This document shows, piece by piece, positions 1 through 64,000 of a stretch of DNA of 64,000 nt. Numbering within the stretch: the stretch's first letter is position 1; each line of letters starts with the position of its first letter. The notes under the pieces are model-generated. The model was not told where the DNA came from and made no database searches. It saw only the letters and a list, made by a program, of their open reading frames with translations. The stretch lies in NCBI RefSeq assembly GCF_003602005.1, contig NZ_QZWD01000015.1, positions 1 to 64,000 of the forward strand. The letters run 5' to 3'. The position numbers were made by a program, and so were the translations under genes. This DNA comes from Salinisphaera sp. Q1T1-3. GTDB lineage: Bacteria; Pseudomonadota; Gammaproteobacteria; Nevskiales; Salinisphaeraceae.

Positions 1-549
1 CTCAAGCTCGATGCAGGTGGTCTCCCGGTCGAGTGGGTCGACTGGAAGGAGGCGGTCAGTCTTTATTTCACCGACAAGATCGCTTGGGAAGCGGGTACTG
101 AAAAGATTCACCTGCGCGGTGGTCGGTCGCGGGAAACGGGGGGCCGCAGCGAGCTGGCCATCGACTCGATCATTGCCGTGCGGGATCGATCGCACCGATT
201 CGCTCGTAATCTCGTACCGGTATTGACGCGTCGTGAGCTGTTTCACCGCGACGGCGGTCTGTGTCTCTATTGCGGCACTCGACTGGCCTTCAACCAGATG
301 CAGATCGAGCATGTCGTTCCGCGCTCGAAAGGAGGCATGCATTCCTGGCGCAACGTGGTGGCCACGTGCGAACCCTGCAATCGATACAAGGACGATCGCA
401 CCCCGGAACAGGCCGGTATGAAACTGCTCGCGCTCCCGTATGAGCCCAATCTGGCGGAATGGCTGATTCTGGCGAACCGACGGATTCTCGCCGACCAACA
501 GGCATTTCTCGAGCGTCTTGCACCGCGACGTGTTCGTTTGCCTGCTTGA
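1..549 (+). CDS. HNH endonuclease family protein (5' end outside window)
   Basis: The reading frame is open from the first base, so the true start lies upstream; the methionine-like codon at 178 is internal. The visible 182 residues carry a typical HNH nuclease core: a CLYCG zinc-knuckle-like pair, then IEHVVPRSKGG with the first His, then W-N-V-V and CEPCN with the second Cys pair and the final N/H position. The N-terminal part (GLPVEWVDWKEAV) and the C-terminal NRRILADQQAFL match the common stand-alone bacterial HNH protein of about 180-190 residues, so only a few residues are missing. These proteins are often housekeeping genes of unknown target rather than restriction enzymes. Substrate cannot be told from the sequence. 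Confidence 0.85.
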   Translation, partial: LKLDAGGLPVEWVDWKEAVSLYFTDKIAWEAGTEKIHLRGGRSRETGGRSELAIDSIIAVRDRSHRFARNLVPVLTRRELFHRDGGLCLYCGTRLAFNQMQIEHVVPRSKGGMHSWRNVVATCEPCNRYKDDRTPEQAGMKLLALPYEPNLAEWLILANRRILADQQAFLERLAPRRVRLPA

Positions 550-629
550 GCGACCTGATCGGGGCGTGACACGGCGGGACATGATGAGAATGACGTTTGC
601 CGCTCAGGGTGTGCGAGCGGGGCGGATTC

Positions 630-1232
630 GTGTCGATCACGCGTGAACAGGTCACGGCCGGGATCCTGGCCGGCGGCGAAGGTCGTCGGCTCGGCGGCAG
701 CGACAAGGGCTGGTATACGTTGACCGGTCGCAGTCTGGTCGAGTGGACGCTCGAACGTGTTGGCCCGCAGTGCGGGCAGGTGATGATCAGCGCCAATCGC
801 AACATGACGCGCTATCAAGGGCTCGGCTGGCCGGTGGTGCCGGATGAGGACGCAGAGCGATGCGGCCCGCTGGCCGGTATCGCAGCATTGCTCGCGGCCT
901 GTCGAACCCCGTATATGCTCTTCGTGCCGGTCGATACGCCGGCCTTGCCGCGCGATCTGCTGTTTCGATTGGCGCCTGCACTGCGGGCTGACGTGGATAT
1001 GGCGGTGGCCCGCTCGCCGTCGGGAATGCATCCGTTGCATGCACTGGTGCGATCCGCGCAGTACGATGCCATCCGGGCAGCGTTGTCCGGCGGTGTGCGG
1101 CGCGTCACCGACTGGCAATCGGCAGCGCGCCGGCGCGTCGTCGACTGGCCCGACGATGTCCCGTTCACCAACGTCAACACCCCCGCCCAGGCAGACGCGC
1201 TGGCGGGTATGTGCGATCTGACGGATCATTGA
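630..1232 (+). CDS. mobA: Molybdenum cofactor guanylyltransferase MobA
   Basis: Attaches GMP from GTP to molybdopterin to form the guanine dinucleotide cofactor used by the DMSO-reductase family. The N-terminus shows the nucleotidyltransferase motif LAGGEGRRLGGSDKG, followed later by CGPLAGIAALL and VPVDTPALP, the metal/substrate region, and a C-terminal FTNVNTPAQ that is characteristic of MobA. About 200 residues, the normal size. The start is taken as GTG 630, which has a GAGCGGGG stretch 5' of it; a TTG at 597 would add 11 unlikely residues. It precedes moeA and a YdeP/FdhF-type molybdoenzyme on the same strand, which fits supply of cofactor for that enzyme. Confidence 0.9.
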   Translation: MSITREQVTAGILAGGEGRRLGGSDKGWYTLTGRSLVEWTLERVGPQCGQVMISANRNMTRYQGLGWPVVPDEDAERCGPLAGIAALLAACRTPYMLFVPVDTPALPRDLLFRLAPALRADVDMAVARSPSGMHPLHALVRSAQYDAIRAALSGGVRRVTDWQSAARRRVVDWPDDVPFTNVNTPAQADALAGMCDLTDH

Positions 1233-1464
1233 TCGGCCCGAGACGACGGTGTGCTCGGTGGCGCGATCGCGGGGCCGTTCCGGGATCGTGCCCACCGATG
1301 CCCCGGATATCGCCGACCGACGGGGCCGGTCGGCATCACGCCGTGTTGCTGACGCCGGACGACGCATCGCGCTGCGTTCGCTAGACTGATATCGCTGTCG
1401 TAGGGCAGTCACGGCGTTCGACGAGCCGTCGGGCGTCCATGCAATCGGTCGGCAGGAGCAGCGC

Positions 1465-2730
1465 ATGACAGACGATTCCGGAACGGCCGCGAGCGGGCAC
1501 GGTCGGCCGCCGATGCCGGTCGATGAGGCCCGGGACCGTATCATCGATACGATCACACCGGTTGCGGCATCGGCGCAAATCGCCTTGCCGGATGCGCTGC
1601 ATCGGGTTCTGGCCGAGCCGGTGGTCGCGACCGTCAATGTTCCGAGCGCGACCAACGCGTCGATGGATGGCTATGCCCTGGCGTTCGAGGCCGAGTCGTC
1701 GACGACGGCATGCTTCGAGCTGGTCGGCCGGAGCCTGGCCGGGCATCCCAGCGAGGCCACGCTCAGGCCGGGGCAGTGTGTGCGCATCATGACCGGCGCC
1801 GTGGTGCCGGCCGGGGCGGATGCAGTTGTCATGCAGGAGAACACGTCCGTCGAGACCGACGGCCGGATCGCGGTCTCGCCTTGTCCGGCACGCGGTGAGA
1901 ATCTGCGCCACGCCGGTGAGGATATTCGCGCCGGCGATGTCGTCGTGCCGGCCGGCCAGTATCTGCGGCCGGCCGATATCGCGCTGCTGGCCTCGGTCGG
2001 CCGGGCGAGGGTGGCCGTGTATCGTCGTCCGCGGGTCGCATTCTTTTCCACCGGGGATGAATTGCGCCCGATCGACGGGTCGCTGGCCGTTGGTGAGATC
2101 TACGACAGCAATCGCTACGGTCTGGCCGCATCGCTTGCCGAACTGGGCATGGACGGTGTTAATCTCGGCGCGATCCCGGACGATCGAGCCGCGCTTCGCA
2201 CGGCGTTCGATAAAGCCCGCGATTGCGATGCGTTGATCACCAGCGGCGGCGTCTCGGTGGGGGAGGCCGATCACGTGGTCGATCTGCTGGGCGAATACGG
2301 TGATATCGATTTCTGGCGCGTCGCGATCAAGCCCGGCAAACCGCTGGCTTACGGCCGTGTGGGCCGCGCGCTGTTCTTCGGGCTGCCCGGCAATCCGGTC
2401 TCGACCGCGGTCACGTTCATCCAGCTCGTGCGTCCGGCCCTGGTGAAACTGGCCGGTGGCTCGCCGGCCGCGCCGGTCCGCACCACGTTGCCGACCACGA
2501 CCGCGTTGACCAAGCGGCCCGGCCGCGCGCACTACCTGCGGGCGTGCATCAACGACGCCACCGATTCGCCCGGGGTCACGGCACTGGGACATCAGGGGTC
2601 GGGCGTCATGCATTCGATGAGCCGTGCCGATGCCTTCATCGTGTTGCCCGCCGATGCGGCGAACGTGCCGGCCGGCAGCGAAGTTGTCGTCGAGCCCTTC
2701 GCACAGACGATCTGGGGGTCGCCGTCGTGA
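1465..2730 (+). CDS. moeA: Molybdopterin molybdenumtransferase MoeA
   Basis: Inserts molybdate into adenylylated molybdopterin, the step before MobA. The 421 residues show the MoeA signature NASMDGYAL (about residues 64-72), the ribosome-binding-type hinge region RPGQCVRIMTGA, the MPT-binding ITSGGVSVGEADHV and the GLPGNPVS loop, in the usual order. GGCAGGAG sits just before ATG 1465. Length equals the E. coli type. It lies 232 bp after mobA and 123 bp before the OFA transporter on the same strand, forming a cofactor and formate/oxalate block; a TAGACT hexamer at 1381-1386 could be a promoter -10, but no clear -35 was seen. Confidence 0.94.
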   Translation: MTDDSGTAASGHGRPPMPVDEARDRIIDTITPVAASAQIALPDALHRVLAEPVVATVNVPSATNASMDGYALAFEAESSTTACFELVGRSLAGHPSEATLRPGQCVRIMTGAVVPAGADAVVMQENTSVETDGRIAVSPCPARGENLRHAGEDIRAGDVVVPAGQYLRPADIALLASVGRARVAVYRRPRVAFFSTGDELRPIDGSLAVGEIYDSNRYGLAASLAELGMDGVNLGAIPDDRAALRTAFDKARDCDALITSGGVSVGEADHVVDLLGEYGDIDFWRVAIKPGKPLAYGRVGRALFFGLPGNPVSTAVTFIQLVRPALVKLAGGSPAAPVRTTLPTTTALTKRPGRAHYLRACINDATDSPGVTALGHQGSGVMHSMSRADAFIVLPADAANVPAGSEVVVEPFAQTIWGSPS

Positions 2731-2853
2731 GCGGCGATCGAATCGGGTTGTGCGCAATAATCATGAAGACCGGACTTTAGTCGAACACGGCTTTGTAAGC
2801 CGGATCCGGCTGCTATCGTCTGCGACAGCCTCGTCGTCGCGCAGGATCAGGAT

Positions 2854-4218
2854 ATGGCCGGTTTTTTCGATAAGTCGCGCATCGTCGCGCGACCGGGCTT
2901 CAACCGCTGGATGGTGCCGCCCGCTGCCCTGTGTATTCATCTGTGCATCGGGCAGGTGTATGCGTTCTCGGTATTCAAGATTCCGCTGACCCGGATCATC
3001 GGCGTGAACGAGTCTGCCGCAGCCGACTGGGATCAGGCCACGCTGGCCTGGATCTTCTCGCTGGCGATTGCCGCGCTAGGGTTGGCGGCTGCCTTCGGAG
3101 GCCAGTGGCTGGAGCGGGTGGGCCCGCGCAAGGCGATGGCACTGGCCGCGGCCTGTTTCGGCGGCGGATTCATCGTTGCTGCCTTCGGCGTCTGGTGGCA
3201 CCAGATCTGGCTGATCTATCTGGGCTACGGGGTGATCGGCGGGATCGGTCTGGGCATCGGCTATATCTCGCCGGTCTCGACGTTGATCAAGTGGTTTCCG
3301 GATCGGCCCGGGCTTGCGACGGGCATGGCCATCATGGGCTTCGGCGGCGGGGCCATGATCGGCTCGCCGCTGGCCACCAACCTGATGGCATTTTTCGCAT
3401 CGCCGACGTCGGCGGGCGTGGGCGCCACGTTCATCACGATGGGCGTGATCTACTTCATTTTCATGATGATCGGCGCGCTCATCGTGCGTATTCCGGCCGC
3501 GGGTTGGCAGCCTGCCGGACATGATCCCGATGCCGCGGATCGCAAGCAGAACAAGATGATCACGCGTAATCACGTTCACGTGAATCAGGCCATGAAAACG
3601 CCGCAGTTCTATCTGATCTGGCTGGTGCTGTTTCTCAACGTCACCGCCGGCATCGCACTGCTCGAGCAGGCCTCGCCGATGGCCCAGGAAATGGTCGGGA
3701 CTTCGGCTGCAGCCGCGGCCGGCTTCGTCGGGGTGTTGTCGATCTTCAACATGGCCGGGCGTTTCTTCTGGGCGTCCACCTCCGACACGATCGGCCGAAA
3801 GCCGACATACGCTGTATTCTTCATCCTCGGCATGCTGCTCTACGCGGTTGTCCCGAGCGTGGCCGCCGGTGGCAGTATCGTGCTGTTCGTTCTGGCCTGT
3901 TGCGTCATCGTCTCGATGTACGGCGGCGGCTTTGCCACGGTACCGGCGTATCTCAAGGATATATTCGGCACCATGCACGTCGGTGCCATCCACGGCCGTC
4001 TGCTCACGGCCTGGGCGGCGGCCGGCGTTGTCGGCCCGGTACTGCTCAACGAATTGCGCGAAGGGCGTATCGCGGCCGGCGTGCCGCCGGCCGATGCCTA
4101 TACCACGACGCTCTACATCATGGTGGCGCTCCTGGGGCTCGGTCTGATCTGCAATCTGTTGGTGCGCCCGGTCGCTGACAAGCACCACTATGCAGGTGAG
4201 ATCAATGAGGTGGCCTGA
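2854..4218 (+). CDS. OFA-family MFS transporter (oxalate/formate antiporter type)
   Basis: Inner-membrane major facilitator of 454 residues with about 12 hydrophobic segments. The opening (NRWMVPPAALCIHLCIGQVYAFSVFK) and the loop YISPVSTLIKWFPDRPGLATG are hallmarks of the oxalate:formate antiporter (OFA) family, which also contains YhjX-type pyruvate transporters, so the substrate is uncertain. A charged central loop (GHDPDAADRKQNK) separates the two six-helix halves. The gene is followed 54 bp later by a tiny membrane protein of the kind that accompanies OFA carriers, then by a formate-dehydrogenase-like oxidoreductase, which makes a C1 or C2 acid (formate, oxalate) a reasonable substrate. 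Confidence 0.88.
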   Translation: MAGFFDKSRIVARPGFNRWMVPPAALCIHLCIGQVYAFSVFKIPLTRIIGVNESAAADWDQATLAWIFSLAIAALGLAAAFGGQWLERVGPRKAMALAAACFGGGFIVAAFGVWWHQIWLIYLGYGVIGGIGLGIGYISPVSTLIKWFPDRPGLATGMAIMGFGGGAMIGSPLATNLMAFFASPTSAGVGATFITMGVIYFIFMMIGALIVRIPAAGWQPAGHDPDAADRKQNKMITRNHVHVNQAMKTPQFYLIWLVLFLNVTAGIALLEQASPMAQEMVGTSAAAAAGFVGVLSIFNMAGRFFWASTSDTIGRKPTYAVFFILGMLLYAVVPSVAAGGSIVLFVLACCVIVSMYGGGFATVPAYLKDIFGTMHVGAIHGRLLTAWAAAGVVGPVLLNELREGRIAAGVPPADAYTTTLYIMVALLGLGLICNLLVRPVADKHHYAGEINEVA

Positions 4219-4272
4219 GCGCCGGCCTGCCGGAAATCGGTACTCGTGCCCGGCCCATCGAGGAGACATCAC

Positions 4273-4416
4273 ATGACAGCACAGCCCCGATCCGCAGACC
4301 GCGCGACCGATACTCCGAATTGGCAGGTCGGTGCGCTCTGGGCCCTGGTCACGATTCCGGCCGCCTGGGGATTCATCGAAACCGTGTGGAAATCGGTCGC
4401 CCTGTTCACCGGCTGA
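4273..4416 (+). CDS. Small membrane partner of the OFA/MFS transporter (47 aa)
   Basis: A short gene easily missed because it encodes only 47 residues. It has a strong GAGGAG ribosome site 7 bases before ATG 4273 and a clean stop at 4414. The product is a polar N-terminus (about 14 residues), then W-Q-V-G-A-L-W-A-L-V-T-I-P-A-A-W-G-F, a single membrane helix rich in Trp, Ala and Gly, and a short tail. Single-helix proteins directly downstream of OFA-type MFS genes are annotated as MFS transporter small subunits; position, size and helix character all fit. Its function in the family is not established; stabilising or modulating the carrier is an inference. Confidence 0.75.
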   Translation: MTAQPRSADRATDTPNWQVGALWALVTIPAAWGFIETVWKSVALFTG

Positions 4417-4570
4417 GCGGCTCGGGCCAGGCGCGTCGTGTGCGTATCCGTTGGGGCGGCAAGGCTTGATCCGACGCGCGTTTTGATCGACATTGGAGAC
4501 CATACGGACGCGGTTCGTCGCCGGTCGCGCCGGTGACGGACCGCTGCCCCCGCTTTTCAGGAGTAGCCTC

Positions 4571-6916
4571 ATGTCCGAGTCCCGACCGGAATCGCCGACC
4601 AATACGAAGCCGCCGCGCGGCGAGCACGATGCCCGCGTTCAGGAATACCACAATCCGGCCGGGGGCTGGGGGGCGCTCAAGGCTGTGAGCAAGCATCTGC
4701 TGCACAGCGGTGAGCCGTGGGCCAACACCCGTGCGATGTTCAAGATCAACCAGCCCGATGGTTTCGACTGTCCGGGCTGTGCCTGGGGTGACCCGAAACA
4801 CGGTTCGTCCTTCGAATTCTGCGAGAACGGCGTCAAGGCGATCACTTGGGAGGCGACCTCCCGCCGCGTGACGCGTGATTTCTTCGCCCAGCACTCGGTC
4901 AGCGAGCTCAAGACCTGGGACGACTACAGTCTCGAGGATGCCGGTCGTCTGGTCGAGCCGATGCGCTACAACGCCGAGACCGACCACTATGAGCCGGTGA
5001 CGTGGGACGACGCGCTGGATCTGATCGCCGATGAACTCAAGGCGTTGCCCACGCCGGATGACGCGATCTTCTATACCTCCGGCAAGGCGTGCAACGAATC
5101 CGCCTATGTATTCCAGCTGCTCGCGCGCCTTTACGGCACGAACAACATGCCGGATTGCTCGAACATGTGCCACGAAGCCAGCGGCGTCGCGCTGGGCGAC
5201 GGGCTCGGTACCGGCAAGGGGAGCGTGCAGCTCGAGGACTTCGAAAAAGCCGAGGCGATCTTCGTCTTCGGCCAGAATCCGGGGACCAACCATCCGCGGA
5301 TGCTGGGCGTGCTGCGCGACGCGGCCGAGCGCGGTGCGGATATCGTCTCCTTCAACCCGCTCAAGGAGCGCGGGTTGCAGAAGTTCGCCGATCCGCAGAA
5401 GCCCTTCGAGATGATGCACAACGGCAGTCATCGCATCAGCAACCATTATTTCTGCCCGAAACTGGGCGGCGACATGGCAGCGCTGCGCGGCATGGCCAAA
5501 GCGCTTTTCGAACGCGATGCCGCCGGCGAGTCGGTGCTCGATCACGAATTCCTGGCCGAACACACCGCCTATATCGATGCCTACCGGGCCCGCGTCGAGG
5601 CGACCGAATGGGCGACGCTGGAAGCCCAGTCCGGGCTGTCGCGAAAGGAAATGGAAGAGGCCGCCGAACTCTATGCCCGGTCCAGGGCAACGATCATCTG
5701 CTGGGCCATGGGCATTACCCAGCACAAGCATTCGGTGCCGACCGTTCGCGAAATCATCAACCTGCTCATGCTGGGGGGCAACCTCGGCAAGCCCGGGGCC
5801 GGCACGTCACCCGTGCGTGGTCATTCCAACGTGCAGGGCGACCGTACGATGGGCATTTTCGAGAAGCCGTCGACGGCGTTTCTCGATGCACTCGAAAAGA
5901 AATACAACCGGCCGATGCCGCGGGAATGGGGCGTCGACTCGGTCGCCGCCGTCGAGGCCATGCGCGATGCGCCGGGCAAGGTCTTCATCGGCCTGGCCGG
6001 CAACTTCACCCGGGCCATTTCGGACAGCCTGGTCACTGAAAAGGCCATGGCCAACTGTCGCCTGACGGCTTTCATCAGCACCAAGCTCAATCGCAGCCAT
6101 CTGGTAACCGGCGAACAGGCCCTGATTCTGCCGTGTCTCGGCCGGGCCGAGGTGGATCGCAACAGCGCCGGCACATCCCAGCTGATCACGGTCGAGGACT
6201 CGATGAGCATGGTCCACGGCTCGGCCGGGATCAACACGCCGGCTGATGCCGCCCTGCGTTCCGAAGTGTCGATTCTCACGGATCTGGCCGAGCGACTCGT
6301 TGGCAGCGAAGCCGTCGACTGGGCGGCCATGCGGGAAGACTATGATGTCATCCGAGACCACGTCGCCGAAGTCATACCCCATTTCGAGCGCTTCAACGAG
6401 CGGGTGCGTCAGCATCGCGGCTTCTGGCTCGGGAACCCGATTGCCGAGCGCACCTTCAATACGGGCAGTGGCAAGGCCGAGTTCTCCGACGAGGCGTTGC
6501 CGGACGAAGTCATGCATCAGCGCCTGGGCAAGCGCGACGGCTGGCTGACCCTGCAGACGATGCGTTCGCACGACCAGTACAACACGACGGTCTACGGCTA
6601 CAACGATCGTTATCGCGGGATCGAGGACGGTCGGCAGGTGATCTTTCTCAACCGGGACGATATACAGCGTCTGGGCTTCGAGGCCGGTCAGTGGGTCAAT
6701 CTGTTCGGGGAATCGGAGGACGGCGTGACCCGTCGTGCGGACGGTTTCAAGATCGTGGCCTATGACACCCCGTCCGGCTGTGCCGCGGCCTATTATCCGG
6801 AAACCAATCCGTTGATTCCGCTCGATCACAAGGGCGATTTCAGCCACACGCCGGCCTCGAAATCCATCGCGATCCGGCTGGAGGCGATGGAAGCCGCGCC
6901 CCGACTTGCCTCCTGA
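4571..6916 (+). CDS. FdhF/YdeP-family molybdopterin oxidoreductase
   Basis: A 781-residue molybdopterin-guanine-dinucleotide enzyme of the formate-dehydrogenase-H-like YdeP branch. YdeP markers are the N-terminal NPAGGWGALKAVSKHL, GFDCPGCAWGDPKH (Cys 67 and 70) and NNMPDCSNMCHEASG, where Cys200-His201 occupies the position of the selenocysteine-His pair of FdhF. The spacing of the N-terminal cysteines (67, 70, 84) is not the classical four-cysteine [4Fe-4S] pattern. The C-terminal DMSO-reductase-type cofactor lobe (MRSHDQYNTTVYGYNDRYRG) is intact. Start ATG 4571 has CAGGAG ahead of it. No Tat signal is seen, so it is cytoplasmic. The actual substrate of YdeP proteins is unsettled; formate is suggested by the neighbours. 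Confidence 0.88.
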   Translation: MSESRPESPTNTKPPRGEHDARVQEYHNPAGGWGALKAVSKHLLHSGEPWANTRAMFKINQPDGFDCPGCAWGDPKHGSSFEFCENGVKAITWEATSRRVTRDFFAQHSVSELKTWDDYSLEDAGRLVEPMRYNAETDHYEPVTWDDALDLIADELKALPTPDDAIFYTSGKACNESAYVFQLLARLYGTNNMPDCSNMCHEASGVALGDGLGTGKGSVQLEDFEKAEAIFVFGQNPGTNHPRMLGVLRDAAERGADIVSFNPLKERGLQKFADPQKPFEMMHNGSHRISNHYFCPKLGGDMAALRGMAKALFERDAAGESVLDHEFLAEHTAYIDAYRARVEATEWATLEAQSGLSRKEMEEAAELYARSRATIICWAMGITQHKHSVPTVREIINLLMLGGNLGKPGAGTSPVRGHSNVQGDRTMGIFEKPSTAFLDALEKKYNRPMPREWGVDSVAAVEAMRDAPGKVFIGLAGNFTRAISDSLVTEKAMANCRLTAFISTKLNRSHLVTGEQALILPCLGRAEVDRNSAGTSQLITVEDSMSMVHGSAGINTPADAALRSEVSILTDLAERLVGSEAVDWAAMREDYDVIRDHVAEVIPHFERFNERVRQHRGFWLGNPIAERTFNTGSGKAEFSDEALPDEVMHQRLGKRDGWLTLQTMRSHDQYNTTVYGYNDRYRGIEDGRQVIFLNRDDIQRLGFEAGQWVNLFGESEDGVTRRADGFKIVAYDTPSGCAAAYYPETNPLIPLDHKGDFSHTPASKSIAIRLEAMEAAPRLAS

Positions 6917-7208
6917 GGACGGAATAGACAGCCTGGAGCGCGATCTCGAAGCGCTTCAGGCGGCCCATCCCGATCTCGAGCCGCTTGCCGGTATCGTGCT
7001 GCTGGCGGTTTGTGCACAGTACGATCCCGGGCGCGGCAAGGGCGTGAACACGGCACTGCTGGCCCAGCGCCTGGATATCGAGCATGCCCTGATCCGGCGC
7101 GCTGTCACCGATCTCGAGACTCGTGGCTGGATCACGGCGGAATCGGCCGGCGGGGCCAGCCCGGCGCTGCGTCTGGTGCCGACCGACGAGCGGCCTTCGC
7201 TGCGTTAG
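6906..7208 (+). CDS. Small winged-helix-like protein following the YdeP-type gene
   Basis: An ORF of 100 codons beginning at TTG 6906, overlapping the last 11 bases of the oxidoreductase gene, so it is probably translationally coupled. Residues about 40-85 (TALLAQRLDIEHALIRRAVTDLETRGWITAE) read like a helix-turn-helix followed by the wing of a MarR/Lrp-type DNA-binding domain, but no effector domain is present. It may regulate the upstream block or be a small accessory protein of the enzyme. The start is uncertain because no ATG or GTG is available near the overlap. Third-position GC supports real coding. Confidence 0.6.
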   Translation: MPPEDGIDSLERDLEALQAAHPDLEPLAGIVLLAVCAQYDPGRGKGVNTALLAQRLDIEHALIRRAVTDLETRGWITAESAGGASPALRLVPTDERPSLR

Positions 7209-7271
7209 AGGCGTGTCAGGCCGTGCCTGCTCTCGGCGCGCCGAGATGTTCGGCGTATCACAGCAGCCGGG

Positions 7272-7438
7272 TCATGGGCGGTTGTCGAGCAGGCACGGGC
7301 GCCCCGGGATTGGGCGGACGCGATACGGCATCGTGTATTGGTCGGACAGGTTGAGGGCCCGTGCGCCCTGCTCGCCGTTGGAGTTGCACGTCTGGTCGTC
7401 GTCCCGCGAACAGAGATCGACGGCGGGGGATGCATGAC
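7272..7438 (-). pseudogene. C-terminal coding fragment abutting repeat element A1
   Basis: Read on the minus strand, this stretch is open with G/C-rich third positions and gives a plausible protein end: DLCSRDDDQTCNSNGEQGA, then LNLSDQYTMPYRVRPIPGRP and a stop at 7272. No start or ribosome site is found, and the frame runs straight into element A1 at 7440. It therefore looks like the tail of an unknown gene cut by the element or by a linked deletion. The protein family is not recognised. Chance openness of a GC-rich strand is the alternative. Confidence 0.3.
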
Positions 7439-7440
7439 TA

Positions 7441-7595
7441 GGGCCTGTTAACACTTCGCACGTGACCGTGTTGCCGCCCAAAACCGGCCATGCGGCGTTG
7501 CACGGCTTGACCTTGGGAGATGCCCAAGGCCGGCGCCATGCGCCTTGCCTGGCCGGTTTTTGGGCGCGGCACACGCGGGACGTGTTAGCAGGCCC
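7441..7595. mobile_element. MITE-like repeat A1
   Basis: About 155 bp without a gene. The ends are inverted copies: GGGCCTGTTAACACTTCGCA on the left and, read from the right, GGGCCTGCTAACACGTCCCG; imperfect pairing continues for about 45 bp on each side to a CCAAAACCGGCC block. The left end is preceded by CTA. The core matches, in reverse orientation, the core of element A2 near 20.3 kb. Size, terminal inverted repeats and absence of an ORF fit a miniature transposable element moved by a transposase encoded elsewhere. Confidence 0.75.
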
Positions 7596-7747
7596 TGGGT
7601 CAAGCCGGGCCGTATTTGGCCTGTTTCACCTTGTCGGATGACGCCACCGGGCTGTCGCCGTAGTCTCGTGTCTGTGTCGTCGATACCCGGCCAGTGGACC
7701 GGGTAGGGCGATCGTGCAGGCCCATGTTCTCGATCCGGCGGAAGACC

Positions 7748-8755
7748 ATGCAACTCAGTTTTTTCAGCAGCCAGCCCTATGACCGACGTTTTTTCGAAGC
7801 GCGTCGGTCGGCGTCGACGTGTGACGACGAGGTCGTGTTCACGTTTCTGAGTGCCGAACTCGATCGACAGACGGTCGCGCTCGCCGAGGGCGCGGATGCG
7901 ATCTGTGTGTTCGTCAACGACAAGCTCGACCGAGACATCCTGACGCAGCTCGCCGCACTCGGGGTTCGGGCCGTGCTGCTGCGTTGTGCCGGTTATAACC
8001 ATCTCGATCTCGAGGCGGCCGATGAACTCGGACTGTTCGTCGCCCGGGTGCCGGCTTATTCGCCCGAGGCGGTGGCCGAGCACGCGCTGGCCCTGACGAT
8101 GACGCTCAACCGGCGCACGCATCGGGCCTACAACCGCGTGCGCGAAGGTAATTTCATGCTGGACGGCCTGCTCGGCATGACGCTCCACGGCAAGACCGTG
8201 GGTATTGTCGGCACCGGCCGGATCGGCCGTGCGACGGCTGCGATATTCCACGGCATGGGCTGCCGAGTGCTCGGTTTCGATCCGGCGCCCGCGGCGGATT
8301 TCGAACGGCTGGGCACCGTGGTGGATATGGATCGGCTGCTGGCCGAGTCCGACGTCGTCAGCCTGCATTGCCCATTGTTCGACAGCACGCATCATCTCAT
8401 CGATGAGCGCGCGCTGGCCCGGATGAAATCCGGGGCGATGCTGGTCAACACCTCCCGCGGCGCGCTCATCGATACTGTGGCCGTGATCGAAGCGCTCAAG
8501 TCGCGTCGACTCGGGGCGCTGGCGATCGATGTCTACGAGCAGGAGGCGCCGCTGTTCTTTGCCGATCGCTCGGATGAATTCATCGACGACGATGTCTTTG
8601 TCCGGCTGATGTCCTTTCCTAACGTGCTCATTACCGGGCATCAGGGTTTTTTCACCGCGGAGGCCATGAACGAGATTGCCGATACCACGCTGGCGAATCT
8701 GGCGGATTTTCTCGCCGGGCGCGTCTGCAGCAATCGTCTATCCGGCGCGGATTGA
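7748..8755 (+). CDS. ldhA: D-lactate dehydrogenase / D-2-hydroxyacid dehydrogenase
   Basis: Reduces pyruvate to D-lactate with NADH (or the reverse). The 335 residues match the fermentative LdhA family: MQLSFFSSQPYDRRFF at the N-terminus, the Rossmann motif GIVGTGRIGR, NTSRGALIDT with the catalytic Arg, DVYEQEAPLFF with the Glu, and TGHQGFFT with the His. ATG 7748 is chosen over an upstream in-frame codon at 7694 because it begins exactly at the family N-terminus and is preceded by CGGCGGAAG. It stands alone between the A1 repeat and a convergent protease gene. Confidence 0.92.
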   Translation: MQLSFFSSQPYDRRFFEARRSASTCDDEVVFTFLSAELDRQTVALAEGADAICVFVNDKLDRDILTQLAALGVRAVLLRCAGYNHLDLEAADELGLFVARVPAYSPEAVAEHALALTMTLNRRTHRAYNRVREGNFMLDGLLGMTLHGKTVGIVGTGRIGRATAAIFHGMGCRVLGFDPAPAADFERLGTVVDMDRLLAESDVVSLHCPLFDSTHHLIDERALARMKSGAMLVNTSRGALIDTVAVIEALKSRRLGALAIDVYEQEAPLFFADRSDEFIDDDVFVRLMSFPNVLITGHQGFFTAEAMNEIADTTLANLADFLAGRVCSNRLSGAD

Positions 8756-8863
8756 GATCCCGCGCCGGTCGGGCAGGAATCAACAGACAGGCGCCTTCTG
8801 CCATGGGCGTCGGCGCCTGCTGGCGCCCATGGCCGCGACCGAGCGGAACGGGCCCCGAGCGGT

Positions 8864-8901
8864 CGACCCAGGGCGCCGTGTCGGCACGCCGCCCTGGGTC
8901 G
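8864..8901. terminator. Perfect 12-bp-arm hairpin between convergent genes
   Basis: CGACCCAGGGCG and its exact complement CGCCCTGGGTCG are separated by 14 bases in the gap between convergent ldhA and the sedolisin gene. A second weaker inverted repeat (CCATGGGCG / CGCCCATGG, 8801-8832) precedes it. There is no U-tract, so intrinsic termination is likely but unproven. Confidence 0.5.
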
Positions 8902-8941
8902 CGTCGGTCCGAATCGACGGTTTCGACGCCGAGCGTCGAGA

Positions 8942-10837
8942 TCAGTTCGTCGTCTGGATCGCCTCGAGCAGCCGGGCCGCGTCAGGCGTGCCGATGCCCG
9001 TTGCGGGGTCGTAGCCGGTGCGGCTCTGCCAGAACCAGTTGCTGCCGGCGGTCACATCCCGGAAGGGGCTGTTCGTCGCGTAGCCGGTGTCACGCAGTGC
9101 CCGATAGAGGATCGGGTTGAGAAGGCCCAGGCGAGCCTCGGTGGCCTGATTGAACAAGGCTGCCATCCCGGCCAACTGCGGCGCCACATAACTGGTGCCC
9201 CCGCCACCGCTGGTCATGCCGCCGTCGAGGGTCACGTACGCGGTGTAACCCGTATAGGGATCGGCGTTCATCGAGATATCCGGTACATTGCGTCCGGCGA
9301 ATCCACCGGGCAAGGCGCCGTAGAAGATCAGACTGTCGAAGTCGACCAGTGCCTGGTTGTAAGGCGTCTTGCGGATACCGTCCACGCCCTGTTGATAGAA
9401 CGGCACGGGAAACAGGCTGCTCACGCCGCCACCGCCGCCTTCAGGAAAGATGCCGAAGTCTGCCGGTGTGGCCGCGCCGCATAACTGCGAAAGTGCCGAG
9501 AAGTAGGACAGCGACCAGGCCTGCTCGGCATTCACCCGAACCGGTACGACATCGCCGGGGTTGCGAGCACAGCGATAGCGGGCGCTGAACGGCAGCGTCG
9601 TGCCCCCGGCGGCGGTCACATAGGGTGAGGCGGCCGGCAGGTCGACGGAGGCCACCTTGGCGATCGTCGGATAGGCCAGAGACGGATTGCGCTGGTCGTT
9701 GACGTCGTAACCGCCGGCATCGCCGGCCGCGACGAAGGTGGAAATGCCCTGGGCCGCGGCTTCCATCAACAGTTGGTTCAGAGCCTGTGCCGAGGCATCG
9801 GCGCCGGTGCCGAAAACCGAGGGCAGGGAGCCGACTTCGCTGATACCCCAGCTATAGGACAGCACATCGACGTCGTTGTCCGAGACGATCCGGTTGAACA
9901 GAGCCAGCTCGCCACTGTCCGTGTTCGGGGCGACGTATACACGGATATCCGCCTGCGGCGCCAGCCCACCCGACTGCTCCACGTCCAGCGTGGTTTCGCC
10001 GGTACCGGCGTCATCACCGTACTCGCCGCCACCGGCGACCGCGATCTGTGTGATGCGATCCGGCTTGGTTTCCAGCCCGATGCGCTGCCAATAGGTTTCG
10101 GCATCCGAGGGCAGAAAGCTCGCATAGGTGGCGATGCCGATGGTCACGCCCTCGCCTCGCAGGCCCTGCCGGTACAACGGCGCGACGTTATACAGCCGGG
10201 CGACGTCCTGGACCGTCAGCTCGCCCGGCTCGTTCGACGTGTCCAGGTCTGCCCGAAAGCGCCCGCCCCGGCCCTCGACGTGTGCTGCATGACGAACGTC
10301 GGTTGCCATCGAGCGGGCGTGACGTTGATTGCTCAGCCCGGCCACAGCCAGCACATGACTGTCGCTGAAGGCGGCCGGCAGCGACGGCGCCCGAGCCGGC
10401 TTGTAGAACGGCATCGATGGGCTGTCCGTATCCGGCGCGGCATAGTTGGCGATCTCGACATTGAAGGCTTGTTCGACGCTGGCGGCCGGTCCCGAGAACT
10501 GAACCGCCAGCCCGTTCTCGTACCGTTTGGTCACGGTGAGCCCGTTGGCCCGGGCATAGTCGATGACACGGGCGATGTCCTGTGCTGTCGCGCCAAAGCG
10601 CTGGCGGAAATCGGTGGTGCTCAGAAAGTGATGATAGTGCGGCCCCGGCGTCGAGACCTCGCGGACGAATCGTGCCAGGCCAGCCTCATCCCGGGCCTGG
10701 AATAGCACGGTCGTGCTGATCGCTTGATCGGCAGCCACGGGGCCGATCCGCTCAGCATCGGCAAATGCCGAAACCGATGTGCAGGCCACTATTGCCGCAA
10801 CGAGTACCCGCGATCCCCTGATTGTGGTCGATAGCAT
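8942..10837 (-). CDS. Secreted S53 family peptidase (sedolisin / pro-kumamolisin)
   Basis: A 631-residue exported serine-carboxyl endopeptidase. ATG 10837 follows a strong AGGGGGA ribosome site and gives a classical signal peptide (SRVLVAAIVACTSVSAFADA). Then comes a pro-domain (about residues 35-170: PGPHYHHFLSTTDFRQRFG, the propeptide activation fold) and the catalytic domain. Catalytic residues are visible as Glu281 and Asp285 (ETTLDVEQ), Asp373 in the oxyanion loop (AAGDAGG) and Ser549 in GGGGTSYVAP. The family is typically acid-active and self-activating. It has no linked partner and is read away from an AT-rich upstream region. No C-terminal sorting signal was seen. Confidence 0.92.
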   Translation of the reverse strand: MLSTTIRGSRVLVAAIVACTSVSAFADAERIGPVAADQAISTTVLFQARDEAGLARFVREVSTPGPHYHHFLSTTDFRQRFGATAQDIARVIDYARANGLTVTKRYENGLAVQFSGPAASVEQAFNVEIANYAAPDTDSPSMPFYKPARAPSLPAAFSDSHVLAVAGLSNQRHARSMATDVRHAAHVEGRGGRFRADLDTSNEPGELTVQDVARLYNVAPLYRQGLRGEGVTIGIATYASFLPSDAETYWQRIGLETKPDRITQIAVAGGGEYGDDAGTGETTLDVEQSGGLAPQADIRVYVAPNTDSGELALFNRIVSDNDVDVLSYSWGISEVGSLPSVFGTGADASAQALNQLLMEAAAQGISTFVAAGDAGGYDVNDQRNPSLAYPTIAKVASVDLPAASPYVTAAGGTTLPFSARYRCARNPGDVVPVRVNAEQAWSLSYFSALSQLCGAATPADFGIFPEGGGGGVSSLFPVPFYQQGVDGIRKTPYNQALVDFDSLIFYGALPGGFAGRNVPDISMNADPYTGYTAYVTLDGGMTSGGGGTSYVAPQLAGMAALFNQATEARLGLLNPILYRALRDTGYATNSPFRDVTAGSNWFWQSRTGYDPATGIGTPDAARLLEAIQTTN

Positions 10838-11360
10838 GTGTTCCCCCTGAGAACGTTGATGAAAACCGTGGCTGATCCACGATTCCACAGGACGGTGGCA
10901 AGAATCGCTCCATTCCGGCTGCCGAGCCGCCTGTAATTCACCTGGGCCGCTGGTCTTGGTGTTGATCCTGAATACAAGTCTTTTGTCATCAGTGGTTTTC
11001 CTTCGCGACGCGCCTCGGTGCCCTGTTCCTGGCGTGGCTTGTCTCGACGATCTGCTCGCAATAGCCACCGAGGCTGCCTCTTTTTGAGGCGCTAATCTGT
11101 ATCATGTGGCAGATATGGGGCATTCTGTTGCAAGTTTGATAATTTTTAATATGTAATAATTTCCGACGGTCGAATTTACGGCATGGATACCGCTCTGATC
11201 GTAAGATTTTGATTCCGCTTCGACTCGTGATGGATGAAATGTTTTTCACTCGGTCTGGCCTGTCAGAATAATCGACAGATGGGGCTTGATCGGGCTTTTT
11301 TTGCACCAGGGAAGTGCTTTTCTTTTTCGGCTCTTCGAAGTCACTGATTCATGGCGCTTC
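10838..11360. other. AT-rich intergenic region between divergent secreted-protein genes
   Basis: About 520 bp that is clearly poorer in GC than its surroundings, especially 11090-11340, with a TTTTTAATATGTAATAATTT stretch near 11145. It separates the minus-strand sedolisin from the plus-strand PEP-CTERM gene. An ORF of 105 codons crosses it on the minus strand, but its codon use (AT-rich third positions, many Ile, Arg, Ser, Lys) is unlike the neighbouring genes, so it is not called. Promoters for the sedolisin are expected here. Confidence 0.5.
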
Positions 11361-11375
11361 TGGCACCGGTATTGC
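11361..11375 (+). promoter_or_regulatory. Sigma-54 (RpoN) type promoter for the PEP-CTERM gene
   Basis: TGGCACCGGTATTGC matches the sigma-54 consensus TGGCAC-N5-TTGC with exactly ten bases between the invariant GG and GC. It lies 88 bp before ATG 11463, in the sense orientation. PEP-CTERM genes in several proteobacteria are known to be driven by RpoN with the PrsK/PrsR two-component pair, so the location is functionally sensible. Confidence 0.65.
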
Positions 11376-11462
11376 GTTCCGTAGGCACAGGGGGTGTCGC
11401 GGCGATCGTGTGCGATCGATCGGCTTCGATGCCGTTTTAACGTCGGGAGAGGTCAGGGATTC

Positions 11463-12227
11463 ATGGATATGAAACGATCGGTACATTGGAAAACCATCGG
11501 CATCGGCATACTGTTGGGGCTGGGGGCTCTGATGGCGGACACGGCATCGGCGAGCTTTCTCGCTTTCGGTCAGTCGGATCAGGTGGCACAGCGGGGGCAG
11601 CTGACGTACGGCGGTGGGTCGCGGCCGTTGTTCGGTTCGCTGATCGGGTTCGACAGCATCACTCTGGAAGGTGCCGATGCGCCCGACGGGCACGCCGATT
11701 CACTGGCCTGCTTCGGCTGTGCGCTGACGTTCAACACTGGCTTTCGGCGCGACGCCAGCTCCGGGACATGGGATTTCGACGCGCTGGGCAGTAATTTCCA
11801 GATCACCGGGGACGCGTATGCCACCGGGGCCGATGGGACACTGGCCGATACACCGATCGCCTCCGGCGTACTGTGGTCGAGCGTGTTCGACGGGCCGCAA
11901 CAGCTGGCACTGAGTGGTACCGGCTTCGGTGATGACGTGCGCTTCACCGGCAGCGGGTCGGGACAGCAGGACAGTGAACTGCTGAACTACTTCGGCTTGG
12001 GCGACGATCTGGACGCCATGTTCGAAACCTTTCTCTCGGGCACGATCGGCGGCCTGACCGACAACGGCGGATTCCTGGCGCTCGTCGATGGGGCACGCGC
12101 CCATACCGCCGTGACCAACGATGTGCCGGAGCCGGCCGGTTGGGCTGTGCTCGCACTCGGCCTCATCTTGCTGCTGATCGGCTGGCAATCCCGGCAGTCG
12201 ACAGGCCGGGCAGCCGTCGGCGGTTGA
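11463..12227 (+). CDS. PEP-CTERM sorting domain protein
   Basis: An exported protein of 254 residues. It has an N-terminal signal peptide (WKTIGIGILLGLGALMADTASA), a Gly/Ser/Asp/Thr-rich body with no catalytic motif that I recognise, and a C-terminal sorting signal made of VPEP (residues about 221-224), a hydrophobic helix (AGWAVLALGLILLLIGW) and a basic tail (QSRQSTGR). This tripartite signal is the target of the exosortase EpsH/XrtA, which implies an exopolysaccharide-linked surface or matrix role. No exosortase is in the window. ATG 11463 follows AGGTCAGGGA; ATG 11469 is a possible alternative. Confidence 0.85.
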   Translation: MDMKRSVHWKTIGIGILLGLGALMADTASASFLAFGQSDQVAQRGQLTYGGGSRPLFGSLIGFDSITLEGADAPDGHADSLACFGCALTFNTGFRRDASSGTWDFDALGSNFQITGDAYATGADGTLADTPIASGVLWSSVFDGPQQLALSGTGFGDDVRFTGSGSGQQDSELLNYFGLGDDLDAMFETFLSGTIGGLTDNGGFLALVDGARAHTAVTNDVPEPAGWAVLALGLILLLIGWQSRQSTGRAAVGG

Positions 12228-12269
12228 AAAAAATCGGGCCGGCCTGCGCTCCCGCGTCGCCGGCCCGAT
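12227..12269 (-). terminator. Rho-independent terminator of the AEC transporter gene
   Basis: On the minus strand ATCGGGCCGGC pairs with GCCGGCCCGAT across 15 bases, followed by a run of seven T. It lies 28 bp after the AEC stop codon and also touches the end of the convergent PEP-CTERM gene. Confidence 0.8.
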
Positions 12270-12296
12270 GGCCGGGCGCCGGCGGCGTCGCAGCGT

Positions 12297-13244
12297 TCAG
12301 ATCAAGCCGGCCATGCGTAGTGCAAAGACACCGAGCGTCATGGTCAGACTGGCGGCCAGGGTGGTCAACGCGACGATATTGGCCGCCAGCCGGGCGTCGC
12401 CGCCCATCGCCTCGACCATGATGAAGCTCGACGCCGCCGTCGGGCAGGCGAAGTAGAGGAACATCAGCCCGAGCTCGCGCGGGGCGAAGCCCAGCCACCA
12501 GCCGCCGGCCACCGCAAGTGTCGGAAGCACGAGCATCTTGACGACGCTGGCCGAGACCGCGATCCCGCGGGCGTCGTAGAGCGCGCGCACCGACAATGCG
12601 CCGCCGATGCAGATCAACGCGAGCGGCAGGGTCAGCTGTGCGAAATATTGGCCGGACGTCATGATCCACTGAGGCATCGGTAGCCCGGAGGCCGCCACCG
12701 CTATCGAGGCAACCGTGGCCAGAATGAGCGGATTGGTTGCCACGCCTCGCCCGATCGAGCGCCAGTCGGCGCTCTGGTCCGGCTGATACCAGGTGAGCAC
12801 GATCACCGAGAGCACGTTATAGATCAGGATGACCTCGCCGACGAGCACGCTCCCGGCGGACAGCCCGAAATTCCCGTACATGTTCTGGGCGAGGGCCAGG
12901 CCCATGATGCCGCAGTTGCCGCGAAACGCGCCCTGTGTGTAGACCCCGCGCTGGGCGATCGGTACGCGCCACAGGGCCCAGGCCCATATCGCCAGGAATG
13001 ACACCAGCGTCGCACCGCCGAAATAAGCCAGCATGCCGGGGCGCAGCGCGTCGCCGAGATCGGCACCGACGATCGAGACAAAGATCAATGCCGGCATGCT
13101 GCCCTTGAACACGATGGTCGAGGCGGCCGAGACGAAACGATCGTCGATCCAGTTCGCATGCCGCATGGCGATGCCGATGAAGACCAGCGTGAATACGGGC
13201 AGGGTGACGTCCAGCGTCTGGACGAAAATGGCGGTCAGATTCAT
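12297..13244 (-). CDS. AEC-family transporter (auxin efflux carrier type)
   Basis: Inner-membrane carrier of 315 residues with about ten hydrophobic segments arranged as two five-helix repeats; GAFRGNCGIMGLALAQNMYG and CPTAASSFIMVEAMGGD are the discontinuous-helix signatures of the AEC/BASS-like fold. Members export or import organic acids such as malate or malonate in bacteria; the substrate here is unknown. Start ATG 13244 begins at MNLTAIFVQTLDVTLPVF, the usual family N-terminus; an upstream in-frame extension to 13313 is not hydrophobic and is discarded. It is divergent from fdhD across 200 bp. Confidence 0.85.
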   Translation of the reverse strand: MNLTAIFVQTLDVTLPVFTLVFIGIAMRHANWIDDRFVSAASTIVFKGSMPALIFVSIVGADLGDALRPGMLAYFGGATLVSFLAIWAWALWRVPIAQRGVYTQGAFRGNCGIMGLALAQNMYGNFGLSAGSVLVGEVILIYNVLSVIVLTWYQPDQSADWRSIGRGVATNPLILATVASIAVAASGLPMPQWIMTSGQYFAQLTLPLALICIGGALSVRALYDARGIAVSASVVKMLVLPTLAVAGGWWLGFAPRELGLMFLYFACPTAASSFIMVEAMGGDARLAANIVALTTLAASLTMTLGVFALRMAGLI

Positions 13245-13444
13245 GCAATGCCCGTGGCGATGAATGAGGTCCGCGGGCCGGTCGGGTGAGCCGCAGGGCG
13301 TGCGTCGCGGCATGTCGCTGCCCGGAGCAGCGACGGCGCGGCACCGGCCGAATCTGGACGCGGAGCCGAAATTATAGACGCCTGCCGAAAGGCGATACAG
13401 GTCGGTCGGGCATCGTCCCGGCCACTCGCGATATGCTTGCGGCC

Positions 13445-14299
13445 ATGTCCGAGCCCGATGTCACACCGCCCCCGAGCGCTGCCGATGCCGCGGATGCGCC
13501 GCGGCGTACGGTCGCCATACAGGTCTATCGCGACGGGAGTTTCCACGCCGCCGACGATACGCTCGCGGTTGAACGGGCACTCGAGATCCACATCGCCGGT
13601 GCGGCGCCCTTGATCACGATGCGCACGCCAGGCGATGACACAGCGCTTGCCGCCGGCCTGCTGCACGCCGAGGGAGTGGTCCAGACCGGCGATGACATCG
13701 TCTATCTCAAGCATGCGCCCGAAAGCGGCGATGTCGTGCGGGTGATGCTGCGGCCGGCGGCCCGCGAGCGGCTCGGGCGCATGGCGCGCAGCACCGTGGC
13801 CACGAGCGCCTGCGGCGTCTGTGGCAAGCCGAGCTTCACGCCGATCACCCCCGACGAATCGTGGTCGTCGGCGAGTCAGGCCGCACCGCTTGAGCCCGCC
13901 ACGCTGTTGTCCCTGCCGCCGACGCTGCAGCGCGCCCAGCGCGTCTTCGCCTCGACCGGCGGACTGCATGCCGCCGGTCTTTTCGACTCGACCGGCACAC
14001 TGCTCGATGTCGCCGAGGATATCGGCCGTCACAATGCGCTCGACAAGCTCGTCGGTCGCGCTCTGCGCGCAGATGCATTGCCGCTGTCCGATCGGATCCT
14101 GTTGTTGTCCAGTCGCGCCAGCTACGAGCTGTTGCAGAAGAGCGTGATGGCCGGCATTCCGATCGTCTGTGCGGTATCCGCGCCGAGTACTCATGCTGTC
14201 GACCTGGCGCGTGAATTCGATGTCACGCTGGTCGGTTTCCTGCGCGACGCACGATTCAATATCTATGCCGGCGCCCATCGGATTGCCACGAGTCTGTGA
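13445..14299 (+). CDS. fdhD: Formate dehydrogenase accessory sulfurtransferase FdhD
   Basis: FdhD carries sulfur from the cysteine desulfurase to the molybdenum centre of formate dehydrogenases, making the enzyme active. The 284-residue product has the essential CGVCGK pair (TSACGVCGKPSF), the substrate-binding VEDIGRHNALDKLVG-like stretch (here AEDIGRHNALDKLVGRAL) and SRASYELLQKSVMAGIPIV. ATG 13445 is used; ATG 13433 would add four residues and neither has a good ribosome site. It is about 6.5 kb from the YdeP/FdhF-type enzyme, its most likely client in this window. Confidence 0.93.
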   Translation: MSEPDVTPPPSAADAADAPRRTVAIQVYRDGSFHAADDTLAVERALEIHIAGAAPLITMRTPGDDTALAAGLLHAEGVVQTGDDIVYLKHAPESGDVVRVMLRPAARERLGRMARSTVATSACGVCGKPSFTPITPDESWSSASQAAPLEPATLLSLPPTLQRAQRVFASTGGLHAAGLFDSTGTLLDVAEDIGRHNALDKLVGRALRADALPLSDRILLLSSRASYELLQKSVMAGIPIVCAVSAPSTHAVDLAREFDVTLVGFLRDARFNIYAGAHRIATSL

Positions 14300-14421
14300 T
14301 GACGGTCGCGTTGTCCTTGGGGCGCGCTGTCGGGCCGAGTTTGGTTGTACTACCTCCCGGTTGTAAGGCCGGCACCCGGTCCCAACATTGTCCAGACAAG
14401 GCATCAATCAATCGAGTCGCC

Positions 14422-15441
14422 ATGCAGAACAATCTCGAAAGCCGCCAGTTCCGTCTCATCCGTCGGCCGAACGGCCTGCCGGCGCAGGATGACTTCGAGC
14501 TGACCACGGAAACGCTGGATGCGCCCGGCGACGGCGAAGTCGCGGTGGCCGTGGAATACATCTCGCTCGACCCTGCCATGCGGGGTTGGATGGCCGAAGG
14601 CAAGTCCTATATCGAGCCGGTTGGCATCGGCGATGTCATGCGAGCGTTTGCCGCGGGCACGGTCGTGGCTTCGCGGCATCCGGATTTCGCCGAAGGCGAC
14701 AGGGTCACCGGTCTCATGGGCGCGCAGACACATGCCGTGATGCCGGGGACACAGGTCAACAAGGTCGATGCATCCCAGCTCGATCTGCCGACCTATATCG
14801 GCGCCCTCGGCATGCCGGGCATGACCGCCTGGTTCGGCATCCTCGAAGTCGGCGAACTCGCCGAGGGGGATCGAGTGCTGGTCTCGGCGGCATCCGGCGC
14901 GGTCGGTGCACTGGTCGGCCAGATCGCCAAGAAGAAGGGCGCCACCGTGGTCGGCATTGCCGGTGGGGCCGAGAAGTGTGCTTATCTGACCGACGAACTC
15001 GGCTTCGACGGCGCCATCGACTACAAGAGCGAAGACGTCGATCGGGCGATCGCAACGCATTTCCCGGACGGTCTGGATATCTTCTTCGACAACGTCGGCG
15101 GGCAGATTCTCAACGCAGCGCTGGCCAATCTGCGAGTGGGCGCGCGTGTCGTGATCTGCGGCGCGATTTCGCAATACAACAAGACCAACGGTGTGGGTGG
15201 TGCCGAGGATGCGCCTACCAACTATCTCTCTCTGCTGGTCAATCGCGCCAAGATGGAAGGTTTCATCATTCTCGATTACATCCATCGCTACGACGAGGCC
15301 TATCCGCAGATGGCCGAATGGATCGTCTCGGGCGAGCTGGCACACAAGGAAGATATCGACGAAGGCTTTGACAACTTCGTCGAGACGCTGCGCAAGCTCT
15401 ATACCGGCGAGAACTTCGGCAAGCTGGTGCTCAAGGTCTGA
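14422..15441 (+). CDS. NADP-dependent oxidoreductase, zinc-free MDR family
   Basis: Medium-chain reductase of 339 residues related to the leukotriene B4 dehydrogenase / CurA group: NGLPAQDDFEL and EYISLDPAMRGWM at the substrate side, GMPGMTAWFGILEVGE, the nucleotide-binding VSAASGAVGALVGQIAK, FFDNVGGQILNAAL and the C-terminal YTGENFGKLVLKV. No zinc ligands are present. It reduces activated double bonds of enones or quinone-like compounds with NADPH in the cytosol; the physiological substrate is unknown. It is 122 bp downstream of fdhD and has its own upstream gap, so it may be a separate unit. Confidence 0.9.
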   Translation: MQNNLESRQFRLIRRPNGLPAQDDFELTTETLDAPGDGEVAVAVEYISLDPAMRGWMAEGKSYIEPVGIGDVMRAFAAGTVVASRHPDFAEGDRVTGLMGAQTHAVMPGTQVNKVDASQLDLPTYIGALGMPGMTAWFGILEVGELAEGDRVLVSAASGAVGALVGQIAKKKGATVVGIAGGAEKCAYLTDELGFDGAIDYKSEDVDRAIATHFPDGLDIFFDNVGGQILNAALANLRVGARVVICGAISQYNKTNGVGGAEDAPTNYLSLLVNRAKMEGFIILDYIHRYDEAYPQMAEWIVSGELAHKEDIDEGFDNFVETLRKLYTGENFGKLVLKV

Positions 15442-15462
15442 TCGGGGACGCCAGCGAACGGC

Positions 15463-15491
15463 CGACCCGGGCTGTCGCTCAGCCCGGGTCG
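15463..15491. terminator. GC-rich hairpin between convergent genes
   Basis: CGACCCGGGCT and AGCCCGGGTCG form a perfect 11-bp stem with a 7-base loop. It follows the MDR stop by 21 bp and overlaps the last codons of the convergent GFA gene. No T-run. Confidence 0.45.
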
Positions 15492-15898
15492 AACGCGTCG
15501 TGGGCCGGCAGGCCGTCCGCCATGGTCGCCCACGACGGCCGTTCGGCGCTGAAGATCCGGGATTCGATGTTGCGCGGTGGCGGCGTATCGAGCGAGCCGG
15601 CCGGAATCAGCAACGCTGTCGCGTCGCGGTTGTACCAAGGCAGCGCGCTGCCGCACGTGAGACAGAACACGCGGCTGAAATCACGCCCGTCCGCGGCGCG
15701 GAACGTGCGTCGCGCCGCCGCGCCGCGTAGCCATGCGAGGGGAGCCGGCGCACAGCGTAGATTGGCCGCTGCGACAGCACCGGTCAGTTTGCGGCACTGG
15801 GCGCACTCGCAGTAGTAGAAGGCCTCGACGACCGTGGTCACACGGTAATGCACGGCCCCGCACAGGCAGCTGCCGGCCAAGGTGTCGTGATTCGGCAT
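15479..15898 (-). CDS. GFA family protein (CENP-V/GFA zinc-binding fold)
   Basis: A 139-residue protein of the GFA/CENP-V family. Cysteine motifs in order: SCLCGAVHY, CECAQCRKLTG, and FCLTCGSALPW, the zinc-binding pattern of the fold, with the SRVFC motif preceding the last pair. Some members were named glutathione-dependent formaldehyde-activating enzymes, but most have no proven activity. A role in formaldehyde handling next to a formate-related region is tempting but not shown. Start ATG 15898 is used in preference to an extension to 15922. Confidence 0.85.
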   Translation of the reverse strand: MPNHDTLAGSCLCGAVHYRVTTVVEAFYYCECAQCRKLTGAVAAANLRCAPAPLAWLRGAAARRTFRAADGRDFSRVFCLTCGSALPWYNRDATALLIPAGSLDTPPPRNIESRIFSAERPSWATMADGLPAHDAFDPG

Positions 15899-16044
15899 CA
15901 CGGATCTCGTTTCACACGCCACGCGTCAAGCGTGCGCACCGGGCGGGGCCATGGCAAATCACATGCCGGCATCGTCGATATCGGGTGTGCAAGAGCCGAT
16001 GGTCTCCAGAATGGATTTGTCGGGTACACCGCTCTGGCGTGCGG

Positions 16045-16068
16045 CTGACAGCGGCGCGCCGCTGTCAG
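16045..16068. promoter_or_regulatory. Perfect 24-bp palindrome in the upp upstream gap
   Basis: CTGACAGCGGCGCGCCGCTGTCAG is a fully symmetrical palindrome within the 328-bp gap 15899-16226. A second inverted repeat (GGCCACG / CGTGGCC) follows at about 16122-16145. Either may be a protein-binding site or an RNA hairpin in the upp leader; no T-run follows, so it is not an obvious terminator. The rest of this gap shows no gene. Confidence 0.4.
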
Positions 16069-16226
16069 GCCATGGCCAAAGCCGATCTCTGCATGCGCTC
16101 TCGCCACGAGCGGGTCGCGCGCGGCCACGGCCAGGTGGTCGTGGCCGCAAGGATTCGATCGGCAAGGCGAGCGTAGTAGCATGAGCGCGCCGCGCGTGCC
16201 TACACAGTCGAGCTCACAGGATAGCC

Positions 16227-16859
16227 ATGGATTCTCATCTGACCGTCGTCGATCACCCGCTGATCAAGCATAAACTGACGTTGATGCGCCGCAAGAGTGC
16301 ATCGACCCAGAAATTCCGTTCCCTGCTGCGAGAGGTCGCGCATCTGCTGACCTACGAGATCACGCGTGATCTGGAGTTGACGACCGAGCAGATCGAGACG
16401 CCTCTGGAGACGATGGATGCCCCGGTGCTGGCCGGCAAGAAGCTCTGTTTCGTGTCCATCCTAAGGGCGGGCAACGGTCTGCTCGAAGGCATGGTCGAAC
16501 TCTTGCCGTCGGCGCGGGTCGGCCATATCGGCATGTATCGGGATCCGGAGACGATGGAAGCCGTCGAATACTACTGCAAGATGCCGGAGGGCCTCGACGG
16601 GCGGCCGGTGATCGTGGTCGACCCGATGCTGGCCACCGGCAATTCGGCCATCGCGGCGATCGGACATCTCAAGAAGATTGGGGCGACCAATATCCGTTTT
16701 CTGTGCCTGCTGGCCGCGCCGGAAGGCGTGGCAGCCATGAAGGCCGCGCATCCGGACGTGCCGGTATGGACAGCGGCCCTTGATAAGCGCCTGGACGACC
16801 ACGGTTATATCCGGCCGGGGCTGGGTGACGCCGGCGATCGCATGTACGGCACGAAATAA
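16227..16859 (+). CDS. upp: Uracil phosphoribosyltransferase
   Basis: Converts uracil and PRPP to UMP in pyrimidine salvage. The 210-residue protein is standard length and shows [12 protein letters not shown] at the N-terminus, [17 protein letters not shown], the PRPP loop [12 protein letters not shown] and the uracil-binding C-terminus [21 protein letters not shown]. It is followed 16 bp later by a uracil permease, so the two form an uptake-and-salvage operon. Confidence 0.97.
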
Positions 16860-16875
16860 CCGACGAGGCACGATC

Positions 16876-18168
16876 GTGAGCCAGACCATCGGAGGCGTGG
16901 CACGCGCGCAGGATTACGTCTTTCGCCTGCGGGACAGCCTGCTCGGCGCGCAGATGCTGTGCGTGGCCTTCGGCTCGCTCGTGCTCGTGCCGTTGCTGAC
17001 CGGGCTCGATCCCAATGTGGCGTTGTTCACGGCCGGCATCGGCACGTTGATCTTCCAGGTCGTGACCGGCGGCCGGGTGCCCGTGTTTCTGGCCTCGTCC
17101 TTCGCCTTCATCGCGCCCATCATCTACGGGGTGGCGCACTGGGGCGTCGCGGCCACGCTCGGTGGCCTGATCGCGGCCGGCGGGGTCTATATCGCGATCG
17201 CGGCGCTCATCGCCTGGCGCGGGGTGGGGTTCGTCACGCGTTTGTTGCCGCCCGTAGTCACCGGGCCGGTGATCATGGTCATCGGCCTCGTGCTGGCGCC
17301 GGTGGCGATCAATCTGGCCACCGGCCTCGACAGCAGTGGCGACAACCAGCTCGTCGCCCGCGCGCCGGCGCTTTTCGTGGCCGGCGTGGCACTTGCGACC
17401 ACGCTGGCGGTTTCGTTGCTCGGGCGAGGATTCTTCCGGCTGTTGCCGATCATATTCGGCGTGGCTGCCGGCTATCTGACGAGCCTGGCGTTCGGTCTCG
17501 TGGATTTCTCTTCGGTACGACAGGCGCCCTGGTTCGCCATGCCGACGTTCGTCGCGCCGGCCTTCAACTGGCAGGCGATCGCTTTCATGCTGCCGGTGAC
17601 GATCGCCCCCGCCATCGAGCATTTCGGCGACATCGTGGCGATTCGCTCGGTCACCGGCCGTGACTATCTCGTCGACCCCGGCATTCACCGCACGATGCTC
17701 GGTGACGGTCTGGCGACGGGGCTTGCCGGTGCCTTGGGGGGCCCGCCGTGCACCACGTATTCCGAGGTCACCGGTGCGGTCACGCTGACCGGCGCGACCA
17801 ATCCGGCATTGATGACCTGGGCGGCACTGTTCGCGATCGCGTTCTCGTTCGTCGGCAAGCTTGGCGCGTTTCTCGCGGCCATTCCCACGCCGGTCATGGG
17901 CGGCATTATCGTGCTGCTGTTCGGTGCGATCGTGGTCGTGGGCATGAATACCCTGGTGGAATCCGGCGAAGATCTGACCACGCCACGCAATCTGGCGATC
18001 GTCGGGCTGATCCTCATCTGCGGTATCGGCGGTCTGCATCTATCGGCCGGGCGTTTCGAGCTCCAGGGCATCGCGCTGGCCGGCGTGCTCGGTGTGATGC
18101 TGAATCTCGTTCTGCCGGGCGGTTCGGCGCAAGAGAAAAAAAATCGGGACCCGCAGGCCCACGAGTGA
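16876..18168 (+). CDS. uraA: Uracil permease, NCS2 family
   Basis: Proton-coupled uracil/xanthine-type permease of the inner membrane, 430 residues with about 14 hydrophobic spans. Family signs are FRLRDSLLGAQMLCVAFGSLVLVPLLTG at the start, PVIMVIGLVLAPVAINLA (as GPVIMVIGLVLAP), APAIEHFGDIVAI with the conserved Glu-His, and LGGPPCTTYSEVTGAV. GTG 16876 with upstream GAGG is the start; the ORF can be extended upstream only within upp. Coupled to upp by a 16-bp gap, which supports uracil as substrate. Confidence 0.93.
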   Translation: MSQTIGGVARAQDYVFRLRDSLLGAQMLCVAFGSLVLVPLLTGLDPNVALFTAGIGTLIFQVVTGGRVPVFLASSFAFIAPIIYGVAHWGVAATLGGLIAAGGVYIAIAALIAWRGVGFVTRLLPPVVTGPVIMVIGLVLAPVAINLATGLDSSGDNQLVARAPALFVAGVALATTLAVSLLGRGFFRLLPIIFGVAAGYLTSLAFGLVDFSSVRQAPWFAMPTFVAPAFNWQAIAFMLPVTIAPAIEHFGDIVAIRSVTGRDYLVDPGIHRTMLGDGLATGLAGALGGPPCTTYSEVTGAVTLTGATNPALMTWAALFAIAFSFVGKLGAFLAAIPTPVMGGIIVLLFGAIVVVGMNTLVESGEDLTTPRNLAIVGLILICGIGGLHLSAGRFELQGIALAGVLGVMLNLVLPGGSAQEKKNRDPQAHE

Positions 18169-18243
18169 CGTGCCGTGTGCCCGGTCGCTGGCACCCGGCT
18201 CAACCGGTCGCGGCATGATCGTGGGCGATCTGCCGATACGCTA

Positions 18244-18553
18244 GGGCCTGTGGGTGTTTCGTTCGGGCGCCTTTTCGTCGAGAGGCCGCCGTGTGTCCGG
18301 CAAGGCGCGAGTCGCCGTATCGTGGCGTGCCACGATCAAGGCTCGCAACGCCGCAGGGCGCCCATCGTCGATTTTTCATGGGCGGCCCCACCCGAAGGGA
18401 CAAGCGCCCAAAATCAAAAACACGACGGCAATCCAGCGTTGTAGCCCGCGGGTGCAGCATGGCTGCACGGCGCGCACTACGCCGCGTCTTGCCGCCCCAT
18501 CGTCAATTTCAGGGCGCGCTTGGCGCGGACGCGCACGCAACCTCAACACGCCC
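18244..18553. mobile_element. MITE-like repeat C1
   Basis: About 310 bp flanked by CTAG on both sides. It begins GGGCCTGTGGGTGTTTCGTT and ends AACCTCAACACGCCC, so the ends are imperfect inverted repeats. It is closely similar along its length to C2 at 58.0 kb, including an ATCGTGGCGTGCCACGAT palindrome. No start or ribosome site makes any of its short ORFs credible. It occupies most of the gap between uraA and the GntP gene. Confidence 0.8.
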
Positions 18554-18622
18554 TAGACTTTAGTGTGAAAAAGACTTCGTGCGGCGTTTGACGCGATACC
18601 TTGGGTGCGCTCGGTTTCTATG

Positions 18623-18635
18623 TTCAACATTTGAA
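18623..18635. promoter_or_regulatory. Candidate operator upstream of the GntP permease
   Basis: TTCAACATTTGAA is a 5-3-5 palindrome located 51 bp before the GntP start. Its position between element C1 and the ribosome site suits a repressor site, but the regulator is not known. Confidence 0.35.
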
Positions 18636-18685
18636 CGAAGCCGGTCGTCACCCGCCCCGCTTATCGCGTGCCCACGGAGGAGATC

Positions 18686-20074
18686 ATGCAAGAGGCCGCC
18701 CAAGCGACCCTGTCGACGCCCGTTCTATTACTCATAGCGGCCACGGCCATCGCAGCGCTACTGGTGCTCATCATCCGGCTGCGTCTGCATCCGTTCTTCG
18801 CGCTGGTGATCGTGAGCCTGTGCACGGCGCTGGGCACCGGGATACCGGTGCCCAGATTGTTGCCGACCCTGCTGGATGCCTTCGGCTCGACGCTTGGCAG
18901 CGTGGCGCTGTTGATCGGCTTCGGCGCGGTTCTCGGGCGTGTGGTGGCCGTGACCGGCGGGGCCCGGGTGCTGGCCGACACGCTGATTGCGCGCTTCGGA
19001 CGGGCGCGGGCGCCGCTCGGACTGGCCATCGCCTGTCTGTTGTTCGGTTTTCCGATTTTTCTGGATGCCGCCTTCGTCGTGATGCTGCCGATCATCTATT
19101 CGCTGGCCCGCGAACTGCGCGTCTCGCTGCTGGTGCTCGGCATGGCGGCCGCGGGCGCGTTCCTGGTCATGCATGCCCTGGTTCCGCCGCATCCCGGCCC
19201 GGTGGCGGCGGCGGTTTTTCTGAATGCGGATGTCGGGCTGGTCCTGCTCGTGGCACTGCTGGTCGGTCTGCCGACCTGGTACGTCATGGGCTATCGTCTG
19301 GCCCATTTCGTGTCCGCTCGCCAGCCGTTCCAGGAGGTGCCTGACCTGATGGGCGACGATCGCTCGGCTGCGGTGACCGACCCGCCGGCCTTTGCCGTCG
19401 TGCTGTTCGTGCTGTTGTTGCCGCTGGCGCTCATTTTCATGCATACCGGTCTGGCGACGCTGATCAAGACCGACGTGCTGTCCGAAAACAACACGCTGTT
19501 GCAGATCCTGTTGTTGGTCGGCGAAACCCCGATCGCGATGCTCATCAGCACCTGTGTGGCGATCTACCTGCTGCTGATGCGCGGCCAGGCGAGCGGCGGG
19601 CTCGAACGGGCCTCGAACGTGATCGACAATGCACTGTCGCCGGTCTGCAGCATCATTCTGATCACGGGCGCCGGTGGCATGTTCGGCGGCGTGCTCATCG
19701 CCAGCGGTATCGGCGATGCGCTGGCCGGCAGCCTCAAGGACGTTGGCCTGCCGTTATTGGTGGCGGCGTACGTGATCGCTGCGGCGTTGCGCATCGCTCA
19801 GGGCTCGGCGACCGTGGCCGGCACGACGGCGGCCAGCATCATGGCCGGCGCGGTCGCCGGTGCCGATATCGATGCCATCCAGACCGCGGCTATCGTCGTA
19901 GCCATCGGCGCCGGCGCAATCGGCTATTCCCACGTCAACGACTCCGGCTTCTGGCTGGTGTCGCGATTTCTTGGGGTGGACACGGCGACCATGCTCAAGA
20001 GCTGGACCGTCATTTCCACCGGCATATCCCTGATGGCCTTCGGACTGTGCTGGGGGCTGTACGTGCTGGCCTGA
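18686..20074 (+). CDS. GntP-family gluconate/hydroxyacid:H+ symporter
   Basis: Inner-membrane permease of 462 residues, about 12-14 spans, of the GntP family that imports gluconate, glycerate or related sugar acids. Recognisable stretches are LRLHPFFALVIVSLCTALGTGIP, IGFGAVLGRVVAVTGGA, HALVPPHPGPVAAA, TGAGGMFGGVLIASGIGDAL, and AAALRIAQGSATVAGTTAA near the C-terminus, plus SHVNDSGFWLVSRFLG. ATG 18686 has a near-perfect GGAGGAG five bases away and is preferred over 18668. No gluconate kinase is adjacent, so the substrate is uncertain. The stop is followed within 4 bp by a repeat composite. Confidence 0.92.
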   Translation: MQEAAQATLSTPVLLLIAATAIAALLVLIIRLRLHPFFALVIVSLCTALGTGIPVPRLLPTLLDAFGSTLGSVALLIGFGAVLGRVVAVTGGARVLADTLIARFGRARAPLGLAIACLLFGFPIFLDAAFVVMLPIIYSLARELRVSLLVLGMAAAGAFLVMHALVPPHPGPVAAAVFLNADVGLVLLVALLVGLPTWYVMGYRLAHFVSARQPFQEVPDLMGDDRSAAVTDPPAFAVVLFVLLLPLALIFMHTGLATLIKTDVLSENNTLLQILLLVGETPIAMLISTCVAIYLLLMRGQASGGLERASNVIDNALSPVCSIILITGAGGMFGGVLIASGIGDALAGSLKDVGLPLLVAAYVIAAALRIAQGSATVAGTTAASIMAGAVAGADIDAIQTAAIVVAIGAGAIGYSHVNDSGFWLVSRFLGVDTATMLKSWTVISTGISLMAFGLCWGLYVLA

Positions 20075-20078
20075 ACAA

Positions 20079-20275
20079 GGGCCTGTTATTAACCCGGCCT
20101 AAAAATAGATGATTTTTCGGGTTGATAACGCGCGTGTGCGCAAGCACGCGCGCCACGGCCAACGGCCGTGAAGCCATTGAAAATAAAAAGACGGACACGT
20201 GCCGGCGTTTATCTTTCGATGGCGTTGAAAACAGCTGACGTCGTCAGCTGTTTGGGTGCCGGATTAATAACACGT
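20079..20275. mobile_element. Hairpin-rich repeat B1 (left part of a composite)
   Basis: Starts GGGCCTGTTATTAACCCGGC and ends GCCGGATTAATAAC. It shares nearly its whole length with B2 at 51.1 kb. It contains four stems in a row: AAAAAT/ATTTTT (20101-20117), GCGCGTG/CACGCGC (20130-20151), CACGGCC/GGCCGTG (20154-20170) and ACAGCTGACG/CGTCAGCTGT (20231-20251). Its right end is fused to the left end of element A2, so no separate right terminus exists. It begins 4 bp after the GntP stop and could also affect the 3' end of that mRNA. Confidence 0.75.
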
Positions 20276-20525
20276 CGCACGTGACCGCGTTGCCGCCCCA
20301 AAACCGGCCAGGCAAGGCGCGCAGCACCGGCCCCGGTCATGCCAAGGTCAAGCCGTGCAATGCCGCATTGTCGGTTTTGGGGCGCCACCCGACGAGACGG
20401 CGGTCATTTTTTCGCAATCCGGCGTTGTCGTTCGCGACGCCAGAATGACGGCCGTACGCGCCCGATACCTTGGCTTGCAAAAAAATGAGCGTCGGCGCGA
20501 TGCACGCGGAAGTGTTAACAGGCCC
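20270..20525. mobile_element. MITE-like repeat A2 (right part of the composite)
   Basis: Begins AACACGTCGCACGTGACCGC, the A-type end lacking its first GGGCCTGTT because of fusion to B1. The block 20310-20370 is the reverse complement of the A1 core. The final sequence GAAGTGTTAACAGGCCC is an A-type terminus. Between 20391 and 20510 lies unshared sequence containing an inverted pair (CGGTCATTTTTTCGC / GCAAAAAAATGAGCG). No gene is supported. Confidence 0.65.
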
Positions 20526-20540
20526 AAGTCACATCAGGAC

Positions 20541-20574
20541 AAAAGAAAAGCCGCCGATGATGAATCGGCGGCTT
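20541..20574 (-). terminator. Rho-independent terminator of the aminotransferase gene
   Basis: On the minus strand AAGCCGCCGAT pairs with ATCGGCGGCTT across a 5-base loop and is followed by TTTTCTTTT-like sequence. It lies about 50 bp after the stop at 20623. Confidence 0.85.
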
Positions 20575-20622
20575 CGGGACCATGCAAAGCCGTGACGAGT
20601 CACGGCCGATGTGGCCTGATGA

Positions 20623-21813
20623 CTACTTCACGACCTGGGCGATCGCGTTGCAGACATATTCGATGTTGTCGGCGTTCAGGCCGGCCACGTTGGCGCGTCC
20701 GGAGCCGACCATGTAGATGCTGTGCTCGTCGCGCAGTCTTTCCACGTGTGCCTTGGTCAGGCCGGTGTAGGAGAACATGCCGCGCTGTTCCGCCACGTAG
20801 GCGAACCGGTCGGCAAGACCGTGCGGTTCGAGCCCGGCCACGAACTGCTTGCGCAGGTCGTTGATGCGGTTACGCATGACCTTGAGTTCGTCGCGCCACA
20901 TCTGATCGAGCTCGGGCGAGTTGAAGATGGTCGCGACGATCGCGCTGCCGTGGCCGGGTGGGTTGGAATAGTTCTCACGCGCAGTGATCGCCAGCTGCGA
21001 GCGGACGTTTTCCATCTGTTCGGTGTCTTTCGCCACGGCGATGAAGCAGCCGGTGCGCTCGCGATAGATCCCGAAGTTCTTGGAACAGGACTGGGTGATG
21101 AGGACTTCGTCCAGGTTCTCGGCGAGCAGGCGCGGGCCGTAGGCATCTTCGTCCAGCCCGTTGCCGAAGCCCTGATAGGCGAAATCGACGAGCGGGAGCA
21201 GTTCTCGTTCGCGCAGGACGTTGAGCACGTTCTGCCACTGGTCGCGCGACAGGTCGAAGCCGGTCGGGTTATGGCAGCAGGCGTGCAGCAGCACGACATC
21301 GCCCTTGGGGATGTTCTCCAGTGCGGCGAGCATGCCCGCGAAATCCAGCTGGTTCTGGTCATCGACGTAGGGGTAGCGCTTGATCTCGATACCGGCCGCG
21401 GAGAAGACACCGAGATGGTTCGGCCAGGTCGGCTCGGACAGCCAGATCGACTTGCCCGGGAGCTGTGATGCGATGAAGTCCGCGGCCAGACGCAGGGCGC
21501 CGGTGCCGCCGGGCGATTGGGTGGCACTGGCACGATCGGCGGCCAGCACCGGGCTGTTGGCGCCCAGCACCAGCTTGAGGACGTCTGCGCCGTATTCCGG
21601 GTCGCCGTGCGAGCCGATATACGATTTGGTCTGTTCGTCGTCGATGAGCTGTTTCTCGGCCGCCTTGACGGCCCGCATGATCGGCGTCACGCCGCTTTCG
21701 TCTCGGTAGACGCCAACGCCCAGATCCACCTTGTTCGGATTCGGGTCGTCCTTGAACTGCTGGATCAGGCCGAGGATGGCGTCGCCGGGAACTCGCTCAA
21801 TCGGTTCGAACAT
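20623..21813 (-). CDS. aspC: Aspartate/aromatic amino acid aminotransferase, class I
   Basis: PLP enzyme of 396 residues, the exact size of AspC/TyrB. It transfers amino groups between aspartate or aromatic amino acids and 2-oxoglutarate. Visible family features: PGDAILGLIQQFKDDPNPNKVDLGVGVYRDE at the N-terminus, LHACCHNPTG (PLP-contacting Asn), VDFAYQGFG (Asp/Tyr), the Schiff-base Lys245 in QSCSKNFGIYRER and the substrate Arg near GSGRANVAGL. Whether it prefers aspartate or aromatic substrates cannot be told. Monocistronic, divergent from the helicase gene. Confidence 0.93.
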   Translation of the reverse strand: MFEPIERVPGDAILGLIQQFKDDPNPNKVDLGVGVYRDESGVTPIMRAVKAAEKQLIDDEQTKSYIGSHGDPEYGADVLKLVLGANSPVLAADRASATQSPGGTGALRLAADFIASQLPGKSIWLSEPTWPNHLGVFSAAGIEIKRYPYVDDQNQLDFAGMLAALENIPKGDVVLLHACCHNPTGFDLSRDQWQNVLNVLRERELLPLVDFAYQGFGNGLDEDAYGPRLLAENLDEVLITQSCSKNFGIYRERTGCFIAVAKDTEQMENVRSQLAITARENYSNPPGHGSAIVATIFNSPELDQMWRDELKVMRNRINDLRKQFVAGLEPHGLADRFAYVAEQRGMFSYTGLTKAHVERLRDEHSIYMVGSGRANVAGLNADNIEYVCNAIAQVVK

Positions 21814-22043
21814 GGATATCGCCTTGTCGCATGAAGGGCAGCGTATCTGCCCGGTTCGGTCAAAACATCCCCATGTTAACCGCTTGCCGGGATCGTTGCC
21901 GACGGCCGGCGCCGACGCGGCGCCCTTGAAGAGGTCACCGGGTCGGGCCGTCGCGCCGGTGACGAGGATGATCGCCTCGGGTAAGGCGAGCGGAGGCGCC
22001 GGTGGGTCACGATCTGACCCACCACGCGTGACACGTTAGCGTC

Positions 22044-24173
22044 ATGAGTGCAGAGATATCAGTTCTGCCGTCACCGCGTGCGCCCGCTGTCGAGGCGCCG
22101 CATCTGGACGGCCTGAATGCCGCGCAGCGCGAGGCGGCCGCCTTCGGGCTGGTCGCGCCACACGGCTGGGATGCGGACCCGTTGCTCATTCTGGCCGGGG
22201 CGGGCAGTGGCAAGACACAGACGTTGAGTCATCGCGCGGCCCATCTGGTGCTGGCCGGGGTCGATCCGCGCCGCATTCTGTTGCTGACATTCTCTCGGCG
22301 TGCGGCCGGGGAGATGACGCGTCGTGCGCATGCCATCTGTGCTGCGGCAATGCGCACGTCGCATCGCCGCGCCCCGGCGGTGCGGCTGCCTTGGGCCGGT
22401 ACCTTTCACGCGATCGGCGCCCGGCTGCTGCGTGAGTACGCGCCCCGTCTCGGGCTGGAGCCGGCCTTCTCGATCCTCGATCGCGGCGATGCCGGCGACC
22501 TCATGGATGTGGCGCGTCACGATGCCGGGCTGGCGGCCCGCGCCAAGCGATTCCCCCGCAAGGACACGTGTCTGGCGATCTATTCAGCCACGATCAACCA
22601 GCAGGCTCGGCTGGTCGATGTCCTGGCGAACCGGTTCCCGTGGTGTGTCGATCATCACGATGATCTCAAGCGCCTGTTCGCCGATTACACAATGCGCAAG
22701 CATGATCGGGCGACCCTGGATTACGACGATCTGCTGCTGTACTGGTCGCAGGTCATGCAGGTTCCGGCTCTGGCCGCCGAGATCGGGGGGCGGTTCGATC
22801 ATGTCCTGATCGACGAGTACCAGGATACGAACAATCTGCAAGCGGGGCTGATTGCTGCGATGAAACCCGATGGACGCGGAGTGACGGCCGTCGGTGACGA
22901 TGCCCAGGCCATTTACGGGTTCCGCGGGGCCACCGTCGAGCACATCCTGGATTTCGGGCAGCGCTTCTGCGGCACACACACTGTGACGCTGTCGCAGAAC
23001 TATCGTTCGACACAGGCGATTCTGGATGCTGCCAACACGCTGATGGACGACGCGTCGCGCGCCTATGCCAAGCGGCTGTTCTCCGAACGCGGTGCCGGCT
23101 GTCGGCCGCGCCATGTCACGGTTCTCGACAGTACCGCCGAGGCCGGCTATGTCGCCGACGCGGTGCTGGCTCGACGCGAGACGGGGGTGGCGCTCAGGCA
23201 GCAGGCGGTGCTGTTTCGCAACGGGCATCACGCCAATGAGCTGGAGATCGAGCTCATCCGGCGCGACGTACCGTTTCGCAAGTACGGTGGTCTGAAATTC
23301 CTGGAGGCCGCACACGTCAAGGATTTCCTGGCGCTCGTGCGCTGGGCCGACAATCCGCGACACGAGATCGCCGCCTGGCGCGCGATGCAGCTCGTGCCGG
23401 GTGTCGGGCCGGGCACGGCCCGTCAGGCCATGGACGCGCTGGCGGCCGCCAACGACCGGCTCACCGCGCTGGCGGCATTCCGCCCGCCGCGCGCCGATCG
23501 CGAAGCCTGGCGTGGCCTGATCGATATCGTGGCCCGCCTGGCCGCGCGCCCGACGGCCTGGCCGGTCGCGCTCGCGCCGGCGGCGACGTGGATCAAGGCC
23601 GCGGTCGCGGATCGTTACGAGGCGCCGACCACGGCGCGCGAGGCCGATATCGACGATCTCGTGCGCATCGCCGGCCGCTACGGCGATGCGCCGTCGTTTC
23701 TGACCGAGCTGACGCTTGATCCGCCGCAGGCCACCGGCGATCACAACGACGATGCGTTGCTCGACGAGGATTATCTCGTGTTGTCGACCGTCCACAGCGC
23801 CAAGGGCCAGGAATGGGATTCGGTGCACGTGCTGCATGTGGCCGACGGGACGTTTCCCAGCGAATTCGCGACCCGGACCGAGGCCGGGCTGGCGGAGGAG
23901 CGGCGTCTGCTCTATGTCGCCATGACGCGGGCGAAGAACGAGCTCGCACTCATCTCGCCGCTGCGTTATTACGTGCCGGAGCAGCCCCGTTACGGCGATC
24001 GCCATGTCTACGGTGCGGCGAGCCGTTTTCTCACGCCCGGCGTGCTGGCGTGTTTCGAGCCGGTCGTGGCCGGCGACATCACGCCGGCCACGCCACAGGC
24101 GAGGCCCGCACTGGGCGGCAGGCCAGCGGCCACACATGATCTGGCCGCGAGCGTGCGCGCTCTTTGGGACTGA
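22044..24173 (+). CDS. UvrD/Rep-type superfamily 1A DNA helicase
   Basis: ATP-dependent 3'-5' DNA helicase of 709 residues. Motifs: Q-like LNAAQREAA, Walker A AGAGSGKT (residues 51-58), Ia TFSRRAAGEM, Walker B IDEYQDTN, III VGDDAQAIYGFRGA, IV LSQNYRST, V STVHSAKGQEWDSVHVLHVADG and VI EERRLLYVAMTRAK. It resembles the short UvrD-like helicases found beside UvrD/Rep in many proteobacteria, rather than UvrD itself, since the C-terminal Tudor-like extension is absent. ATG 22044 fits; a GTG/other start is not needed. Probably involved in repair or restart of replication forks. Confidence 0.92.
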   Translation: MSAEISVLPSPRAPAVEAPHLDGLNAAQREAAAFGLVAPHGWDADPLLILAGAGSGKTQTLSHRAAHLVLAGVDPRRILLLTFSRRAAGEMTRRAHAICAAAMRTSHRRAPAVRLPWAGTFHAIGARLLREYAPRLGLEPAFSILDRGDAGDLMDVARHDAGLAARAKRFPRKDTCLAIYSATINQQARLVDVLANRFPWCVDHHDDLKRLFADYTMRKHDRATLDYDDLLLYWSQVMQVPALAAEIGGRFDHVLIDEYQDTNNLQAGLIAAMKPDGRGVTAVGDDAQAIYGFRGATVEHILDFGQRFCGTHTVTLSQNYRSTQAILDAANTLMDDASRAYAKRLFSERGAGCRPRHVTVLDSTAEAGYVADAVLARRETGVALRQQAVLFRNGHHANELEIELIRRDVPFRKYGGLKFLEAAHVKDFLALVRWADNPRHEIAAWRAMQLVPGVGPGTARQAMDALAAANDRLTALAAFRPPRADREAWRGLIDIVARLAARPTAWPVALAPAATWIKAAVADRYEAPTTAREADIDDLVRIAGRYGDAPSFLTELTLDPPQATGDHNDDALLDEDYLVLSTVHSAKGQEWDSVHVLHVADGTFPSEFATRTEAGLAEERRLLYVAMTRAKNELALISPLRYYVPEQPRYGDRHVYGAASRFLTPGVLACFEPVVAGDITPATPQARPALGGRPAATHDLAASVRALWD

Positions 24174-24237
24174 TCGGGGCTTGCCGGGTCGGGCTGCGGC
24201 GTCGACACTGACGGCCTTCGTTTCCGTGTGTCATCCC

Positions 24238-25047
24238 ATGCTCGATCATCCCGTTCGCCTGGCGGTCTTCGATATCGACGGTACATTGCTCGGTCCGGGC
24301 TATCCGCTCGGCCGGCCGCAGATCCAGGCGCTGGCCCGGCTGCACGAGGCCGGCATCACGCTCGCGCTGGCCAGCTCGCGCCAGCGTGCCTCGTTGCTCG
24401 ATCTGGCCGAGGCGATCGGCCTGCCGCTCTATCTCGTGTCCTACAACGGTCCGCTGGTCAATGCGCCGGACGGGACACGCATCTCGGCCACGGATATCGC
24501 GCTGCCGGCGGGGCTGGGTAGCGCCCTGGCTGATTTCGTCGACGCCGGCGGTTGTGTCCATTGTTATACCGTCGACGACTGGCAGGCCTTCGGCCCGGAC
24601 TGGCGCATCGACAACGAGGCCGCCGGGCGTCATGCCGTGCCGAGCCGGCGGGCGGCCTCGCTCACACCGGCCACGCTGCCGCCGCGGGCGCTCAAGATCC
24701 TGTGCGATGGCGATCTGCCGGCGCTTGCCGCCGTCCGGGCCGCGGTGGCGGCCGAGCCAGGGCTGGTCATGAACTGGTCGGGCAGCGAATGCCACGACAT
24801 CCACGCGCGGCATGCGAGCAAGGGCGACGGGTTGCGCCAGCTCTGTCGACATCTGTCGATCGATACAGGGCATACGATCGCCTTCGGCGATGCCGACTCG
24901 GACATCAGTATGCTGTCGACGGCCGGCACCGGCTTTGCCATGGGAGCGGCCAACGCCCGGGTGACGGCGGCGGCCGATCGCCGTCTCGGCGCCCCGGGCT
25001 CGGGCGAGCTGGAAGCCTTGCTGGCCGAGATCGCCGCGACCGTTTGA
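24238..25047 (+). CDS. HAD-superfamily Cof-type phosphatase
   Basis: A 269-residue phosphatase of the IIB/Cof group. Motif I is FDIDGTLL with two Asp, motif II is in LALASSR, the Lys of motif III is in the SKGDGLRQL segment, and motif IV is AFGDADSDISM. The cap region between motifs II and III is Cof-like. Such enzymes hydrolyse sugar phosphates, FMN or PLP; the substrate is unknown. It begins 64 bp after the helicase, on the same strand. Start ATG 24238 gives a normal length; the longer frame overlaps the helicase. Confidence 0.88.
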   Translation: MLDHPVRLAVFDIDGTLLGPGYPLGRPQIQALARLHEAGITLALASSRQRASLLDLAEAIGLPLYLVSYNGPLVNAPDGTRISATDIALPAGLGSALADFVDAGGCVHCYTVDDWQAFGPDWRIDNEAAGRHAVPSRRAASLTPATLPPRALKILCDGDLPALAAVRAAVAAEPGLVMNWSGSECHDIHARHASKGDGLRQLCRHLSIDTGHTIAFGDADSDISMLSTAGTGFAMGAANARVTAAADRRLGAPGSGELEALLAEIAATV

Positions 25048-25249
25048 ATGGCACCGGGCAACGGGCACCCGGCGACATCTGTCATGTGCACTTTCACGGC
25101 CCATCGGCTCGTTTTTCGATTATCGTGGGATCGCAATCCGCGATCGGGCGCCGCAGGGCACGATCGGGGCCAAAAAGACGGTAGAAAAACACGGTAGCGT
25201 CCGGCCGGGCCCGGCAGGGCGGTGGCCAAGAACACGCACGGGAGGACAC

Positions 25250-25564
25250 ATGTCGCGCGTCTGGATCATCTTCTTGCTGTTGCTGGCGATCGAGATACTG
25301 ATCTTCGGGTATCTGCTCAACGCCCTGTATGCGATCTTTCGCAAGGCGCCGCCCGAGCGCCGGGCCGCCCGGTTCCGTCAGGCCGCGACCAACCACGAGT
25401 TGTATCTGGCGTTGCTCAAGGGCAAAAAGGACGCGTTCGCCTCGATCCTGGCCCCGGTGGATGATCAGACGTTTGCCGATGTTCGAAAGATCGCGATCAT
25501 CTTCGTGATGATCATCGTCTTCGACGTGATCTACGATCTCATCCACGCCTTTTACGGCCTGTAG
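25250..25564 (+). CDS. Small two-helix membrane protein, function unknown
   Basis: A 104-residue product with GGAGGACAC just ahead of ATG 25250. Two membrane helices are visible, residues 3-29 (VWIIFLLLLAIEILIFGYLL) and about 79-100 (IAIIFVMIIVFDVIYDLIHA), separated by a basic, Arg/Lys-rich cytosolic loop (RKAPPERRAARFRQ). It does not match a family I can name. It is convergent with the deaminase gene with only 17 bp between the stops. Confidence 0.65.
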   Translation: MSRVWIIFLLLLAIEILIFGYLLNALYAIFRKAPPERRAARFRQAATNHELYLALLKGKKDAFASILAPVDDQTFADVRKIAIIFVMIIVFDVIYDLIHAFYGL

Positions 25565-25581
25565 GCGCCGCCGATTCGTGG

Positions 25582-26025
25582 TCAGCGGCCGATGTCCTCG
25601 AACCAGAGGCGCGGCTCGTCACGCATGAATTCGGTCATCGCCTGACGACAGTCGGCATCGTCGAGGACCGTCAATGACACGCCGCGGGCGGTCAGATGGG
25701 CCTCGTCGCCCATGAACGACGTGTTCTCGCCGATCACCACGCGCGGGATGCCGTAGAGCAGAATCGCGCCGGCACACATCGGGCAGGGCGAAAGTGTGGT
25801 GTAGAGCGTGACATCGTCGTACCAGGCGCCCGGCCGACGGCCCAGCGTTTCCAGGGCGTCCATCTCGGCGTGCAGCACCGCGCTGTCCTGTTGCACGCGC
25901 CGGTTGCGGCCGGTGGCCACGATCTCGTTGTCGCGTACCAGCACGCAGCCGATGGGAATGCCGCCTTCCGCGCGGCCAAGACGGGCCTGCTCCAGAGCGG
26001 CGTGCATGAAATGGGCATGATTCAT
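25582..26025 (-). CDS. Cytosine deaminase of the yeast FCY1 type
   Basis: A 147-residue zinc deaminase. Zinc ligands and catalytic acid are His52 and Glu54 in LHAEMDAL and Cys81/Cys84 in SPCPMCAGA. Beyond the general CMP/dCMP deaminase fold, the C-terminal half (YGIPRVVIGENTSF, then LTVLDDADC and a terminal WFEDIGR) resembles fungal cytosine deaminase more than TadA, which would lack that tail. The activity would turn cytosine to uracil, feeding uracil phosphoribosyltransferase (upp, 9 kb away). Guanine deaminase or another nucleoside deaminase activity cannot be ruled out. Confidence 0.8.
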   Translation of the reverse strand: MNHAHFMHAALEQARLGRAEGGIPIGCVLVRDNEIVATGRNRRVQQDSAVLHAEMDALETLGRRPGAWYDDVTLYTTLSPCPMCAGAILLYGIPRVVIGENTSFMGDEAHLTARGVSLTVLDDADCRQAMTEFMRDEPRLWFEDIGR

Positions 26026-26307
26026 GAGGCGTACTCGTGACGGGATGCCCGCGCAGTCTATCGCCTGTTACGGATCGCGCCGAGTGCCGCAGGCCACAAA
26101 TCAGGCGCGCCATGCGCCACGCGCCATCGGGCGATCGGCGCTCTGGCACAGGCGCGGGCGCGTACCAGGCCCTTCCCGGCCCGGGCGGGGGACACGGCCG
26201 GAAGCCGCGCGCCATCGGCGGGGTGGCGCGCGTGCGGGGATGACCGGATAGCGTCTGGGCCGAATGCACGATACAAAAGTCCATCGACCGGCCGAGAGAG
26301 CACTGCC

Positions 26308-26925
26308 ATGGCTCGCGACCCACTCCAGACGTATCGCAACAAGCGTCGTGCCGAGGCCACGCCGGAGCCTGCCGGCGACGAGGCGCCGCGCAACGACGAG
26401 GCAGCGGCGCCGATCTTCGTCATCCAGAAGCACGATGCCTCGTCGCAGCACTATGACTTTCGTCTGGAGATCGACGGCGTGCTCAAATCCTGGGCGGTGC
26501 CGAAGGGGCCGTCGACCGATCCACGCGACAAGCAGCTCGCCATCGAGACCGAGGATCATCCGCTGGACTACGCGGATTTCGAAGGCGTCATCCCGGATGC
26601 CGAATATGGCGGCGGCACCGTCATGGTCTGGGACATCGGGCCGTTCGACAACGCCCGGGGCGCCGATGACAATGGGCGGGTGAAATCGCTGGCCGAGGCC
26701 TGGGCCGACGGACATCTCACCGTACGTCTGCACGGCACGAAACTGACCGGCGGCTACGCGTTGACGCATTTCCGTACGGAAGGCGACAAACGGCAGTGGC
26801 TGCTGGTCAAGATGGACGACGATGCGGCCGATGCCCGTCGCAACCCGGTTTCCACGGCGGATGCCTCGGTCCTGACGGGGCGTTCCACGCAGCAGATCGC
26901 GGACGAGGAGGGCGATCAACCGTGA
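26308..26925 (+). CDS. LigD-type 3'-phosphoesterase domain protein
   Basis: Stand-alone form (205 residues) of the nuclease/phosphatase domain normally at one end of the bacterial NHEJ protein LigD. It has QKHDASSQHYDFRLE (metal-binding His and Asp), VLKSWAVPKGPS, EDHPLDYADFEG with the third His, PDAEYGGGTVMVWD, and KGDKRQWLLVK-like GDKRQWLLVK. The domain trims 3' ends before ligation. Its stop overlaps the start of the ligase gene (GTGA), so both are one operon. No ku gene is present in the window. Confidence 0.9.
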   Translation: MARDPLQTYRNKRRAEATPEPAGDEAPRNDEAAAPIFVIQKHDASSQHYDFRLEIDGVLKSWAVPKGPSTDPRDKQLAIETEDHPLDYADFEGVIPDAEYGGGTVMVWDIGPFDNARGADDNGRVKSLAEAWADGHLTVRLHGTKLTGGYALTHFRTEGDKRQWLLVKMDDDAADARRNPVSTADASVLTGRSTQQIADEEGDQP

Positions 26926-27923
26926 GCGCCGAATGCCTGAAGGCACATCTGTCGCAGGACGACTGGGCCAAGGTGCGCAAGGCACCGATGCCCCGTACGT
27001 TCGAGCCGATGCTCGCCACGCTGCACCACGAGCCGTTCTCCCACGACGACTGGATCTTCGAGCGCAAGCTCGACGGCATTCGATTGATGGTCTTTCGCGA
27101 CGGTGACAGCGTCGAGCTGTACACGCGCAACGGCAAGCAGCGCAACGCGCATTTCCCGGAACTGGTCGCGTTGTTCGCGGCCCAGCCGTGTCAACGCTTC
27201 GTGCTCGATGGTGAGGTGGTGGCCTTCGAGGGCCAGACCCCCAGTTTCGTGCGCCTGCAGCAGCGGGCCGGTATCGCCGATCCGCAAGCCGCCCGGGCAT
27301 CGGGCATCGCCGTTCATTTCTATGTCTTCGACAGCCCCTGGATGGCCGATCATGACCTGCGTCGCGTGCCGCTGCGTCAGCGCAAGCAGCTGATCCACGA
27401 GACGCTGGAATATACCGACGGTTTGCGATTCACCCCCCATCGCAACGGCGACGGCAAGGCCCTGCTGGCCGAGGCCCGCAGGAAAGGCTGGGAAGGGATC
27501 CTGGCCAAGCAGGCTCAGAGCCCGTATCGCTGCGGTCGCTCCAAACGCTGGCTCAAGCTCAAGGTCCAGACCGGTCAGGAGCTGGTCATCGGCGGCTATA
27601 CCGAGCCGCAGGGCACGCGAGAAGGTCTGGGCGCGTTGCTGGTCGGCTATTACGCCGGGGATCGGTTCTGCTACGCCGGCCGGGTCGGGACCGGCTTCAG
27701 TGAGGCCGAGTTGAAGCGGCTGTATTCGGTGCTCGCTGCGATCGAGCGCCAGACGTCGCCTTTCGACGAGCCGCCGGCTGGCGATGATATTCACTGGGTG
27801 ACACCGGAGCGCGTGGCCGCGATCGCTTTCACCGAATGGACGGCCGACGGCAAGCTGCGTCATCCGGCCTATATCGGCGAACGCGACGACAAGAATGCGG
27901 CTGACGTGGCACGGGAACACTGA
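26922..27923 (+). CDS. ATP-dependent DNA ligase, LigD ligase-domain type
   Basis: A 333-residue ligase that seals DNA using ATP. The nucleotidyl motif is ERKLDGIR with catalytic Lys49, followed by LDGEVVAFE, FYVFDSPWM and WEGILAKQAQSPY, KRWLKLK (motif V). The C-terminal OB-fold contains GGYTEPQGTREGLGALLVGYY and YAGRVGTGF, typical of LigD. GTG 26922 overlaps the stop of the phosphoesterase gene. It forms the middle part of a LigD module that is split into separate genes. Confidence 0.9.
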   Translation: MSAECLKAHLSQDDWAKVRKAPMPRTFEPMLATLHHEPFSHDDWIFERKLDGIRLMVFRDGDSVELYTRNGKQRNAHFPELVALFAAQPCQRFVLDGEVVAFEGQTPSFVRLQQRAGIADPQAARASGIAVHFYVFDSPWMADHDLRRVPLRQRKQLIHETLEYTDGLRFTPHRNGDGKALLAEARRKGWEGILAKQAQSPYRCGRSKRWLKLKVQTGQELVIGGYTEPQGTREGLGALLVGYYAGDRFCYAGRVGTGFSEAELKRLYSVLAAIERQTSPFDEPPAGDDIHWVTPERVAAIAFTEWTADGKLRHPAYIGERDDKNAADVAREH

Positions 27924-28149
27924 CTGTGACGGTCAGCGTCGACCATCGGGACCGGAACCATCTTGTGAAACCAAGACCCATCAGCTGGCCATAGCGCGAT
28001 TGGATCGATAGGGCGATTGATGTTTGAGCACGCCATGGGCGATGTGCCCGAGTTTGCGCCTCGCCGTGCGCGGCGCGCTCATGTCGGGTTAGCCTCGGCC
28101 GGCCACGTCACGCCGCGTTGCCAGCCTTGCTTGATGCGCTCGGCAGGGG

Positions 28150-29003
28150 ACAAGGCGGCTGCCTATATCGTGACGACACGCCCTGGCTTTTCTTCCCCCC
28201 CGATACCGGCCTGACCAAGGGCGATCTGGTCGATTATCACGCGCGCATCGCCGACGTGCTGCTGTCGCATCTGGCCGACCGGCCGCCCAGGCTGCATCGT
28301 TGCCCGACGGTATTGCGGGCCGGGCGTCGACTTCATCCAGAAATCGATCGCGGACCGCGACCCGGGCTGGCTGGCGCGCGTGTGTGGCGCGCAAGGCCGG
28401 CCGCGAGATGAGCCAGCCGCTGGCCGATTCGGCCGATGCGCGGGTCTATCTGGCCGGCCAGGGCACGATCGCGTTCCATGTGCCGGCGGCCCGCTACGAT
28501 ACGCCCGGCCATCCCGACCGACTCATCTGCGACCTGGCCCCGCCCGATGACGGCCAGTGTTTCGCCCCGGTCGTGGCGGTCGCCCGTGCGATACGCGATG
28601 CGCTGTCCGACATCGGGTTGGTCGCGTATGTGATGACCTCGGGTTCGTCGGGCTGCACGTCCCCGTGCCGCATCGGATCGCCGATGCCGCGCCGGATGAT
28701 TTCACCACGGCGCATGCCAAGGCCGAACGGCAAGGCCGGCTCGATCCGGATATCGCGCGCAACGCCCCGAATCAGACGGCTGTCGCCCCGTATGCCGTCC
28801 GCCCGCGATCGGACGCGCCGATCGCCAGGCCGCTGGCCCGGGACGAACTGGGAGACTCGGATCTTGGCCCCCGGCGCTGGCATATCGGCAATATCCTGCG
28901 GCCGCTCGGCCAGCGCGACTGCCCGTGGTCGGATATCGGCCGACGCGGTCAGAACGCCGGCCAGGCGCTGATACGCTTCAATCGCGCAGCGCGATCTCGT
29001 TGA
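28150..29003 (+). pseudogene. Decayed LigD polymerase (primase-like) domain
   Basis: Homology to the LigD polymerase domain is clear only when the reading frame is changed several times. PDTGLTKGDLVDYHARIADVL is in one frame (about 28200), PDGIAG in the next, DFIQKSIADRDPGWLARV (about 28330) in a third, then ARVYLAGQGTIAFH to LICDLAPPDD and VMTSGSSG, and finally GLHVPVPHRI and NAPNQTAVAPYAVRPR in another. At least four frameshifts are needed, so it is not functional. It follows the phosphoesterase and ligase genes, in the order expected for a former LigD operon, and its end runs into ybaK on the other strand. The gap 27924-28149 shows no clear gene. Confidence 0.8.
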
Positions 29004-29451
29004 AGCGGGCGTCAGTGAGCGCGACGAGATCGGCCGGGGCCAGTGCGATCTCCAGGCCGCGTCGGCCGCCGCTGATGTGCATTCGTGTGAGATCGCGGGC
29101 ACTGGCATCGATAATCGTGGCCAGGCGTTTCTTCTGTCCGAGTGGGCTGACGCCGCCCAGGACATAGCCGGTCACGCGCGAGACTGCCGACGGCTCGGCC
29201 ATGCTGGCTTTCTTCGCACCGACCGCCGGGGCCAGCTTCTTCAGATCCAGTCGTGTGTCGACCGGCACGAGACCGACCACGTAATCGCCGCGGTCGGTTG
29301 TCGCGACGAGCGTCTTGAAAACGCGATCCGGGGGCAGCCCCAGCGCGCGGGCCGCGGCCACGCCGTACTCGTCGTCCGAGGGCGTCGCCTCGTAGCGCAT
29401 GACATCGTGCGCGATGCCGCGGGATGCGAGCAGTCGGATGGCAGGCGTCAT
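28978..29451 (-). CDS. ybaK: YbaK/EbsC family Cys-tRNA(Pro) deacylase
   Basis: Editing enzyme of 157 residues that removes wrongly attached amino acids from tRNA(Pro). Features of the YbaK/ProX fold: MTPAIRLLASRGI start, YGVAAARALGLPPDRVFKTLV, the conserved Lys-Lys-Ala region GAKKASMAEPSAVSRVTGYVLGGVSPLG and an C-terminal GGRRGLEIALAPADLV. ATG 29451 matches the usual length; the open frame extending to 29616 is inside a repeat remnant and is not used. Its 3' end overlaps the decayed LigD polymerase on the opposite strand. Confidence 0.9.
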   Translation of the reverse strand: MTPAIRLLASRGIAHDVMRYEATPSDDEYGVAAARALGLPPDRVFKTLVATTDRGDYVVGLVPVDTRLDLKKLAPAVGAKKASMAEPSAVSRVTGYVLGGVSPLGQKKRLATIIDASARDLTRMHISGGRRGLEIALAPADLVALTDARFNEIALRD

Positions 29452-29526
29452 GGTGGCTCGAGACAGGCGCGGCGGGCGCTGGAGGATACCCGGAGGACCG
29501 GCCGGACGGCCATCCCGCTTTTTGTT

Positions 29527-29623
29527 GGCCCGACAGCGCAGCATGACTGCGCGGTGCCTGCGGCGCCTCGTCTTGCCGCAGAACAGCGCTTGGCGCGGAC
29601 TCGCACGACACATCAACAGGCCC
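29527..29623. mobile_element. Right-end remnant of a C-type repeat (C3)
   Basis: Roughly 100 bp closely matching the right third of C2, including CTCGTCTTGCCGCAGAACAG, GCGCTTGGCGCGGACTCGCA and the terminus ATCAACAGGCCC followed by CTAG-type TAG. The left two-thirds are absent. It lies between ybaK and trmO. Confidence 0.75.
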
Positions 29624-29694
29624 TAGACTGAGGTCTGGATGAACCCGTCGGTCTGATGCGGTAGGCGTATCGTGGCCGGTGCGCTCGAGCCGTC

Positions 29695-30480
29695 ATGATG
29701 TCGCCAGAAAACCCGTCGACCGAGACGCGTGATGCCGGATTGCAGGTCATCGGCATCGCGGCCAGCGATTATCCCGACAAGTTCGGTGTGCCACGCCAGC
29801 CGGGGCTCGTGCCGGCGGCGCGGGGCGTTGTGAGCCTAGTCGCACCCTTCGATGACCCGGCGGCGATCGAGGGCCTTGCGGCCTATACCCATATCTGGCT
29901 GTCGTTCGTTTTCGATCGGAGCCCGACGCGCTGGCGTGCGCGGGTCCGGCCGCCGCGGCTCGGCGGGAATCGCCGGGTCGGCGTGTTCGCCACACGCAGC
30001 ACGCACCGGCCCAATCGCCTGGGGCTGTCCTGTGTGACCCTGCACGATATCGCGACCACCGCCACCCCGGCGCGGCCGCCCTGGTCGTTGCCGGGGCTGT
30101 CGGCCCTGCAGCCGGCCCGGACGCACCTGTTGATCGGCGGACACGATCTCGTGGCTGGCACGCCGATCGTGGATATCAAGCCGTATCTGCCCTGGGTCGA
30201 TGCTGTGCCCCAGGCCGAGGCGACGATGGCACCCGAGCCGCCACGATCCCTGGCCGTGCACTGGACACCCGAGGCCGAGCGTCTGCTGGCCGGGCAGGTC
30301 GACCCGAACGGGCTGCACGCCCTGGTCACACAGGTATGTGCCCAGGACCCGCGGCCGGCCTATCGGCGTGATGCCGGGGCGCGGGTCTACGGGATGGCGT
30401 TGCGCGATGTCGATGTCCGGTTCGCGGTCGATGACACGCGCGCGACGGTCACCGTCCGGGGGATTTACCCGCCGATGTAG
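29695..30480 (+). CDS. trmO: tRNA (N6-threonylcarbamoyladenosine-37) methyltransferase TrmO
   Basis: SAM-dependent methyltransferase of the TsaA/TrmO beta-barrel class, 261 residues. It methylates t6A37 in certain tRNAs. Signature segments: AYTHIWLSFVFDRSP, GVFATRSTHRPNRLGLSCVTL (SAM site) and DIKPYLPWVD, with a C-terminal extension as in E. coli TrmO. Start is ATG 29695 or 29698. Its last 16 bp overlap the convergent moaA 3' end. Confidence 0.88.
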   Translation: MMSPENPSTETRDAGLQVIGIAASDYPDKFGVPRQPGLVPAARGVVSLVAPFDDPAAIEGLAAYTHIWLSFVFDRSPTRWRARVRPPRLGGNRRVGVFATRSTHRPNRLGLSCVTLHDIATTATPARPPWSLPGLSALQPARTHLLIGGHDLVAGTPIVDIKPYLPWVDAVPQAEATMAPEPPRSLAVHWTPEAERLLAGQVDPNGLHALVTQVCAQDPRPAYRRDAGARVYGMALRDVDVRFAVDDTRATVTVRGIYPPM

Positions 30481-31487
30481 GACATCTCGACCCTGTTGTC
30501 CGGATTCTGGCGGCCGGCCGCGGTCTGCTCGCCCCGGATTTCCGAATAACGGTCGTCACGGGCGTGCCATATGCCGCTCAGCAACGCGGCGAGTTCGGCG
30601 TCGCTGGCGCCCTGGCGCAGCGGGCTGCGCAGATCGCGGCCGTGCACGCCGAACAGGCAGGTGTAGAGTTCGCCGAGCGCCGACAGACGAGCGCGCGTGC
30701 AGCCGCCGCAAAACGGCTGCGAAACGCTGGCAATGATGCCGATCTCGCCGGCACCGTCGTCGTAACGCCAGCGGTTGGCGGTCTCGCCGGGCGCGTTGGC
30801 GGCCAGTCGCGTGATCGGATGGCGGGTTCGGAGGGTATCGACGATCTCGCGGGCGGTGACCACATCGTCCATCCGCCAGCCGTTGGACGTGCCGACGTCC
30901 ATGTACTCGATGAAGCGGAGTACAACGTCGGTATGCCGGAACGCCTCGGCCATCGGCAGGATCTGATCGGCGTTGACGCCGCGCTGGATCACGCAGTTGA
31001 CCTTGACCGGGCCCAGGTCGGCGGCCCGAGCGTTGTCGATGGCCTTGAGGACCTTGTGGGCCGGAAAGCCGACGTCGTTGATTGCCATGAAGCGGTCATC
31101 ATCGATCGCATCCAGGCTGAGGGTGACGCGATTCACGCCGGCCTCGCGCAGCGCATGGGCACGCTCGGCCGTGAGCAATGACCCGTTCGTGGTCAGGCAG
31201 ATGTCCTCGATGCCGTCGATTGCCGCCAGACGGGCGATGAGCACATCCAGATCGCGACGCAGCAGGGGTTCGCCGCCGGTCAGGCGCAGTTTGGTCACGC
31301 CCAGGCCGGCCGCGATCCGGGCCAGCCGCGTGATTTCATCGAAATCCAGCAGTTCGCGCTTGGGCAGAAACAGATGCTCGGCGCCGAACAGATGGCGTGG
31401 CATGCAGTAAGTGCAGCGGAAATTGCAGCGATCGGTCAACGAGATGCGCAGATCGCGCAATGGCCGACCGCGGGTGTCGGTAGTCAC
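30465..31487 (-). CDS. moaA: GTP 3',8-cyclase MoaA
   Basis: Radical-SAM enzyme for the first step of molybdopterin synthesis. The 340-residue protein has the N-terminal cluster motif with Cys21, Cys25 and Cys28 (CNFRCTYC), TGGEPLLRRD, LSLDAIDDDRF, a C-terminal second cluster CGGCTRARLSALGELYTCLF and the conserved terminal Gly-Gly needed for activity. GTG 31487 is the start. It completes the molybdenum cofactor theme of the window (moeA, mobA, fdhD) although it is 25 kb from them. A ModE-like site lies about 85 bp upstream. Confidence 0.95.
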   Translation of the reverse strand: MTTDTRGRPLRDLRISLTDRCNFRCTYCMPRHLFGAEHLFLPKRELLDFDEITRLARIAAGLGVTKLRLTGGEPLLRRDLDVLIARLAAIDGIEDICLTTNGSLLTAERAHALREAGVNRVTLSLDAIDDDRFMAINDVGFPAHKVLKAIDNARAADLGPVKVNCVIQRGVNADQILPMAEAFRHTDVVLRFIEYMDVGTSNGWRMDDVVTAREIVDTLRTRHPITRLAANAPGETANRWRYDDGAGEIGIIASVSQPFCGGCTRARLSALGELYTCLFGVHGRDLRSPLRQGASDAELAALLSGIWHARDDRYSEIRGEQTAAGRQNPDNRVEMSYIGG

Positions 31488-31571
31488 GATGAGACGACCT
31501 GTCTTCAGCGTATGCGTTGCTCATAGCCTAACACCGGGGCGGCGGTTCTCTGCGGGTGCGATTGAAATATT

Positions 31572-31599
31572 CTCGTTATATGCAAGAGTTGATAGCGAG
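31572..31599. promoter_or_regulatory. ModE-like inverted repeat upstream of moaA
   Basis: CTCGTTAT and ATAGCGAG flank a 12-base spacer, an inverted pattern close to the ModE operator, whose half-sites read roughly CGTTATAT / TATAACG. The site is between divergent moaA (minus) and the DUF2868 gene (plus), 85 bp from the moaA start. ModE represses or adjusts molybdenum genes in response to molybdate. No modE gene is in the window. Confidence 0.45.
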
Positions 31600-31666
31600 A
31601 TGCAATGATATGAAATCGGTGTACATCGCACGGTGTGGTCGTGTGAAGACGCCACACATCGCTAGA

Positions 31667-33085
31667 ATGGCCGACATGCAAAGTCTGTCTTTTCTCGGTA
31701 CGCGCTGGCGGCTGTCCGACCTGTTGGATCTCGAGACGCTGCTGGCCCAGGGCGAAGGGGCGGTGCGCGAGCGTGACCGTCGGGTGTTCGCCGAGGAGAT
31801 CGGCCCGCGCATCGCCGATCTGTCGGAGGCCCGCCGGCGCCGGGTGGGGCTGCGGCTGTGGCTGTCGCAGCGCCGCCAGCGCGGCGACCGGGACTGGCCG
31901 AGCGAGGGCTGGCACGGTGTGATGGGTCTGGCCCGCTGGATATTGTTCATCGGGATGATGATCCTCGGGGCTCTTCTGGTCTGGGGGCTGTGTCTCGGCG
32001 GCGATCAGCGCGTGCATGTCGTGATCTTCGTCGGGCTGACGCTGATCGTGCCCTGGCTCGGTTTTCTGGTGTTGTTGTGCCTGCGCTTTGTTGCCACCCG
32101 GCGCGCGCGTTCGCCGTGGCTCATCCGCGTGCTTTTACGCGGCCTGTCGCGGCGGCGTCCGGAAGCCGGGCAACGCTGGCGTGCCGCTTTTTCCGACACG
32201 AAGGCAGCCCGGCGTGCGGTCGCCGCCCGGGCTTCGGCGTTGTCGCAGTGGTCGGGGCTGGGTTATGTGGTCGGCGCGGTCGGTGCCTTCGTCGTGGCGC
32301 TGCTGGTCTTCGACGTACGCTTCTATTGGGAGGCCACCCCGGATGACGATGTGCTCATTCACGGTGCGGTGGCCTGGCTGTCGAGCCCGTGGGCGGCGTT
32401 GTGGCCCGGGGCCGTGCCGAGCGATGCCGCGATTCAGGCCAGCCGGCTGATGGGCGGCAGCGGGGCGACGCCGCCCGGTGGCGCCGTGGCCGGCGCCTGG
32501 TGGCGTTTCCTGCTGATGGCGCTGCTGGTCTGGGGCGTGGTGCCCCGTCTTGTGCTGCTGGTCTGGTTCGCCCTGCGCGAACGCATGGCGCTGGCCGGGC
32601 TGGATTTCCAGGCGCCGCGGCATCGGCGTGTCTGGCGCGAACTGGCCGGCGTGAGCCGAGGGGCCGTGGCCGAGGCCCATGCCGACGGTGCGCTGGTGCT
32701 GGATGTGGGCGGTCACGGCATCGACGGTGAAGCCGTGCGCGGTTTCATGCTGCGCCGACTGCGCCTGAATCCGACGGCCACCGAACGGGTCTCGGTACTC
32801 GATAACGACGCCGAGGCAGCAGCCGATGCCGCGCTGGCGGCGCACCCGCCCCATGTCGTGCTGATCGCCGCGGACTGGATGCTCTCGCCGCGCCAGACCG
32901 CGCGTCTGCACGCCCGCGTTCGGGACACGGTCGGCGAAGCCGTACCCATGGTCTGGCTCGTCGTGGCCGATGAGGCCGGGACGCCGAGCGCGCCCGACGA
33001 CGAGCATCTGGCACGCTGGACCACTTTCATCGACGGGCTGCGCGACCCGGCCACCGAGATCACGGCTTATGACCCGACTGTCTGA
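31667..33085 (+). CDS. DUF2868 membrane protein
   Basis: A 472-residue multi-pass inner-membrane protein of unknown function. An N-terminal cytosolic part (WRLSDLLDLETLLAQGEG, FAEEIGPRIADLSEARRRRVGLRLWL) precedes four clear hydrophobic segments near residues 92-113, 117-140, 205-225 and 286-306, then a C-terminal cytosolic domain (VWRELAG, ALVLDVGGHGIDGEAVRGF, HVVLIAADWMLSPRQTAR). It overlaps the DUF3482 GTPase gene by 17 bp, as in other genomes where the two are paired. ATG 31667 or 31676 is the start; both lack a strong ribosome site. Confidence 0.8.
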   Translation: MADMQSLSFLGTRWRLSDLLDLETLLAQGEGAVRERDRRVFAEEIGPRIADLSEARRRRVGLRLWLSQRRQRGDRDWPSEGWHGVMGLARWILFIGMMILGALLVWGLCLGGDQRVHVVIFVGLTLIVPWLGFLVLLCLRFVATRRARSPWLIRVLLRGLSRRRPEAGQRWRAAFSDTKAARRAVAARASALSQWSGLGYVVGAVGAFVVALLVFDVRFYWEATPDDDVLIHGAVAWLSSPWAALWPGAVPSDAAIQASRLMGGSGATPPGGAVAGAWWRFLLMALLVWGVVPRLVLLVWFALRERMALAGLDFQAPRHRRVWRELAGVSRGAVAEAHADGALVLDVGGHGIDGEAVRGFMLRRLRLNPTATERVSVLDNDAEAAADAALAAHPPHVVLIAADWMLSPRQTARLHARVRDTVGEAVPMVWLVVADEAGTPSAPDDEHLARWTTFIDGLRDPATEITAYDPTV

Positions 33086-34586
33086 GAGGCGCGAGCCGAC
33101 GCGCTGGGTGGCCGAAGACGCGCCCACATTCGCCGTCGTGGGCAAGGTCAACATGGGCAAGTCCGCGGTCTTGGCTACGCTGCTGGAAGAGGATGACGAC
33201 GCGGTCATCCGGATATCGGCCGAGCCCGGAGAAACCACGCGCTGCCAGCGGCTTTCGCTGGTGCTGGATGGGCGTGAGCGGCTGCGTTTCATTGATACGC
33301 CGGGGTTTCAGCAGCCCATCGAGGCCCTGCGCACGATCCGGGCCATGGGCGCCGACGACGCCCGCGGGCCGGGGCCGGACACGTTAGCGCGTTTCGTGGC
33401 GCGCTACGGCGACAGCGATGAATTCGTCGATGAATGCCGGCTGCTGGCGCCCATCGTCGAAGGCGCCGGCGTGGTCTATGTCGTGGACCCCGGTGTGCGG
33501 CTGCACGATGCGTTTCTGGCCGAGATCGAGATCCTGCGCCTGTCTGCCGGCCCGCGCCTGGCGATTCTCAACCCGCACGCCGAATCGGACGACGCCAGCC
33601 GCAGTACGCAAACCAACGAAGCCCTCTGGCGGGACGAGCTCGGCAAGGCCTTCAATCTGGTGCGCACCTTCAATGCCTTCGAGGCACGTTTTGCCGCACG
33701 GCGTGATCTGCTGGCCGCACTCAATCAGATCGACGAGCGCGATCGCAATCATCTCGATGCGACGCTGGCCCTGCTGGACACCGAATGGGAAGAACGGCGC
33801 GACGAAGCGGCCGAACGTATCCTGCGTTTTCTGGGTACGGTGCTGCGGCTACGCGAGCACACCAACTACGTTGACGACGGTGCGCCCGAAGCCGCGCGCA
33901 AGAAAGCCCTGACCGAGGCCAATCGGCGTTATTTCGAACGAATTGCCGAGCTCGAGCGCGAAACCACCAACGATCTGCTTGCCCTGTACCGTCATCGCCA
34001 CACGCGTGCCGAGGCCGCCGAGCTGATGACTGACGAGCTGGATCTGTCGCACGACGAAACCTGGCGCCGTTTCGGCCTCAATCGACGTCAGCTCACTTTC
34101 GCCGGGGCCGCGACCGGGGCCGCCGGCGGGACCTGGCTCGATGTGGCCACCGCCGGCCACACGCTCGGGCTGGCTACGCTGATCGGGGGCGGGGTCGGCG
34201 GCGCACTGGCCTGGTTCAAGGGCGATGCCCTGCCGACGCTGAACCTGTCCGTCGGCCGGCCCGGCGCCTTCGGCGGGCGCCAGCTCAGCCTCGGGCCGCC
34301 CAAGAATCCGAACTTCGCCTGGATTCTGTTCGACGTGATGCTCGTGCGTTACCGCGCGATCATGGCACGGACTCACGCCGCACGCGGCGACGGCCGGCTC
34401 GCCCACCAGCGCAGCGCCGACGAGGCCGAAAGTATCGTGCGCCAGCTCGAGTCATCGCGACAGAAATTGCTGGCACGCTGGTTTCGCGAAGCCCAGCGCA
34501 ATACCGAACAGGGCGAGCGCGATGTGCAGGCCCGCAAGGCCATCGAGGCCACGCTCGCCGAAATTGAACAGGCCATGCAGTCGTAA
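33069..34586 (+). CDS. DUF3482 family GTPase
   Basis: A 505-residue Era/dynamin-like GTPase. P-loop VVGKVNMGKSAV is at residues 23-34; RFIDTPGFQQP is the G3/switch II segment. G4 (NKxD) is replaced or unclear near LNPHAESDD. A long helical region (RRDEAAERILRFLGTVLRLREHTNY, LTEANRRYFERIAELERETTNDL) leads to a Gly/Ala-rich hydrophobic stretch (GAATGAAGGTWLDVATAGHTLGLATL) that may insert into membrane. Start ATG 33069 lies within the DUF2868 gene, giving tight coupling. Function unknown; a role in membrane organisation or stress is inference from the fold. Confidence 0.85.
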   Translation: MTRLSERREPTRWVAEDAPTFAVVGKVNMGKSAVLATLLEEDDDAVIRISAEPGETTRCQRLSLVLDGRERLRFIDTPGFQQPIEALRTIRAMGADDARGPGPDTLARFVARYGDSDEFVDECRLLAPIVEGAGVVYVVDPGVRLHDAFLAEIEILRLSAGPRLAILNPHAESDDASRSTQTNEALWRDELGKAFNLVRTFNAFEARFAARRDLLAALNQIDERDRNHLDATLALLDTEWEERRDEAAERILRFLGTVLRLREHTNYVDDGAPEAARKKALTEANRRYFERIAELERETTNDLLALYRHRHTRAEAAELMTDELDLSHDETWRRFGLNRRQLTFAGAATGAAGGTWLDVATAGHTLGLATLIGGGVGGALAWFKGDALPTLNLSVGRPGAFGGRQLSLGPPKNPNFAWILFDVMLVRYRAIMARTHAARGDGRLAHQRSADEAESIVRQLESSRQKLLARWFREAQRNTEQGERDVQARKAIEATLAEIEQAMQS

Positions 34587-34714
34587 CGATCGGTGCCGCG
34601 TATGCACCGGTGCTGGCGGTCCGGGGCGCGTGATCACGCCGGTCCGTCATCGCTGTTCCGGCGTGCACCGAAGGGCCGGGCGTGGCATGGCGCCCGCCCG
34701 GTCCATGAGGGCGG

Positions 34715-35449
34715 TTATTGCCCGTTGTTACCCGCTGCGGCCAGCGCCTCGTCGATCGCGGTCTTGAGCTTGTCGTAGGACGGCCCGCCGACGAACAGCG
34801 TATCGCCGACCATCACGGTTGGTGTGGCCCGCAGGGAAACCGCCTGGCCCGCGTCACGTTCGGCGTTGATCTGGGCCAGCGGCGTTTCCTTGTTCATGCA
34901 AGCCTTGAGTTTGTTCGTGTCCAACCCGGTTTCGACAGCGAGGTCGAGAAACATCGATGTCGGATCGTTCTGCTCGGACCATTGGCCCTGGGTCTGGTAG
35001 AGACGATTGTGGAACGGCCAGAAATCGTTCTGGGCGGCCGCGCAGCGTGCTGCCACGGCCGCGGCCTGGGCGTGCTGGTGCATGGGCAACGGGAAATCGT
35101 AGAACAGGAAACGAACCTTGCCCGTGTCGACGTATTCCTTGCGGATGCGCTCGGCGGTGGGCTCGAACGCGCCGCACGCCGGGCATTGATAATCACCGAA
35201 TTCGCGAATGGTGACCGGTGCGTTCGGGTTGCCTTTCGCCTCGGCCAGTTTGTCGTACTGGTTGCGAAGCTGGTTCATCACACCGGCATCGACCGTTGTC
35301 GGGCCGTCGCCGGGACGCGGCGTGGCGCGCTCCGACCCAGTGAAGCTCATGACCAGGATCGCGATCACGATGAACGCGCCGATGAGCAGCGCCGGAATGA
35401 ACAGGGCGCCGAAAAGCTTCGACTGACCGCGATTTTGCTGCGGACTCAT
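34715..35449 (-). CDS. DsbA-family thioredoxin-fold protein, membrane-anchored
   Basis: A 244-residue protein with a cytosolic stub, one N-terminal membrane helix (residues 13-37, LFGALFIPALLIGAFIVIAI) and a periplasmic thioredoxin-like domain. The active-site CPAC is Cys89/Cys92 in FGDYQCPACGAFEP, and the cis-Pro loop is LRATPTVMVG. Such DsbA/Com1/DSBA-like proteins make or shuffle disulfide bonds in the envelope. ATG 35449 follows AGGGGA. No Dsb partner is adjacent. Confidence 0.88.
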   Translation of the reverse strand: MSPQQNRGQSKLFGALFIPALLIGAFIVIAILVMSFTGSERATPRPGDGPTTVDAGVMNQLRNQYDKLAEAKGNPNAPVTIREFGDYQCPACGAFEPTAERIRKEYVDTGKVRFLFYDFPLPMHQHAQAAAVAARCAAAQNDFWPFHNRLYQTQGQWSEQNDPTSMFLDLAVETGLDTNKLKACMNKETPLAQINAERDAGQAVSLRATPTVMVGDTLFVGGPSYDKLKTAIDEALAAAGNNGQ

Positions 35450-35624
35450 GCAAATCCCCTTGTTGCCTGCGTGATGAGTGACGTCGCCGGGCATCATAGC
35501 GGCTACGCCTGCTCGGGTCAGGCACGGATTCGTCGACTGGCCGGGCAACGGCCTTGGTCGGCCATCGGCTCGCGCCACGAACAAAGGAGCGTGGTGGTAC
35601 CAGGCAGTTGGCCGATATCAGACG

Positions 35625-35651
35625 AAAAAAAGGGGCCGGATGGCCCCTTTT
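35625..35651. terminator. Bidirectional rho-independent terminator
   Basis: AAAAAAAGGGGCC-GGAT-GGCCCCTTTT: a GGGGCC/GGCCCC stem with A7 on one side and T4 on the other. On the minus strand it ends transcripts of the PRC-barrel gene (stop at 35723) with a T7 run. Confidence 0.85.
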
Positions 35652-35653
35652 CA

Positions 35654-35686
35654 GGGCCTGTTCACGTGCGACGTGTCAACAGGCCC
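35654..35686. mobile_element. Minimal 33-bp terminal-repeat element D
   Basis: GGGCCTGTTCACGTGCGACG then TGTCAACAGGCCC. The two ends are inverted copies of the A/C-type terminus with almost nothing between, and the A-type CACGTGCGACGTGT segment is present. It lies 2 bp from the terminator. It may be a nearly complete deletion derivative of an A element. Confidence 0.6.
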
Positions 35687-35722
35687 TAACGCATCAAGGA
35701 CAAATCGTCCTGTCGCCGGCGA

Positions 35723-36499
35723 CTAGTTGTTGTCGGTCGCCTGGTCGGCCTTGTCGCTGGCCTCATCGGCTGCGTTGCTGGCCTTGTCCTGAGCCGCGTC
35801 TGCCGCGTCACTGGCCGAGTCGGCCGTCGAATCGGCCGCATTGCCGGCCGTATCGCTGGCCTCGTCCGCCGCGTTCGAGGTCGCGTCTTGGGCGTTGTCT
35901 GCCGCATTCGAGGTCGCATCCTGTGCGTCGTCCGCCTGATCCTGGGCGCCGCTCATGATGTTGGACGTGGTCGACTTCAGCTGTGTCCAGGCGCTCTGGG
36001 CCGAGTTCTTGGTGTTCTGCCACGCATCACTGGCCTGCGACTGTGCGTTGGACCACCACGAATCGCTGTAGACCGGCTGTTGCGACAGCTGCTCGCTCGT
36101 CAGATTAAGCGTGACCCGGTATTCCGGCTTGCTCTCGTGCTTGGACTTCAGCGTCTCGACGGTCAGATCGCTTGGCGAGACGACGAAGCTCTTGCCAGCG
36201 CCGAGACCGAACTTGCCGTCGGTCTCGATCACGAACTTCTGGATGCTCATGTCGTTGCCGAGCAACACATCGTCGATTTCGCCGATCGCCTTCTTGTTAT
36301 CGCTCGTCGTATAGACCGAGGCGTCCATGAGCTGGTCGGCCGAGTACAGTCCCTGCGACTGACTCTGGCTGCCGGCCGTCGTCTTGGTCTGTGTCGTGGC
36401 GCTGTTGTCAGCGGTTTCGCTCGCGGCGAAGGCGGCGTTGCTGCCGAGTGCCAGTGCGACAACGGTGGCGCTGGCGATCATTTTGTTCTTGGGCAACAT
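35723..36499 (-). CDS. Secreted PRC-barrel protein with a repetitive Ala/Asp tail
   Basis: A 258-residue exported protein. Signal peptide: MIASATVVALALGSNAAFAA after a short KNK region. Residues about 45-135 form a PRC-barrel (LYSADQLMDASVYTTSDNK, GEIDDVLLGNDMSIQKFVIE, FVVSPSDLTVE). From about residue 145 to the end the protein is low-complexity and alanine/aspartate/serine-rich, with near-tandem DATSNAADNAQ and DATSNAADEAS units likely to form amphipathic helices. Strong AAGGAGAT ribosome site before ATG 36499. Function unknown; envelope or stress association is inference. Confidence 0.8.
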   Translation of the reverse strand: MLPKNKMIASATVVALALGSNAAFAASETADNSATTQTKTTAGSQSQSQGLYSADQLMDASVYTTSDNKKAIGEIDDVLLGNDMSIQKFVIETDGKFGLGAGKSFVVSPSDLTVETLKSKHESKPEYRVTLNLTSEQLSQQPVYSDSWWSNAQSQASDAWQNTKNSAQSAWTQLKSTTSNIMSGAQDQADDAQDATSNAADNAQDATSNAADEASDTAGNAADSTADSASDAADAAQDKASNAADEASDKADQATDNN

Positions 36500-36617
36500 G
36501 TTTGGAAATCTCCTTGGATTCGGTCTCCCTTTACCGAATTGACGCTATCGCATTCCGCTGAACGCGAGTTGACTGATGTGGGTCATAACCTGCGCAAAGA
36601 TACGGTTGACGCCGGGC

Positions 36618-37511
36618 TCACGCGGACGGGCTGGCCAGCGCGGCGAGCAGCCGGTTCGCCAGCGGTTCGGGATCGGCACCGGCCCGCCGGATCGACCAGA
36701 GCGGCCGGGCGAAATCCTGACCGGCGAGCGTGACGAGCCGGATGTCGCCAGCCGCCGCGGCGGCGGCGGCAGCGGCCCGGCTGACACAGGCCAGTCCGGC
36801 CCCGGCCGCGACCGCTCGGACCTGGGCGCCACTGTCGTCGACGACGAGCGTGGCCGGCGGGATCGTGATGCCGGCCAGGGCCAGATCGTGCTCGAAGACG
36901 GTGCGTGTACCGGAGCCGGCCTCGCGGGCGACCCAGGGCCAGTGCGCGAGATCGGCGCCAGCCAGTGTGGCTGGCGCCGAGGGCGGGCCGATAAGCGTCA
37001 GCCGGTCGGTACGCCAGTGGCAGGCCAGGATGTCGGCCCGTGTTGTCGGCCCCTCGATGAAGCCGATATCGGCCGCGCCGGCGGCGACTCGGGCTTCGGT
37101 CTCGACACTGTTGCCCGACGACAATGTCGGACGCAGCGCCGGGTGCCGCGCGACCAGGTCGGCCAGCAGGGCCGGTAGCAGATAACGCGCGATGGTGCTG
37201 GAGGCCGCCAGGTGGACCGGCCCGACGAAGGCGGCATCCGGCTCGCCGCGAAGCCGCTCGGCCAGGGCCGATAGCTCGGCGCGCGGGCCACTGGCCAGCG
37301 CCAGCAGCCGATGGGCGTTCGACGTGGGCTCGAGCAGCCGCCCGCGTGAGACGAACAACGTCACCCCAAGGGTGTCGGCCAGTTCCCGGAGGGCCTGACT
37401 GACCGCGGCCTGACCGATATGACAGGTCGCCGCGGCGCGCCGGACCTGGCCTGTCTGCATGACGGCGGCAAAGATATCGAGCTGTCGAAGCGTGAAGTGG
37501 CGTCGCGACAT
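36618..37511 (-). CDS. LysR-family transcriptional regulator (YeiE-like position)
   Basis: A 297-residue regulator with an N-terminal helix-turn-helix (FTLRQLDIFAAVMQTGQVRR, IGQAAVSQALRELADTLGV) and a C-terminal effector-binding domain (VHLAASSTIARYLLPALLADLVARHPAL). It is read divergently from a YeiH-family exporter with a 64-bp AT-rich gap, as in the yeiE-yeiH arrangement, so it probably controls that gene and itself. ATG 37511 begins just before the HTH; the longer frame to 37541 is less likely. Confidence 0.88.
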   Translation of the reverse strand: MSRRHFTLRQLDIFAAVMQTGQVRRAAATCHIGQAAVSQALRELADTLGVTLFVSRGRLLEPTSNAHRLLALASGPRAELSALAERLRGEPDAAFVGPVHLAASSTIARYLLPALLADLVARHPALRPTLSSGNSVETEARVAAGAADIGFIEGPTTRADILACHWRTDRLTLIGPPSAPATLAGADLAHWPWVAREAGSGTRTVFEHDLALAGITIPPATLVVDDSGAQVRAVAAGAGLACVSRAAAAAAAAAGDIRLVTLAGQDFARPLWSIRRAGADPEPLANRLLAALASPSA

Positions 37512-37575
37512 TTGTATAAAAAAACCGAACGATAAATTCAATATAAATCGATTTTACTGAACAAATGACGCGCCC
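37512..37575. promoter_or_regulatory. Divergent promoter/operator for LysR and YeiH genes
   Basis: An AT-rich 64-bp strip in a GC-rich surrounding, containing TAAATTCAATATAAATCGAT and several T-N11-A possibilities typical of LysR sites. It must contain both promoters. Confidence 0.5.
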
Positions 37576-38670
37576 ATGATCACCGGCAATCGCATGTCGG
37601 AGATCATCATGTCGGGTTCTGCAGACTATACGGCGGCCGCGGGCCGCCGCCATCGCGCTCGCGGGCTCGTTCGGCTGGCGCCCGGGTTGATCCTTTGTCT
37701 GGCGATGGCCGGCGTCGCCCAGGGGCTTGCGGCCTGGCCGGCCATCCACCGGGTTGTCCCGCTGAGTGCGCTGAGTGTCGCCATCCTGCTCGGTGTGCTG
37801 GTGCGGCTGTGTCTGTCGCTGCCGGCGGCGGTCGAGCCGGGGATACGCTGGACGCTGCACTGGCTGCTGCGCGCGGGCATCGTGCTGCTCGGTTTTCGTC
37901 TGGGTTTTCCGGATCTGTTGTCGATCGGGCCCGCCGGCCTGGCGCTGATCGGGGTGGGCGTGGGCTCGACGATCGCGCTGTCGATCGGGCTGGGGCGGCT
38001 GCTGGGATTGCCCGATACGTTGAGCACGCTCATCGGCGGTGGTACCGGCATCTGCGGTGCCTCGGCCGTGGTGGCGGTCGACGGGGTGATTCGCGGCCGC
38101 GAGCAGGATGTCGCCTGTGCCATTGCGGTCGTCACCGTGTTCGGCACGATCGCGATGTTCGGCTATCCGGTGCTGGCGCACGGCTTGAATCTGGCCGAAC
38201 CGGTCTATGCCGCCTGGGCCGGCGGATCGATCCACGAGGTGGCCCAGGCGGTGGCTGCCGGTTTCGCCTTCGGTGAACAGGCCGGTGTCGACACCAGTCT
38301 CTACAAGCTTGGCCGGGTTGCGCTGCTGGCACCGGCCTGTGCCGTGCTGGCGTTGTGGTGGCGCCGTCGCGCGCAGGGCGGCGCGACATCGAGCCGGCGC
38401 ACGCCGTTTCCGGTCTTCGTGCTCCTGTTCGTGGCCGTGGTCGGGCTGAACTCGATGATCTCGTTGCCGGGGCCGATTCATGCCGGGCTCCAGACCCTGG
38501 ATACCGGCCTGCTGGCCACCGCGATGGCAGCGATGGGGCTGTCCACGCGGCTCCAGGCCGTGATCGGTCTCGGATGGCGGCCGTTGTTCCTGGGGCTGGT
38601 CGCCGCGGCGTGGCTGAGCGTGCTGATGCTTGGCGGGGCACTCTGGCTGGTGGGGGCCGGCACGTTATAG
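37576..38670 (+). CDS. YeiH-family putative sulfate/sulfite exporter
   Basis: Inner-membrane protein of 364 residues with 9-11 spans, in the YeiH/YadS (PSE) family. Motifs include [21 protein letters not shown], the Gly-rich [36 protein letters not shown] and [13 protein letters not shown]. The family is proposed to export sulfite or other small sulfur compounds; the LysR partner supports sulfur/stress control. Start ATG 37576; ATG 37594 and 37609 are possible. Confidence 0.85.
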
Positions 38671-38831
38671 TGGCGGCTTTCATTCATCGATTGTCGCTCA
38701 TGACGCCAGAGCAATCGGACGCGTCCGAACCGCGTCGCACGACGGAGTCGGTCTATGCGCCGGGCACCACACATCCGCATGGCCAGACCACCGAGTCCGA
38801 AAGCGGGGCCGAATACGAAGAGGACAAGACC

Positions 38832-39236
38832 ATGCCCGTGACCTACTCCATACTCGCCATCGCGCTGGGTGCGGCGATCGGCGCCAACGTGCGCTGGGGG
38901 CTGGGGCTCGGTCTCAACAGCCTGTTGCCGCAGATGCCGCCGGGCACGCTCGTGGCCAACCTCATCGGGGCTTTTCTCATCGGTATCGCCGTGGCCGCGT
39001 TCACGGCCATGCCACAGCTGTCGTCGTTCTGGCGGCTGCTCGTCGTGACCGGGTTTCTGGGGGCGTTGACCACGTTCTCGACGTTCTCGTCCGAAATCTA
39101 TGCGCAGCTGCAGGACGGCCGTCTGTTCTGGGCGCTGGCCGGTATTGCCGCGCATGTCGCCGGTTCCCTGGTGATGGTCGCGCTCGGCATGGCCTGCTTC
39201 GTCGGGGTGCGACATCTCACGGGGGCGACCTCATGA
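38832..39236 (+). CDS. crcB: Fluoride channel CrcB (Fluc)
   Basis: Small inner-membrane fluoride exporter, 134 residues with four helices, working as a dual-topology dimer. Hallmarks: [13 protein letters not shown], the pore-lining Asn in [13 protein letters not shown], and the TFSTFSSE motif with conserved Phe, Thr and Ser. ATG 38832 follows GAGGAC. An in-frame ATG at 38700 would add a 44-residue polar tail and is unlikely. No fluoride riboswitch fold was recognised in the leader. Its stop overlaps the next ATG. Confidence 0.92.
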
Positions 39237-39553
39237 AAGGTTTCGAAGTCATCTTCATCGCGCCGCGCTCGCGCCGACATCACGGCCAGAGCGTGCTCGA
39301 TGCGATCGTCGACATCGCGCAGGAAAACGACATCACACGCTACACGCGTCGCGATGACGCCGGTGGCGTCGGTGCCAACGGTCATCCGCATTCGGCACAC
39401 TTCTTCGAGGCGACCGACGAGCCCGAGGAACTGATGTTCGTACTCGACGGCGGCGAGACCGATGTGTTGCTGCGTGCCGTCGAGGACGCCGGTGTCACCG
39501 CTTTCTGCGTGCGTCGTGCAATCGACTACTGGCAGTTCGGCAACGCGGACTGA
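39233..39553 (+). CDS. DUF190/PII-like protein coupled to crcB
   Basis: A 106-residue protein whose ATG overlaps the crcB stop (ATGA). The pattern [30 protein letters not shown], then the Gly-rich [13 protein letters not shown] and [12 protein letters not shown] resembles DUF190, a ferredoxin-fold family of PII-like proteins often encoded beside CrcB. It may bind a ligand and tune the channel or transporter; this is not established. Function assigned by context only. Confidence 0.65.
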
Positions 39554-39562
39554 CCGGGTGGC

Positions 39563-40216
39563 TCAGCGCCGGGCCGCGATCAGCCCGGGTAGATCGGCAT
39601 AGTCGGTAAACAGGGTCAGGTCGGCGTCCGGATGGGCGCCGATGCCGCCGGCGCGGTTGAAGCCGAAGACCGGCATGCCGGCGCGCCGCCCGGCCTCGAC
39701 GCCGGCATCGCTGTCCTCGATGACCGCACAGGCTGCCGGTGCCACGCCCAGCGCCGCGGCGGCATGCCAGAACAGATCGGGCGCCGGTTTCCAGGCATCG
39801 ATGTCGTAGGCCGAATACACATGGCGGCCGAAATAGCCGGCCAGACCGGTGACGCGCAGCGCCACCGCCATCTTGTCCGGCGGGCCGGATGAGGCCACGC
39901 AGCGGGGCGTGCCGAGCGCTTCGATGGCGGCGGCGACCCCGGGAATCGGCTGTAGCGACTGCTCGAAGAGCTGCGCCGTGTGGGTGCGATAACGCGGCAC
40001 GAAGTCGGGATCGAATTGCAGCCCGTGGCGCGTGGCAAGCGTGTCGCACATCTCGGCGAATCGACGCCCGCGGAATTCGGCCTCGACGGCGATCGGGTCG
40101 AGCGCGAGCCCGTGATCGGCGGCGATCAGATCGGTGAAGCTTCGGGCGTTGAGCCCTTCGCTGTCGACCAGCGTGCCGTCGCAGTCGTAAATGATGGCGG
40201 CGATGGGCGGTGTCAT
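39563..40216 (-). CDS. HAD-superfamily hydrolase, beta-phosphoglucomutase-like
   Basis: A 217-residue HAD IA hydrolase. Motif I is YDCDGTLVDSEG, the cap follows, motif II is CVASSGPPDKM, motif III Lys in AWKPAPDLF and motif IV VIEDSDAGVEAGRRAGM. This subgroup removes phosphate from small sugar phosphates or phosphoglycolate-like molecules. It is convergent with the DUF190 gene with a 9-bp gap and has no further partners. Confidence 0.88.
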   Translation of the reverse strand: MTPPIAAIIYDCDGTLVDSEGLNARSFTDLIAADHGLALDPIAVEAEFRGRRFAEMCDTLATRHGLQFDPDFVPRYRTHTAQLFEQSLQPIPGVAAAIEALGTPRCVASSGPPDKMAVALRVTGLAGYFGRHVYSAYDIDAWKPAPDLFWHAAAALGVAPAACAVIEDSDAGVEAGRRAGMPVFGFNRAGGIGAHPDADLTLFTDYADLPGLIAARR

Positions 40217-40421
40217 CGTGGGTCAGCACCTGTCGCAATGGCCTCGGTGCCCGTTCGGCCGGTCCGGACACGTTCGCTAAGTCTACGCGATTCGGGACGC
40301 CGGCGGTCGGTGTGCGGACGCGATCAGGCGCGGGCATCGAGGGCGCCACGAGCGACGCGAGGGGCGCAAACCGGTTAGCATTGAACGCTCTGAAACCTGT
40401 GAAGGTCATGGCAGGATCGGT

Positions 40422-40919
40422 ATGAACGATTCGGGGGATGCGGCGTTCGAGACGTCGGCGGCGGATGGGCGCGCGATCAGCGCGTTCATCGAGCGCATGG
40501 GGCTGTCCGCGCAGGGCGACGGGCTGCCGCGCATCGCCGGCCGCATTCTGGGATATTTCATCATTCACGGTGGGCCGACCACGCTCGGCGTGCTCGCCCG
40601 GCGGCTGGCCGTTTCGCGCGCGAGCATCAGCACCAACGCGCGCCTGCTCCGGGATCTCGGTTTTCTCGAGGCCACGGCGATGCCGGGCGACCGACAGGAC
40701 TATTATCAGCTCGCGCCGCGGCATTACGTGCGTGTGCTGGAAAACTACGAGCACCGCATGGGCGCGCTTGGCGAGTCGTTGTCCCAGGCCGAGCGGGAGA
40801 TCGACGATGCCCATGTCGATGCCCAGGCCCGGCTGGCCGACATGCGCTCGTTCGTGACCACGGCCCGAGCCCAGACCCGGGCATTGATCGAGCGGCTGCA
40901 AAGCCGGGACGAGTCGTAG
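40422..40919 (+). CDS. GbsR/MarR-type transcriptional regulator
   Basis: A 165-residue regulator with a winged helix (GPTTLGVLARRLAVSRASISTNARLLRDLGFLE) and a long C-terminal helix likely used for dimerisation (YEHRMGALGESLSQAEREIDDAH). The linear order and the wing sequence MPGDRQDYYQLAP match GbsR-like repressors of choline/betaine-type genes, but no such target is next to it. Target is unknown; the downstream DUF445 gene is 106 bp away. Confidence 0.8.
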   Translation: MNDSGDAAFETSAADGRAISAFIERMGLSAQGDGLPRIAGRILGYFIIHGGPTTLGVLARRLAVSRASISTNARLLRDLGFLEATAMPGDRQDYYQLAPRHYVRVLENYEHRMGALGESLSQAEREIDDAHVDAQARLADMRSFVTTARAQTRALIERLQSRDES

Positions 40920-41025
40920 TCGCCCGCCATGGCCGCCTGCTCGATCCTGCCAGCAACTCGGCACGCGCCATGAGGCCGCCTCGTCGACGAGACAGACGGC
41001 GCATTCTTCCGCCGCGGCGCGTCTG

Positions 41026-42279
41026 ATGGATCTCGGCTGGCTCGGCGGCGATGTCTGGCGATATGCCTCACTGCCGGTGATTAGCGCGGTGGTGGGCTAT
41101 GCCACCAATCTCGTCGCGCTGCGCATGATGTTCTATCCCATCGAGTTCCGGGGCGTGCTGCGGCCTTATCTCGGCTGGCAGGGCATCGTGCCGCGCAAGG
41201 CTTCGAAGATGACCGGCGTTGCCGTGGATACGCTTACCGATGCGTTGATCAACGAGCACGAGATCTTCTCGCGCATCGACAGCGAGGAAATCGGTGCCGT
41301 GCTCGATGGGCCCATGCGCCGCGAGATCGATGCCATGGCGGAATCGATCATGATGCGCCATCACCCCTGGCTCTGGTCGCATCTGCCGAGCGTGGTCAAG
41401 GCTCGCATCAAGCACCGGCTCAAGGTCCGGACCGGGCGCATCGTGGCGGCCGTCAATCACGACATGCGGGCCAATCTGACGTATCTGTTCGATCTGGACG
41501 GCATGATCGTCCGTGCGCTGGTGCGGGAAAAAGAGCTGCTCAACCAGATCTTTCTGCAGACCGGGCACGCCGAGTTCGTATTCATCGCCCGGTCCGGGTT
41601 GGTGTTCGGCTTCATGTTCGGGCTGGTGCAGATGGCCGCCTGGCTGGTCTGGCACGGCTGGTGGCTGCTGCCGCTGTTTGGTCTGCTCGTCGGCTGGGCG
41701 ACCAACTGGCTGGCACTGAAGATGATCTTTTCGCCGCGACGCGCGCGTCGTATCGGGCCGTGGCGTATCCAGGGGCTGTTCTTCCGACGACAGAGTGAGG
41801 TCGCCGAGGATTACGGCCGGCTCGTGGCCGAACGCGTGCTCACGCCCGGTGCCCTGATCGAGGAGCTGCTGCACGGGCCGTACGCCGACAAGCTGCATGC
41901 CATGGTGCGTGCCGAGGTGGACCAGGCGATCGACGAGGCGCTGGCCGTCTCGCGACCGGGCGTCGGCTGGACGCTCGGTGCCCTCGATTACGAACAGATC
42001 AAGGCTGAGGCGGAGGCCGAGACGATCGCGCGGATGCCCGACGTGGTGGCCAATGCCGAACCGTATCTGCGCCGCGTGCTGCGGATTCGCGAGACATTGA
42101 CCGAGCGCCTGCGCGGGCTCACGCCGCACCAGTTCGAGGCGATGCTGCGACCGGCCTTCGAAGAGGACGAATGGATTCTCGTCGCGGTCGGTGCAGCGCT
42201 CGGCATGGCGGTCGGCTGGTTCCAGCTGATCGTGGTGTTCTACGACGTGTTCGCCGAGCGCTTCGGGGCGCTTTTCTGA
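41026..42279 (+). CDS. DUF445 family membrane protein
   Basis: A 417-residue protein. It has an N-terminal membrane segment (ASLPVISAVVGYATNLVALRMMFYPIEF), which contains the DUF445 sequence GYATNLVALRMMF. A second copy (LVGWATNWLALKMIFSPRR) follows two central helices (FIARSGLVFGFMFGLVQMAAWLV and WLLPLFGLLV), and the end is again hydrophobic (ILVAVGAALGMAVGWFQLIVVFYDVF). Long helical regions lie between. The family is widespread and uncharacterised. No strong ribosome site at ATG 41026. Confidence 0.85.
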   Translation: MDLGWLGGDVWRYASLPVISAVVGYATNLVALRMMFYPIEFRGVLRPYLGWQGIVPRKASKMTGVAVDTLTDALINEHEIFSRIDSEEIGAVLDGPMRREIDAMAESIMMRHHPWLWSHLPSVVKARIKHRLKVRTGRIVAAVNHDMRANLTYLFDLDGMIVRALVREKELLNQIFLQTGHAEFVFIARSGLVFGFMFGLVQMAAWLVWHGWWLLPLFGLLVGWATNWLALKMIFSPRRARRIGPWRIQGLFFRRQSEVAEDYGRLVAERVLTPGALIEELLHGPYADKLHAMVRAEVDQAIDEALAVSRPGVGWTLGALDYEQIKAEAEAETIARMPDVVANAEPYLRRVLRIRETLTERLRGLTPHQFEAMLRPAFEEDEWILVAVGAALGMAVGWFQLIVVFYDVFAERFGALF

Positions 42280-42352
42280 CGAGATCGGCTTGCACACATG
42301 TCGTGCGTCGTCGGAAGCTGATGCCGTCACGCCAGCACATCCGGGAGAGCGC

Positions 42353-43102
42353 ATGACCGACAGCAAGGCCGTCAGACGCGGCGCCACGAGGACGTTCGAC
42401 CGGCTGCGGGACGTCTGGCGCGATGCCGAGGACTGGCCGCTGGCCGGCAGCGCGGTGCGACGCGTGCACGACGCCGAGAGTCGGGCGTTGAGCGAGCTCA
42501 AGCAGCGCCTGGATGCGCTCGACGCCGGCCACGAGTCTGCCGCGATCGCCGACGACGAGGCGGCCTACATCCCGCCGGAATCGCCGTCGCGAATGCTCGC
42601 CGATCTCCTGGTGCGCGGGCGCAGTGTCGATCCGGATCTGGCCCGGGACGATCTCTATCGACGCATTCTCGGTCGGCTCGTGCCCGATGAAGTCGGGATG
42701 CTGCGCGTGCTGGCCACGCGCCAGGCCGCACCGTTGTGTCATATCGGTGGCAGTCGCCTGCCGGCCGGCGGCACGATCAGTGTCATGCACCTGCGCAATG
42801 CCACCTCTCTCGGCCAGGCAGCGGGCGTACTGTTGCGTGAGTACACGCCGTACTACATGACACAGCTGCTGGATCTCGGCCTGGCCACGATCGGCGCCGA
42901 GCGCGATGACCTGGCCGCCGACTACGAACTGTTGCTCGCCGATACGCACGTCCGTCGGGCGATGGACACGATACGCCACGAGCATCGCCTGTATCCCCGG
43001 GTGGGGCGGCATTCGGTCTCGCTGAGCCCGCTGGGTCGGGCGCTGTGGCGCGACTGCTTTCCGGCCGCCGAAGCCCTGAGCGCAAGACATATGCCTTACT
43101 GA
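42353..43102 (+). CDS. Abi-alpha (DUF4393-like) family protein
   Basis: A 249-residue protein whose middle resembles the Abi-alpha domain: PSRMLADLLVRGRSV, DDLYRRILGRLVPDEVGMLRVLA, then GGTISVMHLRNATSLGQA and TQLLDLGLATIGAERDDLAADYELL. The family name comes from abortive infection proteins, but most members have no tested role. GGGAGAGC precedes ATG 42353. It sits 73 bp after the DUF445 gene; no defence neighbours are present, so a defence role is speculative. Confidence 0.6.
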   Translation: MTDSKAVRRGATRTFDRLRDVWRDAEDWPLAGSAVRRVHDAESRALSELKQRLDALDAGHESAAIADDEAAYIPPESPSRMLADLLVRGRSVDPDLARDDLYRRILGRLVPDEVGMLRVLATRQAAPLCHIGGSRLPAGGTISVMHLRNATSLGQAAGVLLREYTPYYMTQLLDLGLATIGAERDDLAADYELLLADTHVRRAMDTIRHEHRLYPRVGRHSVSLSPLGRALWRDCFPAAEALSARHMPY

Positions 43103-43160
43103 GACGCCTGCGCCCTGCACTGGACGCCAGCCGTTGTCGGCGCGACACTGGCCCGACAGA

Positions 43161-43174
43161 AAAAGATATCTTTT
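43161..43174. promoter_or_regulatory. Palindrome upstream of the acyl-CoA synthetase gene
   Basis: AAAAGATATCTTTT is a perfect 14-bp palindrome with GAA/TTC flanks, 45 bp before ATG 43220 in an otherwise GC-rich gap, so it may be a repressor site or promoter element. Confidence 0.4.
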
Positions 43175-43219
43175 CGGTCGTGGCCGCGGGCTGCGGCCGT
43201 TTCCTGCGGAGGAGTACTC

Positions 43220-45046
43220 ATGAGCGAGGCCGAACGTCAGACCGTCAACGCCTGGGATGTGCTCAAGCCCAACGCGGGCCAGTTCGAACGGCTGGGTGCT
43301 GTGGTTCGGGGCATCGCCATGCTCGTGCGGTCCCGTTTCAACGATCGGCTGACCATTGCCACCCTGGTCGAGGCGCATGCCCGGCGGCGTCCTGCGCATC
43401 CGGCGCTGGTCTTCGACGGCCAGGTCTGGACCTATCGCCAGTTCAACGCCCAGGCCGACCGGCTGGCCGCGACGCTGGCCGGCGCCGGCATCACACACGG
43501 CGATGTCGTGGCGTTGCTGATGGACAACCGGGCCGAGACGCTGATCCTGGTCGCCGCGCTCGCCAAGCTCGGGGCGCCGGCGGCCATGTGTAACACCAAG
43601 CAACGCGGCGAGGTGCTGGCCCACAGCCTGGGGACGGTCGAGCCCAAGGCACTGATTGTGGGGGACGAGTTGACCGAGGCCTTCGAGGAGATCGCGCAGA
43701 CGCCGGTTGTCGCCGGTCTGGCGCGGATCTGGCGCATGCCGGCGGGCGAGGGGAAGGCGCCGGCAAGCGCGTATCCGGATCTGAGCGCGGAAGCTGCGGC
43801 GCGGCCCGAAACCGATGGCCTGCCCGGCGGTCGGCAGATCGTCTCGAGCGATACCTGTTTCTATATCTTCACTTCGGGCACCACCGGTATGCCCAAGGCC
43901 TCACGCATGAGCCATCGGCGCTGGCTGCGCGGCGGCGCCGGCCTGGGCCTGCTCGGGCTCCGGCTGGGGGCGGACGACCGGTTCTATTGCCCGTTGCCGC
44001 TCTATCACAACAACGCATTGACCGTGTCGTGGGCCTCGGTGCTGTGTGCCGGTGCCACGTTCTGTCTGGCACCCCGGTTTTCGGTTTCCGATTTCTGGGC
44101 AGACATCCGTCGGCACGAGGCCACCGTCTTTTCGTATATCGGCGAGCTTTGTCGCTACCTGTTGAGTGCCGAGCCGGCGGCCGGCGATCGCGACCACCGG
44201 GTGCGGGCGGTCATCGGCAACGGGCTGCGCCCGGATATCTGGGACGATTTCAAATCGCGTTTCGGTATCGCGCGCATCTGCGAATTCTACGGCGCGAGCG
44301 AGGGCAACCTGGTCTTCGTCAACGGCTTCAACGTGGAACGGACGGCCGGTTTCTGTCCGTTGCCCTATGCGGTCGTCGACTACGACCCGGAGACCGAGAA
44401 ACCGGTCACTGACGAGGCCGGTCGCATGCGCGAAGTGCCGCGCGGGTCGGTCGGGCTGTTGTTGAACAAGGTCACGGATTTCGCGCCGTTCGAGGGCTAT
44501 ACCGATCCCGAAGCCGGCAAGGCCAAGCTTTATCACGGCGTGTTCAAGGATGGTGACTGCTATTTCGACACCGGCGATCTCGTGCGGCGTCAGGGCATGC
44601 GGCATATCGCCTTCGCGGATCGCCTGGGGGACACGTTTCGCTGGAAGGGCGAGAATGTCGCCACCACGCAGGTCGAGAACGCGGTCAACGGGTTCTCCGG
44701 CGTATCCGAAGCCGTGGTCTACGGGGTGGCCGTGCCCGGCACGGACGGCCGGGCCGGCATGGTCGCGATCACGCCGACCGGGGATGCCGATGCATTCGAC
44801 TGGACCGGTCTCGCCCGACACCTCCAGGACACGCTGCCGGCCTACGCCGTGCCGGTATTTGCGCGGATCAAGCCGGAGCAGGAGATGACCGGCACCCTGA
44901 AGTACCGCAAGGTCGATCTCAAGGAAGACGGCTACGACCCGGCCAGCGGCGATATCGTGTACATGCGCGCCGATTCGGGCCGGGATTACACCCCGATCGA
45001 CGAGGCCACGCGTGCCCGCCTGAACGCCGGCGAACTCACACTCTGA
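43220..45046 (+). CDS. Long-chain acyl-CoA synthetase (FadD6/FATP type)
   Basis: Adenylate-forming enzyme of 608 residues that activates long or very-long fatty acids to CoA esters. Motifs: A3 FYIFTSGTTGMPKASRMSH, A5 EFYGASEGN, A8 region FADRLGDTFRWKGENVATTQVE, and GTLKYRKVDLKEDGYDP at the C-terminus, typical of the fatty acid transport protein (FATP/FadD6) branch. AGGAGT-type site GGAGGAG precedes ATG 43220. The following genes (TetR, FadE, hydrolases, FabG) make a lipid-use block. Confidence 0.93.
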   Translation: MSEAERQTVNAWDVLKPNAGQFERLGAVVRGIAMLVRSRFNDRLTIATLVEAHARRRPAHPALVFDGQVWTYRQFNAQADRLAATLAGAGITHGDVVALLMDNRAETLILVAALAKLGAPAAMCNTKQRGEVLAHSLGTVEPKALIVGDELTEAFEEIAQTPVVAGLARIWRMPAGEGKAPASAYPDLSAEAAARPETDGLPGGRQIVSSDTCFYIFTSGTTGMPKASRMSHRRWLRGGAGLGLLGLRLGADDRFYCPLPLYHNNALTVSWASVLCAGATFCLAPRFSVSDFWADIRRHEATVFSYIGELCRYLLSAEPAAGDRDHRVRAVIGNGLRPDIWDDFKSRFGIARICEFYGASEGNLVFVNGFNVERTAGFCPLPYAVVDYDPETEKPVTDEAGRMREVPRGSVGLLLNKVTDFAPFEGYTDPEAGKAKLYHGVFKDGDCYFDTGDLVRRQGMRHIAFADRLGDTFRWKGENVATTQVENAVNGFSGVSEAVVYGVAVPGTDGRAGMVAITPTGDADAFDWTGLARHLQDTLPAYAVPVFARIKPEQEMTGTLKYRKVDLKEDGYDPASGDIVYMRADSGRDYTPIDEATRARLNAGELTL

Positions 45047-45064
45047 CGCCGGCCATTCGGCCGG

Positions 45065-45099
45065 CTCGATATCGCAGCCGGCCCCGGTGCGATATCGAG
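45065..45099. terminator. Perfect 12-bp-stem hairpin between convergent genes
   Basis: CTCGATATCGCA and TGCGATATCGAG are exact complements with an 11-base GC loop, between the acyl-CoA synthetase stop and the convergent TetR gene. No T-run follows. Confidence 0.55.
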
Positions 45100-45112
45100 T
45101 CGGCAGCGGCCC

Positions 45113-45829
45113 TCAGGCGGAGTTCTCGTCCAGCGGCGGCGCGCTGCCGTCGGTCGCCTCGTAGTGCTGGGCGCCGAAGATCATCGCCCGGAACAGGATC
45201 TTGGCCTCGCGTGCCATCTCGGCGGCGGACAGACCGGTCTGCTCGGTGAGCCATTCGGCGACCAGTTCGTTGAACATGCCCACCAGCGCCACTGCCGGCA
45301 GGCGATAGTCGCGCTGCGGCAGCGTACCGGCGTCGGCCATCAGCTCGGCATAGCGCCGAATGATCTCGGCCAGGGCATGCGTGGTCTCGCGCCTTTTCTT
45401 TTCCATCGCCTCGGATACGCCCACGGCCTCGATGCATACGATGCGCCCGCGCCGGGGGTCGTCCAGCAGAAAGAAGACGCTCGACTCGATCGTGTCGGCC
45501 ACGCGCTGGGTGAGCGTTTCCCGCCCGCTGGTCAGCGAATTGCGGATGATGGATTCCATTTCCGCGACGAGTGCGTCATAGACCGCGTGCAGGATCGACT
45601 CGCGGCCCCCGAACTGCTCGTAGAAATGGCGTGTGGAGACCTTGGCCTGGCTACAGACGGCCTCGATCGGTGTCGCGGCGTAGCCACGCTCGCCGAAAAG
45701 AGCGGTGCCCGCGGATATGAGTCTTTGATGTCGCTGCTTTCGAAGCTCTTCCGCGGAGAGTCCGCGGTATCCGCGGCGGCGACTGCGAGAGGTGGTGTTC
45801 CCACCGGTATGTCGAGAGGAGTCGGACAC
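45113..45829 (-). CDS. TetR-family regulator of the adjacent lipid genes
   Basis: A 238-residue repressor. The N-terminal helix-turn-helix (RLISAGTALFGERGYAATPIEAVCSQAKVSTRHFYEQFGGRESIL) is standard TetR; a basic leader (SRSRRRGYRGLSAEELRKQRHQ) precedes it. The C-terminal ligand domain follows. Divergent from fadE with a 137-bp gap that contains an inverted repeat, so it probably controls fadE and responds to acyl-CoA or fatty acid; the ligand is inference. Confidence 0.88.
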   Translation of the reverse strand: MSDSSRHTGGNTTSRSRRRGYRGLSAEELRKQRHQRLISAGTALFGERGYAATPIEAVCSQAKVSTRHFYEQFGGRESILHAVYDALVAEMESIIRNSLTSGRETLTQRVADTIESSVFFLLDDPRRGRIVCIEAVGVSEAMEKKRRETTHALAEIIRRYAELMADAGTLPQRDYRLPAVALVGMFNELVAEWLTEQTGLSAAEMAREAKILFRAMIFGAQHYEATDGSAPPLDENSA

Positions 45830-45861
45830 TATCGGGTTCCTGCTTGACGGCTATCGATGCC

Positions 45862-45882
45862 TTGGTATTATCTGAAAACCAA
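45862..45882. promoter_or_regulatory. Candidate TetR operator between tetR and fadE
   Basis: TTGGTATTATCTGAAAACCAA: a 5-bp inverted repeat (TTGGT/ACCAA) around an 11-base AT-rich centre, in the divergent promoter region. Such length and symmetry fit TetR-family operators. Confidence 0.5.
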
Positions 45883-45966
45883 TCTTTTTGAAAAGGGGCG
45901 TTTCGCAATCGGCCGACCACTGGAGGCGACCGAGCGCCGCGCCTGCCGCGTTTCTAAGAGGTCATC

Positions 45967-48468
45967 ATGTTCGGACTGATTACTGCGTTGATACTCATCG
46001 CGTTGTACTGGACGTTGCTGTATCGCGGTGTGTCGCGGGTCGTGTTCACGGCCGTCACGGCCGCGGTCATCGCCGCCCTCTGGGGCGTGGGCGTGCTCGG
46101 GCCGATCGGTGTGACGCTCGTCGGAGTGCTGTTCGCGATTCCGGCTGTACTGTTCAATCTCGTGCCCCTGCGCCGTGCTCTGGTCAGTAAGCGCCTGTAC
46201 ACGCTCTTTCGCAAGATTCTTCCCGAGATGGGCGCGACCGAAAAGGAAGCCATCGACGCCGGCGAGGTCTGGTGGGAAGGCGAAATGTTCCGCGGTCGGC
46301 CGGATTGGCAACAGTTGCTGGACTTCAAGCTCACCGAGCTGACCACCGCCGAGCAATCCTTTCTCGACAACGAGACCGAGACGCTCTGCGCGATGATCGA
46401 CGACTGGCAGGTCAACTTCGAACTGAAGGATCTGCCCGAGGATGTCTGGCAATACATCCGCGACAATCGCTTTTTCGCGATGCTGATTCCGCAGGACAAG
46501 GGCGGGCTCGGCTTCTCCGCCTATGCCCAGTCCTGTGTGGTCGCCAAGATCGCCACGCGCTCACTCACCGCGGCGGTCACGGTCATGGTGCCGAACTCGC
46601 TCGGCCCGGGCGAGTTGCTGGTCCACTATGGTACCGAGTCCCAGCAGAACACATGGCTGCCGGGGCTGGCCAGCGGCCGGGAGATTCCCTGTTTCGCCCT
46701 GACCGGCGTGGAAGTCGGCTCCGATGCCACCCAGATGCCGGACCGCGGCATCGTGTGCAAGCGCACGATCGACGGCGAGGACGTGCTCGGCATCAGCCTG
46801 ACCTTCAACAAGCGCTACATCACGCTGGCACCCGTGGCCACGGTCATGGGCCTGGCGTTCAAGCTCAAGGACCCGGACGGCCTGCTGGGGGATCCCGACA
46901 AGGTCGAGTACGGCATCACGGCCGCGTTGCTGCCGACCGATACGCCCGGCGTGCACATCGGGCGCCGCCATTATCCCGGTGCGGTGTTCATGAACGGGCC
47001 GATCCACGGCGAGGACGTGTTCGTGCCGCTCGATGCGATCATCGGCGGGCCCGAACAGGCCGGCAAGGGCTGGCGCATGCTCGTCGAATGCCTGTCGGCC
47101 GGCCGTGGCATCTCGCTGCCGGCGTTGTCCACGGCGACCGGCAAGGGCATGTACGGCATCACCTCGGCCTATGCACGTATCCGACGCCAGTTCGGTACCG
47201 AGATCGGCAACTTCGAGGGTGTGCGTGAAGGCCTCGGGGTGATCGGCGGCTATGCCTACATCCTGGAGAATGTGCGTAATCTGACCGCTTCGGGCGTGGA
47301 TCATTGCACCCCGAGCGTGGTGACGGCGATGATCAAGTACCACGCCACCGAGATGATGCGCACGGTGATCAACCACGCCATGGATATCCACTCCGGGCGC
47401 GGCATCATCATGGGACCGCGCAATTATCTGGCTGCGGCCTACCAGGCCCTGCCGGTGGCGATCACGGTCGAGGGTGCGAACATCATGACGCGCTCGTTGA
47501 TGATCTTCGGGCAAGGGGCGATCCGGTGCCATCCCTATGTGCTCAAGGAGATGGAGGCCGCGCACAGCGACGACTTCAAGCAGGGGCTGCGCGATTTCGA
47601 CAAGCTGTTGTTCGCTCACATCGGGTTTTCCATCAACCGCATGGTGCGGGCATTCACGCTCGGTATCACCGGGGCGCGCCTGGCCCGGGCGCCGGTCGAG
47701 GGCGAAATGGCCGACTACTATCGTCACCTCGAGCGTTTCTCGGCCGCGCTGGCGTTTTCCGCCGACCTGGCGATGGGCAGTCTCGGTGGCGCGCTGAAAC
47801 TCAAGGAGTCGACCTCGGCACGGCTGGGCGATGTGTTGTCGCATCTGTACATGGCCTCGGCCACGCTCAAGGCCTGCGAAGACAACGAAGCCAGTGAACA
47901 GGACACGGTGCATGCGACCTGGGCACTGGAATATCACCTGCATGAGATCGAAGCAGCCTTCCACGATTTCATCCGCAACTATCCGATCGCTCGGCTGCGG
48001 CCGTTGCTGTCGATCGTGGCGCTGCCGACCGGCCGTCGCTTCGCCGGGCCGACCGACGAAATCAACGCGCGGCTGTGCGATCAGATGGCCTCGATGTCAC
48101 TGGATTCGCCCTTCGGCAAGCGCATGAGCTACGACATCTTCGTGGGTCGCGGTGAGAACGATCCGACCGGCCGACTGATGGCGGCCTTCGACAAGCTGCA
48201 GGACGTCGATCCGTATTACGGTGATTTCCTGCGCGGTGTGAAGAAGGGCGAGATCGTGGGCGAGACGATCGCCGAACAGCTGGCCGATGCCGTGACCAGG
48301 GGGCGGCTCGACGAGGCCCAGGCCGAGGCTATCCGCGAGTACGATCGACTGCGTTACGACGTGCTGCTCACCGACGATTTCTCCAAGGAATATCTGATGA
48401 ACCCGAACTCCGAGGCGGCCCGACGCGCCGAGGACAAAGAAGCCGACACCCTGCGCAAGGTCTCCTGA
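45967..48468 (+). CDS. fadE: Acyl-CoA dehydrogenase FadE
   Basis: First oxidation step of fatty acid beta-oxidation. The 833-residue protein matches the long E. coli-type FadE: two N-terminal membrane segments (residues 1-65), then a flavin-dependent dehydrogenase (PQDKGGLGFSAYAQS, FALTGVEVGSDATQMPDRG, GMYGITSAYARIRRQFGTEIG, EGANIMTRSLMIFGQGAIRCHPY) and a DUF1974-like C-terminal extension. ATG 45967 with AAGAGGT. Divergent from TetR; the serine hydrolase gene begins 3 bp after its stop. Confidence 0.94.
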   Translation: MFGLITALILIALYWTLLYRGVSRVVFTAVTAAVIAALWGVGVLGPIGVTLVGVLFAIPAVLFNLVPLRRALVSKRLYTLFRKILPEMGATEKEAIDAGEVWWEGEMFRGRPDWQQLLDFKLTELTTAEQSFLDNETETLCAMIDDWQVNFELKDLPEDVWQYIRDNRFFAMLIPQDKGGLGFSAYAQSCVVAKIATRSLTAAVTVMVPNSLGPGELLVHYGTESQQNTWLPGLASGREIPCFALTGVEVGSDATQMPDRGIVCKRTIDGEDVLGISLTFNKRYITLAPVATVMGLAFKLKDPDGLLGDPDKVEYGITAALLPTDTPGVHIGRRHYPGAVFMNGPIHGEDVFVPLDAIIGGPEQAGKGWRMLVECLSAGRGISLPALSTATGKGMYGITSAYARIRRQFGTEIGNFEGVREGLGVIGGYAYILENVRNLTASGVDHCTPSVVTAMIKYHATEMMRTVINHAMDIHSGRGIIMGPRNYLAAAYQALPVAITVEGANIMTRSLMIFGQGAIRCHPYVLKEMEAAHSDDFKQGLRDFDKLLFAHIGFSINRMVRAFTLGITGARLARAPVEGEMADYYRHLERFSAALAFSADLAMGSLGGALKLKESTSARLGDVLSHLYMASATLKACEDNEASEQDTVHATWALEYHLHEIEAAFHDFIRNYPIARLRPLLSIVALPTGRRFAGPTDEINARLCDQMASMSLDSPFGKRMSYDIFVGRGENDPTGRLMAAFDKLQDVDPYYGDFLRGVKKGEIVGETIAEQLADAVTRGRLDEAQAEAIREYDRLRYDVLLTDDFSKEYLMNPNSEAARRAEDKEADTLRKVS

Positions 48469-48471
48469 GAC

Positions 48472-49734
48472 ATGGACTGGGGCTTGCCCGGTACACGCCG
48501 GATTCGTCTGCCCGACGCGGGGCCGGCGCCCTGGGTGCACGTCGATCGGGACATGGAGGTCGCGCCGTGGCGCACGGGGCTGTCCGGCGAGCGCATCGAG
48601 GCCATCTGGTCCGCCGTCGAGGCGTTCTACGGCACGCGTGTGCATCCGGCGCTGACGTTCTGTCTGCGCTATCGGGGGCGCGTCGTGCTGAATCGCTCGA
48701 TCGGTTATGCACGCGGGCTGGCCCCGGAGCGTCCGCCGGCCGAGGATGCCCGACCGGCACTGCCGGATACGCCGGTCTGTCTGTTCTCGGCATCCAAGGC
48801 CATCATCGCGTTGCTGACGCACAAGCTGGCCGAGGAGGGCGGTGTATCGCTCGATGCCCCGGTGGCCCGCTATCTGCCGGCCTTTGCCGCCGAGGGCAAA
48901 TCGGCGATCACGCTGGCCGATGTGTTGTCGCATCGCGGCGGATTCCCGCAGTTCCCGATTGCCGGCCAGGGGCCGGAAATCCTGGCCGACTGGGACGGCT
49001 GCATCGAGCGAATCTGTGCGGCTCCGGCGAGCGGCCGGCACGGGCGGCCGGTGTATCACGCCATGACCGGCGGTTTCGTGCTGGGCGAAGTCATCCGGCG
49101 CGTGACCGGCGCGCCGCTGACCGATTATCTGAACAGTCGCCTGCGCCGCCCGCTCGGCATGCGTTACTTCACCTATGGGCTCGACGGGCGCTCGCGCGGC
49201 CGGGTGGCCGTCAACCACGTGGCGGGCATGCCGGTCCGTTGGCCGATCTCGGCCTGGGCCCGTGCCGCCCTCGGCGTCTCGTTCGACGACGTGGTGGATA
49301 TCTCCAATCGCGACATGTTCATGGACGCGGTCATCCCCTCGGGCAACCTTTACGCCACCGCCGAGGAGCTGTCCCGCTTCTACCAGCTGCTGCTCGACGA
49401 TGGTTGCTACGAGGGACAGCGCCTGTTCGCGCCGGCCACCGTGGCCCGGGCTCGACGCGCGGTCGGTCATGCCTGGCCCGACCCCATGCTCAAGGTGCCG
49501 CTTCGTTACAGCGAAGGCCTGATGCTCGGTACCACGCCGATCGGTCTGTACGGACCGATGTCGGGCGAAAGCTACGGTCATCTCGGTTTCATGAATATTC
49601 TCGGCTGGGCCGATCCGTCCCGCGATATCGCCTGTGGTCTGCTGACCACGGGCAAGGCCGTGCTCGGCGGGCATTTGCTGGCGCTGTCGAAGTTGCTCGC
49701 GACGATCAACCGACACTGTGGCGCGGCCGGTTGA
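48472..49734 (+). CDS. Serine hydrolase, class C beta-lactamase-like (EstB type)
   Basis: A 420-residue protein of the beta-lactamase/penicillin-binding-protein fold. The catalytic SxxK is Ser106-Lys109 (FSASKAIIALL), and the Tyr motif is in the YHAMTGGFVLGEV segment. No export signal is seen, so it is likely an intracellular esterase rather than a beta-lactamase. It is 3 bp downstream of fadE, which suggests involvement in ester or lipid breakdown. Substrate unknown. Confidence 0.85.
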   Translation: MDWGLPGTRRIRLPDAGPAPWVHVDRDMEVAPWRTGLSGERIEAIWSAVEAFYGTRVHPALTFCLRYRGRVVLNRSIGYARGLAPERPPAEDARPALPDTPVCLFSASKAIIALLTHKLAEEGGVSLDAPVARYLPAFAAEGKSAITLADVLSHRGGFPQFPIAGQGPEILADWDGCIERICAAPASGRHGRPVYHAMTGGFVLGEVIRRVTGAPLTDYLNSRLRRPLGMRYFTYGLDGRSRGRVAVNHVAGMPVRWPISAWARAALGVSFDDVVDISNRDMFMDAVIPSGNLYATAEELSRFYQLLLDDGCYEGQRLFAPATVARARRAVGHAWPDPMLKVPLRYSEGLMLGTTPIGLYGPMSGESYGHLGFMNILGWADPSRDIACGLLTTGKAVLGGHLLALSKLLATINRHCGAAG

Positions 49735-49738
49735 GCCC

Positions 49739-50977
49739 ATGAACGAGCGCCCATCATCTGCCGAATCGACCGGGCCGGGCACACTGGCCACCGCCGGCCT
49801 CTGGCTGCGGGGCGGCATCGGCGTGGCGGCGGATGTCTATCGTGGCACCGTGGATATCGTGGCCGGCGTACACGACGCGGTCAGCGAGACCGGCGCCGCG
49901 TGGAATCCGACGGTCGCGATCGCTCGCCCGGTGCGGGGCCTGGTTTATCGCCAGGTGCGCGACATCGGTGCCTTGAGTTTTGCGATTGCCCGGACGGGCG
50001 TGGGTCTCACCCGTGCCGTGGCGCCGTGGCCGGCCCGGCCGGGCCCGCACGATGTCTCGCTCGGTTTCCAGAGCGCGCTCAACGGCGCCTGTGGCGATTA
50101 TCTGGCGGCCAGCGGCAACGAGCTGGCATTGACCATGACCTGCCACGACGCATCGCATGATGCGCTGCCGACGGGCGACCGGCCGGCTCTGGCCGCGCGG
50201 CTCGCCTCGGCGCGGCCCCGGCTCGTCCTGCTGATTCATGGGCTGGGCATGAATGACCGCCAGTGGCGACGCGGTCAGGAGCCGGATATCGGTGATCGGC
50301 TGGCCGTCGATCGGAATGCCACGACGCTGCGCCTGCGCTACAACACCGGCCGGGCGATCGCCGATAACGGCCGCGAACTGGCCGTGCAGCTCGAAGCTCT
50401 CCTGGCGGCCTGGCCCGGCCGGCTCGATGACATCGTGCTCGTGGGCCACAGCATGGGTGGCCTGGTCGCGCATCACGCGTTCGCTCAGGCGACAGCGTCT
50501 GGCCTGCGCTGGCCACAGCGCTGTCATGCCTTCGTGTGTCTCGGCTCGCCGCATCGGGGCGCACCGCTGGCGCGACTGGCCCATGCGACCACCGGTGCCC
50601 TGGGTTGGACACCCTATACACGCCCGTTCGCGGCGATCGGGCAGGCCCGCAGCGCCGGTATTCAGGATCTGCGCGGCGGTGGCGTGCCGGCTGATGCGCG
50701 TATCGAGGCGCATCGGCCGGCTTATCTGTTGCTCGCGGCTACCCTTGGTCAGCGGCGCGGTGATGTCCGTGATCGCTGTTTTGGTGACCTGCTGGTCGGC
50801 ATCGACAGCGCGACCGACCGTCGCCATGCCGGCGCGGCGCCGGATATCACCGCGCGCGTGTTCGCGCGACGCCACCACTTTGACCTGCTCGGCGACGAGG
50901 CGGTCTACGACGTGCTTCGGCAATGGCTGGACGACCGCCCGGCCACGTCGGCCGGCCGCCGTGCACGGACCAAGTGA
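49739..50977 (+). CDS. Alpha/beta hydrolase, lipase-like, with a long N-terminal domain
   Basis: A 412-residue protein. Residues 1-150 form an N-terminal part with hydrophobic stretches (GGIGVAADVYRGTVDIVAG) and no recognised family; residues about 160-405 are an alpha/beta hydrolase with oxyanion HGLGMNDRQW and nucleophile Ser238 in LVGHSMGG; a His near the end (RRHHFDLLGD) completes the triad. The sequence PHRGAP is typical of lipases/esterases. It begins 4 bp after the serine hydrolase stop, so fadE and both hydrolases are one operon. Confidence 0.85.
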   Translation: MNERPSSAESTGPGTLATAGLWLRGGIGVAADVYRGTVDIVAGVHDAVSETGAAWNPTVAIARPVRGLVYRQVRDIGALSFAIARTGVGLTRAVAPWPARPGPHDVSLGFQSALNGACGDYLAASGNELALTMTCHDASHDALPTGDRPALAARLASARPRLVLLIHGLGMNDRQWRRGQEPDIGDRLAVDRNATTLRLRYNTGRAIADNGRELAVQLEALLAAWPGRLDDIVLVGHSMGGLVAHHAFAQATASGLRWPQRCHAFVCLGSPHRGAPLARLAHATTGALGWTPYTRPFAAIGQARSAGIQDLRGGGVPADARIEAHRPAYLLLAATLGQRRGDVRDRCFGDLLVGIDSATDRRHAGAAPDITARVFARRHHFDLLGDEAVYDVLRQWLDDRPATSAGRRARTK

Positions 50978-51113
50978 GCCATCGGGCCGGCGATTCAGGC
51001 AGCGGTCGGCGTGATTCGGCAGCATCAGGGCGTTATCGATTTTTGGATCGGCAGAGGAATCCGGGGGTATCGTCAAACGATCGGCCGTTGTATTACGCGG
51101 TTGCGCCACGTCG

Positions 51114-51310
51114 GTGCGTGTTATTGACCCGGCCTAAAAATAGATGATTTTTCGGGGTGATAACGCGCGTGTGCGACAGCACGCGCGCCACGGCCAACGG
51201 CCGTGAAGCCATTGAAGATAAAAAGACGGACGAGTGCCGGCGTTTCTTTCAATGGCGTTGAAAACAGCTGAGGTCGTCAGCTGTTTTGGTGCCGGATTAA
51301 TGACAGGCCC
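51114..51310. mobile_element. Hairpin-rich repeat B2
   Basis: A near copy of B1, in the same orientation on the plus strand, with matching AAAAAT/ATTTTT, GCGCGTG/CACGCGC, CACGGCC/GGCCGTG and AACAGCTGA/TCAGCTGTT stems. The right terminus ATTAATGACAGGCCC is complete; the left one reads GTGCGTGTTATTGACCCGG, degenerate in its first bases. It occupies most of the 408-bp gap between the lipase-like gene and fabG. No gene in it. Confidence 0.75.
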
Positions 51311-51385
51311 TAACACCGACGTGGTCGCCGGCCGGCCCCGGATGCCGATCCGTTGACAATATGCCCTAAAAACGAGGAGTTATCG

Positions 51386-52750
51386 ATGAGCGATTATCTG
51401 GTCAATGCGGCCTCGAAGCCGGCCATGCGCAAGGTCATGCAATCGGTGGGTATCCCCACGCCGACCGAGCTGGCACGCGCCGACGGCACGTACCAGCAGG
51501 CGTTTCTGGAAGGCCAGCGCGTGCTGGTCGGTCACGGGGCGCATGCCACCGCCCGCGAAGCGGTTGGTGCTGCGCTGGCAACGACCGGGGCCGCACTCGT
51601 CGGCGCCGAGGCCGGAGCCGGCGACGACAAGCTAACGTTCGATGCCATGGTCTTCGATGCGACCGGCATGACCTCGGCATCCGACCTCAAGGCGTTGTAC
51701 GACTTCTTCCATCCGGTCGCGCGGCGCCTGAATCGCAATGCCCGGGTCGTGGTGCTCGCGAGCCAGCCGGAAACGCAGGAAACGCTTGCGGCGGCCGCGG
51801 CCGCACGGGCGGTCGAAGGGTTCACGCGCTCGTTCGCCAAGGAAATCGGCAAGTTCGGCTCGACCGTCAATCTGATCTACGTCGCCTCGGGGGCCGAGAG
51901 CCGCGTGGCCGGGCCGCTGCGGTTCTTTCTGTCCGACTACAGCACGTTCGTCGATGGCCAGGCGATCACCGTGACGGCCAAAGGCAAGATGCCGGCCGAG
52001 CTGCCGCTGACCCAGCCGCTGTCTGGCAAGACAGCCCTGGTGACCGGCGGCGCACGGGGCATCGGGGCCGCGACGGCCGAACGGCTGGCTGCCGAAGGTG
52101 CGCACGTCGTGTGTCTGGATATCCCGCAGGACGAGGAGACACTGATCGAAACCGTTGGCGGATTCGGCGGCACGGCGTTGCCGCTGGACATCACCGACAC
52201 CGATGCGCCGCGTCGCATCGCCGACTTTCTGAACGAGAAATTCGGCGGCGTGGATATCGTCGTCCACAACGCCGGTGTGACGCGCGACAAGACGCTGGCC
52301 AACATGCCCGAGCACTACTGGAACATGGTGCTGGCGATCAATCTGGAGGCCATTCTGGCCGTCGATGCGGTACTGACCGACGAGCAGGTCATCAACTCCG
52401 ATGGGCGCGTGATCTGTCTGTGCTCGATCGGCGGTATCGCCGGCAACCGCGGTCAGACCAACTACGGGGCGACCAAGGCCGGGTTGATCGGTTTCGTCGA
52501 GCGACGCGCGACGATGGCAGCAGACCGCGGCGTGACCTTCAACGCCGTGGCGCCAGGCTTCATCGAGACGCGCATGACGGCAGAGATGCCGTTCGGTGTT
52601 CGCGAGGGTGGGCGGCGTCTGTCATCGCTTGGTCAGGGCGGCACACCGCGCGATGTCGCCGAGGCGATCACGTTTCTGGCGACCCCGGCGGCCGGCGGCA
52701 TCTCCGGCAACGTGCTGCGTGTCTGTGGCCAGAGCCTGATCGGCGCCTGA
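51386..52750 (+). CDS. fabG: Long 3-oxoacyl-ACP/CoA reductase (FabG4 type)
   Basis: A 454-residue NAD(P)H-dependent reductase of the high-molecular-weight FabG group. Residues 1-205 form a degenerate first Rossmann domain; the second, active domain has the cofactor motif TGGARGIGAA, HNAGVTRDKT, catalytic Ser in CLCSIGG and Tyr-Lys in NYGATKAG. The long forms typically reduce longer 3-oxoacyl-CoA substrates. ATG 51386 follows GAGGAG. It is next to lipid genes but separated by B2, so it may be transcribed alone. Confidence 0.92.
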   Translation: MSDYLVNAASKPAMRKVMQSVGIPTPTELARADGTYQQAFLEGQRVLVGHGAHATAREAVGAALATTGAALVGAEAGAGDDKLTFDAMVFDATGMTSASDLKALYDFFHPVARRLNRNARVVVLASQPETQETLAAAAAARAVEGFTRSFAKEIGKFGSTVNLIYVASGAESRVAGPLRFFLSDYSTFVDGQAITVTAKGKMPAELPLTQPLSGKTALVTGGARGIGAATAERLAAEGAHVVCLDIPQDEETLIETVGGFGGTALPLDITDTDAPRRIADFLNEKFGGVDIVVHNAGVTRDKTLANMPEHYWNMVLAINLEAILAVDAVLTDEQVINSDGRVICLCSIGGIAGNRGQTNYGATKAGLIGFVERRATMAADRGVTFNAVAPGFIETRMTAEMPFGVREGGRRLSSLGQGGTPRDVAEAITFLATPAAGGISGNVLRVCGQSLIGA

Positions 52751-52794
52751 GCGGCCTCGTCACTCGTCACGGGGGCGTTGCAGCGGCGCCCATG

Positions 52795-52832
52795 AAAAAG
52801 CCGGCCATCGCTTGCGGATGGCCGGCTTTTTT
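52795..52832. terminator. Bidirectional rho-independent terminator (fabG/katG)
   Basis: AAAAAGCCGGCCATC and GATGGCCGGCTTTTTT form a 10-bp stem with a 7-base loop, with A5 and T6 on the two sides. It serves both convergent genes. Confidence 0.9.
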
Positions 52833-52903
52833 GATCTCGGCGCGTGCTGCGCAGGCGCCGGTGGCGACACCGCCCGGCGGGGCGATGTCGCATCCTGCAT
52901 CGA

Positions 52904-55150
<2,247 letters not shown>

Positions 55151-55237
55151 AACAAATCCTGCCAAATCAGAGATTTCAGTCAGAAATGGACAACGTGCAG
55201 AACATGCCCGGATCGGACACGACCATCGGCCATCCGT

Positions 55238-55696
55238 TCATGGCACATCCGCCCTGTCGTCATCCGGCGTCGCGCTGGCCTGGAGCGGCTGGCACGACGG
55301 GCAGATGCCCCAGAACACGATTTCGGCTTCATCAATATGAAAGCCCTGATCGTGCGTGGGGTGAAGACAGGGGGCGTGGCCGGTGTGGCATTCCGCGTCG
55401 AAGACATCACCACAGCAACGACACACCAGATGATGGTGGTTGTCGCCGGCCCGACGCTCGAAACGCGCCGGATGGCCCGCCGGTCGAATCTGCCGGATGA
55501 GATGGGCACTCGCACAGGCCGAAAGCACGTCGTAGATCGCCTGGCGCGATACCGAGCCGAGCATGGGACGCACGCCTTCGTGCACCTGTTCTGCCGTGGC
55601 ATGCGGATTGTCATCCAGCCAGTCCAGAACGGCGCGTCGCGGGCGGGTGACACGGAGCCCAGCGGCCCGGAGTTCTTCTGTCGTCTTGGGTTTCAT
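55238..55696 (-). CDS. Fur-family regulator (FurA/PerR-like) upstream of katG
   Basis: A 152-residue metalloregulator. It has the winged-helix DNA-binding half (GLRVTRPRRAVLDWLDDNPHATAEQVHEGVR, VSRQAIYDVLSACASAHLI), the metal site HHHLVCRCCGDVFDAEC and a C-terminal Cys pair (FWGICPSCQ). The fur-katG gene order and direction match FurA-KatG of actinobacteria, so peroxide control of katG and of itself is likely. ATG 55696 (or 55717, adding seven residues) is the start; neither has a good ribosome site. Confidence 0.88.
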   Translation of the reverse strand: MKPKTTEELRAAGLRVTRPRRAVLDWLDDNPHATAEQVHEGVRPMLGSVSRQAIYDVLSACASAHLIRQIRPAGHPARFERRAGDNHHHLVCRCCGDVFDAECHTGHAPCLHPTHDQGFHIDEAEIVFWGICPSCQPLQASATPDDDRADVP

Positions 55697-55782
55697 TGCA
55701 AAGCGATGGTGGTTCATTTTCTGGACCAGGTCAAGAAAGCAGCCGCTCGCCTGCCGGCACGGCCTGGCGTGCGTTCGGAGGC

Positions 55783-56634
55783 TCAAGCGCGTGGCGCATC
55801 GAGCCACGTGGTGATCCGGGGCCAGATCTCGCGCCGGGCGTCGTGGGAGACGACGACACCGGCGTGATCGTAATCCCGGGCAAGTCCGGAGTGGCGCGCG
55901 GCATGGATGAAGGTGAGCTCGCGACTGCGCATATGAGCGACAAACCGCCGACAGCCAGGCGTCGGATCGACCCGGTCGGCGGCGCCGCTGATCGCCAGGA
56001 CCGGCACTGTGATCCGGCTCAGCGACTGTTTCAGTATCGGTGCGCGTCGGCCGGTCTCGACCCAGGTGCAGGCGTCGTGCACGGCCGCCGCCGGCTCGTC
56101 GACCGGGCCGAGGCCGACCAGGCGTGCCGGCAGACGCCCGGCCAGGGCGGTGATCGCGCGGGTCAGCAGATTGCCCGGCCAGTCGAGCAGCCGCTTGCCG
56201 CATTCGAACTGGCTGGCGATGAGCACAAGTCCGGCGACCGCGTCTTCCGGGAGTACCTCGGCCACGGCCCGGGCAGCGAGCACACCGCCGAAGGAATGGC
56301 CGATCCAGGTCGCCGCGCGTGCCTGCTCGGCGAGGATCCGCGCGGCAAGTGCCGGCACGTCGTGATACAGATGCTCGTCAAGGCCGCAGCGGACACGGCT
56401 GCGGGGACTGTCGGACAGGCCCCGCCGTTGCAGGATATAGACCGGATGACCGGCGGTGGCCAGATAGGCGGCCAGACCGATGCCCTTGTCCGACAGCCAG
56501 AAACGGCGGTCGGTGAACATGCCGTGCAGCAGGGCCACCGGTGCCCGATGGGGAGCGGCACCGGCCAGATAGGTCAGCCGACACACGCCGCCATCGACGG
56601 CCGTCAGTCGGACGGCCGGCGCGGCCGCGGTCAT
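55783..56634 (-). CDS. Alpha/beta hydrolase family protein
   Basis: A 283-residue protein with LLHGMFTDRRFW near the start and the nucleophile Ser114 in WIGHSFGGVLA; Asp in AISGAADRVDP and His near the end (FIHAARHSGLARDYDHAG). It could be an esterase or thioesterase. It runs toward fur with an 86-bp gap and ends a four-gene minus-strand stretch with DUF3429 and hemD. Substrate unknown. Confidence 0.85.
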   Translation of the reverse strand: MTAAAPAVRLTAVDGGVCRLTYLAGAAPHRAPVALLHGMFTDRRFWLSDKGIGLAAYLATAGHPVYILQRRGLSDSPRSRVRCGLDEHLYHDVPALAARILAEQARAATWIGHSFGGVLAARAVAEVLPEDAVAGLVLIASQFECGKRLLDWPGNLLTRAITALAGRLPARLVGLGPVDEPAAAVHDACTWVETGRRAPILKQSLSRITVPVLAISGAADRVDPTPGCRRFVAHMRSRELTFIHAARHSGLARDYDHAGVVVSHDARREIWPRITTWLDAPRA

Positions 56635-56638
56635 CGGT

Positions 56639-57127
56639 TCAGATGCCGCCGCCGCGCAATACGCGCCAGCTGATGATGATGAGGCAGAGGATGACCGCGG
56701 CTGTCAGCACGCGCCGCAGCTGGAGAAACAGCCAGCCCTGCCAGCCACTGCGATAGCCGTGTTCGTCGACCAGCCAGCCCAGGATGAGCGCGCCGAGCAA
56801 AAGGAACAGCGACCAGGGACTGTTCATCAACAGGCCGGCCCAGGCCACGAGCGGCGGGACGATGGCCAGCACCATGTCCTGGGGCGGCGCGGCGTTGCGC
56901 GCAAGCATGCGGCCCCACTGAATGCCGCCGACGAAACCGACGATGACCCCCAGATAAGCCAGCAGCCACGTCAATGCACGCGAGGCGAAGAAAGGCCCGT
57001 GCGAGTAGGCGTAATAGATACCGAGCACGAACGGCAGGACCGCCAGCGCCCCGAGGGCGAAGGCCATGTGCCAGGGCGCGACCGTCAGGCCGAGGAAATG
57101 CTTCTGCGATGACTTGGGTTGTTCCAT
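56639..57127 (-). CDS. DUF3429 membrane protein
   Basis: A 162-residue protein with five hydrophobic spans (MAFALGALAVLPFVLGIYYA, WLLAYLGVIVGFVGGIQWG, LAIVPPLVAWAGLLM, LFLLLGALILGWLVDE and AAVILCLIIISWRVL). The pattern GGIQWGRML is characteristic of the DUF3429 family, whose function is unknown. It lies 10 bp after hemD and 4 bp before the hydrolase, so the three genes probably share one transcript. Confidence 0.8.
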   Translation of the reverse strand: MEQPKSSQKHFLGLTVAPWHMAFALGALAVLPFVLGIYYAYSHGPFFASRALTWLLAYLGVIVGFVGGIQWGRMLARNAAPPQDMVLAIVPPLVAWAGLLMNSPWSLFLLLGALILGWLVDEHGYRSGWQGWLFLQLRRVLTAAVILCLIIISWRVLRGGGI

Positions 57128-57137
57128 GGGAAACGGC

Positions 57138-57977
57138 TCAGGCTGCGGGCTGGTCTGCGAAGTGTGCCGACAGGGCGCGGACCAACGGTTTCATGAAAAA
57201 GTTCGTTTCCGGCACCAGATCGGCTTCGATGCCATAGCTTGCCAGTGTATCGACAATCAGCGGGCCGACGGCTGCAACACACAGCCGCTTGAGCCCGTCG
57301 GTCAGTGCCGGGGCGCAATCGCGTTGGCGTGCGACCTTGAACAGTCGCTTGACCTGCGGCGAACTCGTGAACGCCACGGCATCGAGTCGGTCGCCGACGA
57401 TGGCATCGATGAAGCCGGCAACATCGTCGTCCTCGGCCTCGTCGGCATAGACATAGGGCGCGACCGGCAGGGCCTGTCCGCCGGCTTCGGCGACGGCATC
57501 CATGAGCGGAGTGTTCGGTTCGGTGCCGTAGCGCTGAATGCCCACACGTCGGCCGCTCAGATCCTGGCCGGCCAGGGCTGCGATCACGCCGGCGGTCGTG
57601 GGCTCGGTGGCCGGCAGATCGCTCCCGATGCCGCGGGGGCGCAGCTCGCGCACCGGCTTGGGCCCGCGCGTGATCGTGCGGGCGGCGCGCTGACGCTGCC
57701 AGAAGGCGTCTTGCGTCGCGGGGTCGATGCGAGCAACGAAATCGCCGAGGCGGCGCACGCCTTCGCCGGTCAGCCAGATCATGTCGTCGAGACCGTGGGC
57801 GAGCACATCGTCAACCCAGGCCCGGATCGGCGTCGGGTCCGGGGCATCACGAATATCGACCAGCGGGCAGCGTGTCACACGCGCGCCGCGGCGTGCGAGC
57901 ATGTCGGCGAACAGATCGAGCTGGCGTGACTCGGGCACCCCGATGCGTCGTCCGGTCAGGGGATCGATCTCGCTCAT
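57138..57977 (-). CDS. hemD: Uroporphyrinogen-III synthase (HemD family)
   Basis: A 279-residue protein of the HemD fold, which cyclises hydroxymethylbilane to uroporphyrinogen III for heme. Supportive segments: LTGRRIGVPESRQLDLFADMLARRGA, WLTGEGVRRLG, GRRVGIQRYGTEPN, VAFTSSPQVKRLF and CVAAVGPLIVDTLASYGI. It is not next to hemC, and its length is slightly above E. coli HemD, so a HemD-like protein with a different role remains possible. Start ATG 57977 near GATCTCGCT without a clear ribosome site. Element C2 lies just upstream. Confidence 0.75.
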   Translation of the reverse strand: MSEIDPLTGRRIGVPESRQLDLFADMLARRGARVTRCPLVDIRDAPDPTPIRAWVDDVLAHGLDDMIWLTGEGVRRLGDFVARIDPATQDAFWQRQRAARTITRGPKPVRELRPRGIGSDLPATEPTTAGVIAALAGQDLSGRRVGIQRYGTEPNTPLMDAVAEAGGQALPVAPYVYADEAEDDDVAGFIDAIVGDRLDAVAFTSSPQVKRLFKVARQRDCAPALTDGLKRLCVAAVGPLIVDTLASYGIEADLVPETNFFMKPLVRALSAHFADQPAA

Positions 57978-58017
57978 GTCAGCGGGCCTGGCAGCCAAGT
58001 GTGGTTTTTCCAGTCTA

Positions 58018-58312
58018 GGGTCTGTTGATGTTTCGTTCGAGCGCCTTTTCGTCGAGAGGCCGCCGTGTGTCCGGCAAGGCGCGAGTCGCCGTATCGTGGC
58101 GTGCCACGATCAAGGCTCGCAACGCCGCCGGGCGCCCATCGTCGATTTTCATGGGCGGCCCAACCCTTCGGGACAAGTGCCCCAAAAACAAAAACACGAC
58201 GGCAATCCAGCGTTCTAGCCCGCTGGCGCAGCATGACACGCTATGCGTGCTATGCCTCGTCTTGCCGCAGAACAGCGCTTGGCGCGGACTCGCACGAAAC
58301 CTCAACAGGCCC
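58018..58312. mobile_element. MITE-like repeat C2
   Basis: A 295-bp element flanked by CTAG on both sides. Ends: GGGTCTGTTGATGTTTCGTT on the left and, read from the right, GGGCCTGTTGAGGTTTCGTG, giving imperfect inverted repeats of roughly 26 bp. It is near-identical to C1 over the first 130 bp and to C3 over the last 90 bp, and carries the ATCGTGGCGTGCCACGAT palindrome. No transposase ORF. It fills the hemD-puuB gap. Confidence 0.8.
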
Positions 58313-58381
58313 TAGACCCTAGGGGTTGTCGTGGTTTCTTGCGCGGCCGGCGCCGCGCGACGGTCGTCGACGGCAGGTCCG

Positions 58382-59683
58382 CTACAGGCCGAGGCCCTCC
58401 CGGGCGCGGTAATACCAGGAGCCGAGCACCGACAGCGGCACCCGCAGCAGTCGGCCGCCCGGAAACGGATGATTGCGCAGCGCGGCGAAGGCATCGAAAC
58501 GCGCCGGACTGCCATCGATGGCCTCGGCGACGATGACACCGGCCAGATGGGTGGTGGTCACGCCGTGGCCCGAATAGCCGTGGGTGAAATACACGTTGTC
58601 TGCCAGGCGGCCCAGATGAGGAATCCGGGTGAGCGTCAGGGCGAAATTGCCCGACCAGGCATAGTCGATGCGTACATTGGCCAGCTCGCCGAACGTGCGC
58701 GCCAGATGCGGGCGGAGCCTGGCCTGGATATCGGCCGGTGTGGTGCCCCCGTAGACCGTACCGCCGCCGAACAGCAACCGATGGTCGGCGCTCATGCGGT
58801 AGTAGTCCAGCATGTAGTTGCAGTCCTCAACGCAGGTGCCGGCCGGCATGAGGCGGGCGGCTGTCTCGGCGCCGAGCGGTTCGGTGGCCATCACCTGCGT
58901 GGCCACGGGCATCACGCGATCCCGCAGCGCCGGGACGGCATTGCCGAGATAGGCATTGCCGCAGAGCACCAGCGTGTCGGCCCGGATGGTGGCGCGCTCG
59001 GTGTGCACGCTTGCCACCGGCCCGTGTTCGATGGAAACGACCGGACTCTGCTCATGAATCGTGCCGCCCAGGGCCTCGATGGCCGCGGCCTCGCCGAGGG
59101 CCAGATTCAGTGGATGGACGTGGCCGCCACGCCGGTCCAGCAGCCCACCGACATAACGATCGGTGGCGGCATGCGCGCGAATCGTGTGTTCATCGAGTAT
59201 CTCGAGCGCGTCATGGCCGTGGGCCTGCCAGCTCGTCACGCGCTCGACCAGCGCGTCGAGCTGGCGTCGGTTCAGGGCTGCGAAGACGCCGCCGTCGCGC
59301 AGATGGCAGTCGATGCCGTATCGATGCACGCGATCGCGGATGATGTCGGCCCCCTCGAAGGCCATCGCGCCCAGCGCGGCGGCTGCCGTCCGGCCGTATC
59401 GGGCCGCCACGACATCGAGATCGCGCGAGTAGCCGTTGACGAGCTGGCCGCCGTTGCGCCCCGACGCGCCCCAGCCGACATGCGAGGCCTCGACCACGCA
59501 CACGTCGTAACCGCGTTCGGCCAGGGCCAGCGCGGTGGACAGGCCGGAAAAGCCGGCGCCGACCACACAGATCTGATGTCGTCGATGGCCTTCGGCCGGC
59601 GGCCGGGCCGGCGCCGGATGCGCGCTGGCGGCGTAGTACGAGGGCGCGTGGGGCCAGGCGCGGGGCAACGAGGACTGTTTCAT
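58382..59683 (-). CDS. puuB: Gamma-glutamylputrescine oxidase PuuB (FAD-dependent)
   Basis: A 433-residue FAD oxidoreductase of the DAO/PuuB group. N-terminal dinucleotide fold CVVGAGFSGLSTALALAERG, then GASGRNGGQLVNGYSRDL, characteristic of PuuB, and the C-terminal FAD/substrate region YFTHGYSGHGVTTTHLAG. It would oxidise gamma-glutamylputrescine to the aldehyde. It lies 26 bp after puuA in the same direction, which supports the assignment. ATG 59683 is used; the open frame continues into puuA. Confidence 0.88.
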   Translation of the reverse strand: MKQSSLPRAWPHAPSYYAASAHPAPARPPAEGHRRHQICVVGAGFSGLSTALALAERGYDVCVVEASHVGWGASGRNGGQLVNGYSRDLDVVAARYGRTAAAALGAMAFEGADIIRDRVHRYGIDCHLRDGGVFAALNRRQLDALVERVTSWQAHGHDALEILDEHTIRAHAATDRYVGGLLDRRGGHVHPLNLALGEAAAIEALGGTIHEQSPVVSIEHGPVASVHTERATIRADTLVLCGNAYLGNAVPALRDRVMPVATQVMATEPLGAETAARLMPAGTCVEDCNYMLDYYRMSADHRLLFGGGTVYGGTTPADIQARLRPHLARTFGELANVRIDYAWSGNFALTLTRIPHLGRLADNVYFTHGYSGHGVTTTHLAGVIVAEAIDGSPARFDAFAALRNHPFPGGRLLRVPLSVLGSWYYRAREGLGL

Positions 59684-59709
59684 GGACAGGGATGACTCGA
59701 CGGGCGCGC

Positions 59710-61071
59710 TCAGACCGAGCGCAGATAGGCATCGTGTTCGGCCGCCGGCACGATCCGGCGTAGCCGCTCGCGTTCCTGGCGCTTTGCCGCCACGTACCAG
59801 TCGCGAAACGTCGAGCCGAAATAGGCGGCCACGAACGGCGAGCCTTCGAACGCATCGATCGCGCTGCCCCAGGCATCCGGCAGCGTGGCATCCGTTCGGC
59901 TGTAGGCATCGCCCCGGGTTTCCGGCGGCGGGCTCAGCCCCTCGCGCATGCCGTGATCCATGCCGGCCAGAATCGCGGCGATCACCAGATGAACATTGGC
60001 ATCGGCCCCGGCCACGCGATGCTCGATCCGGGTCGCCGCCGGCTCGGCCAGCGGCAGGCGGATCGCTGTCGTGCGATTGTCGATGCCCCAGGACGGGGCC
60101 ATCGGTGCATGGCTGCCGGGCAAAAACCGACGATAGGAATTGTTGTGTGGGGCGAAGATCGCGGTGGCATCGACCATGGTCTCGAGTAGCCCGGCCACGC
60201 ACTGCATCAGACGCGAGTCACTGCCCGGGTCGGCGGCGAAGATATGGGTGCCGTCTTCGTCGATCAGGCTGACATGGACATGCATGCCGTTGCCGGCCGA
60301 GTCACCGAAGGGCTTGGCCATGAAGCTCGCGGTCAACTCATGACGACGCGCGACCGCCTTGATGGTGCGCTTGAGCATCAGGGCCTGATCGGCGGCCAGC
60401 AGCGCGTCGTCGACGTGTTCGAGGTTGATTTCGTACTGGGCCTCACCCTGTTCCGAAATCAGTGTGTCCACCGGCAGGCCCTGGGCGGCACAGGCGGCCT
60501 CGATCTCGCCGAGCAGGTCATCGAGTCCGTCGAGCTCCTCAAGGCCGAACAACTGGGAACGACGCCCGGGGGCGGTCGCGCGATGTGCCGGTACAGGCCG
60601 ACCGGCCGGGTCGGGTTCGAATTCGAACAGCCGGAACTCGAGTTCAGTGGCCACCACGGCCCGCAGACCGCGCTCGGCCAGACGCGCGATCACGGCGGCC
60701 AGCACCGCCCGCGGGTCGCCGGCGAAACGGCTGCCGTCGTCGTCGATCATCTCGAGCAGGAGCTGGGCCGCCGGCCGACGCGACCAGGGCATCGGCCGCA
60801 GGCTCTGTGGCACCGGGCGACAGAGCCGGTCGGCGTCGCCGGTTTCGAGCACGAGCCCGGTCGCCTCGACCTCCTGACCCCAGATATCCAGCAAGGGCGT
60901 GGAGGCCGGCAGATTGAGGCCCTTCGTATAGAGCCGGTCGATCATGCCGGCCGGGAGCCGCTTGCCACGCAGCAGGCCATTAATATCCACGAGACAGGCT
61001 TCGATGAATGCCAGATCCGGCCAGCTGTCCAGCAGGGCGCGAACATCGGCGGGCAGATCGGCGTGCGGCAT
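59710..61071 (-). CDS. puuA: Gamma-glutamylputrescine synthetase PuuA (glutamine synthetase family)
   Basis: A 453-residue ATP-dependent ligase that joins glutamate to putrescine. Glutamine-synthetase-fold motifs: ATELEFRLFEF, QGEAQYEINLEHVDDALLAADQ, KPFGDSAGNGMHVHVSL, the Arg-rich NNSYRRFLPGSHAPMAPSWGIDNRTTAIRLP and RIEHRVAGADANVHLVIAAIL. These loop sequences fit PuuA rather than GlnA. ATG 61071 is preferred over GTG 61101 because a 12-bp motif lies 22-33 bp upstream of it, exactly as for puuD. Confidence 0.88.
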   Translation of the reverse strand: MPHADLPADVRALLDSWPDLAFIEACLVDINGLLRGKRLPAGMIDRLYTKGLNLPASTPLLDIWGQEVEATGLVLETGDADRLCRPVPQSLRPMPWSRRPAAQLLLEMIDDDGSRFAGDPRAVLAAVIARLAERGLRAVVATELEFRLFEFEPDPAGRPVPAHRATAPGRRSQLFGLEELDGLDDLLGEIEAACAAQGLPVDTLISEQGEAQYEINLEHVDDALLAADQALMLKRTIKAVARRHELTASFMAKPFGDSAGNGMHVHVSLIDEDGTHIFAADPGSDSRLMQCVAGLLETMVDATAIFAPHNNSYRRFLPGSHAPMAPSWGIDNRTTAIRLPLAEPAATRIEHRVAGADANVHLVIAAILAGMDHGMREGLSPPPETRGDAYSRTDATLPDAWGSAIDAFEGSPFVAAYFGSTFRDWYVAAKRQERERLRRIVPAAEHDAYLRSV

Positions 61072-61092
61072 GAAGACACGGTCGCGGCAGGA

Positions 61093-61104
61093 TGTGATCA
61101 CGAA
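61093..61104. promoter_or_regulatory. Shared operator-like motif upstream of puuA
   Basis: TGTGATCACGAA, with a GTGATCAC palindrome at its core. An identical 12-mer occurs at 62353-62364 upstream of puuD, at nearly the same distance from the start codon (22 versus 23 bp). This supports a common regulator for both genes. Confidence 0.6.
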
Positions 61105-61227
61105 ATTAGCAACGGCCCGTCACCCCCGCAAGCTGCCGTCAGGGCGGCGTAGGCGGGCCACGTACGACGAGGGCACGTCGTCAAGAGCAGGCCAGGCGAC
61201 GACCATCCGGCGTTATCACGCGCTGAC

Positions 61228-61521
61228 GTGGCGGGCCCACGCCAGGCTCACCATGCCTTGTCTTGCCGCCGCTTGGCCGCGGGCGAGACGACGACGATCA
61301 TGCCGCTGATGGAATCGGTGTGGCTGCAGTTCTCGCCGTTCCTGCGGCGGGCCATCGGCCACATCGGGACCGGTTATGTGGTCGATCGACACGCCGAGGC
61401 CCTCGATGCGGTGGCCGCACAGGATGCCCAGGCCCTGCGCTTTGCGATCGAGGCCGACGTGGGTGAAGGACTCGGCGCGTTGCGCGAACAGGACCGGGCC
61501 CGGCTCGAGGCGCTCGACTGA
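61228..61521 (+). pseudogene. C-terminal fragment of a GntR/FadR-type (FCD) regulator
   Basis: The frame reads MPLMESVWLQFSPFLRR, then DRHAEALDAVAAQDAQALRF and ADVGEGLGAL, which is like the end of an FCD ligand-binding domain (the ...MESLWLQFGPFLR...H...LDA...D pattern). No winged-helix N-terminus is present and 61102-61227 contains no gene. It lies between puuA and puuD, so it may be what remains of their former regulator. A short active protein from 61301 is possible but unlikely. Confidence 0.5.
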
Positions 61522-61544
61522 GCCCCGCGAGGCCGATGGGCGGC

Positions 61545-62330
61545 TCAGTCGCGGCGCCGGGCGGCACGGAACCGGGCCGCGGCGTCGCCGAAGGCTGCGA
61601 ACATCGCCATCGAGACCGGATGCGCGGCGTAGCGCCATTCCGGATGCCACTGCACGCCGAAAACGAACGTGGCGTGCGCGTGCCGGGCGGCTTCGACCAG
61701 CCCGTCGGGCGCATGGGCTTCGGCGATCAGTGGCTCGCCGAGCCGATCGATGCCCTGGCCGTGGAGCGAATTGACACGGATGGTCGTTGCCTCGGCCCAG
61801 CCGGCGAGCCAGCCGTCGGCCGCCAGATCGAGGTCGTGCACATCGGCATAGCGTGTCTCTCGCGGTGCGTCCGGTGCATCGCGATGATCGGCCAGTCCGG
61901 GCACTTCATGGACCGCGCCATGCAGGGTGCCGCCGCAGGCGACGTTGAGCTCCTGGAAGCCGCGGCACACCGCCAGTATCGGCATGTCGCGCGCGAGCGC
62001 GGCGCCGATCAGCGCCAGCGTGTTGTCGTCGCGCTGTGCGTCGGCCGCTCCGCGCTGGGCATCGCGGCTGTGATAACGCCATGGCGCCATGTTCGAGGCA
62101 CTGCCGGTGAGAAACAGACCGTCCATGTCCGCGAGCAGGTCGGCGGCGCTGATCATCTCGCGCAGGTCGGCCAGCTCGGCGCCCGGCGCCCGTGCTGGCA
62201 GGATCAGTGGCACGCCCTTTGCTGCGTGCGCGACGGCCGCGAGATATTTCTCGCCGACGACATGACTGGGGTCGGTCCCGATCGGCTTGCAGTCGGCCGG
62301 CACGCCGATTCGGGGGCGCTGTGCGGGCAT
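61545..62330 (-). CDS. puuD: Gamma-glutamyl-GABA hydrolase PuuD
   Basis: A 261-residue class-I glutamine-amidotransferase-like hydrolase that releases GABA from gamma-glutamyl-GABA, the last step of the Puu pathway. Nucleophile Cys122 is in AVCRGFQELN; His229 and Glu231 are in VQWHPEW. Start ATG 62330 is decided by a strong AAAGGAG ribosome site six bases upstream; an in-frame ATG at 62348 would have none. Divergent from ald and close to puuA and puuB. Confidence 0.9.
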   Translation of the reverse strand: MPAQRPRIGVPADCKPIGTDPSHVVGEKYLAAVAHAAKGVPLILPARAPGAELADLREMISAADLLADMDGLFLTGSASNMAPWRYHSRDAQRGAADAQRDDNTLALIGAALARDMPILAVCRGFQELNVACGGTLHGAVHEVPGLADHRDAPDAPRETRYADVHDLDLAADGWLAGWAEATTIRVNSLHGQGIDRLGEPLIAEAHAPDGLVEAARHAHATFVFGVQWHPEWRYAAHPVSMAMFAAFGDAAARFRAARRRD

Positions 62331-62352
62331 GCGAGACTCCTTTGTCATAAAT

Positions 62353-62364
62353 TGTGATCACGAA
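62353..62364. promoter_or_regulatory. Shared operator-like motif between puuD and ald
   Basis: The second copy of TGTGATCACGAA, 23 bp upstream of the puuD start and about 93 bp before ald. It may control both divergent genes. Confidence 0.6.
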
Positions 62365-62456
62365 TGGCCCGTGCCCGGCGAGACGCGCGCATCCAACGCA
62401 GCGCCGGCATCCATCACCGCAGCACGACCGGTCGCGAGGGCCGGACAAGGATTCTT

Positions 62457-63575
62457 ATGCATATCGGCGTACCGAAGGAAATCAAAGCACACGAATACCG
62501 CGTCGGGCTGACCCCGGACAGCGTGCGTGAACTGATGACGCGCGGCCACACCGTGACCGTCGAGACCGGCGCCGGCGACGGCATCGGCTGCGATGACGAG
62601 GCCTATCGCAACGCCGGTGCGACGATCGTCGACGGCGCCGAGGCCGTGTTCGGTGGTGCCGAGATGATCGTCAAGGTCAAGGAACCGCAGGCTACCGAGC
62701 GCAAGCGACTCTCGGCCGGGCAGATTCTGTTCACCTATCTGCATCTGGCGCCCGATGCCGAACAGACGGCCGATCTTGTGGCCTCGGGGGCCAGCTGTGT
62801 GGCCTACGAGACGATCACCGATGCCGCCGGCGGCCTGCCGTTGCTGGCGCCCATGTCGGAAGTCGCCGGCCGGCTGGCGGCCCAGGCAGCCGCGCGCGGC
62901 CTGGAACGCGTGGTCGGCGGGCGCGGCGTGCTCATGGGCGGGGTGCCGGGCGTGTCCCCGGCGCGCGTGGTGGTCATCGGCGGCGGCGTGGTCGGCGAGA
63001 ACGCCATCACCATGGCACTGGGGCTGGGTGCGGATGTGGTCGTGCTCGACAACAATCTCACCGTATTGCGCCGGCTCGCGGCTCGCTTCGGCCCCTCGCT
63101 GCGGACCGTCTATGCCACCACGGCAGCGACCGAGGCGGAGGTGCTTGCGGCCGATGCCGTGATCGGTGCGGTTCTGGTGGCCGGCGCCGAAACCCCGCAA
63201 CTGGTCTCGGCCGATCAGGTGGCGGCCATGCCGCGTGGTGCAGTGCTCGTGGATGTGGCCATCGACCAGGGCGGTTGTTTCGAGACGTCGCGAGCGACCA
63301 CCCACGCCGAGCCAACCTATCTGGTCGACGGCGTGGTGCATTACTGTGTGGCCAACATGCCCGGCGCCGTGCCGCGGACATCGACCTATGCGTTGAACCA
63401 CGCCACGCTGCCTCACGTCGTGGCCCTGGCCGAGAAGGGGCTGGCCGGCGCGCTGGCCGATGATGACCATCTGGCCAACGGGCTCAACGTGCATGCCGGC
63501 CGCGTCACCTGCGCGCCGGTGGCCGCGCGCCACGGCTACGAATACATCACGCCCGACGACGCGCTCGCAGGCTGA
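62457..63575 (+). CDS. ald: Alanine dehydrogenase
   Basis: NAD-linked enzyme that interconverts alanine and pyruvate plus ammonia; 372 residues, standard length. Motifs: MHIGVPKEIKAHEYRVGLTP at the N-terminus, FTYLHLAPD, the Rossmann loop VIGGGVVGENAITMALGLGADV and NMPGAVPRTSTYALNHATLP. AAGGA precedes ATG 62457. It is divergent from puuD; release of nitrogen from polyamines and amino-acid use fit together. Confidence 0.95.
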   Translation: MHIGVPKEIKAHEYRVGLTPDSVRELMTRGHTVTVETGAGDGIGCDDEAYRNAGATIVDGAEAVFGGAEMIVKVKEPQATERKRLSAGQILFTYLHLAPDAEQTADLVASGASCVAYETITDAAGGLPLLAPMSEVAGRLAAQAAARGLERVVGGRGVLMGGVPGVSPARVVVIGGGVVGENAITMALGLGADVVVLDNNLTVLRRLAARFGPSLRTVYATTAATEAEVLAADAVIGAVLVAGAETPQLVSADQVAAMPRGAVLVDVAIDQGGCFETSRATTHAEPTYLVDGVVHYCVANMPGAVPRTSTYALNHATLPHVVALAEKGLAGALADDDHLANGLNVHAGRVTCAPVAARHGYEYITPDDALAG

Positions 63576-63738
63576 GCCGGCCATTCGAGCACGCCGGGCC
63601 GACGTAGCCGGGCGTGATCGTCAATCGACCTGCGGGGGCGATACATCGCTTTAATCATTCATGTGGTGAATATCGAGAATTGATTTCATTTTCTATTCGT
63701 ATTCGCCGGTCCGCCCTAGAATGCTGCCCAGAGTTTTC

Positions 63739-63774
63739 GGAATGACTTGTTTTTAGAAAAGCGAGTTTCATTCC
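63739..63774. promoter_or_regulatory. Inverted repeat upstream of aceA
   Basis: GGAATGA and TCATTCC flank 22 bases that are AT-rich (TTTTTAGAAAA). It lies 35 bp before ATG 63809, in the leader or promoter of the isocitrate lyase gene, and may be a regulator site. Confidence 0.35.
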
Positions 63775-63808
63775 GGCGGCAGGATTTCACGCGAGGAGGA
63801 CTATCCTG

Positions 63809-64000
63809 ATGTCTCAATACACGGATCATGTCGATCAGATCAGCGCGCTGTGCGAGCGCCAGGGCCAGGCCTGGCGGGCGATCAACCCCGAGCATGCCGC
63901 GCGTCTGCGGGCCCAGAACCGGTTTCACACCGGGCTGGACATCGCCCGCCATACCGCCCGGATCATGCGAGAGGACATGGCCGCCTACGATGCCGATCCG
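63809..64000 (+). CDS. aceA: Isocitrate lyase (3' end outside window)
   Basis: Only the first 64 codons are visible. They read MSQYTDHVDQISALCERQGQ, then AINPEHAARLRAQNRFHTGL and DIARHTARIMREDMAAYDAD, matching the long (about 530-residue) isocitrate lyase of Pseudomonas and relatives rather than the shorter E. coli form. The enzyme splits isocitrate to glyoxylate and succinate in the glyoxylate shunt, needed for growth on fatty acids or acetate. GAGGAGG precedes ATG 63809. Confidence 0.85.
   Translation, partial: MSQYTDHVDQISALCERQGQAWRAINPEHAARLRAQNRFHTGLDIARHTARIMREDMAAYDADP

Follow-up and report, generated by a model that had tools for sequence, protein, structure and literature searches.

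A PEP-CTERM protein gene behind a sigma-54 promoter core in Salinisphaera, and its likely control by PrsR

In a 64,000-nucleotide stretch of DNA from Salinisphaera sp. Q1T1-3 (the window), the gene for a protein with a PEP-CTERM tail lies behind a sigma-54 promoter core, and the same genome carries an XrtA exosortase together with PrsK, PrsR and PrsT. We think it probable that the gene encodes an exported XrtA substrate that would be transcribed from this core, with phosphorylated PrsR as the most likely activator. It most likely represents a typical member of the known exosortase system, though a somewhat divergent one. The locus is organized as follows.

10838..11462, + strand: 625 non-coding bases separating the PEP-CTERM gene from a divergent S53-type peptidase gene
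11289..11305, + strand: possible degenerate PrsR box ATCGGGCTTTTTTTGCA, exceeding GTCGRNWWWYCTTACA by one base, with its end 55 bases upstream of the -24 T
11302..11318, + strand: NtrC-type palindrome TGCACCAGGGAAGTGCT, agreeing with TGCACN7GTGCA at 9/10 positions and overlapping the 11289..11305 box
11361..11375, + strand: sigma-54 (-24/-12) promoter core, TGGCAC-N5-TTGC, in a genome that has an RpoN gene
11463..12227, + strand: PEP-CTERM protein gene, an ORF of 254 aa
11463..11555, + strand: signal-peptide-like N terminus (MKR, a hydrophobic stretch and an ASA-S cleavage-like site, judged by eye)
11556..12122, + strand: mature body with a CxxC motif (C83, C86), mostly beta strands in the structure model
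12123..12224, + strand: PEP-CTERM sorting signal VPEPAGWAVLALGLILLLIGWQSRQSTGRAAVGG, with the helix but without a basic cluster directly after it

The core that the earlier note had described, TGGCAC-N5-TTGC with correct GG-N10-GC spacing, can be read directly from TGGCACCGGTATTGC at 11361-11375 of the forward strand: GG (11362-11363) and GC (11374-11375) are separated by 10 bases, and 87 bases lie between the end of the core and the ATG at 11463. Such spacing with TGGCAC and TTGC, in a genome that encodes RpoN and enhancer-binding activators, is what is expected of a sigma-54 promoter, and the core spacing predicts a transcription start near 11387; sigma-54 transcripts are expected to begin 11-12 bases past the GC. 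A match to the strict pattern TGGCAYN5TTGC within any given 150 bases is rare. The genome (59 contigs, 3.87 Mb, 99.97% complete) contains 18 matches versus 9 for a control pattern read backwards, and about half of the matches may be due to chance. By a home-made score, whose consensus and weights we chose ourselves, the window core reaches 25, a value attained in 8 of 2728 150-base stretches from the same genome, true sites included. Among the 3 of the 18 strict matches that were inspected, two precede genes with PEP-CTERM tails, namely the window site and C54:97616, which is upstream of a PEP-CTERM gene at C54:98355. A second strict match in the window (TGGCAC-N5-TTGC, 62208-62222) falls inside an ORF on the opposite strand, ~234 bases ahead of the start of a likely alanine dehydrogenase gene (named by eye), and probably arose by chance.

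At the N terminus of the protein, the hydrophobic stretch has a hydropathy of 2.13 over 15 residues, and A30 at the cleavage-like site is invariant in all 11 family sequences. The C terminus, DVPEPAGWAVLALGLILLLIGWQSRQSTGRAAVGG, contains VPEP and a hydrophobic helix. The VPEP tail noted earlier is there, though as a sorting signal it falls below both the Pfam and the TIGR cut-offs: PF07589 gives the tail 14.7 bits versus a cut-off of 20.7, and a genome search with this profile had 11 matches that did not include the gene; TIGR02595, also searched genome-wide, gives 14.7 bits versus 16. We nevertheless regard the VPEP tail as supported because the ten homologues end in VPEP (nine) or VPEV (one). 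The window protein is a divergent member of this family. It has 2 basic residues among its last 15, where every one of the ten relatives has a cluster of 3, and it lacks the RR or RRR that follows the helix in all of them.

The body of the protein had been reported as not recognized. This holds for curated families, as nothing in Pfam or NCBIfam scored above cut-off, but not overall. On the evidence of sequence comparison, the body belongs to a genus-restricted family and is not an orphan. Across 85 genomes of the order, a protein search gave matches in 7, all within the genus (7 of its 14 members, the source genome included); the 71 genomes outside the genus gave none. Ten homologous ORFs occur in six congeners, with 27-34% identity to the window protein over the alignment. 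These ten are not independent because L078/L079 and L083/L085 are near copies. In a second scan, of a genome-contig collection, the single protein found no relative and an alignment-based search found six loci; the named records with relatives were Salinisphaera halophila, S. orenii, S. hydrothermalis and a Salinisphaera MAG. All eleven sequences share the CxxC motif, and ten of the eleven have VPEP (L081 has VPEV). Among described families, NF038129, a PEP-CTERM family, shows weak similarity to both body and tail (E 0.00029), and 8 of the 11 sequences reach E 0.01 or better against it; at 20.7 bits versus a cut-off of 65, the window protein falls outside it.

A sequence search for relatives with a solved structure returned none up to E 1. 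The structure model, built from seven sequences (mean pLDDT 74.6), is built mostly of beta strands, and a C-terminal helix covers the sorting signal. Foldseek found nothing for it at E 0.001 or better, and the best of 998 chains in a fold comparison, a small cyclase (Z 7.4, rmsd 4.1 over 126 residues), may reflect only a common arrangement. The model suggests a beta-rich, barrel-like fold, and we draw no function from these weak matches. As a separate observation, the CxxC of this family, whose members are predicted to be exported and sorted (window 11463-12224), is a candidate disulphide or metal site.

The earlier note saw no exosortase in the window and proposed a search for xrtA, prsK and prsR in the genome; absence of an exosortase or of rpoN would have told against its reading. 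The sole genome match to PF09721 is indeed on another contig and is XrtA (289 bits versus a cut-off of 208). The other genes were all found, with PrsT in addition: PrsK (630 bits versus 300) and PrsR (666 versus 502.6) are in tandem at C22:112798-116237, and PrsT scores 391 bits versus 312. RpoN has one match (444 bits versus 277). XrtA, PrsK, PrsR and PrsT form one exopolysaccharide cluster. Among the selected ORFs scanned, PrsK/PrsR are followed by PrsT, an XrtA-system chain-length protein, an XrtA-associated ATPase-like protein (282 bits versus a cut-off of 324.5), two glycosyltransferases (one above cut-off, the other just under), XrtA and an amidotransferase.

The earlier note also proposed testing all PEP-CTERM genes for the same promoter. 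With TIGR02595, seven PEP-CTERM genes of the genome score above cut-off; the window gene scores below it. We count these as eight (window, L031 and L034-L039), each of whose ORFs carries a PEP tail, and leave out a further eight hits that were weaker, with E from 0.447 to 7.2. Within 200 bases of the ATG, six of the eight (window, L034, L036, L037, L038 and L039) have a GG-N10-GC core scoring 22.5-26, where 22.5 is reached in 12 of 638 window stretches of 200 bases; L035 and L031 have neither a sigma-54 core nor a PrsR box. Upstream of five of the six core genes is a putative PrsR box, GTCGRNWWWYCTTACA, with 50-62 bases between its end and the core. This box agrees with motif 1 of Haft et al. 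(2006), compared by way of its text description there: 17 bases ending in TTTACA, with a spacer of 62.8 (SD 10.6) (PMC1569441). A motif 1 matrix trained only on congener sites scores the five box genes at 15.4-21.4, the window gene at 5.0, L035 at 4.5 and L031 at 2.6; among 3260 control stretches, true sites included, 1.4% reach 10 and 26% reach 5.0. A combined motif-1-plus-core pattern has four genome matches, all ahead of PEP-CTERM genes, but these four genes were the ones used to build it, and when reversed as a control it matched at seven places. The sequences indicate that the published regulatory arrangement of PEP-CTERM genes is present in Salinisphaera, and they supply a putative PrsR box for the genus. 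The eight genes (five whose box is clear, one whose box is altered, and two lacking core and box alike) also form a small test set for gene-by-gene dependence on PrsR.

The small PEP-CTERM gene L031 (14127-14669; G000:C22:110126-110668) is itself located ~2 kb upstream of prsK, with another ORF between, and its tail, VPEPAAWAV, resembles VPEPAGWAV of the window protein.

In every one of the ten homologues, some GG-N10-GC core occurs no more than 200 bases from the ATG. In eight it scores 22 or more, a level reached by 22 of 638 window stretches; the cores of L081 and L082 score only 20.5, which 115 of the 638 reach. Seven of the ten have motif 1 at 18.6 or more, six of these seven sites having trained the matrix. 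In L077-L082, 94-98 bases separate the end of motif 1 from the core, slightly beyond the published maximum of 92 (PMC1569441); in the five genes of the source genome this distance is 50-62. L080 and L082 have two copies of motif 1 each.

At the window gene, the known PrsK/PrsR arrangement that had been proposed is represented by the sigma-54 core and the gene set, but published motif 1 is absent in its standard form. The best standard candidate, at the 5.0 that over a quarter of the control stretches attain, was rejected. The possible degenerate box ATCGGGCTTTTTTTGCA scores 4.99 ungapped, a value equaled at 4.1% of 1722 window positions and in 10.6% of 5000 shuffles. With one extra base allowed it scores 12.5, as do 1.2% of 500 shuffles and 0 of 655 other window positions. 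The published distance between motif 1 and motif 2 is 32-92 bases (PMC1569441), and the one-base-longer form is at 55. Because standard motif 1 is absent, the PrsR link for the window gene depends on this longer box. PrsR control of this gene appears likely.

The overlapping palindrome at 11302-11318 raises a different possibility, that the core is real but that its activator is NtrC, not PrsR, so that nitrogen shortage switches the gene on. The palindrome departs at one position from the NtrC-type consensus TGCACN7GTGCA. Palindromes this good number 8 in 222,009 bases, the window site and glnA included, and appear in 19 of 5000 shuffles; none of 17 other PEP-CTERM upstream regions examined reaches 9/10 (best 8). 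The glnA promoter of this genome (glnA identified by eye from the protein start) has a 10/10 palindrome near its TGGCACGGAACCTGC core, and the glnA region contains genes for an NtrC-like regulator and a kinase. Yet the window palindrome was spotted by eye, post hoc, and the rate in the 222,009 bases translates into a chance expectation of ~0.9% per 250 bases. The window has no more copies of GCACN7GTGC than chance predicts (3 versus 3.0), palindrome plus core has 4 genome matches versus 3 in the control, and the exact palindrome occurs at 5 genome places versus 4 for its control, with only glnA looking, by eye, like a target. We consider activation by NtrC unlikely, and PrsR the likelier activator of the two. 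An evolutionary variant, in which the substrate left the PrsK/PrsR regulon by keeping its core while an NtrC site replaced the PrsR box in place, strikes us as improbable; if true, such a switch would tie a surface protein to nitrogen shortage. In the glnA promoter (L101 8275-8317; G000:C2:108274-108316), the exact palindrome is 25 bases from the TGGCAC-type core, and the regulator and kinase genes lie downstream.

Alternatively, the core could be a relic or a chance match, with the gene either transcribed from a sigma-70 promoter near 11243-11272 or poorly expressed, and with upstream box and tail decaying together. Two overlapping sigma-70-like sites do occur at 11243-11272, where 0.5 would be expected in the 1501 bases scanned, and both the missing standard PrsR box and the tail scores under cut-off would fit such decay. 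Against this, the -24/-12 core is among the best (its score being that of 8/2728 stretches), the gene keeps an uninterrupted reading frame, its GC3 of 0.76 compares with 0.77-0.86 in five other window genes, and many residues conserved in the family are retained. We judge decay of this kind to have little probability.

In the PrsR-dependent mechanism that we favor, the -24/-12 core at 11361-11375 would be bound by sigma-54 RNA polymerase. Opening of the promoter would fall to an NtrC-type activator acting from a site ~55 bases upstream, most likely PrsR phosphorylated upon activation by PrsK. The protein would be exported through Sec and parked in the inner membrane by its C-terminal helix; XrtA would cut at VPEP, and the protein would then reach the cell surface or the exopolysaccharide matrix, where it may have a role.

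This arrangement resembles the XrtA/PEP-CTERM system with PrsK/PrsR/PrsT described by Haft et al. (2006) in that a single gene stands behind a long non-coding region, the complete gene set and a PEP-CTERM tail are present, and the distance from core to ATG (87 bases) is close to the published mean of 71 (SD 38.5) between motif 2 and start codon; it differs in lacking standard motif 1 and in having a tail under the curated cut-offs (PMC1569441). A second relevant case is PepA of Aquincola tertiaricarbonis, a PEP-CTERM gene that has the same TGGCAC -24 box as the window gene and depends on RpoN1 (PMC9850573); RpoN use is predicted for the window gene. The PepA model NF033554 matches one of the 11 family members, weakly (best E 0.0035), and, unlike in the PepA case, the window gene and prsT are on different contigs. 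In the library searched, no paper combines "Salinisphaera" and "PEP-CTERM."

PEP-CTERM genes typically have long upstream regions (PMC1569441), and the region at 10838..11462 has a GC content of 0.52 versus 0.66 across the window. An Rfam scan of 10830-12400 found no family at the gathering threshold. Of seven flanking proteins, none was found by tblastn in 16 homologue loci (partly overlapping places with flanks of ~1.5 kb per side in ten and 6 kb in six). The 3' neighbor of the PEP-CTERM gene is on the opposite strand. On the 5' side, the divergent gene at 8942-10837 (- strand) encodes a secreted pro-kumamolisin (S53-type) peptidase, and the 625-base upstream region is common to both genes.
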